This document shows, piece after piece, positions 1-57,960 of a stretch of 57,960 nt of DNA. Source of the stretch: an uncultured Chlorobiaceae bacterium (GTDB lineage Bacteria > Bacteroidota > Chlorobiia > Chlorobiales > Chlorobiaceae); assembly GCA_903869365.1 (NCBI GenBank), contig CAIPYV010000079.1, forward strand, positions 1 through 57,960, read 5' to 3'. A program made the position numbers and the translations under genes. Every line of letters starts with the position of its first letter. Within the stretch, counting starts at the first letter, position 1. Under the pieces are notes generated by a model, which saw nothing but the letters and a program-made list of their open reading frames with translations, was not told the DNA's origin and did not search any database.

Positions 1-432
1 ATCATCCTGATGGAAGGCATCCGCGAACTCCTTGACAAGCTTTCAGCAAGTTCTGAACTTATGCTTGGCCTCCTGACCGGCAATTTCGAGGGATCAGGAC
101 GGCATAAATTGCTCCTTCCCGATATAAACCATTACTTTTCATTCGGTGCTTTCGCCGATGATGCAGCGAGTCGCAACGAACTGCCCCAGGTCGCTGTTGA
201 TAAAGCATACCAACTCACCGGGGAAAAATTTTCAGAACAGAATATCATCATTATTGGTGACACAGAACACGATATTGCCTGTGCAAGGGTAGTGAACGCA
301 AAATCTATAGCTGTAGCAACAGGTACCTATTCATCGGAGGAACTGAAAAAGCACAATCCGCACATTCTCTATGAAAACTTAACGGCGACCGATATTGTTA
401 TCAGTGAGATACTCCAATCCTCAATAAATTAA
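1..432 (+). CDS. HAD-family hydrolase (phosphoglycolate phosphatase-like), 5' truncated
   Basis: The frame is open from the first base, so the gene begins outside the window; the first Met at 10 is internal. What remains is the C-terminal two thirds of a haloacid dehalogenase-type phosphatase. HAD motif II is seen as LLTGN near residue 24 of the visible part, and motif IV as [11 protein letters not shown] near residue 85, with the acidic pair that holds Mg2+. The nucleophile Asp of motif I and most of the cap lie upstream. Family members dephosphorylate small phosphometabolites such as phosphoglycolate in the cytosol; the substrate cannot be read from this fragment. The stop is followed 10 bases later by nusB on the same strand, suggesting co-transcription. 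Confidence 0.8.
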
Positions 433-442
433 CTGCTCTTTT

Positions 443-958
443 ATGAAGACCTACCGTCGACAAATACGTGAAAAGATTTTACAGGCACTCTATACCATTG
501 AAATAAGAGATACCGACATAGATTCTGCAGCAGGCTGGCTTTTGACCGAAGAGATTCTTGCTGACGGCAATGCAATGAAGTTTTTCAACACGCTCCTGAA
601 AAACATCAAGGAGCACATGGAAGAGATTGATCGTTACATTGTAAAGCACACCTTTAACTGGGATATGAGCCGTATCGCTATCATCGATAAAAATATCATT
701 CGGATGGCGCTGACGGAAATTCTCTATTGCGAGGATATTCCGCCAAAGGTGTCGATCAATGAGGCGATTGAAATAGCAAAAAAGTTTAACAGCACTGATA
801 AGAGCAGCAAGTTTGTCAATGGGATTCTTGACGCTATTTTTAATGACCTGAAAGCTGAAGGGAAAGTGCACAAAAATGGCAGAGGACTCATTGATCAGTC
901 GGTCGCCAAGCTTCAGAAAACTGAGAGCGACATTGAGAAAACTGAAATCGATACCTGA
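443..958 (+). CDS. nusB: Transcription antitermination factor NusB
   Basis: This 171-residue protein has the all-helical NusB fold signature: an N-terminal [13 protein letters not shown] helix, the central [20 protein letters not shown] segment, then [16 protein letters not shown] and [13 protein letters not shown] near the C-terminus. NusB binds boxA RNA with NusE (S10) and supports antitermination on rRNA operons. The last ~30 residues after the NusB core are charged and look like a lineage-specific tail. The gene starts 10 bases after the HAD gene and ends 5 bases before nth, so the three are probably one operon. The start ATG is the only one giving the full N-terminal helix. Confidence 0.95.
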
Positions 959-963
959 AGGGT

Positions 964-1602
964 ATGGGACTGACACCTGAAGAAAAAATAGTTTTTCTCA
1001 AGGAGGCTCTTGGGAATACATACCCGAATCCGAAAAGCGAACTGCAGTATGATAGTCCTTTTCAGCTGCTGGTGTCCACCATTATGGCTGCTCAGGCAAC
1101 CGACAGGCAGGTTAATATCATTACCAAGGAGTTGTTCAAGGTTGCTCCGGATGCTGAATGTATAAGCAGGATGGAGCTTGACACGGTCATCGGGTTTGTC
1201 CGTTCGATTAATTATTTCAACAATAAGGCTAAAAACATCCTCGAAGTCAGCAGAATATTGGTTGCCCGCTTTAACGGCAAGGTTCCTGAAACAAGGGAGG
1301 AGCTTGAAAGTCTGCCTGGAGTGGGTAGAAAAACGGCGAATGTTGTTTTAAGCAGCGCTTTTCACCAAGCGGTTATGCCGGTCGACACCCATGTGCACAG
1401 GGTGTCAAACAGAATAGGGCTGGTAAAGAGTGACAAGCCCGAGCAAACTGAAACGGAACTGATGAGGATCATCCCTGAAGCGTGGGTTATCGACTTTCAT
1501 CACTACCTGCTCTTGCACGGGCGTTACACGTGTAAAGCGAAAAGACCGGAATGCGGCAATTGCGTAGTCAAGAGCATCTGCGATTATCCGGCAAAAACCT
1601 AA
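964..1602 (+). CDS. nth: Endonuclease III (DNA glycosylase/AP lyase)
   Basis: This 212-residue base-excision repair enzyme removes oxidised pyrimidines and cleaves the abasic site. The helix-hairpin-helix LPGVGRKTANVV carries the catalytic Lys at residue 123, and the catalytic Asp lies in PVDTHVHR at about residue 141. Four cysteines at residues 190, 197, 200 and 206 have the C-x6-C-x2-C-x5-C spacing of the [4Fe-4S] cluster. Length matches the family. It follows nusB by 5 bases. Its 3' end overlaps the convergent hypothetical gene by 4 bases. Confidence 0.97.
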   Translation: MGLTPEEKIVFLKEALGNTYPNPKSELQYDSPFQLLVSTIMAAQATDRQVNIITKELFKVAPDAECISRMELDTVIGFVRSINYFNNKAKNILEVSRILVARFNGKVPETREELESLPGVGRKTANVVLSSAFHQAVMPVDTHVHRVSNRIGLVKSDKPEQTETELMRIIPEAWVIDFHHYLLLHGRYTCKAKRPECGNCVVKSICDYPAKT

Positions 1603-2066
1603 GCAAGTTCTACTTTACGGTCGACGGCATAGATCCACTCACCCTCCGGACGCTGCCGATTGCCGGCCCACAGTTCCAACGTCACCCCCTTTTCTGAATC
1701 TCCCTGAGATGTGAATATTTCAACCTGGTAGTAGAGTTCATCGAGCAGATCGTCCCAAACATTGTCGAGGGTGAGGCCTTCATCCAGATAGGCCTGACCA
1801 GGTTTCAGAGCAGGGGGAGTATGAGTGTCGGACTGAAAATAGTCGCTGATATAGATAAAGCTGTCGGGCATGAGGAAACCTGCCCTGAAGGTGCCGCGTA
1901 GGCGCTGAACGCCGGGAACTTCAATCCAGAATTCAAGATGGGTGTTAGCATTGAGCTTGCCGTCGCCTGAGAGCTTTTCAAGCAACTGCTGTGTGGTTTG
2001 ACGAATGAGGATTTTGTTTTCAGCAGAAAGCTCATTCATTTTGAAGTCTGGAGTATGGTCACGCAT
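1599..2066 (-). CDS. Hypothetical protein, 155 aa
   Basis: I do not recognise this family. The protein is acidic and soluble, with no signal peptide or membrane segment. It starts with a helical stretch (residues 10-35) and continues with alternating strands rich in aromatic residues (FWIEVPGVQRLRGTFRAGF, then DSFIYISDYF), suggesting a compact alpha+beta domain. An internal ATG (MNELSAENK, residue 11) is an alternative start. It is convergent with nth and lies downstream of the pabB-pabC fusion on the same strand, separated by a perfect 20-bp palindrome. Coding status is supported by length, composition and the close fit between neighbours; function is unknown. Confidence 0.6.
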   Translation of the reverse strand: MRDHTPDFKMNELSAENKILIRQTTQQLLEKLSGDGKLNANTHLEFWIEVPGVQRLRGTFRAGFLMPDSFIYISDYFQSDTHTPPALKPGQAYLDEGLTLDNVWDDLLDELYYQVEIFTSQGDSEKGVTLELWAGNRQRPEGEWIYAVDRKVELA

Positions 2067-2133
2067 GGTGTTGATCGGTCAGGTTTTTTAGTGGATTACT
2101 CTTACAAATATAGTGTTCTTTTTTGAGAAGGAA

Positions 2134-2180
2134 ATAGGGTTTATAGGTCTTATAGGACGTATAAGACCTATAAACCCTAT
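2134..2180. repeat. Perfect 20-bp inverted repeat with 7-base loop
   Basis: The arm at 2134-2153 is the exact reverse complement of 2161-2180, with loop AGGACGT. The right arm contains the stop codon of the pabB-pabC fusion (2177-2179). The stem is AT-rich and contains repeated TATAGG/CCTATA words. There is no clean T-run on either side, so it is not a textbook terminator, but as RNA it would form a long hairpin at the 3' end of the pabBC message. A related CCTATAGG-type word occurs near 26,185. Confidence 0.8.
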
Positions 2181-4018
2181 AATGATAGGTGATTGCCGGT
2201 GAACACTGCCTGCCTTATGCCGCGGACTGAGTTTGTTATGTAGATGGTGTCGGCGGAGAGGATGTCGGGGAGGGTCAGCGCCTGAACGTGTGCAAAAGGG
2301 CGAGTATTGAGGAAGTATTGGCGATAAATGCCGTTGAGAAGGCCGGAGCTGATTGGTGGAGTATAAAAATGGCGGCCTTTACGGATAAAGAGATTGCTTA
2401 TTGCCCCTTCGGTAACTTCTCCGTTTTCATTGAGAAAAAGGAGTTCGTCGTAGCCTTTTTGGCGTGCCAGGCTGTAGCCAGTGTCGTAAAGTTCTCTTGA
2501 GGTGGTTTTGTGGTAGAGAAGGGTTCGTGATGAATCGGTTCTGTGAGCGGCCAGACAGAGGCGGAGTGGTTCGCTGGTATGTTGAACCTCGATCGATTGA
2601 TAGTCGAGGCTGAAGTCGCCTTGAAATGAGAGGGTGAGCTTGACTTTGAAGCGATTGCCTGAAGGGCGAAGTTCCTCTTCAAGCAGCATCAAGATCATGC
2701 TGGCTGCATCGTGATCACAAGGATATCCCAAGATCATGGCTGATGATGCAAGACGGTCAAGATGAGAATCAAGCCAAAGATAACTTCCGGCCCATAGCAT
2801 ACTTTCAAAGAGTGCACCATGCGAAGTGCTGGCGTCAGCAAGAATTTTTGCTTTAAGCCGGCACTCCTGATACTCGTCTTGGGGATCGGAGTCCCAGACT
2901 ATTCCACTGCCTGAGCCATAGACTCCTTTGCCTGCTGACATCTCAACGGTTCTGATTGCCACGTTAAAGACCATGTCGCCATCGGGCATGATGAATCCGA
3001 TTGTCCCTGTATAGATTGCTCTTGGTTCTGTTTCAAGGGTTTGAATGAGTTTCATTGCTTTTATTTTAGGCGCTCCCGTTACTGATCCGGAAGGATAAAT
3101 CGCTTCGAACAGCTCGTAAAGCCCGATATTCTCTCTCTGTTCACCCCGGATTGTTGAAACCATCTGATGAAGGGTCGGGTAGGTTTCGGTTGCAAACAAC
3201 TTTTCGGCTATGATTGAACCCGGGCGGCATATCCTGCCGAGGTCATTGCGCAAAAGATCGACAATCATGAGATTTTCAGCGCGGTTTTTCTGGCATTGAG
3301 TGAGCCCTTCTTTTAATAAAGTATCCTCTTCGACACTTCTTCCTCGCGGAGCAGTTCCCTTCATCGGCATGGTTTCAAGAGCCATGCCGCGTTTTGTAAA
3401 AAAAAGCTCAGGCGAAAAGGAGAGAATAGTGCGTTCTCCGGTGTTAAGGAAGGCGGTATAGGAGGCGGGTTGTGCCCCTCGCATTGCGCAGAAAAGAGCT
3501 GATGCAGTGCCGCTGAAGTTGAAGCGGTTACGCCCGGTAAAGTTCACCTGATAGACATTTCCTGCGGCAATCTGCTCTTTGATCACCCTGATCTTTGCTT
3601 GATACTCTTCACTGGATAGATTGAAGGATGCCATGCCGGGTGCAGCTGATGGATGTTCAGAAAAGAGTTCCTCAACTGACTTCTCTGAATAATGCTCCGG
3701 TTCTCTGTACACTCCAAACCAGGCAAGCGGTGAAGAGAAAACCGTTGCGGGATCAACTGAAAAAAGAGTCGGTTCAAATCCATAACCAACTTCATAACTC
3801 AGCCATCCTGCAAGAAAATATTGTGCGGCAAGTTTTTCCTCGAGCGTCAGGAAAAATCTTTCCAGGTCAGAAAGTGAGTAAAGCAATATCACTTCAACTG
3901 GATCAGAAAAAAGCAGTGCCCCGCAACGTAACCCTTTACAGAATGCAGATTCAAACCAAAGGGAACCCTCTTTTGTAAGAGTATCGGCGAACTGTTGAGT
4001 GGCTGCCGATGGTTCCAT
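2177..4018 (-). CDS. pabB: Aminodeoxychorismate synthase component I / lyase fusion (PabB-PabC)
   Basis: This 613-residue fusion makes p-aminobenzoate for folate. Residues ~1-370 are the chorismate-binding PabB part: the PMKGTAPRGRS segment, ENLMIVDLLRNDLGRI, and YPSGSVTGAPKIKAM with the invariant GAPK. Residues ~400-613 are a class IV PLP aminotransferase-fold lyase (PabC); the stretch YHKTTSRELYD carries the likely PLP lysine, followed by LLFLNENGEVTEGAISNLF. Such fusions are common in several bacterial phyla. The glutamine amidotransferase PabA is not in this window. The gene starts 1 base after the Ppx/GppA stop on the same strand, so the two are tightly linked. Confidence 0.92.
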   Translation of the reverse strand: MEPSAATQQFADTLTKEGSLWFESAFCKGLRCGALLFSDPVEVILLYSLSDLERFFLTLEEKLAAQYFLAGWLSYEVGYGFEPTLFSVDPATVFSSPLAWFGVYREPEHYSEKSVEELFSEHPSAAPGMASFNLSSEEYQAKIRVIKEQIAAGNVYQVNFTGRNRFNFSGTASALFCAMRGAQPASYTAFLNTGERTILSFSPELFFTKRGMALETMPMKGTAPRGRSVEEDTLLKEGLTQCQKNRAENLMIVDLLRNDLGRICRPGSIIAEKLFATETYPTLHQMVSTIRGEQRENIGLYELFEAIYPSGSVTGAPKIKAMKLIQTLETEPRAIYTGTIGFIMPDGDMVFNVAIRTVEMSAGKGVYGSGSGIVWDSDPQDEYQECRLKAKILADASTSHGALFESMLWAGSYLWLDSHLDRLASSAMILGYPCDHDAASMILMLLEEELRPSGNRFKVKLTLSFQGDFSLDYQSIEVQHTSEPLRLCLAAHRTDSSRTLLYHKTTSRELYDTGYSLARQKGYDELLFLNENGEVTEGAISNLFIRKGRHFYTPPISSGLLNGIYRQYFLNTRPFAHVQALTLPDILSADTIYITNSVRGIRQAVFTGNHLSL

Positions 4019-4019
4019 A

Positions 4020-5579
4020 TCAGGGTGCTTCGATGATAATTGTTTTTTGGAGAACCGTTTCCATCCATGATTTCAGCAGTTTTGCTGACCAGATTTCAAT
4101 ATCAGGCTCAAAGAGTGGTTTGAGATGCAGGGTAATCACACTTCCTTTCACGGTGGCATAAACCTTCTGGATGTTCTGCCGATGGCCGCGTTCAAGACCG
4201 TTCGCGAGACGGATAATACCAGAGAGCACATCAACCGCTCTTTTCTGCGGAGGTTTGAGGAGGCTGTATGACGTATGCTTCTCTGAAGGGGGGGATTTGC
4301 GGTGATAGCGCGCTACATGGGCAATAATTTCTATTTCTGATGGAGAAAATCCGCGAAGTTCGCCATTAAGGATGATATACTGACTATGTTTGTGATGTGA
4401 AGAGATGGAAATAAAAGAACCGATGTTATGCAGAAGCGAGGCGCATTCGAGTAATTCCCGATAGGGTGCTTCAAGATGGTGCAACGATGCCAGACTGTCG
4501 AACAGCTGCAGGGAGAGTGTGGCAACATGCTCTGAGTGTTTGCGATTCCAGTCGCAACGACAACCGAGATCATAAACGCTTTCCTTACGGATATCAATCT
4601 CAAAATCATGCTCCTGCTCACTCGATGTATTGAAGCGATCCTTAAGATAGTGAAGCACCATACCCTCACGAAGGGCATAATCGGACACTACAATTTCATT
4701 GAGATTGAAAATCCTGAAAATCATATCAACAAGAATCATCCCCGGGACAATCAAATCGACCCTGTTGGCGTCAAGACCGGTAAATTTTCTGCGTTCAGCG
4801 GAGTTGAGAGGAATAAGAGCTGTGTAGAGTGCCTGAAACTCTTTTCGGGTAAAGAGACTGTTGTTGAGTGATGTTTTGTTCACGCTGCCATTCATTGAAC
4901 AGATCATACGGGCGATATTCTGGGCCGTCCCGGAAGAGGCTATGGCACGTGTCACTTTCAACCTGGATGCTTTTGCGACAGCGGTGACCATTTCTGCCGA
5001 AAAAAACTGTTCAAGCATTTTGATATCATGACGGGCAATCGGATCGGTAAATACAAACCTTTCACACATTCTGGCAACGCCTATTTTACGGCTCTCAAGA
5101 AGTTGCACTCCCTTATTGTTTGCAATAATAAACTCAACAGACCCTCCTCCTATATCAAAAAGAAGATCATAAGTTTTAGCGATTTTAACGGCGTTACGAA
5201 CCCCGTAATAGATAAACTCTGCCTCCTCTCTCCCTGATATAACCCTGACGTTGAGACCGGTTTCATCTCTAATCATCTGAAGAAAATCAACCTGGTTTTT
5301 TGCTTCCCGGATGGCGCTGGTAGCAAATGCAATAATGTTTTCCGGTGCAACACCATGGTGAGCGGCAAGTACAAGAAAATTTTTCAATGCTGCAATACCC
5401 GATTGCATCGCCCCTTCATCAAGCATTTTTGTTGAAATACTCCCTCGACCAATGCAAATCATATTTTTGACACGATCAATCTCAACAATCCCCTTCCCCC
5501 TGCTCTCCTCGACAATGATCATGTGGAAGGAGTTGGTGCCGAGATCGATAGCTGCTATTCTCAATTTTTCAGTGGTCAT
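4020..5579 (-). CDS. Ppx/GppA-family phosphatase with C-terminal HD-type domain
   Basis: Residues ~1-300 form an ASKHA-fold exopolyphosphatase/pppGpp phosphohydrolase: AAIDLGTNSFHMIIVE (phosphate 1 loop), ATSAIREAKN with the catalytic Glu region, and LLFDIGGGSVEFII (phosphate 2 loop). The rest resembles the HD-like C-terminal domain of long Ppx enzymes (ASLLHNIGSFI, HHKHSQYIILN). Its role is polyphosphate or pppGpp hydrolysis in the cytosol. The open frame extends to a TTG at 5606, but the ATG at 5579 begins directly before the conserved core and is preferred. A Rel/SpoT enzyme is encoded at ~37-39 kb, so both ends of alarmone metabolism are present. Confidence 0.9.
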   Translation of the reverse strand: MTTEKLRIAAIDLGTNSFHMIIVEESRGKGIVEIDRVKNMICIGRGSISTKMLDEGAMQSGIAALKNFLVLAAHHGVAPENIIAFATSAIREAKNQVDFLQMIRDETGLNVRVISGREEAEFIYYGVRNAVKIAKTYDLLFDIGGGSVEFIIANNKGVQLLESRKIGVARMCERFVFTDPIARHDIKMLEQFFSAEMVTAVAKASRLKVTRAIASSGTAQNIARMICSMNGSVNKTSLNNSLFTRKEFQALYTALIPLNSAERRKFTGLDANRVDLIVPGMILVDMIFRIFNLNEIVVSDYALREGMVLHYLKDRFNTSSEQEHDFEIDIRKESVYDLGCRCDWNRKHSEHVATLSLQLFDSLASLHHLEAPYRELLECASLLHNIGSFISISSHHKHSQYIILNGELRGFSPSEIEIIAHVARYHRKSPPSEKHTSYSLLKPPQKRAVDVLSGIIRLANGLERGHRQNIQKVYATVKGSVITLHLKPLFEPDIEIWSAKLLKSWMETVLQKTIIIEAP

Positions 5580-5642
5580 ACCAATAGTCAGAAGGTGATT
5601 TAACAAAGAGATACAAAATACATGTTTTGATACCGAAAAGGA

Positions 5643-5691
5643 AGTGCTGAAAGATTAGTGCTGATTACTGAGTTCTTAGTGCTGAGTTTTG
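5643..5691. repeat. Heptanucleotide array (AGTGCTG type), intergenic
   Basis: Seven consecutive 7-base units in perfect register: AGTGCTG, AAAGATT, AGTGCTG, ATTACTG, AGTTCTT, AGTGCTG, AGTTTTG. Three units are identical and the others share the A.T..TG frame. It lies in the 222-bp interval between the divergent Ppx/GppA and SEC59-type genes. The same unit recurs inside the gene at 7442-9505. The design resembles the STRR heptamer repeats known from cyanobacteria. Confidence 0.8.
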
Positions 5692-5801
5692 GTGGCTGTT
5701 TCTCTTGAGGAGTTTTCGGTGTATATTCTGGGCTGATATCTGTTGATAGCCTGGTGTTTCGGTTGTTACTTCTTTTTTGATTTGTAGACTGTTTTTTTGC
5801 T

Positions 5802-6455
5802 ATGAAAAAAATCGACCGTTTGAAACTTCGTTATGAAGTTGCAAGAAAAGCCATTCATCTTTCGTCCATTTCGATTCCGGTGATCTATTATTTTATCACC
5901 AGGGAGATCGCTCTGCTTTTGCTTGTTCCGCTTTTTGCGGGTTTTTTTCTGGTTGACTTGCTTAAAAATTTTTATCCGCCTGTCGCAAAATGGTACCACA
6001 GCACGTTTGACGCTATGCTGAGAAACCATGAACTTGAAAAAAAACCTTATCTGAATGGAGCTACCTACATTACCATGGGTGCACTTCTTCTGGTACTTTT
6101 TTTTCCTAAAATTATTGTCATTGCATCTTTTTCGATGGTTTCAATTTCAGATACCTTTGCGGCAATTATCGGAAAAGCGTTTGGAAAACACCGGTTTGGT
6201 GAGAAAAGCGTGGAGGGAAGTCTTGCTTTTTTTATTTCTTCAGTGATTATTGTTGCCATTGTGCCGGAGATTAATGTGTTTATCGGCTGTGTCATGGCAC
6301 TTGCGGCCACTTTAACCGAGGCTTTTATTGTGCGTATCGGCAGCTTCAAGATTGATGACAACCTTTCCATTCCACTGGTAAGCGCTTCGGTCGGTTTGCT
6401 CTGCTATATGCTTGTCATGCCTGAACAAATTCCATTCCTTTCCATTTGCCGATAG
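5802..6455 (+). CDS. SEC59/DGK1/VTE5-type membrane lipid kinase
   Basis: This 217-residue integral membrane protein has about six to seven hydrophobic segments. The N-terminal RKAIHLSSISIPVIYYFI and the later SISDTFAAIIGKAFGKHRFG followed by KSVEGSLAFF are the hallmark motifs of the CTP-dependent dolichol kinase/diacylglycerol kinase/phytol kinase family, often mislabelled phosphatidate cytidylyltransferase. Family chemistry is phosphorylation of a prenol or diacylglycerol at the membrane. In a chlorophyll-bearing organism a phytol or farnesol salvage role is attractive but is only inference. It is followed 20 bases later by tsaC on the same strand. Confidence 0.8.
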   Translation: MKKIDRLKLRYEVARKAIHLSSISIPVIYYFITREIALLLLVPLFAGFFLVDLLKNFYPPVAKWYHSTFDAMLRNHELEKKPYLNGATYITMGALLLVLFFPKIIVIASFSMVSISDTFAAIIGKAFGKHRFGEKSVEGSLAFFISSVIIVAIVPEINVFIGCVMALAATLTEAFIVRIGSFKIDDNLSIPLVSASVGLLCYMLVMPEQIPFLSICR

Positions 6456-6475
6456 GTGTTCTCTAAAAATAGATC

Positions 6476-7423
6476 ATGCAGACCACTCTTACCGATTCAG
6501 CTGAAGTAGCCGCCGATTTCCTTAACTCGGGCGGAGTTGTTGCGTTTCCTACAGAAACGGTCTATGGACTGGGTGCTGGCATCTGCCATCCTGAAGCGAT
6601 CAGAAAGGTCTTTCGGGCAAAAGGCCGTCCCGGGGATAACCCTTTGATCGTTCATATTTATAACCTTGAGCAGTTGGCTGATGTTGCTGCTGAGATTAAT
6701 GGGAATGCAAGGGTACTGATTGAAAGGTTTTTTCCTGGTCCTCTTACTCTTGTGCTGAAAAAAAATCCACTTGTGCCTGATTCTGTTACTGCCGGTCTTG
6801 AGAGTGTCGGAGTCCGATGCCCGGCAAACCTTGTCGCTCGGGAGTTTCTCAGTTATTGTTCCTGTCCGGTTGCTGCTCCTTCAGCAAATCTTTCGGGGCT
6901 GCCAAGCGCTACAAGCTGGGAATCGGTCTATGAGGATCTTAATGGAAAGATTGACTGCGTGCTTCGGGGAAAGCCGAGTGCTATTGGCCTTGAATCGACC
7001 ATTGTCGAGTGTTCAGGCTCTGTGCCGATTCTGCTCCGGGCTGGTGCCATAACCCTTGAACAATTGCAGGCGGTTCTGCCTGAAATAAGAGTGCATGTGA
7101 TCACCGATGCGGAGGAAGCACCGAAAAGCCCTGGTTTGAAATATCCCCATTATGCGCCCAAAGCATCGATTCTCTTTTGCAGTCCCAATGAAAGCGTCTT
7201 GATCGAACCTTCTTCTGCTTATATCGGTCTATCGGAGCCGCCTGAAGGTGTTTCGCTGTTCAGGATCTGCCTGAATCTTGAGGAGTACGGCCGGGAGCTC
7301 TTCAGTTTTTTCCGCCACTGTGATGCTCAAGGCATCAAGGTGATTTACTGTGAACTGCCTGCAAATTGTGGACTCGGCAGAGCGATACGGGATAGACTTC
7401 TGAGGGCATCGGGGAGGCATTAA
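6476..7423 (+). CDS. tsaC: L-threonylcarbamoyladenylate synthase (Sua5/YrdC type)
   Basis: This 315-residue enzyme makes threonylcarbamoyl-AMP from Thr, bicarbonate and ATP for the t6A37 modification of ANN-decoding tRNAs. The YrdC domain (residues ~1-205) has FPTETVYGLGAG, the KAKGRPGDNPLIVHI nucleotide/phosphate-binding block and APSANLSGLPSATS. The C-terminal ~100 residues after SPGLKYPHYAPKA are the Sua5 domain, making this the long Sua5 rather than the short TsaC form. The start ATG at 6476 is the only good candidate. It is convergent with the envelope-protein gene. Confidence 0.95.
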   Translation: MQTTLTDSAEVAADFLNSGGVVAFPTETVYGLGAGICHPEAIRKVFRAKGRPGDNPLIVHIYNLEQLADVAAEINGNARVLIERFFPGPLTLVLKKNPLVPDSVTAGLESVGVRCPANLVAREFLSYCSCPVAAPSANLSGLPSATSWESVYEDLNGKIDCVLRGKPSAIGLESTIVECSGSVPILLRAGAITLEQLQAVLPEIRVHVITDAEEAPKSPGLKYPHYAPKASILFCSPNESVLIEPSSAYIGLSEPPEGVSLFRICLNLEEYGRELFSFFRHCDAQGIKVIYCELPANCGLGRAIRDRLLRASGRH

Positions 7424-7430
7424 CCTCCCC
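7411..7430. terminator. GC-rich hairpin between convergent genes
   Basis: A 7-bp stem GGGGAGG (7411-7417) / CCTCCCC (7424-7430) with loop CATTAA spans the tsaC stop codon. It lies exactly between two convergent genes, where a bidirectional terminator is expected. There is no T-run after it, so intrinsic termination is only a possibility. Confidence 0.4.
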
Positions 7431-7441
7431 CTGTGATGTGT

Positions 7442-9505
7442 TCAAAATGAAAGAGAACAGCCAAGATGGAATGACCCGGGGGAACTGGTAGCTCGTTCGT
7501 CGTTACCGCTGCTGTAGACCTCTCGATCACTATACCAAGCCATTTCGTATCGTGCTGCAAGCTTCATCTGCTGCATTGCCTGCCATGATGCGAGAAGAAA
7601 AAAGGATTTGCCCCGCCCGTTGTAGAGCCCGAGAGTCGAAGTCAGCGGAAGATCATCTTCATAGGCATAGAGGGCAGCATCGTAATCATCAGTATTGAAG
7701 AGGGAAAATCGCCCTTTTAAATTGAATTTTCCTGCCTGGCAGCCCGCCTGCTGATAGATCAGCCATCCATAGAATGCAGTATCTCCGGAAAGATATTTAT
7801 TGACCACTTTCTTGACTTCTCCCCTGGTTCGCAGATGCACGCGATCAGTAAGATCTCGATCACAATCAAGCCTGATGCGATTGGTGATTTTCGGAAGTGC
7901 CGTCCAGAGCGGATGGCTGGTGGTGCCCTGATTTGCCTGTTCTTCTTTATATTTATGCTGCAACTGGAGATTCCAGCTGACCATCGGTGATTGCTTCCAC
8001 GTCATCAATAGCCTGAAATCATTGCCCTCAGAGAGATACTGGCAGTGATCGTCAAGTACGGGGAAGGTGAAGAGGTCATAATAGGCGCCTGCTGAAAGCC
8101 GGTCGGTTACTTTGGCTTTAATACCGAGATAGTCGCCCTCCTCGTTTGATGCGCCGCTTCCTCTTTCAGCAAATGCTCCTGCAAAGGGGGAGAAATAGTG
8201 TTCTCCATATCGCCTGATGGAAGCAACTGTGCTTACTCCAGAAAATAGTTCATACTCGGCTCCTGCTGTCCAGGAAGCATCGTGAGGCTTTTGGGAAAAT
8301 GCCGCTTCGGCAAACATGCTGACCTTGCCAAGTGAACAATCTGTTTCGATACTGTACATCAGTGCTGAGTTCTCAGTGCTGAGGGTTTGGTTGGGTTGCA
8401 GTTGGGTAAGGGGGACGGAATAGCTGTAGTTAAGGATAGTGCCGCCTACTTTGCCGATCAGGGTGCCTGTTTGATAATGATAGAGCAGATGTGCCCCGTA
8501 GAGGGTTTCGGCAACGTTGTCTTTTCGGTTTATTTCAAGAGCTGTACGATGGTAACCCGATTTATCAAAACTGGTAATGAGTCCTGAGGTTTTATTGATG
8601 ACAGCGTCAAGGTGGTTGAGAGAATAAAACGAGGTAACCTCAAGAGGATCAAGCTTCAGGGTTGTTGCGGCTCCCTGCTGAAAGCCTGTTTCGGAGCTTG
8701 ATGGAGAGGAGGATAACTGCTTTGATGAGAGTCGGACACTCTTGGTGGGATCGGAGCCTTTTGCGAAATAACGGTTCTGTCCGATGAGCAGACCCTGGCC
8801 GAAATTAAGCTTGTAGTTGCCGATAACTGCGCCTTTTATAAAACCAAGATCATGGGCATTGATGCTGATTGAGGTAAAGTCGGCAAGATCAGGCTCTCCA
8901 ATATCCTTTTCCTGAATCATGCAGGCATTCAGATGGGGATCTGAAAACTGCAGGCGGTGATAGAGTTTGTAGTTTTCGCCTCTGTATGCTCCATTTATTA
9001 CGCCTTTACGAGGGGTTGTTTCCCAGAAAATCCGGGTGGAGAGGGAGAGTGCTGAGTGATGAGTGCTGAGTACTGAGGGAGGGGTGCCGGGTTGGGAGTG
9101 CTGAGTTGCGGGGGTTGAGGTCATGAGAATGTAGGGGGCAATGGTAGCGGTTTTCTCTTTTCCGATCAGAGTATCAAGTTCCTGGAGGGAAAGAATCGAT
9201 CCTTTTTCGGTCCGATAAGAGAGAATGGCTTGAGCATCGAACGAGGTCAGCCAGGGAAGTTGTCGCAGTTCATCAGCATCTGCTGTATTGAGAGCAATGG
9301 GGTTGTTTTTCAAGTTATCGATCAACTCGATCAACTGTTCAAGATTTGTTTCTGATTCTGCGTTGTCGTAGAACTGCTGAAGGTCATGATTTTCAGCATG
9401 GAGCACGTGAAGAGTGAAAACTGGAGATGTCAGAAAAAATAAAAACGTCATGACTTTGGGGAGTACATGACGTTTGAGTGTAGTGAAAAGCTGTTGCATA
9501 ACCAT
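7442..9505 (-). CDS. Exported helix-hairpin-helix protein with likely outer-membrane barrel
   Basis: This 687-residue protein has an N-terminal signal peptide (KVMTFLFFLTSPVFTLHVLHA, residues ~17-37). A ComEA-like helix-hairpin-helix follows at ~55-130 (NTADADELRQLPWLTSFDA, then GSILSLQELDTL). The remaining ~520 residues alternate polar and aromatic residues typical of beta strands and end in HLGCSLSF, a C-terminal Phe as in outer-membrane barrels. Similar HhH plus barrel-like proteins occur in Bacteroidota/Chlorobiota; function is not known and DNA uptake is only a guess from the HhH domain. Two heptanucleotide arrays are embedded in frame; one encodes a Ser/Pro/Thr/His linker between the HhH and barrel parts. 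Confidence 0.75.
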   Translation of the reverse strand: MVMQQLFTTLKRHVLPKVMTFLFFLTSPVFTLHVLHAENHDLQQFYDNAESETNLEQLIELIDNLKNNPIALNTADADELRQLPWLTSFDAQAILSYRTEKGSILSLQELDTLIGKEKTATIAPYILMTSTPATQHSQPGTPPSVLSTHHSALSLSTRIFWETTPRKGVINGAYRGENYKLYHRLQFSDPHLNACMIQEKDIGEPDLADFTSISINAHDLGFIKGAVIGNYKLNFGQGLLIGQNRYFAKGSDPTKSVRLSSKQLSSSPSSSETGFQQGAATTLKLDPLEVTSFYSLNHLDAVINKTSGLITSFDKSGYHRTALEINRKDNVAETLYGAHLLYHYQTGTLIGKVGGTILNYSYSVPLTQLQPNQTLSTENSALMYSIETDCSLGKVSMFAEAAFSQKPHDASWTAGAEYELFSGVSTVASIRRYGEHYFSPFAGAFAERGSGASNEEGDYLGIKAKVTDRLSAGAYYDLFTFPVLDDHCQYLSEGNDFRLLMTWKQSPMVSWNLQLQHKYKEEQANQGTTSHPLWTALPKITNRIRLDCDRDLTDRVHLRTRGEVKKVVNKYLSGDTAFYGWLIYQQAGCQAGKFNLKGRFSLFNTDDYDAALYAYEDDLPLTSTLGLYNGRGKSFFLLASWQAMQQMKLAARYEMAWYSDREVYSSGNDERATSSPGSFHLGCSLSF
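8361..8388. repeat. Heptanucleotide array inside coding sequence
   Basis: Units AGTGCTG, AGTTCTC, AGTGCTG, AGGGTTT in 7-base register. It lies inside the exported HhH protein gene, encoding on the minus strand a short Ser/Glu/Asn-rich stretch (LSTENSALM). It matches the unit of the intergenic array at 5643-5691. Confidence 0.7.
9048..9117. repeat. Longer heptanucleotide array inside coding sequence
   Basis: Ten 7-base units in register from 9048: AGTGCTG, AGTGATG, AGTGCTG, AGTACTG, AGGGAGG, GGTGCCG, GGTTGGG, AGTGCTG, AGTTGCG, GGGGTTG. AGTGCTG recurs at 9048, 9062 and 9097, offsets that are exact multiples of 7. On the minus strand it encodes a Ser/Pro/Thr/His-rich linker between the HhH domain and the barrel-like region. 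Confidence 0.75.
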
Positions 9506-9541
9506 TCCGGGTTTTGTGCGTTAACAAAACCGGCTGATGGC

Positions 9542-10285
9542 TTATTGGCTTTCCGTCAACTTATAGAGTTCCTGAACCTCATTACGACTCAGATACCGCC
9601 ATTCGCCCCGCCGGAGTTCACCAGCCTGAAGACCTGCATAAGCAACTCTTTCAAGCCGTTTAACCTCAAAGCCGAGGGTTTCAAACATTCTTCGTACCTG
9701 GTGGTTCTTTCCTTCATGAATGCTCAGCAGTACCTGCATGCCATCGTCAAGTATTTTTGCCCTGCAGGGACTAACCTTTTCCCCGGTATCTTTCAAACGC
9801 ATACCTCCTGTCAGCTGCTGCAGGAGATTTGGCGTAAATTTTTCAGCAAGCTCAGCAATATACTCTTTTTTTACATTTGACGAAGGATGCATAAGTTTAT
9901 GTGCAAGGGTACCGTCATTGGTTAACAGAATGACTCCGGTCGTTTTTCTGTCAAGCCGGCCTACGGGAAAAACACGTTCCTTGACGTCGATATAATCGAG
10001 CACCATTTCCCGGTTTTTTTCGTCACTGTTCGTGGTAATAACATTTCGGGGTTTGTTCAACAGAATGTATACTTTTCTGGCTTCTGGCTGAGCAAATCGC
10101 TCGCCGTCGACAATCACCTCGTCGCGGGATGGATTAACCATTATCCCGGGTGTGGTAATCACTGTGCCGTTCACCATAACCCGCCCGTCAAGAACAAGCT
10201 GGTCGGCTGCCCTTCGTGAGGCTATGCCGCATGAGGCCAGAAAACGATTGATCCGGACCTCATCTTCTTTACTGCTTTTTTTCAT
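9542..10285 (-). CDS. rluB: 23S rRNA pseudouridine synthase (RluB/RsuA family)
   Basis: The protein is 247 residues. The N-terminal S4 RNA-binding domain (RINRFLASCGIASRRAADQL) is followed by the RsuA-type catalytic domain with GRLDRKTTGVILLTNDG, the catalytic Asp being at residue ~112. The C-terminal EGKNHQVRRMFETLG is the conserved family block. It isomerises uridine to pseudouridine in large-subunit rRNA. The start overlaps the scpB 3' end by 17 bases, the usual scpB-rluB operon arrangement. RluB fits best from length and context; RluE/RluF are less likely. Confidence 0.93.
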   Translation of the reverse strand: MKKSSKEDEVRINRFLASCGIASRRAADQLVLDGRVMVNGTVITTPGIMVNPSRDEVIVDGERFAQPEARKVYILLNKPRNVITTNSDEKNREMVLDYIDVKERVFPVGRLDRKTTGVILLTNDGTLAHKLMHPSSNVKKEYIAELAEKFTPNLLQQLTGGMRLKDTGEKVSPCRAKILDDGMQVLLSIHEGKNHQVRRMFETLGFEVKRLERVAYAGLQAGELRRGEWRYLSRNEVQELYKLTESQ

Positions 10286-10913
10286 TCTTTTGTATCGTTT
10301 CCTCTTGATCGTTTTCGAATGATGGTCTCTCTGCGTTATCTTCCTGCCGGGTCAGATACTCCTGCTCTTCGTGTTCCTGAAGAATTTCCTTTATTTCGCG
10401 AAGTTTCGGAAGGTCTTTAAGTGAAGATAAGTGAAAAAGGTCCAAAAATTCCTTGGTAGTTCCATACTGGAGTGGCTTTCCGGGGGAATCCGCCCTGCCT
10501 CGAACCTCTATGAAGCCGCGATGCAGCAGCCTGTCGAGAGCATAATCGGGGCTCACTCCGCGAATCTGCTGAATCTCTCCCCGGGTAACAGGCTGATTAT
10601 AGGCAATAACGGCAAGAACTTCAAGAAGAGAGTGTGAAAGCCTTTTGCGGATGTTAGGGGCAAGCAGTTTCTTCAGGATGTCGCCGAATTCCGGTTTGGA
10701 TAGAAAACGGTAGCCGCCTGCAATCCGGTGGATATGAAAGGTCCTGCCGGTTGAATCATACTCAGCATTGAGCTGCTCAATAATTGACTGGAACTGACCG
10801 GAATCAAGATCCCTGCCGATAACCTGTCTGATGGTCTTGAGGGTAACTGCTTCCTCAGATGCAAAAATGACAGCCTCGATATATTGCTGCAACTGCAGAT
10901 CCTGGTTCTGCAC
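10269..10913 (-). CDS. scpB: Segregation and condensation protein B
   Basis: This 214-residue protein has two tandem winged helices: the N-terminal LQQYIEAVIFASEEAVTLKTI and the second with LLEVLAVIAYNQPVTRGEIQQIRGV, the signature of ScpB. It pairs with ScpA (not in this window) and SMC as part of bacterial condensin. The C-terminal ~40 residues are highly charged and probably disordered. It lies between hisA and rluB on the same strand, overlapping rluB. Confidence 0.94.
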   Translation of the reverse strand: MQNQDLQLQQYIEAVIFASEEAVTLKTIRQVIGRDLDSGQFQSIIEQLNAEYDSTGRTFHIHRIAGGYRFLSKPEFGDILKKLLAPNIRKRLSHSLLEVLAVIAYNQPVTRGEIQQIRGVSPDYALDRLLHRGFIEVRGRADSPGKPLQYGTTKEFLDLFHLSSLKDLPKLREIKEILQEHEEQEYLTRQEDNAERPSFENDQEETIQKNEKKQ

Positions 10914-10927
10914 ACGCTTCCTTTTGC

Positions 10928-11698
10928 CTATTTTGTCCGGGCAGTCGAGAAATTATGGTCGATACAGATACCATCTTCATAATTATACCATGCCTGCTGA
11001 CAGGGAAAATTGTTTTCGTAGAGAGCTTTGCCGATTATGACAGAATCTACGCCACAAGATTTAAGTTCATCGAGCCTTCTCAAATCTCCTGAATTGGTAA
11101 CCCCTCCAGAGGCTGTAATTTTCATGCCTGTTTTTTCAGCAAATCGTTTGGTGCTTTCATAGCCAAAGCCCTGCATCATGCCGTCACGAGATATGTCGGT
11201 ATAAATCACGCGTTCGATTCCCATCTCTTTCATCCTGAGTCCGAGATCGTAATCGGTCAACTCGCAGCTTTCAGTCCACCCCTTGATCTTCGGAACTCCA
11301 TTTTCAGCATCGATACCAACAACTATCTTTGAGGGGCGATATATTTTCAAAAGCTCTTCAACCAGTTTCGGATGGGTAACAGCTGCCGAGCCTATAACAA
11401 CGCGGCCAACACCTATATCAAGATAGCGCTTGACCGCATCAAGAGAGCGGATACCGCCACCGACCTGTACTGGAATATCAAGATTAATGACGATTTCCCT
11501 GATTTTTTCAAAATTGACCATCTCACCGGTAAGTGCGGCATCAAGGTCAACGATATGCAACATCTTGGCATTCTGCTTTCGCCAGATAATTGCCATATCG
11601 AGGGGATTGTCGAGATATATTTTTTTCTGGCTGAAATCGCCACGGGTCAACCTCACACACTTCCCGTCCTTAATATCTATCGCTGGAATAATCAACAT
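10928..11698 (-). CDS. hisA: Phosphoribosylformimino-AICAR ribotide isomerase
   Basis: A TIM-barrel enzyme of histidine synthesis (ProFAR isomerase). It has the N-terminal IIPAIDIKDGKCVRL with the first catalytic Asp, the GGGIRS phosphate loop in the first half, and IYTDISRDGMMQG with the second catalytic Asp plus TASGGV in the second half. The open frame reaches 11734, but family members begin MLIIPAIDI, so the ATG at 11698 (256 residues) is chosen; the longer form would overlap hisH. It lies just downstream of hisH. HisF, the partner of HisH, is not in the window. Confidence 0.94.
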   Translation of the reverse strand: MLIIPAIDIKDGKCVRLTRGDFSQKKIYLDNPLDMAIIWRKQNAKMLHIVDLDAALTGEMVNFEKIREIVINLDIPVQVGGGIRSLDAVKRYLDIGVGRVVIGSAAVTHPKLVEELLKIYRPSKIVVGIDAENGVPKIKGWTESCELTDYDLGLRMKEMGIERVIYTDISRDGMMQGFGYESTKRFAEKTGMKITASGGVTNSGDLRRLDELKSCGVDSVIIGKALYENNFPCQQAWYNYEDGICIDHNFSTARTK

Positions 11699-11720
11699 AA
11701 AGAGGTAACAAAAATCGGTT

Positions 11721-12326
11721 TTAACACTCGGCAAAGTTTTTCAGTACCTGTAATCCTGCATCGGAACTCTTTTCCGGATGAAATTGAACTGCAAAAATAC
11801 CATTTTTTTCAATAGCCGAACAAAAATTTTTTCCTGCGAACCAGGTTGTTGCCGCGACTGCATCACGTGATACCGGCTCACAATAATACGAGTGGACAAA
11901 ATAGAAAAACGAGTGATCAGGAATTCCCCGGAAAAGAACGCTCTCTTTCTGTTGATCAACAGAATTCCAGCCTATCTGGGGTATTTTGTCGGTGTCGCTC
12001 ATGAAACGCAGAACCCGTCCTGGAATGAGGTTCATTCCCTTGTAATCTCCCATCTCCTCACTGTCAGTCAACAGCAACTGCATACCAAGGCATATACCAA
12101 GGAGTTGCCCGCCTTTATCGATATGCTCGGCAACTGCTTCGGTAAACCCCGATGCATTGAGTGACTCGATGGCCTGCCCGAAAGCTCCAACTCCGGGGAG
12201 GACTACTTTTCTATAGCCTGCAAGTTTGCCCGGGTCGCTGCTGACGATAGCCTTGACGCCAAGGTAGTCAAATGCCTTGAGAACAGAACGAAGATTCCCG
12301 GCACCATAATCGGCTATAAAAACCAT
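11721..12326 (-). CDS. hisH: Imidazole glycerol phosphate synthase glutaminase subunit
   Basis: This 201-residue class I glutamine amidotransferase supplies ammonia to HisF. The nucleophile elbow GICLGMQLL puts the catalytic Cys at residue ~79, and the His/Glu pair is in VQFHPEKSSDAG. The N-terminal IADYGAGNLRSV and VLPGVGAFG are typical. It is the first gene of a hisH-hisA-scpB-rluB run on the minus strand, divergent from nfnA across 168 bp. Confidence 0.95.
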   Translation of the reverse strand: MVFIADYGAGNLRSVLKAFDYLGVKAIVSSDPGKLAGYRKVVLPGVGAFGQAIESLNASGFTEAVAEHIDKGGQLLGICLGMQLLLTDSEEMGDYKGMNLIPGRVLRFMSDTDKIPQIGWNSVDQQKESVLFRGIPDHSFFYFVHSYYCEPVSRDAVAATTWFAGKNFCSAIEKNGIFAVQFHPEKSSDAGLQVLKNFAEC

Positions 12327-12494
12327 AAAAAAAACCTTTATAAGTGCAGAAAATCAGCCAAAAAAAAGCCTGTAACCGGACTGTCTCACTTTCTGCTCAT
12401 TTTTATATTTAATATATAATGCTTATTATGATGACTTTTTCACCTTACCAGAAAAGCCGAAAGGTTTCCACTATCATACGAAATTGAAAAGCAA

Positions 12495-13331
12495 ATGCAT
12501 AAGATTGTTTCTACCATATTTTTAGCTGAAAATATCAAAAAAATTGAAATAGAGGCGCCTCGCATTGCTAAAAAAAGAAAAGCAGGTCAGTTTATCATGA
12601 TAAGGGTGGGCCAGACGGGTGAAAGAGTTCCGTTGACCATCGCTGATTCTGATCCTGAAAAAGGTACGATTACCATCATTGTCCAGGGAATGGGTAAATC
12701 TACAAGAGAGTTAAACTCAAAAGAAGCGGGCGACACTGTCAGCGATATTGTAGGACCGCTTGGAACTCCATCGCATATTGAGAAGTTCGGTACTGCCGTC
12801 AGCATCGGAGGGGGTGTGGGTACGGCAATTGCCTATCCGACTGCCGTCGCTCTCAAGGAAGCCGGAAATTATGTCATTACCATAAACGGCGCAAGGTCAA
12901 AAGAGCTTGTGATCCTTGAAAACGAAATGAAAGCTGTGAGTGATGAAGCATACATTACCACTGATGACGGTTCTTATGGCTTTCACGGCTTTGTTACCCA
13001 GAAACTTCAGGAGCTGATAGACTCTGGGAAAAAAATTGATTATGTGCTTGCCATAGGACCAATCCCGATGATGCGAGCTATAGCGGAGGTCACCCGGCCC
13101 TACCATATCAAAACCATGGTCAGTCTCAATCCTATTATGGTTGATGGTACCGGAATGTGTGGGGGCTGCAGGGTTACGGTGGATAACCAGATTAAATTCG
13201 CCTGTGTTGACGGCCCTGAGTTTGATGCTCATCAGGTCGATTTTAAAAACCTTACGGACAGGAACAAGTTGTACCTGCCGGAAGAAAAACAATCGGCTGA
13301 AGCATTTTCACACCAATGCAACCTGCAATAA
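12495..13331 (+). CDS. nfnA: NfnA/SudB-type ferredoxin:NADP+ oxidoreductase FAD subunit
   Basis: This 278-residue ferredoxin-reductase-fold flavoprotein has an FAD/beta-barrel part (GQFIMIRVGQTGERVPLTIAD), a NAD(P)-binding part (SIGGGVGTAIAYPTAVALKE) and a C-terminal [2Fe-2S] site, GTGMCGGCRVTV plus a later Cys in IKFACVDGPEFD. It matches the small subunit of NfnAB, which couples NADH and reduced ferredoxin to NADP+ reduction by flavin-based bifurcation, and of archaeal sulfide dehydrogenase. The partner nfnB follows on the same strand. Physiological direction cannot be read from sequence. Confidence 0.88.
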   Translation: MHKIVSTIFLAENIKKIEIEAPRIAKKRKAGQFIMIRVGQTGERVPLTIADSDPEKGTITIIVQGMGKSTRELNSKEAGDTVSDIVGPLGTPSHIEKFGTAVSIGGGVGTAIAYPTAVALKEAGNYVITINGARSKELVILENEMKAVSDEAYITTDDGSYGFHGFVTQKLQELIDSGKKIDYVLAIGPIPMMRAIAEVTRPYHIKTMVSLNPIMVDGTGMCGGCRVTVDNQIKFACVDGPEFDAHQVDFKNLTDRNKLYLPEEKQSAEAFSHQCNLQ

Positions 13332-13450
13332 GCAGGATTCAAGCACCTGTTGGTTTTTTTTACTCTGTCATGATGACTTTCCTGCATTATCAGCTTTGCA
13401 GTGATGGCTTTTTTTGCATAAACACTCCACTTTTTTTTATTGAAATAACT

Positions 13451-14890
13451 ATGCCCACACAACATACTCTCACGACCAAGGAACGCTTTGCCATTCCTCG
13501 CCAGGAAATGCCCGCTCAGAGAGCGGATGAGCGGAATAAAAATTTCAAGGAAGTCAATCTTGGTTATACCGCTGAACTGGCACAAAAGGAAGCGCTTCGT
13601 TGTATTCAATGCAAGGATCCTGCCTGTATCAAGGGATGCCCGGTGAACATCAAGATAGATCAATTTATCAAGCTTATATCTGACGGCAATTTTCTTGGTG
13701 CTGCAAGAAAAATCAAGGAGGATAATGTGCTTCCGGCAATCTGCGGGAGAGTCTGTCCACAGGAAGACCAGTGCGAAAAGACCTGCATTCTTACAAAAAA
13801 ACATAGGTCGGTCGCCATAGGCAACCTGGAGCGATTTGCCGCCGATTACGAAAGAGAAACCGGTAATGTGGAACTGCCAACCGTTAAAGCTTCGACCGGT
13901 AAAACAATAGCGGTTATCGGCAGCGGACCGGCCGGACTCAGCTGTGCCAATGATCTTATTCAATTGGGGCATTCGGTTACAGTTTTTGAGGCATTGCACG
14001 AACTTGGGGGAGTTCTGGTTTATGGCATTCCTGAATTCAGGCTTCCAAAGGATATTGTCAAGTCAGAAATTGACGGGTTAAAAAAACTTGGTGTCAACTT
14101 TATACCCAACGCTGTAGCCGGACGTTCGGTTACCGTAGACGAGCTTCTGAAAGAGGAGGGATTTGACGCTGTCTTTATTGGAGTCGGTGCCGGTCTGCCA
14201 TGGTTTTTGGGTATTCCTGGTGAAAACCTTCTCGGCGTTTATTCGGCGAATGAGTTTTTAACCAGGGTCAACTTGATGAAATCGTATCAATTCCCTGACA
14301 ATGACACTCCCGTGTTTAACTGCAAGGGGAAAAATGTTGCCGTGTTTGGTGGGGGGAATACTGCCATGGATGCTGTTCGGACGGCCAAAAGACTGGGTGC
14401 CGAACATGCCTCTATTGTTTACCGTCGTTCAGAAGCTGAAATGCCTGCACGTCTTGAGGAAGTTCATCACGCCAAGGAAGAGGGAATTGAATTCCTCATG
14501 CTTATGAATCCTTTGGAATTTATCGGCAATGACCAGCAGTGGCTTACCGGTGCCAAATGCCTCAGGATGGAACTTGGCGAACCAGATGAGTCCGGACGCC
14601 GCCGTCCGGTGCCGATAAAAGACTCCGAGTTCATACTTCCGATCGATATGGCAGTTATCTCTATCGGTAACGGTTCGAACCCGCTGATTAAACAGACTAC
14701 ACCGGATATCGAGGTCAGCAAGCGTGATACCATTGTGGTAGATATCAACACCATGGCTACCTCAAAAGAGGATGTCTATGCCGGCGGTGATATTGTAACC
14801 GGTGGAGCAACCGTTATTCTTGCCATGGGCGCAGGGCGTACTGCTGCCAAAGCTATTCACGAAAAGCTGATGGGTACCGTTATTCAATGA
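13451..14890 (+). CDS. nfnB: NfnB/SudA, glutamate synthase small-subunit-like flavoprotein
   Basis: This 479-residue protein is the large NfnAB subunit. The N-terminal cluster domain has CIQCKDPACIKGCPVNIKI and ICGRVCPQEDQCEKTC for [4Fe-4S] centres, then an FAD Rossmann motif VIGSGPAGLSCANDL and a second dinucleotide motif VAVFGGGNTAMDAVR, ending in GDIVTGGATVILAMGAGRTAA. It resembles the GltD-type NADPH-dependent oxidoreductase. The open frame extends back to 13316, but the ATG at 13451 is where family similarity begins (PTQHTLTTKERF) and avoids overlap with nfnA. The 3' end overlaps a convergent gene by 7 bases. Confidence 0.9.
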   Translation: MPTQHTLTTKERFAIPRQEMPAQRADERNKNFKEVNLGYTAELAQKEALRCIQCKDPACIKGCPVNIKIDQFIKLISDGNFLGAARKIKEDNVLPAICGRVCPQEDQCEKTCILTKKHRSVAIGNLERFAADYERETGNVELPTVKASTGKTIAVIGSGPAGLSCANDLIQLGHSVTVFEALHELGGVLVYGIPEFRLPKDIVKSEIDGLKKLGVNFIPNAVAGRSVTVDELLKEEGFDAVFIGVGAGLPWFLGIPGENLLGVYSANEFLTRVNLMKSYQFPDNDTPVFNCKGKNVAVFGGGNTAMDAVRTAKRLGAEHASIVYRRSEAEMPARLEEVHHAKEEGIEFLMLMNPLEFIGNDQQWLTGAKCLRMELGEPDESGRRRPVPIKDSEFILPIDMAVISIGNGSNPLIKQTTPDIEVSKRDTIVVDINTMATSKEDVYAGGDIVTGGATVILAMGAGRTAAKAIHEKLMGTVIQ

Positions 14891-15360
14891 GGATGAAGTG
14901 CTTTCTGAAATGCTGTCCGCAGCTGCTCAACACGCCCACGATTGACTCCAAGGTCCGAAATACCGAGCCTTGAAGCCGATCGGACGTGGATAACTCCTTC
15001 TATTGTGCTCAAGCGGAACTCAACGTCATCGATAAAGCCAAAGAGAGGAACGGTAAAGGTCGACCAAAGGTAGTCGTTGCTTTCATCATGCACTGTTCCT
15101 CCCTGCTCTCTGACGACAAGCTTCAAAGCTGCCCAGGCCTGCTCAGAGGAGTCGCTGAAGGCTAACGGGGCGATATTGCGCATAGGATTGGTGCTTTCGC
15201 TGTTCACACAGTTCGGCGTTCCAGGACATGCTCTCAGCTTTCCGTTCACCGACTGCGGCTTTTCGTCTGGCTGAGGCCATAAACTTGAGAAATGATTAGT
15301 CAGGGCGTCTACGGCATCATTGAATATATTCACGAATTTTTCTCCATTTTGTTGAAACAC
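14884..15360 (-). CDS. DUF1499 family protein
   Basis: This 158-residue protein has the DUF1499 signature: CPGTPNCVNSES near residue 45, a central AWAALKLVVREQGG, and the C-terminal HVRSASRLGISDLGVNRGRVEQLR. No signal peptide is obvious. Function is unknown for the family. It is the last gene of a minus-strand run with the NYN-domain gene, 7 bases apart, and is convergent with nfnB. Confidence 0.85.
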   Translation of the reverse strand: MFQQNGEKFVNIFNDAVDALTNHFSSLWPQPDEKPQSVNGKLRACPGTPNCVNSESTNPMRNIAPLAFSDSSEQAWAALKLVVREQGGTVHDESNDYLWSTFTVPLFGFIDDVEFRLSTIEGVIHVRSASRLGISDLGVNRGRVEQLRTAFQKALHPH

Positions 15361-15367
15361 AAACCAG

Positions 15368-16207
15368 CTATCCTTCTATCCTCGAAGTCAGTTCTTCAGC
15401 CATTCTTTTATCAACAAGTTTCACCGTTATTTCTGCAATTTCCCGAGCGTTATTGACATTAAAAACCGAGACTTCGAAAACATCGCTCATTCGTACAATC
15501 GCCGTCAAGTCTTTGATGTATTTGCTGATCCCAAGAAAACTCAGGGGCAGAAGACACTTCACATGAAAGGGATTACTTAAAAATATACCGTAAGGCTGGA
15601 CTTTAAGCACTGTTCCGGTGAACAGTTCGCCGATATCGGGAAGACGAACTGAATACTCCTGCTCACTGCCAAGAACACCCTCAATACGCGGTGGATCACC
15701 CAGCCTGACCTGCTCGATACGTTCTTTCAGAACTGAGATGTCTCCATAAACTATGCCCGGTTCAGCAAGCAACTCCCTTGCGCTCAAACCCTGTGTGGAA
15801 TATACGATAACCTCCTTTCCTTTTGCTTTTAAAGCTCTGATCAAAGGAAGAAAATCACTGTCTCCACTGAACAGTATAAACGTATCGTACTGATCAACAT
15901 CAATCAAGGCATCAACAACAAGTTCGACATCAAGATTGCCTTTCATGACAATCACGCCGGTCTCCTTATTGACAATCTTTTTTACGGGTTTTGATGTGAT
16001 CCGATAACCGTGTGCCGTCAATACTCTGGTAAATGCTGCATTTTCCTCAGAAACTGGTTCGGATGCCGGGACATAATATTTTGCCTGGACTGAGGCATAG
16101 GCGGACATAAACAATGCCATCAGACGGGAAAAATCTATCTGCCAGCCAAGATGACGCTGCGTATAAAACAGATTTGCACCATCTATAAAAACAGCTGCGC
16201 GGCTCAT
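15368..16207 (-). CDS. NYN/LabA-type nuclease-fold protein with C-terminal S1-like domain
   Basis: The protein is 279 residues. Residues ~1-165 are a NYN (LabA/DUF88) PIN-like domain with AVFIDGANLFY, KGNLDVELVVDALID and FILFSGDSDFLPLIRALKAKGK, giving the Asp set expected for metal-dependent RNA cleavage. Residues ~195-265 look like an S1/OB RNA-binding fold (GELFTGTVLKVQPYGIFL, then CLLPLSFLG). The fusion points to an RNA-processing enzyme; its substrate is unknown. The N-terminal Met is well placed right before the first strand. Confidence 0.8.
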   Translation of the reverse strand: MSRAAVFIDGANLFYTQRHLGWQIDFSRLMALFMSAYASVQAKYYVPASEPVSEENAAFTRVLTAHGYRITSKPVKKIVNKETGVIVMKGNLDVELVVDALIDVDQYDTFILFSGDSDFLPLIRALKAKGKEVIVYSTQGLSARELLAEPGIVYGDISVLKERIEQVRLGDPPRIEGVLGSEQEYSVRLPDIGELFTGTVLKVQPYGIFLSNPFHVKCLLPLSFLGISKYIKDLTAIVRMSDVFEVSVFNVNNAREIAEITVKLVDKRMAEELTSRIEG

Positions 16208-16313
16208 ACTCTCAGACCCTCTTATTATTAGCGGTGAATCTCACAACCTTACTTGAAAAGTAAACACAAAGAGGGCATTAACCATTCAATTTTATAACGC
16301 ATGATTTTGTTAT

Positions 16314-17321
16314 TCATCGCCAAATCATGATCTGCCTTGCGGCATCGGTAACTCTTGTTGCGAGATAGTCCGTAAAAGCGGGGGTACAATTGAGACAGGG
16401 AATAGATCGGGCCGCCCTGACTGATGAAGAGTGAAGAAGCGCTTCTGCCCGATGAATGGTTTCATTACCATCGGCAAAATAGCCGCCGCCGAAAAGATCT
16501 ACGGTCAGCGAACTCTCTGTTGCAAGCATAGCAGTGATTTCTTCAAATGAAGGTCTGGTCCACTCTCCGCCGACATTGTGGTTGAGATAAACGGTCATGA
16601 TTCTGCCGTAAGGGTTTCTCGGATCACCCTGCAGAATTTCCTGAAGCCGTTCTGAAAACTTTATGGTTTCTTCTCGACCGGTACGGAAGAGAGGAGGATC
16701 ACCCTTTGCATCTTTAACCAGCGTTCCGTGAAAAAGAAGCAGCAGCAGCTTACTCTGGTCTTTTTCAGCCGACTGCGCTCGATAATGCTGGTAAGTATTG
16801 TTAAATAAATAATCACCATAGATGGAGTAGAGCCTCTCATCGCTCCAAAACCTGCTGAGCACTTTTACTTTTCCAAGTTCATCCGGACTGCGAGAGGCTG
16901 CCAGACAGGAGCAGAGCTGACCACAGGAAAGGGTGTTGTCAATAGGTGACATGGAAACAATCACCTGCCCATCGCATAATCGTGTCCGTTCAATAACTTG
17001 TTCAACATAGGGCGGTGCGGCTGAAAATGCTGCATGCACCTTGAAGTCAAATAACTCTGCTGATGGTGAAGCGTCAAGAGAGTGCTGCAAAGCTTCTACC
17101 TGGTCGCGCGTGATCTGGTTATGCGGCGAGCACTCCGGATTGGTGCGTGAACGAATGAGTTTTTTGATCGATGAGGTAACGGCTATCGTCTTTTGCAACG
17201 TGCGAGGGATAGGCATAACCTGCGAGGCATGGGCCAGCGTCTGACTGGTGACCCTGTAGTTTTCCATGAAGCGGGTCGTTTCAGCCTCTCCATGCGCCGC
17301 CAGAATTACAGCTATTTTCAT
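16314..17321 (-). CDS. Ferrochelatase-like protein
   Basis: This ~335-residue protein looks like a diverged class II chelatase. VILAAHGEAET opens it, LLLFHGTLVKD fits the region of the active-site His, and GGGYFADGNETIHRAE fits the ferrochelatase block that carries the conserved Glu. Overall similarity to true HemH is modest, so substrate (Fe, Mg or none) is uncertain. The open frame reaches 17387, but the ATG at 17321 precedes the first strand and lies one base after the HlyD-type gene's stop (TGA-C-ATG), indicating translational coupling. Confidence 0.6.
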   Translation of the reverse strand: MKIAVILAAHGEAETTRFMENYRVTSQTLAHASQVMPIPRTLQKTIAVTSSIKKLIRSRTNPECSPHNQITRDQVEALQHSLDASPSAELFDFKVHAAFSAAPPYVEQVIERTRLCDGQVIVSMSPIDNTLSCGQLCSCLAASRSPDELGKVKVLSRFWSDERLYSIYGDYLFNNTYQHYRAQSAEKDQSKLLLLLFHGTLVKDAKGDPPLFRTGREETIKFSERLQEILQGDPRNPYGRIMTVYLNHNVGGEWTRPSFEEITAMLATESSLTVDLFGGGYFADGNETIHRAEALLHSSSVRAARSIPCLNCTPAFTDYLATRVTDAARQIMIWR

Positions 17322-17322
17322 G

Positions 17323-18405
17323 TCATGATTTTCGAGCTGCGATGATTTTAACATCCAGACCTTCTCGTAAACTCTTATCCGGTGCAAGAACTATTTTATC
17401 CCCTTTCTTCAGTCCCTGCAGAACTTCAATAAAGGTCATATCGCTGGCACCCTGCCGAATAAGCTGTTTTTTCAGCTGCCCATTGTCAATTTTCCAAACG
17501 TAGCTCTTATGGTTTTCCTCAAATACAGAACTTTTTCCGACAAGAAGAGCGCGCTGCCTGGTATTGTAGATAATGTTTGCGGTAGCCGTCATTCCTGCCT
17601 GGATATTGCCTACTGGTTTTACAAAAGTGAGATAAATTTTTGAGGTCTTTGTTGTCCTGTCTGTCTGGGGCACAATACGGGAGACAACTGCAGAGAGGCG
17701 CTTCTCTGGATAGGCATCAAACGCTACTGTTGCCGCCTGACCGTTGCGGATCTTCGGAATATCCAGTTCGTCGACTTCTACACTGACCAGATAACTCGAT
17801 GTATCCACAACTCTTGCAACCAGAGTACCGGCGTTGACATAATCACCCTTCTTAACGTTCTGCAAGGTCAGCATACCGGAAAAGGGAGAGCGTACTGTCA
17901 GTTTTTTGAGATCATCTTCACGCATTTTTACGAGAAAAGCTTTCTGCTGGAGTAACTCTTCTGCCTGAATGCGGTTTTTTTCGGCATCATCGACCTCTTG
18001 GCGGGATATTGCCCCTTCCCGGAAGAGATTGTGCTTCCTGATACTTTGAAGAGAGTTATCCTTCATCAATGCCTGCTGTTCGGCAAAGGCCGCCCGTGCC
18101 TGACGAACGGTGAGACTGGGAAGCGGACTGTTGAATTCGAGAATTTTCTGACCGGCTGAAACATGCTGGCCTTCGAGTGCCCCGACATAACTGACTGTTC
18201 CTGAATATTCAGCACTGAGATTGGCAACAGCATCTGCCTCGACAAACCCTGTACCATAGATGGCCTGGACAAGTTCCGCATAGGTTACCTCTCCGGCTTC
18301 AATATCGACAGTATTGCCTTTGGTGATAAGAAAAAAGAGCGTTGCAATAAAAACAACTGCAAGGGCAATGGAATATTTTGGAAGAAATTTCTGTAGAGAG
18401 TTCAT
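17323..18405 (-). CDS. HlyD/MFP-type periplasmic adaptor subunit
   Basis: This 360-residue membrane-fusion protein has one N-terminal membrane anchor (IALAVVFIATLFFLI, residues ~13-27), a split biotinyl-lipoyl domain (SAEYSGTVSYVGALEGQHV and LTVRSPFSGMLTLQNVKKGD), a short alpha-hairpin between them and a beta-barrel/MP domain (GNIQAGMTATANIIYNTRQ). Such adaptors link RND or MacB-type ABC pumps to an outer-membrane channel. No pump or channel gene is adjacent; the next gene is the ferrochelatase-like one, one base away. Confidence 0.85.
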   Translation of the reverse strand: MNSLQKFLPKYSIALAVVFIATLFFLITKGNTVDIEAGEVTYAELVQAIYGTGFVEADAVANLSAEYSGTVSYVGALEGQHVSAGQKILEFNSPLPSLTVRQARAAFAEQQALMKDNSLQSIRKHNLFREGAISRQEVDDAEKNRIQAEELLQQKAFLVKMREDDLKKLTVRSPFSGMLTLQNVKKGDYVNAGTLVARVVDTSSYLVSVEVDELDIPKIRNGQAATVAFDAYPEKRLSAVVSRIVPQTDRTTKTSKIYLTFVKPVGNIQAGMTATANIIYNTRQRALLVGKSSVFEENHKSYVWKIDNGQLKKQLIRQGASDMTFIEVLQGLKKGDKIVLAPDKSLREGLDVKIIAARKS

Positions 18406-18571
18406 TGGTACTGTTAATTATAAATTCAACTTTGGGAAGTTACATGTTTTGAACTTTTTATCCTTTCTGACCTTGGTTTTTCCATAATTTTATCAATCTT
18501 TAATTTCATTTTCTTTTCCTGATACTCGATACAGAGGGTATTGCATAAAAAATACTTAATCTACTTCTTCA

Positions 18572-18985
18572 ATGGGCGATAATCAAAGTTTACAGAAAAG
18601 CTTTCTTGAAACCGTAAAGTTCGATGACAAAGGGCTTGTGCCGGCAATTGTTCAGGACCATGAAACGGGAAAAGTACTGATGATGGCATGGATGAATCGA
18701 GAGAGCCTTCAAATGACCCTGGACAAAAAGAAAGCCTGCTACTGGAGTCGTAGCCGAAAAGAACTCTGGCTGAAAGGGGAATCTTCCGGCAACATGCAGT
18801 CGGTTCATGAAATTCTGATTGACTGCGACGGCGACACCCTGCTGTTAAAAGTTTCCCAGATCGGCGGTGCATGCCATGTGGGTTATCACTCTTGTTTTTA
18901 TCGCAGAGCCAAAGATGATACAACAATGGAAATCTGTGATACTCTGATGTTTAATCCGGAAGAGGTATATGGCAAAAAAAGCTGA
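18572..18985 (+). CDS. hisI: Phosphoribosyl-AMP cyclohydrolase
   Basis: This 137-residue histidine-pathway enzyme opens the purine ring of PR-AMP. The family block [20 protein letters not shown] is followed by the metal-binding [13 protein letters not shown] and [14 protein letters not shown] with three conserved cysteines. There is no fused HisE domain. It overlaps the following methyltransferase gene by 17 bases, a co-transcribed pair with unrelated functions. Confidence 0.95.
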
Positions 18986-19718
18986 CATAGCGGCAAGTCA
19001 ATCAAAAGAGAGTGCCAAATCCCTTAACCAGACCAAATCCAGAGCCTCTATTCAGCGAATGTTTGACGAGGTCGCGCCTACATACGATTTTTTAAATCAT
19101 CTGCTGAGTCTTGGAATTGATAATTACTGGCGTGCAAAGGCCACGGGCAAAGCAAAAAAACTCCTTGAAAAGAATCCTGCGCCAAGGATTCTTGATGTCG
19201 CTACCGGTACCGGTGATCTGGCGTCATCGATGTCAAAAATTTCGGGGGCAAAGGTTACTGCTCTTGATCTTTCTCCTGAGATGCTTGCTCTTGCAAGAAA
19301 GAAGTATCCTCATATCACTTTTATCGAAGGATATGCTGAAAAACTGCCTTTTAAGAGTGCAAGTTTCGATGTTGTGAGTGCAGGGTTCGGCGTGAGAAAT
19401 TTTGAAGAGCTTGGAAAGGGAATGCAGGAGTTTCACCGCGTCCTTAAGCCAGGCGGACATGCCCTCATTATTGAACCGATGATACCGCGCAATGTTGTGA
19501 TGAAAAAACTTTATCTGATCTATTTTAAAAAGGTGCTGCCCAAAATCGCTGGATTGTTCAGTAAATCAAGTTTTGCATACGACTACCTCCCCCACTCTGT
19601 GGAACATTTTCCGCAGACTGAGGCTTTCACGGCCATTCTGAAAAAAAACGGATTCAAGAGTGTTGAGTTTTTTCCAATGACTTTTGAAACCTCGATTCTT
19701 TACCTTGCCAGCAAATAG
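18969..19718 (+). CDS. menG: Demethylmenaquinone C-methyltransferase (MenG/UbiE)
   Basis: This 249-residue SAM-dependent methyltransferase has the UbiE signatures [20 protein letters not shown] near the N-terminus, motif [13 protein letters not shown], and [20 protein letters not shown] later. It methylates the naphthoquinone ring in the last step of menaquinone synthesis. Green sulfur bacteria use menaquinone and chlorobiumquinone and lack ubiquinone, so menG is preferred over ubiE. A ~20-residue charged N-terminal extension precedes the core; the start overlaps hisI. Confidence 0.92.
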
Positions 19719-19746
19719 ATCTGGGTCTCATTTTCACCTGAGCATT

Positions 19747-19771
19747 CCGCCGGGACAATTACATCCGGCGG
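19747..19771. terminator. GC hairpin between convergent genes
   Basis: CCGCCGG (19747-19753) pairs with CCGGCGG (19765-19771) across an 11-base loop that holds the vanZ-type gene's stop. It sits between convergent menG and vanZ. There is no T-run, so termination is only suggested. Confidence 0.4.
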
Positions 19772-20142
19772 TCTTGCTGATAAAAAAAAAGAGGTAGCAA
19801 CAGTGGGATGGTAACCGCATAAACGGCAATTCCAACAACATCAGTAAGCAAGTCAGCGATATCTGCAGAGCGGTTGGGCAGAAAGGATTGGACGTACTCT
19901 ATCAGAATTCCGTATCCAATCAGCACAATAATCTGAAGCACTCCGAAGCGGATTTTTGGAAAAGAGAAATCCAACAGAAACGCAAGGGTATAAAAGGCCA
20001 GAAAATGCAGAAGTTTATCGCTGTTGGCAACAGGAAGCTGTATCCCGTTCCGAATTGTAGCCTGCCAGCTTATAAAGGCCAGTGTAACGACCAATAAGAG
20101 ACGGAAAGCAATCGTCATCAGAAGCTGTTTGTTGTCTTTCAC
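19759..20142 (-). CDS. VanZ-family membrane protein
   Basis: This 127-residue protein has four predicted membrane helices (residues ~8-25, 42-60, 65-85, 95-118). Its VanZ-like signatures are NSDKLLHFLAFYTLAFLL and IEYVQSFLPNRSADIADLLTDVVG. VanZ-type proteins are small inner-membrane proteins; the founder confers low teicoplanin resistance, and the general function is not established. The start follows the remnant of a LOG-family gene by 14 bases on the same strand. Confidence 0.85.
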   Translation of the reverse strand: MKDNKQLLMTIAFRLLLVVTLAFISWQATIRNGIQLPVANSDKLLHFLAFYTLAFLLDFSFPKIRFGVLQIIVLIGYGILIEYVQSFLPNRSADIADLLTDVVGIAVYAVTIPLLLPLFFYQQDRRM

Positions 20143-20156
20143 GTATAAGAGGGAAT

Positions 20157-20418
20157 CTAATGGTTACTGATGCGATTGATTGAATCCTCCATTTCAGCAC
20201 GGTATTTCTTGAAATTACGGCAATCAAGCCGGTTGCTGAAAAGGCTGAACTCCTGCTTGATATCAAGGTAGTCGTTTGGTTCCAGGACCACCACCTGTCA
20301 CGATATCAAAACCCGATTCTGCCAAGCCTCTTGCTATTTCAAAAACATCCTTATAATCTTTGTCTCCTTTCTGAATTCTTGCTGATCCGAATATTGCCAC
20401 TCTGTAATGAAGATCCAT
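20157..20418 (-). pseudogene. Decayed LOG-family (Rossmann-fold) gene
   Basis: From the ATG at 20418 the minus strand reads a good LOG/TIGR00730-type N-terminus ([19 protein letters not shown], then [16 protein letters not shown]) but runs into a stop at 20263 after 51 codons. In another frame the sequence continues from the same point as [20 protein letters not shown] and then CRNFKKYRAEMEDSINRI up to a stop at 20157. These fragments look like central and C-terminal parts of the same kind of protein with the intervening parts deleted. The ~85 remaining codons are far short of the usual 180 to 300. It lies between ligA and vanZ on the same strand. Confidence 0.7.
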
Positions 20419-20459
20419 GAGTTTCCTTTTGAAATAATAGTTTCCGCTCTCTTTCTCTC

Positions 20460-22487
<2,028 letters not shown>

Positions 22488-22499
22488 TCAAGAAAAAAA

Positions 22500-24044
22500 T
22501 TATCTGACTGGTGAAAATGCCCAACCGACAATATTTTTGAAAAATCCTATAGAGCCCTGAACGCCGAGCTTCTCCCATGTCACCGTTAGCACTTTCGGAT
22601 AACGCAAGCCAAGCCGTAACATGACCTGCATTAAATCCTCAATCTTCATCTCGTCACGAAACATCGCCTGACGGTAACGTTCGGGAAGTTCATCGAGGAC
22701 AATCATGACCTCATTCATCAGATCGTTGACAAAGTTCGGTTCATCAGTGGCGGAGTTAAAGCACATATACTTCATCAAATTAGCCATCGATGCCACATTG
22801 GGTTCGTAGGCACTGATTTTATCCAGATGCTTTTTGGAAAGGTTATTTTCGGCTATTGCATGATCAAGATCGGCCGTTAAATGCGGAAGGTTGCGAACCA
22901 TGGAACCAAACCCGCAGAAAGTAAGTGGAGAAGCAAGTGAAGCCGCATCACCAAAAAGAATAATGCGATCGTCGGCAATCTCGCGTGTACGATTGAACCC
23001 GTTGTGAAAATACGCTGGAATAATACCGTAAACAGGGCGATGAACAACAAACTCGCTGCCGATTTTTTTATAGTCGGGAAGCTTTCTGAAATAGGTATCA
23101 AAAAGCGAGAGCAGAGACTTGTCGTTCGGGGAGTCCGCCTCATCATAAAAAAACAGATAGGTGATATACTGGGAGTCTTCGGCGGGAAATCCTTCCCAGA
23201 TCAGCTGCCGCCCCTTTCCCGGAACAGTATCGGCAGGGCCTATGCTGGCAAGAATTTCACCGGTATCGAAATCGACATCTTCAAAACCGCTGGCTATGGT
23301 ACCAACCGTCGGGCAAACGTGAGTCTGAGGAACTCCTTCGTTAAGCTGCATAGCAATGGGTGAGAGTATCCCCATGACATCAACAAGCACTTTAGCCTTG
23401 TAGTAATATTCCTTGCCTTTGCGATCCACAACCTTGACAACTATATAGTCGTCAAACTGGTAACAGCAGGTAAAAGATATCTCTGCAAGAAGAGTGTTCC
23501 CTGGAACCATCATCACCTTATCTTTCGCCAGGCCAAGCAGTTTGTCGGCATTCACTGCGCAATCGAGCACATTCTCCATAAAGAGTCTCTTCTGACTGCC
23601 ATCCGGCTTGTAAAACTCAACCCAGCCGGTCTTGTAGCGACGGACAATAACCGAATCAATCTCGCTCTCCGTAAACAATCCGATAGCCGAGAGGTTCAGA
23701 AGCTCGTTTCTTGAAATATTCCAGTCTCGAGTAGATTTAGCCGGTGTCTGACGATCAAAAACCATAACCTTCCGACCATACTGTTTCGTCATCACCGCTG
23801 CATGGAGCAGACTGAGCGTGCCGCCGGCATAGATCAAATCATACTCGCCGCTGATAACAGCATCTTTGGGAAGGTTCATTCCGGGGATAATCACTTGCTG
23901 AACAGGATGCTTCAACAGTTCCCAGTATCGATCCACTTCTTTGATATGGTGAAGATGCTGCTCTCCATCAGCAAGGGCTGAAAATGCTTTGTAAAGATAA
24001 GGGTGAGTCAGCTGGATCTGTGTAAGTAACGAGGACATAGTCAA
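22500..24044 (-). CDS. cruA: Lycopene cyclase CruA-type flavoprotein
   Basis: The protein is 514 residues. After a ~65-residue N-terminal helix region comes the FAD Rossmann part, EYDLIYAGGTLSLLHAAVM and VMVFDRQT, then STRDWNISRNELLNLS, the block characteristic of CruA/CruP lycopene cyclases. GDAASLASPLTFCGFGSMVRN supplies the second FAD-contact region. CruA converts lycopene to gamma-carotene (or beta-carotene) on the way to chlorobactene in green sulfur bacteria. It lies 15 bases downstream of a LolD-type ATPase gene. The assignment is by motif recall; the CruP paralogue is the main alternative. Confidence 0.85.
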   Translation of the reverse strand: MTMSSLLTQIQLTHPYLYKAFSALADGEQHLHHIKEVDRYWELLKHPVQQVIIPGMNLPKDAVISGEYDLIYAGGTLSLLHAAVMTKQYGRKVMVFDRQTPAKSTRDWNISRNELLNLSAIGLFTESEIDSVIVRRYKTGWVEFYKPDGSQKRLFMENVLDCAVNADKLLGLAKDKVMMVPGNTLLAEISFTCCYQFDDYIVVKVVDRKGKEYYYKAKVLVDVMGILSPIAMQLNEGVPQTHVCPTVGTIASGFEDVDFDTGEILASIGPADTVPGKGRQLIWEGFPAEDSQYITYLFFYDEADSPNDKSLLSLFDTYFRKLPDYKKIGSEFVVHRPVYGIIPAYFHNGFNRTREIADDRIILFGDAASLASPLTFCGFGSMVRNLPHLTADLDHAIAENNLSKKHLDKISAYEPNVASMANLMKYMCFNSATDEPNFVNDLMNEVMIVLDELPERYRQAMFRDEMKIEDLMQVMLRLGLRYPKVLTVTWEKLGVQGSIGFFKNIVGWAFSPVR

Positions 24045-24059
24045 CTATGGTAATGGATA

Positions 24060-24803
24060 TTAATGCCGATCACGCATCTGTGTTTCAGTGGTATATGCTG
24101 CCATCGGCCGCAACTGCACGTCGCTTTCGATCATTCCGTCTACAAGATTGATCCTCCGACCTGCACGGTTTGCAAACTCCTCATCGTGAGTAACAACAAT
24201 AACGGTCTGATGCAACTCCCTGTTGAGCCGGTCAAACAGATTATAGACATTGTTCGCTGAGCGTGAATCGAGGTTGCCGGTCGGCTCATCGCCAAGAACG
24301 ACTTTGGGCTCGTTTGCAAGTGCGCGGGCAATGGCCACACGCTGCTGCTGACCTCCGGAAAGCTGGCTTGGCTTGTTGGTATATTTGTTCTGCATCTCGA
24401 CCAGATCGAGCAGCATCTTCGCTCTATCCCTGATCTCCTTTCTGCTGCGCCTGCCATTGATCATCATCGGCATACTGACATTGTCGACAGCGTTAAACTC
24501 CGGCAGTAAAAAATGAAACTGATAGATAAAGCCTATCTTTTCATTCCGGATCTGGTTCATTTGCTTTTCACTCTTTTCGTTAATCGCTTCCCCATCAAGC
24601 CATACTTTCCCTGCTGTTGGCTTGTCAAGCCCTCCCATAATATAGAGCAATGTGGATTTACCTGAACCGGAAGGCCCGGTGATAGCGACAAACTCCCCTG
24701 CCATGATTTCTACGGAAAGGTTGGGAATGATGGTCTGACGAATATCCCTGGAAAGTTCAAGCTCCTTGCGGATACCCTCAAGTTTAAGTATGACTGCAGC
24801 CAT
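24060..24803 (-). CDS. LolD/MacB-type ABC transporter ATPase
   Basis: This 247-residue ATP-binding subunit has Walker [20 protein letters not shown]-loop [11 protein letters not shown], signature [15 protein letters not shown], Walker [14 protein letters not shown] and the switch His in VVTHDEEFA. The LPEF and GNLDS features fit the LolD/MacB/FtsE group, which extracts lipoproteins or drives tripartite pumps. No permease is adjacent. The frame reaches 24866, but the ATG at 24803 has AGGA five bases before it and starts the domain, so it is preferred. Confidence 0.88.
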
Positions 24804-25106
24804 CAGTTCCTGTTTCCGTATTGTTGTTTTGTCAATCCTGTCGGTAACGTCATAAGCTTTTAACACATAGTGCCTGTATGAGTATTATATAACAAAAAAG
24901 CCCCGAATGAGGGAGCTGTATTTTCTGAAAAGCTTGACTCTCATGCAGTATGCAAGATGTGGTACTATAACGTTATTGAACTATACCCCTTGTTGCTGAA
25001 TATGGATTCGGCTACAATCGCTCAACGGCGGCGTTAGGCATCAAGGAATTTGAGAGTGGCATTGCCCTGCCTTTTGATTGACATTATAGCAACTCTTTGC
25101 AACCTT

Positions 25107-25355
25107 TCATTTTCCTATTACGGAGTCCTTGTGAGTTGGTTTTCCAAGTTTACTTTTAAGTTCATTCGTACTCAACTTGCCCCATCCCTGAGGCTTCAGT
25201 TTTTTGAGTGCGGTAATATCTGCCTCACTTAAACCTAAAGCTTCAGAATGCAATACCGCAACAGTATTTTTAACCAAAGCTTCCCGAAAATGACTGTCAC
25301 TCATAGCGCGATAAATAACCTGTTTGGCTTCGGATGATAATGGTGTTGCTGGCAT
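25107..25355 (-). CDS. Small Os1348-like (NHLP-clan) protein
   Basis: This 82-residue protein has a clear ribosome-binding site (GGGAG seven bases before ATG). Its layout, SEAKQVIYRAMSDSHFREAL, then an Asn-Thr-x-Ala-Val-Leu turn and LGLSEADITALKKL, resembles the Os1348/nitrile-hydratase-leader-like small proteins related to RiPP leaders. The C-terminal ~30 residues are Lys/Gly/Leu-rich (WGKLSTNELKSKLGK) and carry no Cys or obvious core. No maturase or transporter is adjacent, so a precursor-peptide role is speculative. It lies in a small accessory patch upstream of a toxin-antitoxin pair. Confidence 0.6.
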   Translation of the reverse strand: MPATPLSSEAKQVIYRAMSDSHFREALVKNTVAVLHSEALGLSEADITALKKLKPQGWGKLSTNELKSKLGKPTHKDSVIGK

Positions 25356-25476
25356 ACAAAACTCCCGTTATTATATTTTTTTCTTCGAAGATCAATGAGG
25401 AACTTGGTTCAAGAGCAGCTAATTTTTATTAACATAAAACCGCGTATATAAGTTCTCTCAGAACAACTATAGTTTT

Positions 25477-25501
25477 GTTGGGGTTCAGGAATCACCCCAA
25501 C
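25477..25501. other. Inverted repeat upstream of mazEF
   Basis: GTTGGGGT (25477-25484) is the reverse complement of ACCCCAAC (25494-25501) across a 9-base loop. It lies in the ~280-bp interval between the divergent Os1348-like gene and mazE. It could be a transcript hairpin or an operator; the perfect palindrome AACTATAGTT lies just upstream at 25465-25474. No other gene is seen in this interval. Confidence 0.4.
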
Positions 25502-25634
25502 CTACAAACAATCAAATGTTTTACTGCATCCCATTTGAATAAATAGAGGCGCCCTTTTGTTGCATGTAACGGTTTTTTGAAATATTTTGCACGTAACAGA
25601 GGTGGATGAATATAAACGAATGGAGAGGGAGAAC

Positions 25635-25847
25635 ATGACTGGTGTTGTTGAACGGGTACAAAAACACAGGGCGGGTTTACGAAAGGCAGGAATGCGACCG
25701 GTGCAAATCTGGGTTCCGGATACACGACGCGAGGGATTTGCGGAGGAGTGCAAGCGGCAATCTGCACTGATCAACAATGACCAGCATGAAAAAGATGTTT
25801 TGCGGTTTTTGGATGAAACAGCAGATCGCGAGGGCTGGACAGCATGA
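25635..25847 (+). CDS. mazE: MazE-type antitoxin (DUF3018 family)
   Basis: This ~70-residue protein has the DUF3018 layout: VVERVQKHRAGLRKAGMRPV, then IWVPDTRREGFAEECKRQ and a C-terminal acidic helix that would wrap the toxin. The frame is open from 25587; the ATG at 25635 is preceded by a purine-rich GGAGAGGGAGAAC and matches where the family begins. Its stop overlaps the toxin start by 4 bases (ATGA), the normal antitoxin-toxin coupling. Antitoxins of this type usually repress their own promoter. Confidence 0.82.
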   Translation: MTGVVERVQKHRAGLRKAGMRPVQIWVPDTRREGFAEECKRQSALINNDQHEKDVLRFLDETADREGWTA

Positions 25848-26167
25848 AAAGAGGCGATCTTGTTACCATTGCGCTTCAAGGTGATTACGGTAACCCCCGT
25901 CCTGCTCTTGTTATCCAGTCTGATTTTTTTTCTGAACACCCTTCGGTATCAATCCTGCCCGTAACAAGCGACCTTCGACACACTCCGTTATTTCGGATTG
26001 AAATTGAGCCTACTGAAGGAAATAATCTAAAAAAAACATCGCAGGTGATGGTTGATAAGATTCAAACCGTTCCCTGTGAAAAAGTGAGGGACGCTTTTGG
26101 TCGACTTGATGATGCAACGATGTTGTCGGTTAATCGGGCTCTTGCGGTTTGGCTTGGCTTTGCTTGA
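25844..26167 (+). CDS. mazF: MazF/PemK-type endoribonuclease toxin
   Basis: This 107-residue toxin begins MKRGDLVTIALQGDYGNPRPALVIQS, keeping the conserved GDYGKPRPALVVQ-type block with the catalytic Arg. VSILPVTSDL and the later TSQVMVDKIQTVPCEKV carry the second conserved part (Ser/Thr-x-x-x-x-Asp-Lys). MazF toxins cut mRNA or tRNA at short sequences; specificity cannot be told. It overlaps mazE by 4 bases. Both genes appear intact. Confidence 0.88.
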   Translation: MKRGDLVTIALQGDYGNPRPALVIQSDFFSEHPSVSILPVTSDLRHTPLFRIEIEPTEGNNLKKTSQVMVDKIQTVPCEKVRDAFGRLDDATMLSVNRALAVWLGFA

Positions 26168-26245
26168 ATAGGGCCTCTATGACCTATAGGACTGATAAAG
26201 AGCGTTTGAGGGGTAATGGTTTGAATGAAAAAAGGGTAGGGTTTT

Positions 26246-26728
26246 ATGGGGAATAATAGTTCGATGAGCGCTATGGGGTTTGCGCTTAAGCTGCTGGGGT
26301 TGCGTGGGCACAGCTGTAAGGAGCTTGAGGTGAAGCTTTTGAAAAAAGGGTATAGTGTTGAGAGTATCGGGCCGGTGCTTGAGAAACTGACTTTGCAGGG
26401 GGTGCTGGATGACCGAATGTTCGGCGCGGCATTGCTCCAGAGCCGTTCGAGGCGGAAACCGTCGGGGAAGCGTAAAGTGGGGGCGGAGCTGAGAAAAAAA
26501 GGGGTTTCGGAATCTCTTATCGGGGAGCTGCTTAAAGAGTACGACAGCGCTGAACTTTGTTATCGGGCAGCGGAGAAGAAATATGGTTCACTGCGTGGTG
26601 CAACTGAGGCCTGTAGGCAAAAAAAACTTGAAGTTTTTCTCTATAACCGGGGATTTGAATGGAGGGATATTCAAATCGTCGTCAGGAAATTTTTTAAGCC
26701 CGGTACAGATTTTGATGATTTTGATTAG
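26246..26728 (+). CDS. recX: RecX-family regulator of RecA
   Basis: This 160-residue protein is composed of tandem three-helix RecX repeats: [56 protein letters not shown] and the last near [16 protein letters not shown]. RecX binds inside the RecA filament groove and limits its activity. recA is not in the window. The 3' end overlaps pyrH by 4 bases, convergently. The ATG at 26246 was chosen; MSAMGFALK seven residues in is an alternative. Confidence 0.85.
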
Positions 26729-27444
26729 GGTGTATCACCCTGCACAAGCGAACCTACCTTCTCTCCCTGAAGCAATCTGGTAAAGTTCCCTTTTTCGTTC
26801 ATATTCATGACCACAATGGGCAATGCATTTTCACGGCAGAGGGTGATGGCAGTCATATCCATAACCCTGAGATTTTTTCGGAGAACATCGAGATAGGATA
26901 TTTTGGAGTAAAAGAGCGCATCGGGATTTTTTTCAGGATCGGAATCGTAGACTCCATCAACTCGGGTGCCTTTAACAATAACATCGGCCTCGATCTCTAT
27001 AGCCCTCAGTGCGGCGGCTGTATCGGTGGTGAAATAGGGATTTCCTGTGCCGGCACCGAAAATAACAACTCTCCCCTTTTCAAGGTGACGAATGGCTCTC
27101 CGTCTGATAAAGGGTTCGGCCATCTGCTCCATTTTAATCGCTGTCTGAAGGCGGGTATAGACCCCTTTACGTTCAAGAACATCCTGAAAAGCTATCGCGT
27201 TGATAACCGTTGCAAGCATTCCCATATAGTCGGCCTGTACCCGATCCATCTTGGCTGCAGCTTCTGACACACCGCGGAATATATTGCCACCTCCAATAAC
27301 CAAAGCAATTTCGGCACCCAATTGACGTGCCTCTCTGATTTCTTCGGCATAACGTTCAAGCATTTCAATATTGATACCGTAGCCATCATGTCCTGCAAGT
27401 GCTTCACCGCTTAACTTCAGCAAGATGCGCTTATACTGCAGCAT
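26725..27444 (-). CDS. pyrH: Uridylate kinase
   Basis: This 239-residue amino-acid-kinase-fold UMP kinase has [15 protein letters not shown] at the N-terminus, [13 protein letters not shown] for nucleotide binding, [18 protein letters not shown], and [17 protein letters not shown]. It phosphorylates UMP to UDP. It is the last gene of the rplM-rpsI-rpsB-tsf-pyrH series, separated from tsf by a strong hairpin, so its expression may need read-through or its own promoter. Confidence 0.97.
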
Positions 27445-27501
27445 ATCCTTCTTCTCCGAAATAATGGATTAATAAAACCATCACGACTGAATTCCAATTA
27501 A

Positions 27502-27532
27502 AAAAAAAGCCTCGAATAACGAGGCTTTTTTT
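27502..27532 (-). terminator. Intrinsic terminator after tsf
   Basis: A 13-bp near-palindrome with GC core GCCTCG/CGAGGC, loop AATAA, flanked by an A-run and a T-run, so it works on both strands. On the minus strand it follows the tsf stop directly (the stop at 27533-27535 abuts the stem) and would end or attenuate the rpsB-tsf message before pyrH. Confidence 0.85.
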
Positions 27533-28399
27533 TTACTCTCCTAACTGATAGCGAACAAATTCTATCACATCAACTTTCGCCTGATGCTTCTTTCGGAACT
27601 CATTGAGCACTTCAGATACTTTTATAGTGTTGTCCTTGATAAAGAACTGTTCGGAGAGCACTACTTCCTGGTAATACTTTTCGAGTCTTCCCTGAACAAT
27701 CTTGTCCACAAATTCTTCTTTCTTGCCCTGACTTAGTGCCTGCTGCTTATAAATTTCCGATTCTGATGCAATATAATCCGCAGGAACAGCTGAACGATCA
27801 ACAACTATCGGTGATGCGGCAGCAACCTGCATGGCGAGATCTTTGGCAAGTTCTCTGACAACTTCGGGTTGATCGGCAGCAATGTGAATGATTGCACCAA
27901 GTTGTGCGCCTGGATGAGTATACGCATCAACAAGCCCGTCGGGAGCATCAAAAAACACAAGGCGTTTGAGGTTTATCTTTTCCCCAAGCTTCCCTGTCAT
28001 TGTTTTTATGGCACTATCGACGGTTTCACCACCATAGGCCTCACCGAGTGTAAGGTTTAACAGTGCTTCGGGAGAGGTGACGCGATGTGCAAGGGCAAGG
28101 TCGCCAATAGCACCGGTAAAGCTTGTGAAGACATCACCGCGAGCAACAAAATCGGTCTCACAATTGAGTTCAAGAATAACACCGGCTTTGTGGTCAGCAG
28201 TTATCTTAATGCCGACCATACCTTCCCTGGCCTCTTTGTCAGCTCTTTTTGCCGCGAGCGCTGCACCTTTCTTGCGAAGATAGTCTATAGCCTGCTGCAT
28301 ATCGCCACCTGTTTCATCAAGGGCTTTTTTGCAGTCCATCATACCTACACCTGTTATATCACGAAGACTTTTAACGTCTTTTGCTGAAATCTGGCTCAT
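27533..28399 (-). CDS. tsf: Elongation factor Ts
   Basis: This 288-residue nucleotide exchange factor for EF-Tu opens with a UBA-like N-terminal domain ([21 protein letters not shown]) followed by [21 protein letters not shown]. The core has [17 protein letters not shown], with the TDFV contact to EF-Tu, and the C-terminal coiled region ends with [11 protein letters not shown]. Length is normal. It follows rpsB by 33 bases, the conserved rpsB-tsf pair. Confidence 0.97.
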
Positions 28400-28432
28400 T
28401 GAAAATTCACTCTTATTGATTATAAACGCCGA

Positions 28433-29188
28433 TTATTCGCTGATTTCTTCTTTTCCGCCATCCTCTTCTGCTTCATCAAGGTCGGCAAGTACTTCCTGTT
28501 CGACTTTCAGAGCCCGTGCATTAATGACTGTATCGGCCACAGCTGTAACCATAAGCTTGATAGAGCGGATAGCATCGTCGTTGGCAGGAATGACAAAATC
28601 AACCAGTTCAGGATCACAGTTGGTATCGACCATTGCGATAATTGGAATACCAAGTGAACGGGCTTCCTTGATAGCGATGTGTTCTTTCTTGATGTCAACG
28701 ATGAACAGTGCGGCAGGGAGCCTTGTCATTGTGGCAATACCACCGAGAATCCTCATCAGCTTTTCCTTTTCGCGGGCAAGCATGAGTCGTTCTTTTTTGG
28801 TGATCATGTCAAAGGTGCCATCGGTCGCCATCCTGTCGATAGAGTTCATGCGCCTGATGCTCTGGCGGATGGTCTGGAAATTGGTAAGCATACCTCCGAG
28901 CCAGCGTTCGCAGACGTAAGGCATGCCTGCACGTTCTGCTTCTTCTGAAATAATGTGTTTCGCCTGTTTTTTGGTACCGACAAACATGATTTCTCTGCCG
29001 GTCTGTGCAATTGCTTCAAGTGCTTTAAGCGCTTCATCGGCAAGCACGACGGTTTTCTGCAGATCAATAATGTGAACACCGTTCTTTTCCATGAAAATGT
29101 ACGGCTTCATTTTCGGACACCAGCGGCGTGCAAGGTGACCGAAGTGGACTCCTGCGCGGAGCATCTCTTCGAGCTGAAAATGGGACAT
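28433..29188 (-). CDS. rpsB: 30S ribosomal protein S2
   Basis: This 251-residue protein has the S2 signatures [47 protein letters not shown] and the C-terminal [15 protein letters not shown]. The C-terminal ~25 residues are acidic. It sits upstream of tsf and downstream of rpsI. The 166-bp leader has a GC-rich hairpin (29243-29261) that may be relevant to S2 autoregulation, known in other bacteria. Confidence 0.97.
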
Positions 29189-29242
29189 AATTGCCTTCCT
29201 GTTGTTTTAGTTGTTCCTCTACCATGTCGTTACTGACCGGTA

Positions 29243-29261
29243 TCCGGCGCAGGGCGCCGGA
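29243..29261 (-). promoter_or_regulatory. GC-rich hairpin in the rpsB leader
   Basis: TCCGGCGC (29243-29250) and GCGCCGGA (29254-29261) form a perfect 8-bp stem with a 3-base loop, 55 bases upstream of the rpsB start. There is no T-run. It could be an rpsI terminator lacking a tail, an attenuator, or part of the S2-binding leader; the sequence alone does not decide. Confidence 0.4.
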
Positions 29262-29354
29262 CACTTCCGGAAAGCTTCATCTGAACAGAGATCAGATTGA
29301 CTATGATATGCGAAGTTGTGTTCTGAAAATACAAATGCAATGAGATAATACGGA

Positions 29355-29750
29355 TTAACGCTTGGAGAACTGGAAACGTTTACGGGCTTTTTTGCGTCCG
29401 AATTTTTTCCGCTCAACCATACGGGGATCTCTGGTCAGAAGCTTCTCTGTTTTCAGGATTGCGCGAGCAGCTTCGTCAAACTCAGTTAATGCGCGGGCAA
29501 TTGCAAGACTGACTGCGCCGGACTGACCACTGACACCGCCACCATGAACATTGATTTTGATATCAAACTGTTCTGATTTTTCGGTAATCGCAAGGGGTCT
29601 GAGAGCCTGCTGACGCTTGAATTCATCCTTGAAATACTCTTCTACCGGCAACTTATTGATAATAATCCGGCCTTTTCCCGGAGTCACAATCGCTCGAGCC
29701 ACCGAGGTTTTACGGCGACCTACTGTATCGATAACCTCTTTCATTCCCAA
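29355..29750 (-). CDS. rpsI: 30S ribosomal protein S9
   Basis: This 131-residue protein is typical S9: [20 protein letters not shown] at the start, [21 protein letters not shown] in the middle, and the basic C-terminus [20 protein letters not shown] whose last Lys-Arg reaches the P-site tRNA. It follows rplM by 11 bases, the universal L13-S9 operon. An ATG two codons in is an alternative start. Confidence 0.97.
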
Positions 29751-29761
29751 TTCTTTATTGT

Positions 29762-30211
29762 TTAGTTGACTTTCATTTCAGCAGGAGACTGCGACGCATG
29801 AGGATGCTCTGAACCTGAATAAACCTTGAGTTTTCTGAACAGCTGACGACCGAGATTGTTGTGCGGCAACATTCCCCATACTGCATTTTCAATAACCCTT
29901 TCAGGTCTTTTCTTCAGAAGATCCTTGACGTGATCAATTTTAACGCCACCAGGATAATGAGAGTGAGAAAAGTAGCTTTTCTGTTCTTCTTTTTTACCGC
30001 TCAAGGCGACTTTTTCGGCATTGGTGACCACAATAAAATCACCGGTATCGATGTGCGGAGTAAACTGCGGTTTATGTTTGCCTCTGAGAACTTTTGCAAT
30101 CTCTGAAGCCATTCTGCCCAAGACCTGACCATCGGCATCGATGACATACCACTTGCGATCAACTTCTGCTGGCTTTGCCGAATATGTTTTGAAACTTATC
30201 GTCTTGCTCAT
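29762..30211 (-). CDS. rplM: 50S ribosomal protein L13
   Basis: This 149-residue protein has the L13 signatures [38 protein letters not shown], and [20 protein letters not shown]. It is the first gene of the minus-strand ribosomal run, divergent from der across 154 bp that should hold both promoters. A TATAAT word lies on the minus strand about 70-80 bases upstream, but without a good -35 partner. Confidence 0.97.
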
Positions 30212-30365
30212 GCTCTTACTATAGAATTAACTGGACTTTTGCGGAAAAATAAAGTTCATCAATGTAAATTATTCCACTTAATTCTACAAATTATACCTTA
30301 TATCTAATCTGGAATTCCAGGAGGGTTAGGATCTACTTTTTTTTACCAAGACTGTCTTTGTTCTT

Positions 30366-31679
30366 ATGAAGCCTTTAATTGCTTTGGTTGGCCGGCCAAA
30401 CGTCGGCAAATCCACCTTATTCAACAGAATCCTGCGCCAGAAAAGCGCCATAGTGGACAGCACTCCGGGTGTCACAAGAGATCGACATATCTCAGAGGGC
30501 GAGTGGCAGGGTAAACAGTTCCTGTTGATGGACACCGGTGGTTACAACGCCGATGCCGATGTCATCAGTATGGCTATGCTTGAGCAGACGCTGATGGCCA
30601 TCCGTGAAGCTGATATTGTTATTTTTCTGACCGATGCCCGTGCCGGACTTTCCTATGAAGACCTTGAACTTGCAAGACTGCTGCAACGGACATTCCAGCA
30701 TAAACAACTTTTTTTTGCGGTCAACAAGGTTGAAACCCCGCAACTTACCCTTGACGCTGAGTCATTTATCAGCACTGGATTCACAAAGCCCTATTTCATT
30801 TCGGCCAAAGATGGCTCCGGTGTGGCCGACATGCTTGATGACATTCTTGATGCGTTGCCTTCGCTTGAAAAAAGTATTGGCGAAGAAGATCCTGCCATCA
30901 AGCTTGCTGTGGTCGGAAGGCCAAATGTGGGGAAATCGAGTTTTGTGAATGCCCTGCTCGGTTCAAACCGTCTGATTGTATCGAATATCCCGGGTACGAC
31001 ACGAGATGCCATTGACAGCCGTTTTATCCGCAAGCAGCAGGAGTTTACGTTGATTGATACGGCCGGATTGCGAAAACGAACAAAAATTGATGCCGGTATA
31101 GAGTATTACAGTTCGCTGAGAACAGAAAAAGCTATTGAACGATGCGAAGTTGCGCTTGTGATGCTTGATGCAGAACCGGGCATTGAAAAGCAGGATATGA
31201 GAATTATCAATATGGCGGTTGAGCGGAAAAAAGGGGCACTGCTGCTCATCAACAAATGGGACCTGATCGAAAAGGATTCTAAAACAAGCAAAATTTATGA
31301 AGAGAACCTGCGATTAAACATGGGAAACCTCTCATACGTACCAGTGCTCTTTATTTCAGCACTGACGAAAAAAAATCTCTATCGGGCAATTGATACTGCC
31401 CAGGAGATCAGCCGCAACCGTTCGCGTAAAATCACGACGAGCGTGCTCAACAAATTTCTTGAGGAAGCGCTGTCACAAACACATGTTTCAACAAAATCGG
31501 GTAAGGAGCTGAAAATCAAGTACATGACGCAGATCAATGCTGCATGGCCGGTATTTGCTTTTTTCTGCAATGACCCTCTGCTGGTGCAGAATAATTTCAG
31601 AAAGTTTCTTGAAAATAAGCTGCGCGAACATTTCAGTCTGGACGGCGTTCCCATTTCGATGCGTTTTCTGCAGAAATAG
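30366..31679 (+). CDS. der: Ribosome assembly GTPase Der (EngA)
   Basis: This 437-residue protein has two tandem GTPase domains, G1 motifs [12 protein letters not shown] (residues 8-19) and [12 protein letters not shown] (~183), each with DTPG/DTAG-type G3 ([17 protein letters not shown]) and NKxE/NKWD G4 motifs, followed by a KH-like C-terminal domain. It is essential for maturation of the large ribosomal subunit. It stands as the first of a plus-strand run with mrp and nfu. Confidence 0.97.
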
Positions 31680-31737
31680 AGAGTGTCATCGAAAGAAAGC
31701 GCCTTTTTTTAAAGCAACATCAACTTAATGAAATCGT

Positions 31738-32820
31738 ATGTCGACAGTCACTGAAGCGCAAATCATAGAAGCGCTGAGCACCGTTCAGGATCCTGACCTC
31801 AAAAAAGATCTTGTCACCCTCGCCATGGTAGAGGATATTGTTGTTGATACCGAGAACAATGTATCGTTCAGTGTGGTCCTTACTACTCCTGCCTGCCCTT
31901 TGAAAGAGCAGATTAAACAGTCCTGTATTGATGCCATCAGAACCCGTGTGCCTGATGCCGCGGCTATTGAGGTGAACATGACTGCAAAAACAACCTCATC
32001 CTGCGGTCATCATCACTGCAATCATGAGCGTCCGTTGAAAGAGGTGAAAAACATTATTGCTGTAGCCTCAGGAAAGGGTGGTGTGGGAAAATCTACCTTT
32101 GCAGTAAACCTTGCCGTCGCTCTTGCCAAAACAGGGGCAAAAGTTGGGCTGATTGATGCTGACCTTTATGGCCCGAGCATTCCAACCATGTTCGGGATGC
32201 AGAATGCAAAACCGGAAATGGCGGACAAAAATATTGTTCCTCTTGAGAAGTACGGCGTGAAGCTCATGTCGATCGGTTTTCTGATCGAAAGTGAAACCGC
32301 GCTTATCTGGCGTGGCCCCATGGCTTCGAGTGCCATCAAACAGTTTATCAGTGAGGTGGATTGGAAAGAACTCGATTACCTGATTTTTGACTTTCCGCCG
32401 GGTACGGGTGATATTCAGATCACCATTGCTCAGACCATTCCGTTAAGCGGTGCGGTTATCGTTACGACACCGCAAGATGTTGCCCTCGCTGATGTATCGA
32501 AAGCGGTGAGCATGTTCCGCAAACTCAATGTCCCTGTTCTCGGTCTGGTGGAAAATATGAGCTATTACGAACTTCCGGACGGAACCAAAGACTTTATTTT
32601 CGGGCACCATGGCGGAGAAATATTTGCAAGAACCCAGGGTATTCCGTTTCTCGGCGAAATTCCGATCGACAGGGCTGTGCGTGAAGGAGGTGACAGTGGA
32701 ACTCCTTATGTTCTTGGCCATCCTGATTCTGCAACATCGAACGCGATCATTCGTGCATCAAAGGAGGTTGCCCGCAGGGTTTCCATAACAAATGCGGAAT
32801 ACTCAGAAGAACATTCATAA
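31738..32820 (+). CDS. mrp: Mrp/NBP35-type iron-sulfur carrier ATPase
   Basis: The protein is 360 residues. The N-terminal ~80 residues are a MIP18/DUF59 domain (ALSTVQDPDLKKDLVTLAMV, TTPACPLKEQI). Then comes a deviant Walker A SGKGGVGKSTFAVNLA (~111) and the P-loop ATPase core with LIDADLYGPSIPTMFG and FDFPPGTGDIQ. The usual CxxC that bridges a cluster, expected just after VENMSYY, is absent (ELPDGTKDFIFGHHGG instead). A Cys/His stretch SSCGHHHCNHE lies in the linker. It probably delivers or helps form Fe-S clusters; nfu follows 94 bases later. Confidence 0.92.
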   Translation: MSTVTEAQIIEALSTVQDPDLKKDLVTLAMVEDIVVDTENNVSFSVVLTTPACPLKEQIKQSCIDAIRTRVPDAAAIEVNMTAKTTSSCGHHHCNHERPLKEVKNIIAVASGKGGVGKSTFAVNLAVALAKTGAKVGLIDADLYGPSIPTMFGMQNAKPEMADKNIVPLEKYGVKLMSIGFLIESETALIWRGPMASSAIKQFISEVDWKELDYLIFDFPPGTGDIQITIAQTIPLSGAVIVTTPQDVALADVSKAVSMFRKLNVPVLGLVENMSYYELPDGTKDFIFGHHGGEIFARTQGIPFLGEIPIDRAVREGGDSGTPYVLGHPDSATSNAIIRASKEVARRVSITNAEYSEEHS

Positions 32821-32914
32821 CTTTGATATTGTTTTTTTGCACAAGAGGTTTAATATTAGCTCTATCGGTAACGAAGCAAACATCATTTTCAATCATTGAA
32901 AAACCAATTATACC

Positions 32915-33172
32915 ATGAGCAGCAAGGATTATCTTCCAAATAGCGATGCGCTTTACGACAGGGTTATTGCCTCACTTGAAACTGTACGCCCTTATCTGCA
33001 GGTTGACGGGGGAGACTGTCAGCTTGTGGGCATTTCAAAGGATTTTGTTGTTGATGTCAAGCTGCTTGGTGCATGCGGATCGTGCCCGATGAGCACTCTT
33101 ACGCTGCGTGCAGGAGTTGAACAGGCTATTAAAAAAGCAAATCCGGAAATTGTCCGCGTCGAGTCGGTTTAA
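32915..33172 (+). CDS. nfu: NifU C-terminal-domain Fe-S scaffold (Nfu)
   Basis: This 85-residue single-domain Nfu protein has VRPYLQVDGGDCQLVGI and the cluster-binding CxxC in LLGACGSCPMSTLTLR (Cys ~54 and 57). Such proteins hold a [4Fe-4S] cluster between two monomers and pass it to apo-enzymes. It lies right after mrp, a natural functional pair, and is convergent with ftsK with a 9-base gap. Confidence 0.93.
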   Translation: MSSKDYLPNSDALYDRVIASLETVRPYLQVDGGDCQLVGISKDFVVDVKLLGACGSCPMSTLTLRAGVEQAIKKANPEIVRVESV

Positions 33173-33181
33173 AGCCCTCCT

Positions 33182-35560
33182 TCAGTCAAGATTGTTCAAT
33201 AACAGCTCCAGGGAGTCCTCATTGTCGATGAGGACTTCCCTTGCTCTGCTTCCGTCAGCTTCACTGACAATTCCGTTGATTTCGAGCTGATCCATAACCC
33301 TTCCGGCACGGCTGAATCCGAGACGCAAACGTCTCTGCAACATCGAAACACTGGCCTGCTGATGAAGCACGACGAGCCGGGCTGCATCATTAAACATTTC
33401 GTCACGATCGTCTCTGTCCTGATTTCCCGATGATTGAAGCCCATTGCCTTTCTGCTGATCCGGAACCGGCAGCACATACATATTTTTCAGAGCATGCTGT
33501 GAGCCGATAAAGGAGGTAATCTCTTCAACCTCTCCGGAAGAGACATAGGGACCCTGAAGACGCATCGCTTTCGGCTGGTCGGAAGGCTGATAGAGCATAT
33601 CACCGCTGCCGAGAAGCTGTTCAGCTCCGTAACCGTCAAGAATGGTGCGTGAGTCCACACCGCTTGCCACCTGGAAAGCAACTCGTGCGGGAAAGTTGGC
33701 TTTGATAATGCCAGTGATGACATTCACCGAGGGGCGCTGGGTCGCTACAATCAGATGAATTCCGACAGCTCTGGCAAGCTGGGCAATCCTGGTGATAGGC
33801 TCTTCAACTTCACGCCTGGCGGTAATCATGAGATCGGCAAGTTCATCAATAACCACAACGATGTAGGGCAGGGCCTCATGAGGAAAACGACGGTTGTGAT
33901 CCTTGATATTGCGGACTTCGGCTTTTTCAAGGGCTTCATAACGGGTCTCCATCTCTTTTACCACGCACTTCAGCGCATAGACAGCTTTCTGGGGATCGGT
34001 AATGATCTGCTCGTCAATACCGGGAAAACGCACCAGAAAATGGTTTTTAAGGTGCTGATACTGAAAAAGCTCGACCCGTTTAGGATCAATCAGCACAAAC
34101 TTGACTTTGTCAGGACTGCAGGCATAGAGCAGACTGGATATGATAACATTGATACACACCGACTTTCCCGCTCCTGTTGCACCGGCAATAAGCAAGTGCG
34201 GCATTGCAGCCAGATCTGCAATATAGACTTCGTTCGCTATCGTTTTCCCGAGAACGATCGGCAGCATCATGGTGCTGTTTTTGAATTTTTCAACCTGCAG
34301 GACTGAACGCAGCCATACCGTTTTGGGCTTTGCATTAGGAATTTCAACTCCGACAGCGTTCTTTCCTGGAATAGGAGCAATAATCCGGATTCCTCTTGCC
34401 GACAGCGCCATGGCAAGGTCATTTTCGAGAGATTTGACTCGACTGACCTTGACATCCGGTGCAAGCTCAAATTCAAACAGCGTCACTCGTGGACCGACAG
34501 TGGTGGCAATCCTGTCTACCTCTATATTGAATATTTTGAGTTTTTCAAGCAGTTTCCTTTTGCTGTCCGACAGATGCTGCTCATCTATGCAGTCATCATC
34601 ATCGGGAACTTTGTCCAGTATGTCGATTGATGGGAACCTGTAATCCTCCTTGTCCTTGGTCTGGACTTTCAGTCGGCGCTCATCAAGATCAGCCTCTTTT
34701 TCTCGAATGGCATGATGAATGATCATTTCAGGTTCACCAGGCGCTTTCGGCTGCTGTTTCGGTTCGGAGATCAAAAGGACAACAGGTTCCGGCAAAAGCG
34801 GCTTTGCAAATTCCAATGGAGGCTCTTTGGGCCTCACCTCTTTATGTTCTTCCTTACGTTCCTTAATCCGCCGTTTTTTTTCCTCATTCAGTTTCTGTTT
34901 TTCCTCTTTTTTTTTAACTCTCTCTTCGAGCCATGCCTTCATAACGGTAAGCGGCTTCATAACCATATTCTTTACCGTCATCACCATCCACCTGAAATCG
35001 GACAACATGCCCCGTCCCATATAAATGGTCAAGACCACAGCAAGAACCCCAAGAAGAACCCATGCACCGGCTTCACCGACAACCTTCAGCTTTTCTGCAA
35101 GCATTCTTCCGATCGTCCCGGCCATAGTATCACTGAACGGGGCCGCAGTGAGGCCAAACATGGATGCGACATCAACTGAAACCGTCGCGCTGTAAAGAAA
35201 AAATTTCAGGGCGGGTTTGAGACTTTTTGCTCGAAAAAGCGACCAGCCCCAGAAAAACACGGCGGTGAATGGAAGAAGAATCGGATATCCGTAAGTCCTT
35301 ATAAAAAAGGAGGAAAGCTTAACCCCTAAAGGTCCGAAAGGATTATGAACCGATTCGGCAGCATCTCTGGCTGCCTTGCTGAAAATATCGTGCCAGGCAA
35401 GAGTCGAAAAAATCGCTTCATCGTCGGGATGAAAACACAAGAGAAAGCTGATCAAAAAAAACGAAACGAGCATGAATACGATGCCTGACAACTCTCTCTT
35501 CAGCGACTCTCTGTCATGAGTCTTGCCTTTTGATCCTTTATTCTCTTTTTTCATTTTCAC
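33182..35560 (-). CDS. ftsK: DNA translocase FtsK/SpoIIIE
   Basis: The protein is 792 residues. Four N-terminal membrane segments (~28-45, 90-112, 118-138, 158-176) are followed by a charged Lys/Glu-rich linker (~200-310). The motor domain has Walker A AGATGAGKSVCIN (~465), the DPKRVELFQYQ block and Walker B YIVVVIDELADLM. The C-terminal gamma winged helix (LVVLHQQASVSMLQRRLRLG) recognises KOPS-type sequences. It coordinates chromosome segregation with division at the septum. gcvT lies upstream on the same strand. Confidence 0.96.
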   Translation of the reverse strand: MKMKKENKGSKGKTHDRESLKRELSGIVFMLVSFFLISFLLCFHPDDEAIFSTLAWHDIFSKAARDAAESVHNPFGPLGVKLSSFFIRTYGYPILLPFTAVFFWGWSLFRAKSLKPALKFFLYSATVSVDVASMFGLTAAPFSDTMAGTIGRMLAEKLKVVGEAGAWVLLGVLAVVLTIYMGRGMLSDFRWMVMTVKNMVMKPLTVMKAWLEERVKKKEEKQKLNEEKKRRIKERKEEHKEVRPKEPPLEFAKPLLPEPVVLLISEPKQQPKAPGEPEMIIHHAIREKEADLDERRLKVQTKDKEDYRFPSIDILDKVPDDDDCIDEQHLSDSKRKLLEKLKIFNIEVDRIATTVGPRVTLFEFELAPDVKVSRVKSLENDLAMALSARGIRIIAPIPGKNAVGVEIPNAKPKTVWLRSVLQVEKFKNSTMMLPIVLGKTIANEVYIADLAAMPHLLIAGATGAGKSVCINVIISSLLYACSPDKVKFVLIDPKRVELFQYQHLKNHFLVRFPGIDEQIITDPQKAVYALKCVVKEMETRYEALEKAEVRNIKDHNRRFPHEALPYIVVVIDELADLMITARREVEEPITRIAQLARAVGIHLIVATQRPSVNVITGIIKANFPARVAFQVASGVDSRTILDGYGAEQLLGSGDMLYQPSDQPKAMRLQGPYVSSGEVEEITSFIGSQHALKNMYVLPVPDQQKGNGLQSSGNQDRDDRDEMFNDAARLVVLHQQASVSMLQRRLRLGFSRAGRVMDQLEINGIVSEADGSRAREVLIDNEDSLELLLNNLD

Positions 35561-35592
35561 TTGTGCAATCGCTCCTTGATACCTTATTAGCG

Positions 35593-36690
35593 TCAGCCGA
35601 AAGATGTTGCAACAAAAGGCAGAGTCCTGATCACACCGCTATGGAACGTGCCGCGAACCTCAACCAGAATGGCAGTTCCGGGTTTGATATATTCGCGCAC
35701 GATATTGCAGGTACCTATAGGTTCCTGAAGTGTCGGGGAAAGAGTACCGCTGCACACCCACCCAATCTCCTGATGGTCGGTATTGTATACCTTGAAACCT
35801 TGACGGGGAAGAGCACGGCCATCAAGACTGAAGCCTGCCACTCCTCGCTTCAAATTGAGTTCAACCTGCTCACATGCTTCTTTACCTATAAAGCGTCCTT
35901 TTTTCATTTTTACCACCCATGACAGTCTGGCTTCAAGCGGATTTGTGTCCTCATCAATCTCATGCCCATAGAGTGAGTACCCCTTCTCAAGACGAAGGGT
36001 GTCTCGCGCACCAAGTCCGACAGGCTTAATACCATACTCTTTGCCCGCTTCAATGAGGGCTTCCCATAAAGGCAAGGCGATATCGTCCGGTAAACATATT
36101 TCCACACCTTTTTCGCCTGTATAGCCGGTTCGAGCTATGATCAGTTCTGAGCCCTGAAAAGAAGCGTTACAGAACTGAAATGAACCAAGCATTTCAGGAT
36201 CAAGAGAGGGAAAAACGGTTTTGAGAATATCCAGAGCATTGGGCCCCTGAAGTGCTATCAATGAAAGCCGATCGGTATGATCTTCAAGTTCAACTCCTTC
36301 AAAAGCTGCGATATGCTGCTGCATCCATGCGAAATCTTTTGGAGCATTGCTTGCATTGACTATAAGAAAATAGGTGTCTCGATCAATGCGATAGATAATA
36401 AGATCATCAACGATGCCACCATGGGGATAGAGCATGAGGTTGTACTGAGCATAACCCTCTTCCAATTTTTCAAGGTCGTTCGTTGTAAGGTACTGCAGAA
36501 AATCTTTGGCGCGAGCGCCTTTAACATAAAAGTTTCCCATGTGAGAAACATCAAACAGCCCTGCTGCATTTCTGACAGCCTTATGCTCGGCTATAATGCC
36601 TGAATACTGAACAGGCATAAGATAGCCGCCAAAATCGATAATTTTTGCTCCAGCCTGTTGATGCCAGGAGAACAATGCTGTTTTTTTCAT
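35593..36690 (-). CDS. gcvT: Glycine cleavage system aminomethyltransferase (T protein)
   Basis: This 365-residue protein has an N-terminal AKIIDFGGYLMPVQYSGII, then GLFDVSHMGNFYVKG and the folate-binding QYNLMLYPHGGIVDDLIIYR; ARTGYTGEKGVEICL and GLGARDTLRLEKGYSLYGHE follow. It transfers the methylene from aminomethyl-lipoyl H protein to tetrahydrofolate. The P and H subunits are not in this window. It lies 32 bases upstream of ftsK on the same strand, and a 202-bp AT-rich gap separates it from the Rel/SpoT gene, in which I see no gene. Confidence 0.96.
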   Translation of the reverse strand: MKKTALFSWHQQAGAKIIDFGGYLMPVQYSGIIAEHKAVRNAAGLFDVSHMGNFYVKGARAKDFLQYLTTNDLEKLEEGYAQYNLMLYPHGGIVDDLIIYRIDRDTYFLIVNASNAPKDFAWMQQHIAAFEGVELEDHTDRLSLIALQGPNALDILKTVFPSLDPEMLGSFQFCNASFQGSELIIARTGYTGEKGVEICLPDDIALPLWEALIEAGKEYGIKPVGLGARDTLRLEKGYSLYGHEIDEDTNPLEARLSWVVKMKKGRFIGKEACEQVELNLKRGVAGFSLDGRALPRQGFKVYNTDHQEIGWVCSGTLSPTLQEPIGTCNIVREYIKPGTAILVEVRGTFHSGVIRTLPFVATSFG

Positions 36691-36892
36691 AACTACTCTC
36701 TACTAAATTAATTGAGCGATGCTACAACTGACTGTAAAAAAACATTTAAACAGAATAATCAAAACGTTTCAGTCATATACCCCACCTGCTGGCTGATAAA
36801 AACCGATATATAAATACTGATTCCTTACATAACAAGGTGTAAACCCATTTTTTACTCTGCCGGCCTATGGTTGTATAATGAGCTTATAGCCT

Positions 36893-39094
36893 TCAGCTTA
36901 TAAGACGCTCAACCGTAAAAACTCCCTGAACTTTTTTCACTTTGTCCATAAGAGTAGTGAGTTTGTCGGCATTACGAACATAGACCATGAGGGTACCAAC
37001 AAACATTCCGTCGCGGGCATGAAGGGAGATACTGCGGATATTGGTATCGAATTTAGAGATGACTGTGGTGATCTGATTGATGATGCCGATACGATCTTCA
37101 CCGACAATCTTTATTCCTGCCAGAAAATCGGTTTCAACCTTACGGTTCCATGATACCGAAACTACTCGCTCGCTTTTCAGCAGATTTTCATTACTGACGT
37201 TGACGCAGTTCTTGCGGTGAATCTTGACAACCCCTTCTGTTGTTACAAATCCAATAACGTCATCACCGGGTACCGGTTGACAACACTTGGCATAAGAGTA
37301 GGCAATATTGCTCATACCGGCGATAACAACCTCGTCTTTTTTCCCCGATGCACCTTCCTGCTCCTGCTCCTGACGGGCTTTCTGAAGATAATCTTCTACC
37401 TCACGAGCTTCGTCCATGGGGGTTTTCGCCGCCGGCTCCTCCTTGCGGGCGCCTGTAACCTTCTCAATAACCTCCTCACCATTGATCTGCTGACTGGCCA
37501 GGGCGCTGAAAAAATCTGCAGGGGTTTTAATGCCATACCGTTTAACCTGCCGAATGATCTCATTATCGGAAAAAAGCTTTTTTGTGCCAGTGAGCATTTT
37601 TTCCCACATACCTCGTCCTTTCTCAATCTGAATTCGCCGTTCCTCATTGATGGCGGATCGAATTTTGAGCTTGGCACGCTGGGTAACCACTATTTTAAGC
37701 CAGTCAGATTTTGGTTTCTGACTTTTTGAGGTAATGATTTCTACCCTGTCACCGGATTTAAGCTGTGCATTCAACCGGACAATCTTGCCGTTAACCTTTG
37801 CACCGATACAGCCGTTGCCGATCTCTGTATGGATGGCATAGGCGAAATCTATCGGGGTTGCACCGGCAGGCATGGTTTTCATATCCCCTTTCGGAGTAAA
37901 TACATAAATTTCATCATGGTAGAGATTGAGCTTGAATCCCTCCATAAAAGCGGCAGCTGAATCGGCATCCTTGATCAACTCTCTTGCCCAGCGAAGAAAC
38001 GAGTCGATGCTGGCATCATCTCTTGAGATTTTTTCCTTGTACCGCCAGTGAGCCGCAACTCCAAGTTCGGCAAACTCATGCATACGCTTGGTGCGGATCT
38101 GCAGTTCAACCATGTGACCTTTCGGACCTATAATGGCTGAATGAAGAGACTGGTATCCATTGTGTTTGGGTATCGAGATATAGTCCTTGAAATGTTGCGG
38201 AATAGGTGGATATTTCTGTGTTATAAAACCATAGACCGCAAAGCAGTCGGCAATACGCTCCGTATCGACAATGACCCTGATGCCATAGAGATCGTGAATA
38301 TCCTCAAAACTCTTGTTTTTGCTGCGCATCTTGTTGTAGATCGAAAAAAGATGCTTGGCACGCCCTTCCACCTCCACCTTGAAGCCTTGTTTTTCAAGAT
38401 CAGCCTTGATGGGGTTAATCATCTTGCTGAGATAGTTGACCCGCTCTCCCCTGCTCATACGGACCTTCTTCTGCAGAAAGTCGTGCATTTCAGGATCAAT
38501 AAACTTGAGTGCAAGGTTTTCGAACTCTACCCTCATTTTTCCAAGACCGAACCGATGTGCAAGAGGAGCGTAGATATCCCGTGTTTCAAGCGCTATCTTC
38601 AGACGACGGTGCTCGGGCAGGGATTGCAGCGTTCTCATGTTATGCAACCGATCGCAGAACTTTATGAGAATAACCCGGATATCCTTAACCATCGAGAGCA
38701 GCATCTTGCGAAAACCTTCCGCCTGGGTAGTCTCCCTGTTGATCGTGATTCCGGAAATCTTGGTAAGCCCTTCAACAATTTCAGCGACTTCAACGCCAAG
38801 TTCAGCGACAATGTCTTCAAAGGTATAGCCGCTGTCCTCAATAACATCATGGAGAAGTGCTGCAGCAACAGATACACCATCAAGAGGAAGCTCATTGAGC
38901 AGAATGGTGGCTACTTCGACTGGATGGAAGAAAAACGGTTCTCCGGAAGCTCTTTTTTCTCCTTCGTGTGCCCGATAACACATAAAAAAGGCACGCTGGA
39001 TGAGGGATTCATCAAAGTTTTTAAGATTCCGACGGGAAAGCGCAAGTATCTCGTTGAGTTTATTGTAATGATCCTTCTCTATCTGGGCTAACAT
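36893..39094 (-). CDS. rel: Bifunctional (p)ppGpp synthetase/hydrolase (Rel/SpoT)
   Basis: This 733-residue full-length RSH enzyme has a hydrolase HD domain with the metal pair in AALLHDVIEDSGYTF (His-Asp at 82-83), and CDRLHNMRTLQSL. The synthetase domain has IHDLYGIRVIVDTE and KDYISIPKHNGYQSLHSAI. TGS follows (VFTPKGDMKTMPAGATPIDFA), then a zinc-finger-like CCQPVPGDDVIGF and a C-terminal ACT domain. Both catalytic halves look intact, so it should be bifunctional. With the Ppx/GppA protein it frames the stringent response. Confidence 0.96.
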   Translation of the reverse strand: MLAQIEKDHYNKLNEILALSRRNLKNFDESLIQRAFFMCYRAHEGEKRASGEPFFFHPVEVATILLNELPLDGVSVAAALLHDVIEDSGYTFEDIVAELGVEVAEIVEGLTKISGITINRETTQAEGFRKMLLSMVKDIRVILIKFCDRLHNMRTLQSLPEHRRLKIALETRDIYAPLAHRFGLGKMRVEFENLALKFIDPEMHDFLQKKVRMSRGERVNYLSKMINPIKADLEKQGFKVEVEGRAKHLFSIYNKMRSKNKSFEDIHDLYGIRVIVDTERIADCFAVYGFITQKYPPIPQHFKDYISIPKHNGYQSLHSAIIGPKGHMVELQIRTKRMHEFAELGVAAHWRYKEKISRDDASIDSFLRWARELIKDADSAAAFMEGFKLNLYHDEIYVFTPKGDMKTMPAGATPIDFAYAIHTEIGNGCIGAKVNGKIVRLNAQLKSGDRVEIITSKSQKPKSDWLKIVVTQRAKLKIRSAINEERRIQIEKGRGMWEKMLTGTKKLFSDNEIIRQVKRYGIKTPADFFSALASQQINGEEVIEKVTGARKEEPAAKTPMDEAREVEDYLQKARQEQEQEGASGKKDEVVIAGMSNIAYSYAKCCQPVPGDDVIGFVTTEGVVKIHRKNCVNVSNENLLKSERVVSVSWNRKVETDFLAGIKIVGEDRIGIINQITTVISKFDTNIRSISLHARDGMFVGTLMVYVRNADKLTTLMDKVKKVQGVFTVERLIS

Positions 39095-39207
39095 TGCTCA
39101 TAAACTCCCGAAAACAACCTGTTAATAAATAATGGGGCAGCATTCCTTGTGCTTCTTCTATAACTAACGTATTTCTTGATAACTAAACAAACCGAAGAGA
39201 AAATCTT

Positions 39208-41265
39208 TCATTCGGACGGCAGATGTTTTATCGCCTGTTCAAGCTTTGAAATCTCGTCGCGCAGATATGCAGCCTTTTCATACTCCATCTGCACGGCCGC
39301 TTCCTGCATTTCAAGCCGGAGTTCTGCGGCCATGGCATAGGTCTCCTGAGGTGTCAGTGTCTCGATAAGAGCGGCAAGAAGCCTTTCGGGTTTGGGTTCA
39401 AGGCCGAAACGCTTTCTCCGATAGCGCTCCTCGGCATCAGCGACACTGGTTGTGTCGAGAATCTGGTCAACCGATTTTATGATTGACTGTGGTGTAATGC
39501 CATGCTCTTCGTTATATCGATGCTGAATGGCGCGACGCCTTGCCGTTTCATCGAGCACTTCGCGTATTGAACGTGTCAAAACATCGGCATAGAGCACCAC
39601 AAATCCATCAATATTTCGGGCAGCTCTGCCGGCAATCTGCATAAGCGAACGGGTATTGCGCAAAAAGCCCTCCTTATCGGCATCAAGAATTGCCACAAGG
39701 GATACTTCAGGAAGGTCAAGCCCTTCGCGAAGGAGGTTAACCCCTACAAGCACATCGATATCACCGACTCTCAGCTCTCTGAGAATCTGTATGCGCTCAA
39801 GACTTTTTATCTCCGAATGCAGATAGCGCGAGCGAATACCTGTCTTTCTAAAAAAGTCGTGCAGATCTTCAGCCATTCTTTTGGTCAGAGTCATGACAAG
39901 CGCTTTGTGGCCTTTTGCAGTATGGATGCGGATTTCTGCAAGGAGATTATCGATTTGTCCCGCTACAGGACGCACCTCTACCGGAGGATCGAGCAGACCG
40001 GTAGGACGAACCAGCTGTTCAACCACCACCCCGCCTGAACGCATCAGTTCGTGGTCGCTTGGAGTCGCACTGACACAGATAACCTGCGGGGCCATCTCCT
40101 CGAACTCTTCAAAACGAAGCGGACGATTGTCGAGCGCTGAAGGGAGCCGGAAACCATGTTCAACAAGAATGTTTTTCCGTGAACGGTCGCCCCCGAACAT
40201 GCCTCGTATCTGAGGCAAGGTTACATGGGATTCATCAATGACCACAAGATAATCAGAGGGAAAGTAATCAAGCAGACAGTAAGGCCGCTCACCTTCCCTT
40301 CGTCCTGAAAGGTGGCGCGAATAGTTTTCAATCCCGGAACAGTAGCCAAGCTCCTTTATCATTTCAAGATCATAGCGGGTGCGTTCCTCAATCCTGCGTG
40401 CCTCAAGAAGGCGGTTTTCTGACCGATAAACGTTTAACCGCCCTGCAAGCTCATTTTCAATGGCCAGCATGGCATCGTTGAGCTTGGCCTCATCGGCGAT
40501 GAACTGCCGTGCCGGATAGATAAATGCATAGTCTTCGACTCCAAGGACTTCACCGCTGTTTATTTCAAAGGTCTGGAGGCTTTCTATCGTGTTACCGAAA
40601 AATTCGATTCTCAGCGCAAGTTCCTCATGCGCTGGAACCAGATCAATAATATCTCCTCTTACCCGAAACTTTCCTGAGGTCGGCTGGACATCATCGCGGA
40701 TATAATGAAGGGCTATAAGCTCCTTCAGAAATGCGTCACGATCTTTGTCCATTCCGGAACGCAGTTCAATTATCTGTGCTTTCCAATCTTCAGGTGAGCC
40801 AAGACCATAGATACAGCTGACGGAACTGACGACAATCACATCCTTCCGACCGCTGAGCAGAGCACTGGTGGTCTTCAGTCGTAACCGTTCTATTTCATCG
40901 TTGATACGGAGATCTTTGGCGATATATTTATCAAGAGCGGGTAAATAGGCTTCAGGCTGATAAAAATCGTAGTAGCTGATAAAATACTCAACGGCATTAT
41001 CCGGGAAAAACTGCTTGAACTCTCCGTAGAGCTGTGCTGCAAGGGTTTTGTTATGGCTCATCACCAGAACAGGTTTATTGACCTGGGCTATGACATTTGA
41101 TATAGTAAACGTTTTCCCGGAACCAGTGACACCAAGCAGTGTCTGGTATGGATTTCCTGAACGAACTCCTTCGGAGAGCGCTTCAATGGCTTTCGGCTGG
41201 TCGCCCGCCGGACTGTAAGGACTCACAAGGCTGTAGATTCCATTCCCGCTCTGATTCATAAACAA
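39208..41265 (-). CDS. uvrB: Excinuclease ABC subunit B
   Basis: This 685-residue helicase-fold damage verifier has Walker [16 protein letters not shown] (residues 45-54), the beta-hairpin region [18 protein letters not shown], motif [23 protein letters not shown] and QIAGRAARN, ending with the UVR domain that contacts UvrC ([20 protein letters not shown]). It is complete. It is divergent from the M16 peptidase gene with ~280 bp between them, holding no other gene. Confidence 0.98.
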
Positions 41266-41540
41266 CTCTCCTCTCTTGACTGTTATTTCATCGTGCCTTT
41301 CTGCTCTTCCACGTCCGCTCTCTGGATTGTTAGAGTATAACTAAACATAAAAACAATATCGGTTCCAAACATTAACAGCTACAATCTTCGTTAACTTGAG
41401 CGCCAAAAAGCAGGATGTTCCGACCTTCCAGAATGTATATTCTTCAAAAAGGTTATTGAAGAGGGTTGCAATTATGGGCTTTATATCCCATTATTATCAT
41501 TCTTCTATACGTGATTGTTTTCACAGTTTCAGAGACAGCT

Positions 41541-41563
41541 CATCCCGATGTTCGTCATCGGGA
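41541..41563 (+). promoter_or_regulatory. Hairpin enclosing the M16 peptidase start codon
   Basis: ATCCCGATG (41541-41549) pairs perfectly with CATCGGGAT (41555-41563) across loop TTCGT. The ATG at 41548, the most likely start of the peptidase gene, has its first two bases in the stem. A T-rich tract follows. It could limit translation initiation, or be an attenuator or terminator that happens to overlap the signal-peptide codons. Confidence 0.4.
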
Positions 41564-44451
41564 TACTCTTTTTACATTTTATTTCATGTAAGCCCATGAC
41601 CAACGAAGTCAAGCCATACCCATACACGACCGTTCCGGGAGACTCTCTCAATACAAGAATCTATACACTCAGCAACGGTCTGACCGTTTACATGAGTTCT
41701 CATCGGGACGAACCAAGAATATATACCTCGATTGCCGTTCGTGCAGGCAGTAAAAATGACCCGGCTGAAACAACTGGCCTGGCCCACTATCTGGAGCACA
41801 TGCTTTTCAAGGGGACTGATTCAATCGGCTCCCTTGACTATGCCAAGGAACATTCCGAGCTTGAGAAAATTACGGAACTCTATGAGAAATACCGTTCAAC
41901 CACCGACCCTGACAAAAGAGCTGCGATATACAAGGATATCGACACTCTTTCCAATTTAGCCGCAAGCTATACCGTACCCAACGAATATGACAAGATTCTG
42001 AACTCGATCGGTGCTCACGGAACCAATGCCTATACCTGGGTTGAACAGACCGTCTATCTCAACGATATTCCGGCCAACAAACTCAACCAGTGGCTTACCA
42101 TGGAAGCGGAGCGATTCCGCAACCCAGTCATGAGACTGTTTCATACCGAACTTGAGACCGTGTATGAAGAGAAGAACATGACTATGGACAGCGACAGCAG
42201 AAAAATATGGGAAAGTCTTTTTTCAGGGCTCTTTAAAAAACACACCTATGGCACACAGACCACGATCGGAAAAGCGGAACACCTGAAAAACCCTTCAATA
42301 AAAAATGTTCTCAATTACTACCGTACCTACTATGTGCCGAACAACATGGCACTCTGCATTGCCGGTGATTTCGACCCTGATACCACAATACAACTTATCG
42401 ACGAAAAGTTTTCTGTGCTGCAGGCCAAAGATATTCCTCTCTTTACACCCGCTGTTGAAGAGCCCATCACGGAACCATCCGTCATCAAGGTGAAAGGACC
42501 GGAATCCGAAGAGGTTGTCATAGGGTTCCGATTCAATGGAATCAACAGTTCAGATGCCGATTACCTTACCCTTATTGACAAGATTTTATATAACCAGACT
42601 GCCGGCCTTATTGATCTTAACCTGAACCAGCAGCAAACAGTCCTGGATGGCGGCTCAATGCTGGTGATGATGAAAGATTACTCCTCGCATATTCTGAGCG
42701 GGAAACCAAGGGAAGGCCAGAGCCTTGACCAGGTGAAGGAGCTGCTTCTTGACCAGCTCGAACTTCTCAAAGAGGGCAAATTTCCCGACTGGCTTCTGGA
42801 GGCAACCATCAATGACCTGAAAATCGAACAGCTTAAACTCTACGAAACAAGCAAGGGTCGCGTTGAGTCATACGTTGATTCGTTTGTATGGGGGATGGAG
42901 TGGCCAGCATTTGTCAGCCAGTTCAAACGTCTGGAGAGCATTACCAAAGAGGATGTTGTGACGTTTGCCCGCGCTCACTACCATGCTAATTATGTCAGTG
43001 TCTACAAGGAACACGGAACACCGATAAGCGAAACAAAAATCCAGAAACCTCTGATCACTCCTCTTAAGGTGAACAGGGATACTTCGTCGACTTTTGCAGA
43101 AAAGATTCTGGCTCAGAAATCCAATACCATTGAACCCTCCTTTCTGGACTATACAAAGGATATCGAGTTTTTTGATATTAATTCGAGTATCAGGCTGCAC
43201 TACCTGCAAAATCATGAAAACGAGCTTTTTTCCCTTTATTACGTCTTTGATATCGGGAAGAACGTCAGTAAAAACATAGAGCTTGCACTTGACTATCTCT
43301 CCTATCTCGGGACATCAAGCCTCAGCCCGGCAGAATTCAACAAGGAACTGTATAAAATCGGCGCAAGCTTTTCGGCATTCACCTCGGATCAATACGTCTA
43401 CCTGAAGCTTTCGGGACTTGAAAAAAACTTCCCTGCAGCGATTCGACTGCTTGAAAATCTTCTTGTTGACACCCGGCCTGATGAAGCTGCACTTGAAAAA
43501 CTGAAAGCTGGAATAGTAAAAGAGCGAGCCGATGACAAACTTTCCAAAAAGAAGATACTTTTGGAAGCAATGGCCAATTACGGCAAGTATGGTCCGGTTT
43601 CACCATTCACCAATGTTCTCAGCAATGAGGAACTTGAAAAAATAAGCTCTCAAGAGCTGCTGGCAGAGATTCAAGATCTGTTGCACTACCGCCATCGGGT
43701 GCTTTATTACGGACCAGACCCTTCCAGTATGATCCTCGGTGAACTGCACTCGGTCCGACAGTATCCCGAATCCTTCAGAGCGGTACCGACATCAACCCCT
43801 TACAAAGACCTTGATCAGCATGATAATCTTGTCTATGTGGTTGATTACGATATGACCCAGGCTGAGGTTCTGCTGTTGACAAAAGATGAGGTATACGATT
43901 ATTCCAGGGCACCGTTAGTCAACCTTTTCAACGAATATTATGGTGGAGGGATGTCGTCAGTTGTCTTCCAGGAGTTGAGGGAGGCCAAAGCCTTGGCTTA
44001 TTCCGTATTTTCGGTCTACAAAACGCCAAAACAGATCAATGAGCACAACTATATTGTGAGTTATATCGGCACGCAAGCCGACAAGTTGCCTGAAGCTCTT
44101 GATGGAATAAGCACCCTGATGAATGAACTGCCAGAGTCGCCCGAGCTGTTTGCTTCTGCGAAAAACGGGATTCTGCAAAAAATATCCACCGAACGGCTGA
44201 CCAGAACCGAGGTTCTTTTCAATTATGAAGAGGCTGTGAGACTCGGTCACCCGTATGATATCAGAAAGGATATTTATCGTGATGCCGCGACCATCAGCCT
44301 GAGCGATATTAAAAAATTCCACAAAGAGCATTTTGTCAATAAAAAACATGTCATGCTGGTGCTTGGCAAAACAGAACATCTTGACATGGAGACTTTAAGG
44401 AAATACGGAACTGTGAAAGAGCTGACCCTTGAGGATATTTTCAGCTATTAA
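41548..44451 (+). CDS. M16-family zinc metallopeptidase, predicted lipoprotein
   Basis: This ~967-residue double-unit M16 (pitrilysin/insulinase-like) protease begins [14 protein letters not shown], a short lipoprotein-type signal with Cys at residue 14. The active half has [25 protein letters not shown], where HxxEH holds zinc and the Glu is the base, and the third ligand is in [10 protein letters not shown]. The second half (~520-960) is the inactive partner domain closing the cavity. Homologues in Bacteroidota/Chlorobiota are periplasmic lipoproteins. The frame opens at TTG 41515, directly after an in-frame stop; ATG 41548 is preferred. It is the last core gene before the defence island. 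Confidence 0.88.
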
Positions 44452-44498
44452 ATGAATAAGGGCATGAGGGAAAGCTGGGGCTTTGAACTTGAGTGCCA

Positions 44499-46559
44499 TC
44501 ATGTGTTGTTGTCTTTAAAATAGGTCACTTCAAAGGCTTTGCATGGGCGGAACTGCTGGAGACGGTTGTTAAAGGTGAAGGTATCGTTCATTTCATAGTG
44601 CTGAAAAATATCGAGTCCGCAATCGAGCAGGATTTTCCAGCCATTGTCAGTCTCAATGTGGCGGGTGTGCATCGTGCCGGTTTCATCAAACTCCCAGGTA
44701 AACGCTATTCCCGCTGTGTCGCAGGAGTTTTTCATTTTTTCGAAGTTTTCTTTCTGCTGTTCACCTTTGCAATCGTCTTCTGTGGTGATTAAATGAACGG
44801 CTACCTCATCCTCAATGGGTTTATATTTCAGAACCGTTTCAAGGAACTCCATGAAATTACGTACCTGATAGAAGAGCCGGATATATGGATCAGTGACAAC
44901 TATTCTGCTTGCTCCTCTCAGGTAGTGACCAAAGAGGGAATCATAAGAAACTCCACGCTGATTTTCCTGAAAAATCTGATGCTGCTCTTTGACTGTCGGG
45001 GCAGCAACAGGGGCTTGATCTCTTGACTCCTTGGGAAAATCAAGTTCAATGCTTTCAGCCTGGAGAAGCAATCCTTCTGGTTCAACGATTGTTTTCTTGT
45101 AATACTGAGGATAGGTCTCTTCTTCGAGGGTTTTAACCGTTCTTGATTGACCAGAGGCATCTGTATAGGAAAAATGCACTGTCGGGTACGTCGTATCAAG
45201 ACGCATAAGCTGATCTTTTACCCTTTTCCTGCCTTCGATTGCGAATATCAGCATTTCTTCAATTTCATCTCTTGATGCTCCTCCCTGAGGGAAAAGGATT
45301 TTCATAAGGCCAGAGAAGGTCTTATTGATACCGTCTCTATCACGCGTTGAAATATCGGGGGAAAGTGAAAAGTGCTCCTTATACCGATCTGAATAGTCGT
45401 GGTTGCGCATTGAACGAAGAATTTCGGCGAGGTAATCGACCACAAACCCATACCCATCAGAGAACATCTCACCGCGAATAATATCTATTTCCCAGCCTGG
45501 GGCATAAAAATGGATACGGTCAAGAAATGCTGAGTCATAAAATTTTTCTGGCAGTTCATCAAACAGGTTGGAGTGCTTGAGCATGTAGGGGACTGTATGC
45601 TGGGTGTTGCCAACAAAAACCATGGAAGCTTCTGCGCCAAGGGTTTCAACACCACGGGAGAAGGAGTTGTTGGCCATGTAGTTCTTCATAATATCAACCA
45701 GTGACTTGTCGACACGCTTCTGCCTGCCTGCAAACTCATCAAAAGCGACGACATCCCAATACCCAACCAGTCCGATTTTACCAGAAGAGTTACTCACAAA
45801 AAGTTTGGGCACAGTCACCTCACCACCGGAAATAAGAATACCATGAGGGGAGAATTCGGAATAGATATGGGACTTTCCTGTGCCTTTCGGGCCAAGTTCA
45901 ATAAGGTTATAATTGCTTTCACAATAAGGGATCAACCTGATAAGTTGCGTCAGCTTGCTGCGTTTGCCAAAAAGTTCAGGATTAAAACCTATGCTCTGGA
46001 TGAGCAGATCAATCCACTCGTCAGTCGTGAATTGCCTGCGGGCTTCTCCATACCCTTCGAAATCGAAATGAGAGAGCTGGATGGGTTTCAGTGCCGACAT
46101 GATCCAGGGTATCGCGTTCTTCTCTTCCTTGAATTCGTACTCGATATCAGCAATGCACCATACTCCCCCGACCAGGAGTTTTGGATGAGTCTTGATGGTA
46201 CCGGAATCTACCAGAACCTTTTTGATGCCGAGATTTGAAAACTCAGCCTCATAGGCATCGGTTTTGTCATTCAGCGCAACGCTTATCTTATCAATGACCT
46301 TATACCTGCCTTTCTCCTTGATATGTGATCGAACCAACCCGGCTTCATTGCGGTGCACATAGTGTTTTCGGAGAATCTCCTTAACCGTCTCTATGCCGGT
46401 TTGAATCGAAGCTTCATCACTTGTCGCGCAATATTGACCCAGCAGATATTCAAGAACATAAGTTGGAACAATGGCATTGCCTTTGACGGTCTTGACAAGA
46501 TCCTTTCGAACAACAAGCCCTGCAAAATGAGTGTTTATCTTTTGGTCAAGATTATTCAT
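44499..46559 (-). CDS. brxL: BREX BrxL-type AAA+ protein with C-terminal MIT_C-like domain
   Basis: The protein is ~686 residues. The N-terminal third (NTHFAGLVVRKDLVKTVKGN, LEYLLGQYCA) and the AAA+ core, LIELGPKGTGKSHIYSEFSP as Walker A, DVVAFDEFAG as Walker B and RGVETLGAEASMVFVGN, match BrxL. From ~residue 537 the sequence changes to SYDSLFGHYLRGASRIVV, then DPYIRLFYQVRNFMEFLE, HLITTED, DNGWKILLDCGLDIFQ and QQFRPCKAFEV, matching the MIT_C phospholipase D-like domain of MITD1. A Lon Ser-Lys protease domain is not seen. The open frame begins at TTG 46568; ATG 46559 is preferred. It is the last gene of the BREX operon, 17 bases after pglZ. Confidence 0.88.
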   Translation of the reverse strand: MNNLDQKINTHFAGLVVRKDLVKTVKGNAIVPTYVLEYLLGQYCATSDEASIQTGIETVKEILRKHYVHRNEAGLVRSHIKEKGRYKVIDKISVALNDKTDAYEAEFSNLGIKKVLVDSGTIKTHPKLLVGGVWCIADIEYEFKEEKNAIPWIMSALKPIQLSHFDFEGYGEARRQFTTDEWIDLLIQSIGFNPELFGKRSKLTQLIRLIPYCESNYNLIELGPKGTGKSHIYSEFSPHGILISGGEVTVPKLFVSNSSGKIGLVGYWDVVAFDEFAGRQKRVDKSLVDIMKNYMANNSFSRGVETLGAEASMVFVGNTQHTVPYMLKHSNLFDELPEKFYDSAFLDRIHFYAPGWEIDIIRGEMFSDGYGFVVDYLAEILRSMRNHDYSDRYKEHFSLSPDISTRDRDGINKTFSGLMKILFPQGGASRDEIEEMLIFAIEGRKRVKDQLMRLDTTYPTVHFSYTDASGQSRTVKTLEEETYPQYYKKTIVEPEGLLLQAESIELDFPKESRDQAPVAAPTVKEQHQIFQENQRGVSYDSLFGHYLRGASRIVVTDPYIRLFYQVRNFMEFLETVLKYKPIEDEVAVHLITTEDDCKGEQQKENFEKMKNSCDTAGIAFTWEFDETGTMHTRHIETDNGWKILLDCGLDIFQHYEMNDTFTFNNRLQQFRPCKAFEVTYFKDNNT

Positions 46560-46576
46560 GGACAACAACCGGCTGT

Positions 46577-49111
46577 TTAAAAATCAAAATCACTGGTAAA
46601 TGACCTCCGCACAGAGTAGCGGATTGACTTGTATTCGCTGAAGTGTGAGGTGCCCTGGTATTTTTCATCAAGTCTCAAAATAACCTCCTGACCATTCACC
46701 TCATCGGCTTTGCTGGTCAGTACGAATCGAACCTGCCGCTCACGATCCCGAGCATTGTCGGAGGTGACATCAAAAACAAGGGTATGGGAATCGGAAATCA
46801 GATCTCCGGCAAGGGTATACATGCCGGCAAGAAGAGTCCTTGCCTGAACTTTTTCGGTAACCGGCTGCGATTGATAAAGCACAACAGCCAACTGGCCTGA
46901 TGTGATAACAGAACTGGTTCCACGAATAATATCCACATCAACGGCAGAGATGTCACTCTGGCGCTTTTTGTTAATCCTGACAATCGGAATCACTACTTCC
47001 TGCAATGACGCGCCACCGTGCACAAAACGACTGCCAGATCCTTTGAGGCGCAGACGGTTGATCGATTTCGGAATCAGCACCTCCATCTCTCCAGACAATC
47101 CAAGCTGTAAGGAGCTAAACTTCCGCAGGCTTGAACTCTCTTTGAGTCCTTTGCCAAGCACAAATCGGCGGTCACGAAAGAGCATCTGCTCTCCATCAGC
47201 TTCATTTCCCGCAAAATCGCTCTCGTCAAGCACACGATTCTGGTAGATAAATCCATGATCAGCCGTAACCAGCAAGTTATTGGCGTTGGCTCCGGTAAGC
47301 TTTTTGACAAGCTTGACAAGATCCTGCAAGGTATCCTCAACAGCCTCGAACACCCTCTCTTCCGATTCACGCTTATCACCGGTTATATCAATGCGATTAT
47401 GGTAAACATACATCACATCATGATCGCGGATCAATGTGCGACACTCATCACCTTTGAGCGCCATAACCTCTTCAGCCTTTACGGCAGCCCCCTTCCAGGA
47501 AGCTGTCCGGTTGAGAATCCTGGAGCGATTGGCCGTGCCTTGAGAGTTAATCCCGTCGACCAGGACTGCTCCTGTATCATTATCGGCAAACGCGAGTACC
47601 CTGTTCGGGAGCAGCGCAGCCATGCCAAGCTGTGTATAGCTCGGTAGCATTGCAAGAGCAGGCTCTATAGTCGCATCAAATCGGTCTTCCTGCCGAATAA
47701 GGGTAAGTAATTCATCACCGATTTCGTAGCGCAATGCATCGGAAATAATGACACAGACCTTATTGTTCTTTACAAGAAATGGATGAATATAACGTTCGAA
47801 AACACCTCTCTGTGGCGGCACAGGAGAGGCCTCCCATGTATCAGCTTCATCCACAAAAACCTGCCACCGGTCGTTCAATTTCAGGAGGTAGTTGTTGGAG
47901 TAAAGATTTTCAATTTTATCAACCAGTTCCGCCATCAGCGAAGCCTGCCCGGACATGCTGAAATGGTAAATGAATTTGCGATAGCATTGATCGAGCCGAA
48001 ACCAGAAGCGGCTGTAGAGTTGCACACCATCAGCCATAGAACTCATCTCCAGCCTTGCCTCTTCGATTGCATGCATGAAAAGCGCGGCATACTCCACCGT
48101 CTCGTAATGGTGCTGAAACTCATTGTACCAGTGACCTTGACGGCGCTGGCGTATCCATTGTGCTATCTCATGGCTGAACACAGTCTGAGTAACAAGCGCC
48201 TTAACCAGTTCACTGATAATTTTCTTGTCAATCATCCGAAAATAATCGAGTTCCATCAGTTGACGAAAATCCAGCTTTTCCAGTTGTTGTTCCATGCGCA
48301 GGATCTCCGCACACTCTTCAGAGAGCGCCCCGAAACACCCCTCAAATTGACGGCTGTCTTTCCAACGCTTCAGAAATACCAGCGCATCACCGGAAAGCGC
48401 CCCCTTTCCACCAATTCCCATGGCAAAGCCGAACTTGAATAGCTCGATAACGAAATCCTTCATGCCAGGCTCGGATGATTCGTAGCCGTAACTCCGCTTC
48501 ATAAGCTCCCAGAAATATCCATCCAGGCGACATCGCTCAATCAGACGAAATTTATCACCTTCCTGAAATTCAAGGCCCAATTGCTTTTTTCTCGAAGCGT
48601 TACCCGCCAACTCGTCCAGCAGGTGTTCCGCCACAATATCCAGCCGAGCTTCAGAACCGGCGCAAACGCCAAGCATCTTCAATCGGATTATTCCTGGCGT
48701 GTCGTCCCCCTTGAGCAATTGTCTGAGGCTCTCAATTCGCTTGGCAGACTTGTAGAATTCAGGATGATCTTTAACCACATCCTGAAACTCATGGCCAAGC
48801 TCAAGCTCCGAGAGCCATAAACCTACCTGATCAGCGCGGAAATCACCATAGGCAAGCTCGACATCGAGCAGCCAGTTATCCAGCTTTTCAGGCTGAGCCC
48901 CTTCGCGATAGAGCAGGAACTTCTGGTCAGGTTGCACACGCAGAATGCGATACTTCACGCCAAACTCGTTGTTGGCAAGTTCAATCTTTTCAACACCCTC
49001 AAGCTGCAAACCATCGAATGCGTCTCGCAACTCCTTCTTTACGTCATTCCAGAAAACAATGCGATGACGATCGAACAGCCGACTTAGCGCCTGGGTGATG
49101 CGTTCACTCAT
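46577..49111 (-). CDS. pglZ: BREX type 1 PglZ phosphatase-fold protein (type A)
   Basis: The protein is 844 residues. The N-terminal ~400 residues are helical (ALSRLFDRHRIVFWNDVKKE at the start). The alkaline-phosphatase-like PglZ domain follows, with VCVIISDALRYEIGDELL (~452), and a metal-site block LLVTADHGFIYQNRVL (~616), ending in HGGASLQEVVIPIVRI. PglZ is essential for BREX defence and methylation. It starts 180 bp after the BrxU-like gene, and that gap holds an 11-bp inverted repeat. brxL follows directly. All expected parts appear intact. Confidence 0.93.
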   Translation of the reverse strand: MSERITQALSRLFDRHRIVFWNDVKKELRDAFDGLQLEGVEKIELANNEFGVKYRILRVQPDQKFLLYREGAQPEKLDNWLLDVELAYGDFRADQVGLWLSELELGHEFQDVVKDHPEFYKSAKRIESLRQLLKGDDTPGIIRLKMLGVCAGSEARLDIVAEHLLDELAGNASRKKQLGLEFQEGDKFRLIERCRLDGYFWELMKRSYGYESSEPGMKDFVIELFKFGFAMGIGGKGALSGDALVFLKRWKDSRQFEGCFGALSEECAEILRMEQQLEKLDFRQLMELDYFRMIDKKIISELVKALVTQTVFSHEIAQWIRQRRQGHWYNEFQHHYETVEYAALFMHAIEEARLEMSSMADGVQLYSRFWFRLDQCYRKFIYHFSMSGQASLMAELVDKIENLYSNNYLLKLNDRWQVFVDEADTWEASPVPPQRGVFERYIHPFLVKNNKVCVIISDALRYEIGDELLTLIRQEDRFDATIEPALAMLPSYTQLGMAALLPNRVLAFADNDTGAVLVDGINSQGTANRSRILNRTASWKGAAVKAEEVMALKGDECRTLIRDHDVMYVYHNRIDITGDKRESEERVFEAVEDTLQDLVKLVKKLTGANANNLLVTADHGFIYQNRVLDESDFAGNEADGEQMLFRDRRFVLGKGLKESSSLRKFSSLQLGLSGEMEVLIPKSINRLRLKGSGSRFVHGGASLQEVVIPIVRINKKRQSDISAVDVDIIRGTSSVITSGQLAVVLYQSQPVTEKVQARTLLAGMYTLAGDLISDSHTLVFDVTSDNARDRERQVRFVLTSKADEVNGQEVILRLDEKYQGTSHFSEYKSIRYSVRRSFTSDFDF

Positions 49112-49223
49112 TACAAAAAACTTTCATGAGAAAAATTGACAGCAAAAATTCTTTGAGTATTCACAACAACATACCTTGCCGCACAAACCCTGTTTTGTGT
49201 ATTACAGAAAAGCCACAAAATGA

Positions 49224-49259
49224 CTTGTGTATCGTAAAACTGAATCCACGATACACAAG
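49224..49259. promoter_or_regulatory. Perfect 11-bp inverted repeat upstream of pglZ
   Basis: CTTGTGTATCG (49224-49234) and CGATACACAAG (49249-49259) are exact reverse complements across 14 bases. A half-similar word TTTTGTGTATT lies nearby at 49193-49203. It is in the only sizeable gap (180 bp) inside the island, 113 bases upstream of pglZ. It could be an operator for an internal pglZ-brxL promoter or a transcript hairpin after the BrxU-like gene; there is no T-run. Confidence 0.55.
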
Positions 49260-49291
49260 ACTTTTCAGAGTCAGTGATCTTGAAAATAAGC

Positions 49292-51004
49292 CTAATCAAT
49301 CTTCCATATACCGGACGCAACAGTCGCTAACTGCTTTTGCCGAGCTTCGATTTTCTGTTCATCCCAAATGTCATAGTGCTCTGCAACCGCATTTGTTATC
49401 TGAAAAGCACTCTGCTGATAAACCAGCCGCTTGGCTGCGTAATCTCCATTACCCAACGCTCTGTTTCGATTGGTTTCAAGAGGTGTCATATTGCCAAGAC
49501 GATAAATAAGACGATCCTGTTTGGCCTCTTCCATGTAAGACCACATTTCAGATGGATGTTCCGGGAGGATGTGCTCGATATTGTACGTAGCACTTTCAAA
49601 ATCGAAATCCTGACCAGATTGCTGGCGCTCAATTTCAAAAAGGATATACCGCACCACTTTTTTGTTGCGACTATTTGTGGTACAAAGTTCCTTCTCACTG
49701 AATGCCACTTTAAACTGTATGTCATCGGGATACACCTCCCGCAATGCACTAATAATCTCCGTAAAGCGCGAATAGATGCCTCCCGATACTTTCAAAGCGA
49801 TGTCATTATACAATCGTTCCTGCTCATGTGCCTGAAAGTTACATATAACGTTATAGCGAAATGACACGACCGCCACTGCTTTCATCAAGCGAGTAAAGGC
49901 AGCTCTGTCATGCTCATAGAACCTTGCATGGCAGGCCATCAGCATAGCCAGTGGCTGCCGAACATTGAACATCAGCAACTGTTTAAGGCAAAGTTTTTCT
50001 TCACTGTTCCACGCAGCATCCTGAGGATCACGGAGAGCCGCATAAATGGCTGCTGATTGATCGAGATCTCGAAGCAAATCAAATGCAGCTTCACGGTCAC
50101 TGATTCGTTTTCGGATGGTCTTGAAGAGGTCAGACTTCCTTACCAGCTTGTTACGGCTGTTCCAAAATATCCGGAGAAATTCAGGAAAACTTTCACTTCC
50201 CAACAAACCTACAATTCGCTCCCAACGATCTTCCAGAGCCTTCAATTCCGTTTCATGTGTGTCATGAGTACTGATAATCGAAAAGAGATAATTTTTCAGC
50301 AGGTCAGTTGCTGAAAGACGAACACCTCTGGCATTGAGCGTCTCAAAGACTTTAAATGCATTCAATTCGTCTGTCACCGTAATAACCGTGAAAAACAGCT
50401 TATCGACCAACCCGTCAAGGAAAACGGTCAGCTCCTTTCCGCTTGCTTCGTTCATCCCAAAGCGGGTTTTAATGTGCTCTTTAAACCAGTTGAAAGATTT
50501 TCGAAGTTGATGTTCTGATGCGTTCAGTCCTCTTTGCGGCAGTGTTTCAAGCGTCACCAGATAGGTCTGGTAAAAGCGGTTATTATGGCGATTCAACTCC
50601 AACTTGGAGCGCGATACCAGACTTACAGGGTCAAGATAGCCGATGTAACTGCTTTGAAGCTGTTCTTTACGCTTGATGTTATTGTCGGAATCAAATCCGG
50701 CAGCAGCCATCTCCTGGAGATGCTTCAATCCAGAAAGGATCATAACACTTATTGTCGTAAGCCGCTGTTGACCATCAATGATATCAAACCGCTTGTTATC
50801 GGATGACTGCAATACCAGATAACCCATGTAGTGAGCCAATTCACCGTCCTCTTCGAACAATCCGTGGATGTCTTGCCAAAAATCATCCCACTCTTCTTCC
50901 GTCCATGAATAGTCACGTTGAAAAGGAGGAACATGGTAGCTCAAGCCGTTACCGAGCAATTGACGGAAAGTAGAATTGGTTGTATTAAAATTCATTATTG
51001 CCAT
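49292..51004 (-). CDS. brxU: DUF262-DUF1524 protein (GmrSD/BrxU-like type IV restriction)
   Basis: The protein is 570 residues. The N-terminal DUF262 (GmrS, ParB-like nucleotidase fold) has YHVPPFQRDYSWTEEEWDDF and FDIIDGQQRLTTISV (DGQQR at 77-81). The C-terminal DUF1524 (GmrD, His-Me nuclease) has YNIEHILPEHP (~474) and YRLGNMTPLETNRNRALGN. GmrSD enzymes cut DNA with modified cytosines. In the E. fergusonii pEFER island the similar BrxU also lies between pglX and pglZ. Its SD (GAGGAG) and the stop before it come from a leftover copy of the pglX 3' end. The name brxU is by position and domain, not proven function. Confidence 0.82.
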   Translation of the reverse strand: MAIMNFNTTNSTFRQLLGNGLSYHVPPFQRDYSWTEEEWDDFWQDIHGLFEEDGELAHYMGYLVLQSSDNKRFDIIDGQQRLTTISVMILSGLKHLQEMAAAGFDSDNNIKRKEQLQSSYIGYLDPVSLVSRSKLELNRHNNRFYQTYLVTLETLPQRGLNASEHQLRKSFNWFKEHIKTRFGMNEASGKELTVFLDGLVDKLFFTVITVTDELNAFKVFETLNARGVRLSATDLLKNYLFSIISTHDTHETELKALEDRWERIVGLLGSESFPEFLRIFWNSRNKLVRKSDLFKTIRKRISDREAAFDLLRDLDQSAAIYAALRDPQDAAWNSEEKLCLKQLLMFNVRQPLAMLMACHARFYEHDRAAFTRLMKAVAVVSFRYNVICNFQAHEQERLYNDIALKVSGGIYSRFTEIISALREVYPDDIQFKVAFSEKELCTTNSRNKKVVRYILFEIERQQSGQDFDFESATYNIEHILPEHPSEMWSYMEEAKQDRLIYRLGNMTPLETNRNRALGNGDYAAKRLVYQQSAFQITNAVAEHYDIWDEQKIEARQKQLATVASGIWKID

Positions 51005-51006
51005 TT

Positions 51007-51076
51007 TTCACTCCTCTTTTGCTTCAAGGCAGGGAATTTTCCGCAGAGCCGGGCCGAATTTCTGATAGTTCACTTT
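51007..51076. repeat. Orphan copy of the pglX 3' end (recombination scar)
   Basis: This 70-bp stretch between ptuB and brxU matches the 3' end of pglX at 52984-53053 without gaps, 60 of 70 bases identical. On the minus strand it would encode KVNYQKFGPALRKIPCLE plus AKEE and a stop, against KVNYQKFGPALRKIPGLD plus TKEE in pglX. In both copies GAGGAGTGA is followed by three bases and an ATG, so the scar supplies the ribosome-binding site of brxU. It begins 7 bases after the ptuB stop. Confidence 0.88.
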
Positions 51077-51083
51077 CAACGAG

Positions 51084-51707
51084 TCAGTCTCCAAAAAGAT
51101 AGCGGATAGTTGTCCAGAACTCTCCGTACATACCGCGACTATCCAGTTGAAGATATCCCGAAACAAAACGAGTCGCTTCATCCTGACTCAACGATTCATC
51201 CAAAAAGGGTTCAATAGCACTCTTTCTCAAGCTCCGGAGTTTTGGAATATCAAGACCAAGCCTGAATACTGTTTCGGTTGCAGCTCTATCAGCCGATTGA
51301 GCAGAACTGATGTATCCGTCTCCGGTAAAAGCAAACCTCTTCTCACTTCCTGAATCAAATGGAGATACCAACAATTGCTCATCAAACCAGTCATCTTTAC
51401 GATTGCCACAATGGCGCGGATCTCCTTTTGTCAATCTCTGCTGGCAGGAGCAAAGCATATTGGTAAAATCCAGCGGGTCTGTTGATTTATTCTCCTGAGG
51501 CCTGAAATGCTCAATATGAGAGTCGTTATCAGTTAACCTGCGTTCACAATAACAACAAATATGCCCTTGTTCAGTCATCAGCGCCTGTTTAACAGCGATC
51601 TTAACATCTCCACTCAGCTTGTCATAAGTGGGCGTCCACTCTTCATTCTTGAGAGCTTTCCACTTGGTAAAATCCTCTGGTTCATTCTGTTTGACGATGT
51701 ACTTCAT
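51084..51707 (-). CDS. ptuB: PtuB-type HNH endonuclease (Septu)
   Basis: This 207-residue protein of the TIGR02646/PtuB kind has ICCYCERRLTDNDSHIEHFRP with the first zinc Cys pair (51-54) and the catalytic His of the HNH (64-67), and then LDFTNMLCSCQQ and PRHCGNRKDDWF for the second metal pair. PtuB nucleases act with PtuA ATPases in Septu and in retron Eco7-type defence. No reverse transcriptase is nearby, so plain Septu is the fit. Its start overlaps the ptuA stop by 4 bases (ATGA). Confidence 0.88.
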   Translation of the reverse strand: MKYIVKQNEPEDFTKWKALKNEEWTPTYDKLSGDVKIAVKQALMTEQGHICCYCERRLTDNDSHIEHFRPQENKSTDPLDFTNMLCSCQQRLTKGDPRHCGNRKDDWFDEQLLVSPFDSGSEKRFAFTGDGYISSAQSADRAATETVFRLGLDIPKLRSLRKSAIEPFLDESLSQDEATRFVSGYLQLDSRGMYGEFWTTIRYLFGD

Positions 51708-52981
51708 TTACCGATAATCTCCTTACGCCTGATGAGAATTTCGGCTTTCATCAGTTCAGGATCTTCGCCAATTTCCTCTTTCATTACGGCAATTGACCGA
51801 CGGGCTTCTTCTATGTGGTTTTGATCAATGGAAGAATAAATATCATGAAGTTTTACACTGACTTCATCTGGTCGGGTCGTCTCAAGTCCCATCAAGTCCT
51901 CGAGAATCCTCTCTACACTCTTTCCATAAGACTCTGTTGGTTGTTCAGCAACCATGCCTGAATCGGTTTGCTTGAGAAGAAAAAGACTCTCCGGCTGCAC
52001 TTGAGTAATTACATGCGGAGAATGAGTGGAAATGATAAACTGAGCATTCGGAAACACCTCAAGAAGCTTTGGAATAATCATCCGTTGCCATTTCGGATGA
52101 AGGTGCAGGTCAATTTCATCAATCAGTATAACTCCTTCTCCCTCCAGCGGATTTTCTCGCGCAGGGTTGGCAATTGACATTCGTCGGGCAAGATCTCCAA
52201 CCAAAGCCATCAGGCACTTTTCGCCATCGGAAAGCTGGTTAACTGTCAGAGGTTTACCATTTTTTTCTACTTCCATGCGAAGTGGGTTCCGGCGAACCGT
52301 GAGGTTGGTAAAATCAGGCATAAAGAGCATCAAAGCAGCACGAACTGCTTCAAGTTGCAAATCAGGAAACTGGAATCCTTCGGGCTTTATGAGTAGTTCA
52401 GCATATTTTCTGTTTTCGTTTTCAAGATCTTCGCGCTCCCTGAACCATTCAAAAAAAGCCCGAAAATTGGCGCCACCCGTTAACGAATCACTGTAAGCTG
52501 AAAGAAGATCAAAACTGTGCCGTTCTTTTATGCGAAGAGGAATATCGAGAACTGCCCGGTTAACAGGATAATAGGCAAACAGTGGCAGATTTGTCAAGCC
52601 ATTGCTTTCCGAAATCTTTGCCTGTATTTGTTGTGCTATATAAGTTGTCGAAATCAGAATCGAAGCAACATCCCTCTTGCTATACCCTTTGCGAGTTTTT
52701 GCCAAAGTCCAGCGTAAAGGGTGGCCGTTGAAATTAAAAGTCATATCAAGGCGAGCTGACGCTTCACCATTAAAAATATCTGGATTCTGAATAGGGCGAC
52801 CTGAAGAACTTTCATACTTGATACGATTAACAAGCCATGAAAGCATTATAGCTGTAGCATCCAAAATGCTCGATTTCCCTGAGCCATTCGCCCCGAAAAA
52901 CACATTTAATCGACTATGTAAATCCAGCGGCAGCAACTTAGCTCCACGAAAACAGGTCATTACCAGTTTATCAATCTGCAT
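51704..52981 (-). CDS. ptuA: PtuA-type AAA ATPase (Septu)
   Basis: This 425-residue SMC-like ATPase has LNVFFGANGSGKSSILDAT as Walker A (30-38), LSDGEKCLMALVGDLARR as signature and GVILIDEIDLHLHPKWQ as Walker B (~282), with FIISTHSPHVITQV for the switch His. With ptuB downstream it forms a PtuAB pair. It starts 3 bases after the pglX stop using GAGGAG within the pglX end as ribosome-binding site, so it is read as part of the BREX operon. Length is at the short end for PtuA. Confidence 0.88.
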   Translation of the reverse strand: MQIDKLVMTCFRGAKLLPLDLHSRLNVFFGANGSGKSSILDATAIMLSWLVNRIKYESSSGRPIQNPDIFNGEASARLDMTFNFNGHPLRWTLAKTRKGYSKRDVASILISTTYIAQQIQAKISESNGLTNLPLFAYYPVNRAVLDIPLRIKERHSFDLLSAYSDSLTGGANFRAFFEWFREREDLENENRKYAELLIKPEGFQFPDLQLEAVRAALMLFMPDFTNLTVRRNPLRMEVEKNGKPLTVNQLSDGEKCLMALVGDLARRMSIANPARENPLEGEGVILIDEIDLHLHPKWQRMIIPKLLEVFPNAQFIISTHSPHVITQVQPESLFLLKQTDSGMVAEQPTESYGKSVERILEDLMGLETTRPDEVSVKLHDIYSSIDQNHIEEARRSIAVMKEEIGEDPELMKAEILIRRKEIIGK

Positions 52982-52983
52982 GG

Positions 52984-53053
52984 TTCACTCCTCTTTGGTA
53001 TCAAGGCCGGGAATCTTCCTGAGTGCCGGGCCGAATTTTTGATAGTTGACTTT
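52984..53053. repeat. pglX 3' end, partner of the scar at 51007-51076
   Basis: The functional 3' end of the pglX C-half, 60 of 70 bases identical to the orphan copy downstream of ptuB. The two copies bracket the ptuAB cassette as direct repeats 1,977 bp apart. Divergence of 10 bases argues that they came from two different pglX alleles rather than from a fresh duplication. Confidence 0.85.
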
Positions 53054-54754
53054 TACACCATCGTCGAGGTCTATTTCAAGCTGTTCAGTGGCAAGCGGAT
53101 AAAGGATTTCGCGTTCGTAACTGTCGAGCTCTTCGATCATTTTCCTGAGGCTCTCAATCTCTTTTAGAGCCTTGGTTTTTTCTCCCGCTGATGCGCTGGC
53201 GCTGATGCTTACCGCTTCGAGATGGTTCTTCTCTGTGGTTAGCTTTATGCGAAACTCGCGCAGGTAGTTGAGTACAACGCTCACTGTATCAGAACGGTAA
53301 CGGTGCATATAGATGAGCGCATTGAAACTGCCCTTGGGGCTGCTGAAAAGCCAGTAAATAGGGCGCTTCTTATATCGACGCACATGATCGCTGTAAAAAT
53401 CCTTCAGGAAATACTTGCGGATATCCTTACCAAGCGCAACCTCGATAAACTTCAGATTCTCCTCATAATGCTCCTCGCCAAAGGTGATGCGCAGGAACTT
53501 GCGGAACCGCTCGGAGATGTCGTCAGTGAACCAGTCTCCGTCGAGGATGGGGATGACGTTGTCAGCATCAGGAGGAAAGACGGAATCAGTTGGCAGTGGG
53601 CAGTTGGCAGTTGGCAGGTTTTGGTAGGTCCTGAGATTTTTCCAATAGTCCTCGATAGTTTCGCCTTGATTGGCAAGGATCAATCCGGGTTTATCGAGCG
53701 AGTAACGTCCAAACATGCAACCAACAGCGTAGGAGATAAACTCCTTCATGGTATCAGCCAGCAGCAGCACTTCAAGCTCATCGGCGTTTTTGCTGTTGCT
53801 GTAACGATAGTGCGGGTTGCAGGTCAGAGTAATTTCATTCAGTGGCACTTCAGGCGTGAGTTCATCCTGCAAACCATAAGCATCGATGAAAATGCGATTG
53901 TTCTCTTCTTCGAGGCGCAACATCTGTATCGTCATCTCCTGCCAATGGACCCGGAGGTCATGATAAGTAGCTTTCAGCGTTGGACAGCGATAATCAGATT
54001 GCAAAAGCGGTAAGCTGGTGAATTCCCAAGAAGTCTCGTATGAGTCCCAGTCTTCTTCGCTTAGAATTATACAACTTTTACCGTTTTCGTTTATTGTTGT
54101 ACATTCTAGTATTTTAGAAGATATTGGAGTTTTAGCAATGTCGCCGATGTTAAAATTAAGCGTTGGACATAGAAACGACAAAATTGATGCCGAAACTATT
54201 GAATTAAAAAATGAAATTAAGTTTATTAGCTTATCATTATTCTCAGCAAATGCCATTGGCCCTTTTCCCTCAAACATTGCCCGGTCGTCTGAATATCTCA
54301 TTGCAAATTTTCCAGATGAGATATCATTCCAAGTCATACCTTCTTTAAAATAAAAGGATGGATTTCGAATTACTGAGTTATCGAATTTTTTTATTTCTTC
54401 ACCATCGTTTTTCCAGTTAATAACAATTTCTTTATTGCCATTCCATTTCCGAAAATCTCCACCTTTATTCACAGGGTACCATTTGATACCATCAATACAA
54501 TCTTTCAAAGCCGCTTTTCCTAATTCTACTTCGAACCAATTTCTCAGATACTTGTCATTGTCAGCAGTCGTTATTCCTTTGCGAGGTTGAGCAATATCGT
54601 TCAATGAGCTACTTTCAATAAAGGAATTTCTTATGCGATCGCTTACCCAATACGCAATCGGACTACCGGGAATTTTCTTGAAATCGGGAGCTGAAGCTCG
54701 GAAGAAAAAGCAATCTGGCTTTTCTTTTGAAAGTATGTGCTCTTCGTTATTCAT
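52985..54754 (-). CDS. pglX: PglX C-terminal half (target-recognition part), separate gene
   Basis: This 589-residue protein begins with ~20 non-family residues and then FFFRASAPDFKKIPGSPIAYW, the PglX block that in one-piece PglX follows the methyltransferase domain. IAQPRKGITTADNDKYLRNW and later EVPLNEITLTCNPHYRYSN are also PglX-like, ending with a coiled helix pair. No SAM or NPPY motif is here. The strong AGGAGG before ATG 54754 lies inside the end of the AlbA_2 gene, which it overlaps by 4 bases. Residues ~1-235 (54,050-54,754) are AT-rich, and a heptamer array at 53587-53616 adds a Pro/Thr/Asn/Cys linker. Confidence 0.82.
   Translation of the reverse strand: MNNEEHILSKEKPDCFFFRASAPDFKKIPGSPIAYWVSDRIRNSFIESSSLNDIAQPRKGITTADNDKYLRNWFEVELGKAALKDCIDGIKWYPVNKGGDFRKWNGNKEIVINWKNDGEEIKKFDNSVIRNPSFYFKEGMTWNDISSGKFAMRYSDDRAMFEGKGPMAFAENNDKLINLISFFNSIVSASILSFLCPTLNFNIGDIAKTPISSKILECTTINENGKSCIILSEEDWDSYETSWEFTSLPLLQSDYRCPTLKATYHDLRVHWQEMTIQMLRLEEENNRIFIDAYGLQDELTPEVPLNEITLTCNPHYRYSNSKNADELEVLLLADTMKEFISYAVGCMFGRYSLDKPGLILANQGETIEDYWKNLRTYQNLPTANCPLPTDSVFPPDADNVIPILDGDWFTDDISERFRKFLRITFGEEHYEENLKFIEVALGKDIRKYFLKDFYSDHVRRYKKRPIYWLFSSPKGSFNALIYMHRYRSDTVSVVLNYLREFRIKLTTEKNHLEAVSISASASAGEKTKALKEIESLRKMIEELDSYEREILYPLATEQLEIDLDDGVKVNYQKFGPALRKIPGLDTKEE
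53587..53616. repeat. Heptanucleotide array (CAGTTGG type) inside pglX C-half
   Basis: Four 7-base units in register, CAGTTGG, CAGTGGG, CAGTTGG, CAGTTGG, then CA. On the minus strand it encodes the linker LPTANCPLPTDS. The unit differs from the AGTGCTG arrays elsewhere in the window but the 7-base design is the same. Confidence 0.8.
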
Positions 54755-56238
54755 TTGCCTCCTGATTTTTCCGTAACGGACTTTTGTTCCGAAGTTAACA
54801 AAGCCCTGCCTTTTCCGCTTAACCGGTACTTCTGCAACCGGCTTTTTGGCTTATCCGGGATGGTGTATTCAAGCAAATCTGATTCCCTTAGTCGAGGGAG
54901 TGCTTTGCGCAGGTTGCCGCTCAATTGCTTATGCCCCAACGCAGCGGCAATTTCTGCTGACGACTGCGGAGTTGCCAGACATGCTGAAAGAATCTGCAAA
55001 TCGACTTGTGCCTCGACTTGTGCCTCGACTTGCTCATTGACCTGTCCCGGCTGGGTCGATTCGGATTTGCGGGACTGTTCGCGGGAGAGTGGCAAAATGT
55101 CCGATAGGGGCACAGTGAAACGTACTCGTCCCGCCAGTTCTTCTATGGTCGGCTCAGGCAGATTGCTGGCTCTGGCTTCCCTGAAAATACCGGGGATGCC
55201 GCTCCCCCACTGTTCAATAAGATCCAGCTCACGGAACACCCGCGCGATGACCGGATTGCGGATTTGTGAAACACCTTGTTTCATCTCCTCGACAGTGATA
55301 CCCGGCAGCAGCAGCCCCGGGCTCTCAACCTCAATGCGATTGTCGTAAAAAGCGATGCGAATCGGGGTGCCACGGTGGGAGTAATCGGCATGAACCAGCG
55401 CATTAATAACCACTTCACGCAATATGTTGATTGGAATACTCCAGCGATCCTTGCGCCGAATCTCGGAAAAATCGGCACCACGCATGGCGTGTTTCTTGAG
55501 AAACAGCATGATGCTCTCAACCGCCTTGGGCAGCGGGTCGTGAATATCGATATGGTCGAAGATGTCGCCCTTGTCGTTGCCGATAAAACGGCCACACTGA
55601 ATCCATGCATCATCAAAATAGAAGCGTCGCTCTTTTCCATAAAGCAATATGCCGCCCTTGCTGGGAACCAGTCGATCCTGATCGCGTACCAAAATCTTAA
55701 GACTTTGCAGCATCCGTTCATCCGGGGCTCTATCAGCAAAGTCAGACCGAATGGCTGGCAGGTCAAGCGCTTCCGCATCAAGGTCAGGCATAGGTAATGC
55801 ATCAAAACTAATCCCCGCAACACCTCGCTGCAATTCGGCAATCAATTGGGCATCGGCTTGACGGCTGGTGGAACCAAGGCGCACATAGACACCGGCCTCC
55901 ATCCCTTCAGCTTTGAGATAATGGGGGCGCGTGCCGCTAAGAAAAACCTCAACCATCAACAGCGTCTTTCCTTCAACCGTAACCATCTCGACATTGGGAA
56001 CCAGACGGGGAGCAATGGAATCAGCTATCAAGCTGCAAAGCCTTTCCTCTTCGTCGAGAGGCGACTGAACGCCGATAATCTCCCTCTTGTCAGTTACTCC
56101 AATAATTAACCTCCCACCAGCCGAATTAGCAAACGCTACAAGAGTTTTTAAAAACGGTTTTGTCGAAGAGCTATCCCGTTTGAATTCCAGTGTTTTCCCT
56201 TCTGGTTGGGCAAGGAGGTTATTCAAGAATTCGCTCAT
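54751..56238 (-). CDS. Schlafen/AlbA_2-domain ATP-binding protein lying inside split pglX
   Basis: The protein is 495 residues. The N-terminal AlbA_2 (Schlafen-like) domain has EGKTLEFKRDSSSTKPFLKT and AFANSAGGRLIIGVTDK, then a middle domain with GGILLYGKE. The GHKL-like part follows (INILREVVINALVHADYSHR, RIEVESPGLLLPGITVEEM), then a QVEA repeat linker and a C-terminal winged helix. Proteins of this layout are annotated as transcriptional regulators or ATP-dependent helicase-like; function is mostly unknown. The start overlaps the pglX N-half stop by 1 base (TAATG) and the end overlaps the C-half start by 4 (ATGA). Two of its lines are ~57% GC against 20-48% in the flanking pglX parts. Confidence 0.82.
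   Translation of the reverse strand: MSEFLNNLLAQPEGKTLEFKRDSSSTKPFLKTLVAFANSAGGRLIIGVTDKREIIGVQSPLDEEERLCSLIADSIAPRLVPNVEMVTVEGKTLLMVEVFLSGTRPHYLKAEGMEAGVYVRLGSTSRQADAQLIAELQRGVAGISFDALPMPDLDAEALDLPAIRSDFADRAPDERMLQSLKILVRDQDRLVPSKGGILLYGKERRFYFDDAWIQCGRFIGNDKGDIFDHIDIHDPLPKAVESIMLFLKKHAMRGADFSEIRRKDRWSIPINILREVVINALVHADYSHRGTPIRIAFYDNRIEVESPGLLLPGITVEEMKQGVSQIRNPVIARVFRELDLIEQWGSGIPGIFREARASNLPEPTIEELAGRVRFTVPLSDILPLSREQSRKSESTQPGQVNEQVEAQVEAQVDLQILSACLATPQSSAEIAAALGHKQLSGNLRKALPRLRESDLLEYTIPDKPKSRLQKYRLSGKGRALLTSEQKSVTEKSGGK
55001..55031. repeat. 12-bp tandem repeat encoding QVEA
   Basis: CGACTTGTGCCT occurs at 55001 and 55013, with a partial third copy CGACTTG at 55025. On the minus strand it encodes QVNEQVEAQVEAQVDLQ, the linker before the winged helix of the AlbA_2 protein. 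Such QV-repeat linkers are common in this family and may vary in copy number. Confidence 0.75.
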
Positions 56239-57960
56239 TACTTCCCCGAATTATTTGCTGATTGGATTATTTCCAATGCTTTTGGTCCTTGAAGGGCAGC
56301 TCCTTTAAAATCTGATAATCGTACATAACCACCTTTGAAATCTGCATTATGATGGTTTTCGATTGTAAAGGTACAAATTGGCACCGTGGCGCCTTCAAAA
56401 CCTGAATATTCCAGTTGAATTAGAGATGTGATCGTTTTTTGATCAATAAGAAAACCTCTTAATCTTTCGTAAGATGAAATAAACATCCAAACAAATGGTG
56501 TCATAAATCCAAGTTGACCTTTTGGTAAGGTAAGCTCAGTATTGCGAACAATAAAAGCGGAAAACAAATCAGATTTTACGTCTGAGTAATTATCTTTCAG
56601 CCATAGCGCCAGCTTCCCATTCATCCCCTTACCACCCATATACGGTGGATTTGCAATCACAACATGGTATTTAGGACTGAGGTAATCGGCCTGCTGCAAA
56701 GCTTGCAAAACCTTCTGATGGGTTGGGCTCAGGAACAGTTGTCCTGAGACATTTTTAGACTCCAGAATATTCAGCATACCCGAAACATCATTGACGGCTG
56801 GTCGAATCAGGGAACCAAAGTTGTCGGCCTCTTCAAACTGCTTGAGGGTAGTCTGCAGCGGTGCGGTGAAAAGGTCGCGCCCGATGAAATCAATGTAGTC
56901 TTTGAGCTCGCTCTCATTGAAGTGGACATTCTCGAGCACGCAGATATTCGGCTTGACGCCTTTATTGAAAAACCGACGCTGCTTGCCACGGGCCTTCATA
57001 GTCAAAGCAAATGCAGCCAGCTCCCCTGCCCGTTCGTCAATTTCGATGCCGTAAAGGTTGTGCGTCAGTATCTTTTCTGGTATTTCAACAGGATCGTACC
57101 CTTCTTCTTCATAGATGGCGTAGAGTAAATCAAAGGTGTAGGTTAGAATATGGCCTGAACCGCAGGCCGGATCACACATTTTGATCTCTTCCGGCTTCCC
57201 GATATGCAAGAAGTCACTCTCCGCCTGCTCGGGTTTGATGTAGTAGTCCATCTGCTCAACCAGCTTCGAATTGGGGCGGTTGAGCATCCAGAGGCGACCC
57301 AGTGAGTTTTCTACGAGGTAGCGCACAATCCAGTGCGGCGTGAAAAGCTGAGTGGCTGCAGGAATATTCTCCGGAGTAATCTTCTTGTTCTTCTTTAAAT
57401 CATCAAATACCTTGTCCTTTTTCTCGGATATATAGAACTGGTAGAGCCAGCCAATAACCTCGACATCCTGGCAGACGTCCGGCGTCATTGCCTCGCGAGT
57501 ATACGCAAGAATGGAGTTGCCAGAAAGAAGGTCATCGGGCATCAACAACTCGGTATAATCAGCAATTTTTTCAAACAGGTATGGCATCGACTTGTTGAAG
57601 TCGTTGCACGCGGCCACCACTAAAAAGCGGTAGGCCTCGGACTGTGGATCGCGGCTTGGAGATGAACCGCCGAGCAAGGCAAATATCTGTTCGCGGGTCT
57701 TCTCCGCCACCATCTCTTCATCAATATGGCCCATCTTGGCCTCAGCCAGAATTTCAGGCTGGAACTGCCCTTCGGCTGGCGTTATGATGCCGATACGTGT
57801 GTAACGGTTGACATCCATAAAGCGCAAGGCACAGAAGCGGTTGAACCAGATATATGCTATCCGCTCGATTATCTGTTCTCTGCCATGACCCTGAATCTGC
57901 TTTTCAAGCTCAGCTATCGCTTTTGCCTCTTCACGACGGGCGGCACTTCCTTCCGTCAAC
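56238..57960 (-). CDS. pglX: PglX N-terminal half (adenine methyltransferase part), truncated by window edge
   Basis: The frame is open to the last base, so the N-terminus (perhaps 40-60 residues) is outside; the first codon visible is TTG, not a start. The visible 573 residues contain IAYIWFNRFCALRFMDVN typical of PglX, the SAM motif CDPACGSGHILTYTFD (~263), GIEIDERAGELAAFAL, and the catalytic VIANPPYMGGKG (NPPY 437-440). The protein ends normally at QGPKALEIIQSANNSGK, exactly where one-piece PglX would go on into target recognition. It N6-methylates adenine in host BREX sites, with the C-half presumably providing specificity. Confidence 0.9.
   Translation of the reverse strand, partial: LTEGSAARREEAKAIAELEKQIQGHGREQIIERIAYIWFNRFCALRFMDVNRYTRIGIITPAEGQFQPEILAEAKMGHIDEEMVAEKTREQIFALLGGSSPSRDPQSEAYRFLVVAACNDFNKSMPYLFEKIADYTELLMPDDLLSGNSILAYTREAMTPDVCQDVEVIGWLYQFYISEKKDKVFDDLKKNKKITPENIPAATQLFTPHWIVRYLVENSLGRLWMLNRPNSKLVEQMDYYIKPEQAESDFLHIGKPEEIKMCDPACGSGHILTYTFDLLYAIYEEEGYDPVEIPEKILTHNLYGIEIDERAGELAAFALTMKARGKQRRFFNKGVKPNICVLENVHFNESELKDYIDFIGRDLFTAPLQTTLKQFEEADNFGSLIRPAVNDVSGMLNILESKNVSGQLFLSPTHQKVLQALQQADYLSPKYHVVIANPPYMGGKGMNGKLALWLKDNYSDVKSDLFSAFIVRNTELTLPKGQLGFMTPFVWMFISSYERLRGFLIDQKTITSLIQLEYSGFEGATVPICTFTIENHHNADFKGGYVRLSDFKGAALQGPKALEIIQSANNSGK

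Follow-up and report, generated by a model that had tools for sequence, protein, structure and literature searches.

A BrxL protein from a Chlorobiaceae Type 1 BREX locus ends in a putative nuclease domain closely related to the C-terminal domain of human MITD1

We report that the BrxL protein of a Type 1 BREX locus from an uncultured Chlorobiaceae bacterium ends in an MIT_C domain of the phospholipase D (PLD) fold, and that this protein is probably the PLD-nuclease form of the Type 1 BrxL, a ring-borne effector that would cut DNA. The DNA analysed here (the window) is 57,960 nucleotides long. It is contig C79 in full, from a genome most closely related, among named ones, to Chlorobiaceae MAGs. 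The architecture of the protein, its predicted fold, its conserved motif, its BREX setting and the missing Lon match are all direct observations. BrxL proteins with an MIT_C tail are already published and are a common form, and their closeness to a human protein seems to have been little noticed.

Results

The minus strand of the window, from 57959 down to 44499, encodes the greater part of a Type 1 BREX locus. The genes are, in this order, the N-terminal half of pglX, an AlbA_2/Schlafen-type gene, the C-terminal half of pglX, PtuA/PtuB, GmrSD, a type A pglZ and brxL (Table 1). The start of the locus, missing from the window, lies on C48, a second contig from this genome, with brxA, brxB and brxC together with another AlbA_2 gene and the 5' part of pglX. 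At their ends, the two contigs share 478 bp at 94.8% identity (L193 1-478 against window 57483-57960), and they are left unjoined in the assembly. The locus is probably broken in the assembly, perhaps by strain variation. With pglZ and the split pglX in the window and the three brx genes on C48, the brxL gene is found to belong to a BREX locus. Two other features of this locus were observed. PglX is encoded as two complementary genes with the AlbA_2/Schlafen-type gene in between (52985-57959), and half-length PglX models of a similar kind exist in PADLOC. Between pglX and pglZ, the BREX locus also contains a Septu-type PtuA/PtuB pair and a GmrSD-type gene (49292-52981).

Table 1. Coordinates of BREX genes, and of the domains and motifs of BrxL, in the window
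Feature	Position	Strand	Description
pglX, N-terminal half	56238..57959	-	separate gene, cut by the contig end; NF033452 positions 50-650 of 1210
pglX, C-terminal half	52985..54754	-	separate gene; NF033452 positions 645-1209 of 1210
pglZ	46577..49111	-	directly upstream of brxL, same strand; BREX-1 PglZ type A TIGR02687, 976.9 bits
brxL	44499..46568	-	689 aa from TTG; likelier start is the ATG at 46559
BrxL_N domain	46137..46529	-	residues 14-144; Pfam E 2.2e-49
BrxL_ATPase AAA+ domain	45171..46106	-	residues 155-466; Pfam E 1.1e-128
Walker A	45870..45893	-	residues 226-233, GPKGTGKS, intact
MIT_C / PLD-fold domain	44514..44954	-	residues 539-685; Pfam E 1.3e-44; MITD1-related by sequence and predicted fold
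DPYIR block	44877-44891		in the MIT_C region
HxRx4D motif	44646..44669	-	residues 634-641, HTRHIETD; single PLD half-site, with Arg in the place of Lys
RPCK block	44538-44549		in the MIT_C region

The reading frame of brxL is intact. Its product scored 655.9 bits against TIGR02688 in a profile search, is covered over its full length by the PADLOC BrxL model PDLC02508 (1193 bits), and has both conserved BrxL domains and a complete Walker A motif, as expected of a BrxL. Its resemblance to the solved Acinetobacter BrxL (8EMC/8EMH, PMC10164562) is confined to the N-terminal and AAA+ parts: the match of the full-length protein to 8emc covers only residues 3-469 (E 3e-145), and the match to TIGR02653 stops at residue 473. 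Lon-type BrxL controls from other genomes, in contrast, match 8emc from end to end and show weak similarity to Lon proteases. A Lon protease domain in the window BrxL was therefore rejected, as none is found by sequence whereas the Lon-type controls match. No Lon structure was among the 50 fold matches listed for a model of the C-terminal domain, which does not by itself exclude one. The Acinetobacter protein carries an inactive Lon/RadA-like domain at its C-terminus (residues about 498-679), whereas the window BrxL carries MIT_C instead.

The initial annotation, made from the sequence alone, had seen no Lon-like domain in this protein, and in this it was right. It had also held that Type 1 BrxL normally ends in a Ser-Lys protease, and that the swap would replace a protease-like function. 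This part does not stand: in ordinary Type 1 BrxL, the Lon domain at the C-terminus has no Ser-Lys dyad to begin with (PMC10164562, PMC12839542), and no protease function is therefore being replaced. The solved BrxL is a DNA-dependent ATPase ring that binds double-stranded DNA, and its rings are paired, tail to tail, through the inactive C-terminal domain (PMC10164562).

The MIT_C assignment of the tail is confirmed far beyond chance. The Pfam family PF16565 matches over the whole domain, from profile position 1 to 142 of 142, with 152 bits against a cut-off of 25. In phmmer searches of PDB sequences, the domain alone matches human MITD1 over its whole length (4a5z, E 1.7e-17; 2ymb, E 4.9e-17), and the full-length protein matches MITD1 over residues 530-682. 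The sequence blocks on which the initial annotation had based its claim of an MIT_C/PLD-fold domain (DPYIR, HTRHIETD and RPCK) were all located in frame, and the claim itself is borne out by Pfam, by phmmer and by the predicted fold. The structural comparison with MITD1 that it had called for gave a clear result: a confident model of the domain (pLDDT 92.9) superposes on MITD1 over 147 residues with a Z of 22.1 and an rmsd of 1.4 Å. The fold matches ranked after MITD1 include the PLD nucleases SauUSI (Z 9.6), NgoAVII R protein (8.3), NucT (8.0), Nuc (7.8) and BfiI (7.5), values near 8 being modest, and there are also matches to lipid synthases and to PLD3/PLD4. An N-terminal MIT domain such as that of MITD1 is absent from the window protein in a Pfam search. 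Prediction of the full-length structure was poor in the AAA+ part (pLDDT <50 for residues 222-362) and cannot place the MIT_C domain on the ring. The domain is under purifying selection, with dN/dS of about 0.04-0.15 against relatives from the same family, as compared with 0.1-0.5 in the linker.

Compared with the H-x-K-x4-D motif of PLD enzymes, the window copy has the His and the Asp, and the Lys is Arg in every one of 124 distinct BrxL MIT_C domains. The His is present in 123 of the 124 and the Asp in 111, the remaining 13 having Asn, Ser or Gly at that position. The GLD that follows the motif, as well as an R and a Q around DPYIR, are as conserved as the motif in these 124 domains. Human MITD1 keeps H-x-R (HDREIRFN) and has Asn at the position of the Asp. 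In one close relative of the window BrxL, L026 (L011), Gln replaces the motif His. Residue 650 of the window BrxL is Cys, and all other 123 domains have Arg at this position.

This form of BrxL has been described by Rakesh & Krishnan (NAR 2026, PMC12839542), who found that in 1030 of 2913 Type 1 BrxL proteins the inactive Lon domain is replaced by an "HKD endoDNase" in which Lys is changed to Arg (HRD), and who proposed that the HRD variant is an active endoDNase. They credit a 2025 paper with an earlier report. The MIT_C domain of the window fits their "HKD endoDNase", as judged from its position, its fold and its motif. The two have in common the architecture, the replacement of the Lon-like domain, the HRD motif and the BREX type, and we found no difference between them. 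The main text of PMC12839542 mentions neither MIT_C nor MITD1 nor ESCRT. Some such proteins are named "MIT C-terminal domain-containing protein" at NCBI. The suspicion in the initial annotation that MIT_C may already be on record in bacteria thus agrees with Pfam, the NCBI names, the full-length PADLOC model and PMC12839542. Among the papers searched, a set that lacks Hadders 2012, Lee 2012 and the Menshen paper, only one names both MITD1 and BREX, and it is irrelevant.

The domain is widespread: at least 577 stretches of GTDB genomes, among 595 listed candidates, encode a relative. Among 296 sampled genomes of the window's phylum, 18 have an MIT_C over the cut-off, on BrxL in 15 of these 18, and 7 of 398 sampled genomes of a second phylum have one. 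The BrxL ATPase exceeded its cut-off in 26 and 17 genomes of the same two samples, respectively. There was no match in the phage collection searched. Weak matches under the Pfam cut-off were discarded; L019-L021, for example, proved to be ordinary transporters and a methyltransferase-like protein.

In a tree of the BrxL core, the MIT_C proteins fall into a main group that includes the window protein, a small "MITD1-like" group (L126/L002, L134, L140, L144, L180 and L183) and the pair L013/L158, which joins short, Type-4-like BrxL proteins. This pair stands out, as the Type 4 BrxL proteins in the literature are described as lacking a C-terminal extension (PMC12839542). A single origin of MIT_C on all BrxL proteins, the Type-4-like ones included, was rejected (p-AU 4e-58, with long branches). 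When only the two Type 1 groups were considered and further Lon-type rows were added, one clade was not rejected (p-AU 0.335). The sequences support at least two acquisitions of MIT_C by BrxL lineages, and three are not backed. The combination of a Type-4-like core and an MIT_C tail is seen at L187 10040-12070 and L188 8372-10393; the loci have only distant PglZ matches, and L187 also encodes DUF4007, an N6-methylase and AIPR. On a Hymenobacter plasmid (L141 1391-3432), brxL is broken into several frames, and its MIT_C is annotated as a separate protein.

Human MITD1 shares 43-49% identity with the MITD1-like BrxL domains, several of which are only 34-36% identical to the domain of the window, that is, less than they are to MITD1. 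In a domain tree rebuilt without the very long branches of the first tree (L018, L143, L159 and L142), MITD1 groups with eight MITD1-like BrxL domains at 100/100 and is nested inside this same group at 91/83. This tree contains one eukaryotic sequence, on a long branch, and is unrooted, so the direction of transfer is not shown by it.

MIT_C is also found on proteins other than BrxL. On a Thiodictyon plasmid it forms the C-terminus of a dynamin-like GTPase (L143 1631-4474), and on a Paenarthrobacter plasmid it is fused to an IF2_N domain (L142 3431-4477). A 2023-aa DEAD/MZB helicase has it at the C-terminus (L184 1163-7231). A protein from the window's own family has MIT_C followed by 17 Sel1 repeats and adjoins an Mrr-type endonuclease gene (L185 4613-7807). 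A standalone MIT_C protein next to an AAA_15 ATPase (L186 4780-5703) has the motif HDRQVLTD...GSG and with it the classic HxRx4Dx6GS spacing. This range of partners suggests that MIT_C is a mobile effector domain used by defence genes.

Discussion

We favour a nuclease function for the MIT_C tail as likely, because the residue at the PLD nucleophile position and its partner are near-invariant and a DNA-binding ring lies upstream. The PLD nucleases among the fold matches, the BREX setting and the presence of MIT_C in other defence-like proteins, namely the DEAD/MZB helicase and the standalone protein beside an AAA_15 ATPase, also speak for it. Nuc, BfiI and other PLD nucleases with a single motif bring two half-sites together. 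In the mechanism we propose, an ATP-dependent ring like that of the solved BrxL would form on DNA from the N-terminal and AAA+ parts, and the single-motif PLD domain with its H-x-R-x4-D would sit where other BrxL proteins carry the inactive Lon-like domain that joins two rings. By analogy with Nuc and BfiI, the MIT_C domains may pair their half-sites within or between rings, and two half-sites could meet at the joint between rings. The paired domains would cut DNA that is held by the ring or pulled through it, after the BREX complex has judged the DNA to be foreign, and cleavage would be coupled to ATP. The window domain resembles Nuc, NucT, BfiI, the NgoAVII R protein and the nuclease domain of SauUSI in its predicted PLD fold (Z 7.5-9.6) and in having one H-x-[K/R]-x4-D motif. 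It differs from them in having Arg for Lys, in its low sequence identity (7-14%) and in being borne on an AAA+ BREX ring.

Activity cannot be assumed, because Lys is replaced by Arg, the Asp drifts and one relative has Gln for His. PLD enzymes do not usually have Arg where the catalytic Lys stands, and this, together with the changes of the Asp, the Gln in L026, the Cys of the window protein and the reported membrane binding of MITD1, the closest solved structure, weighs against a nuclease. The same three motif changes would suit a domain that is catalytically silent and joins rings or binds DNA in place of the Lon-like domain, which is itself inactive and ring-joining (PMC10164562). We regard this as unlikely, given the near-invariant His and Arg and the repeated recruitment of the domain to other defence-like proteins.

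Dynamin-like GTPases are a family of membrane-acting proteins, and the fusion of one to a bacterial MIT_C (L143) keeps alive a reading in which the tail binds membrane lipids and anchors the BREX ring where phage DNA enters. The very close fold and sequence of MITD1 also speak for it, as the PLD-like domain of MITD1 has been reported to bind membranes and is needed for abscission (PMC6015221). Yet lipid binding alone is not expected to need the almost invariant His and Arg of the BrxL domains, and elsewhere MIT_C is partnered with a helicase and with genes associated with nucleases, so that we hold membrane anchoring to be improbable, and somewhat more so than a silent domain. Of the two options named by the initial annotation, nucleic acid or membrane, nucleic acid is thus the better supported, because the catalytic His of PLD enzymes and its Arg partner are almost invariant. 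A target other than DNA, such as RNA, nucleotides or phospholipids, appears very improbable: PLD-fold enzymes are diverse and the fold matches include lipid synthases and PLD3/PLD4, but the BrxL ring binds double-stranded DNA (PMC10164562), and DNA is thus what lies nearest to the domain.

The kinship with human MITD1 raises a separate question, that of where the human domain came from. The C-terminal domain of MITD1 (4A5Z/2YMB) belongs to the same family by sequence (E 1.7e-17), shares the predicted fold and keeps H-x-R. It differs from the window protein in being attached to an MIT domain, in working with ESCRT-III, in having Asn for the motif Asp and in being a reported membrane binder. Because MIT_C is broad in bacteria, its distribution favours a bacterial source. 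We tentatively suggest, as a possibility short of an even chance, that the PLD-like domain of MITD1 descends from a phage-defence BrxL effector, a nuclease-type domain of BREX that would have been taken into the ESCRT-III system and become a membrane binder there.

In many BREX systems the BrxL ring itself bears a likely nuclease, a point that matters for the question of how phage is stopped by BREX. What is new as a lead is evolutionary, and the close kinship with MITD1 is the part worth following: among the sequences searched, the closest relatives of a domain of a human ESCRT-III cofactor are found on bacterial phage-defence proteins, and the ancestral activity of this domain thereby becomes testable.
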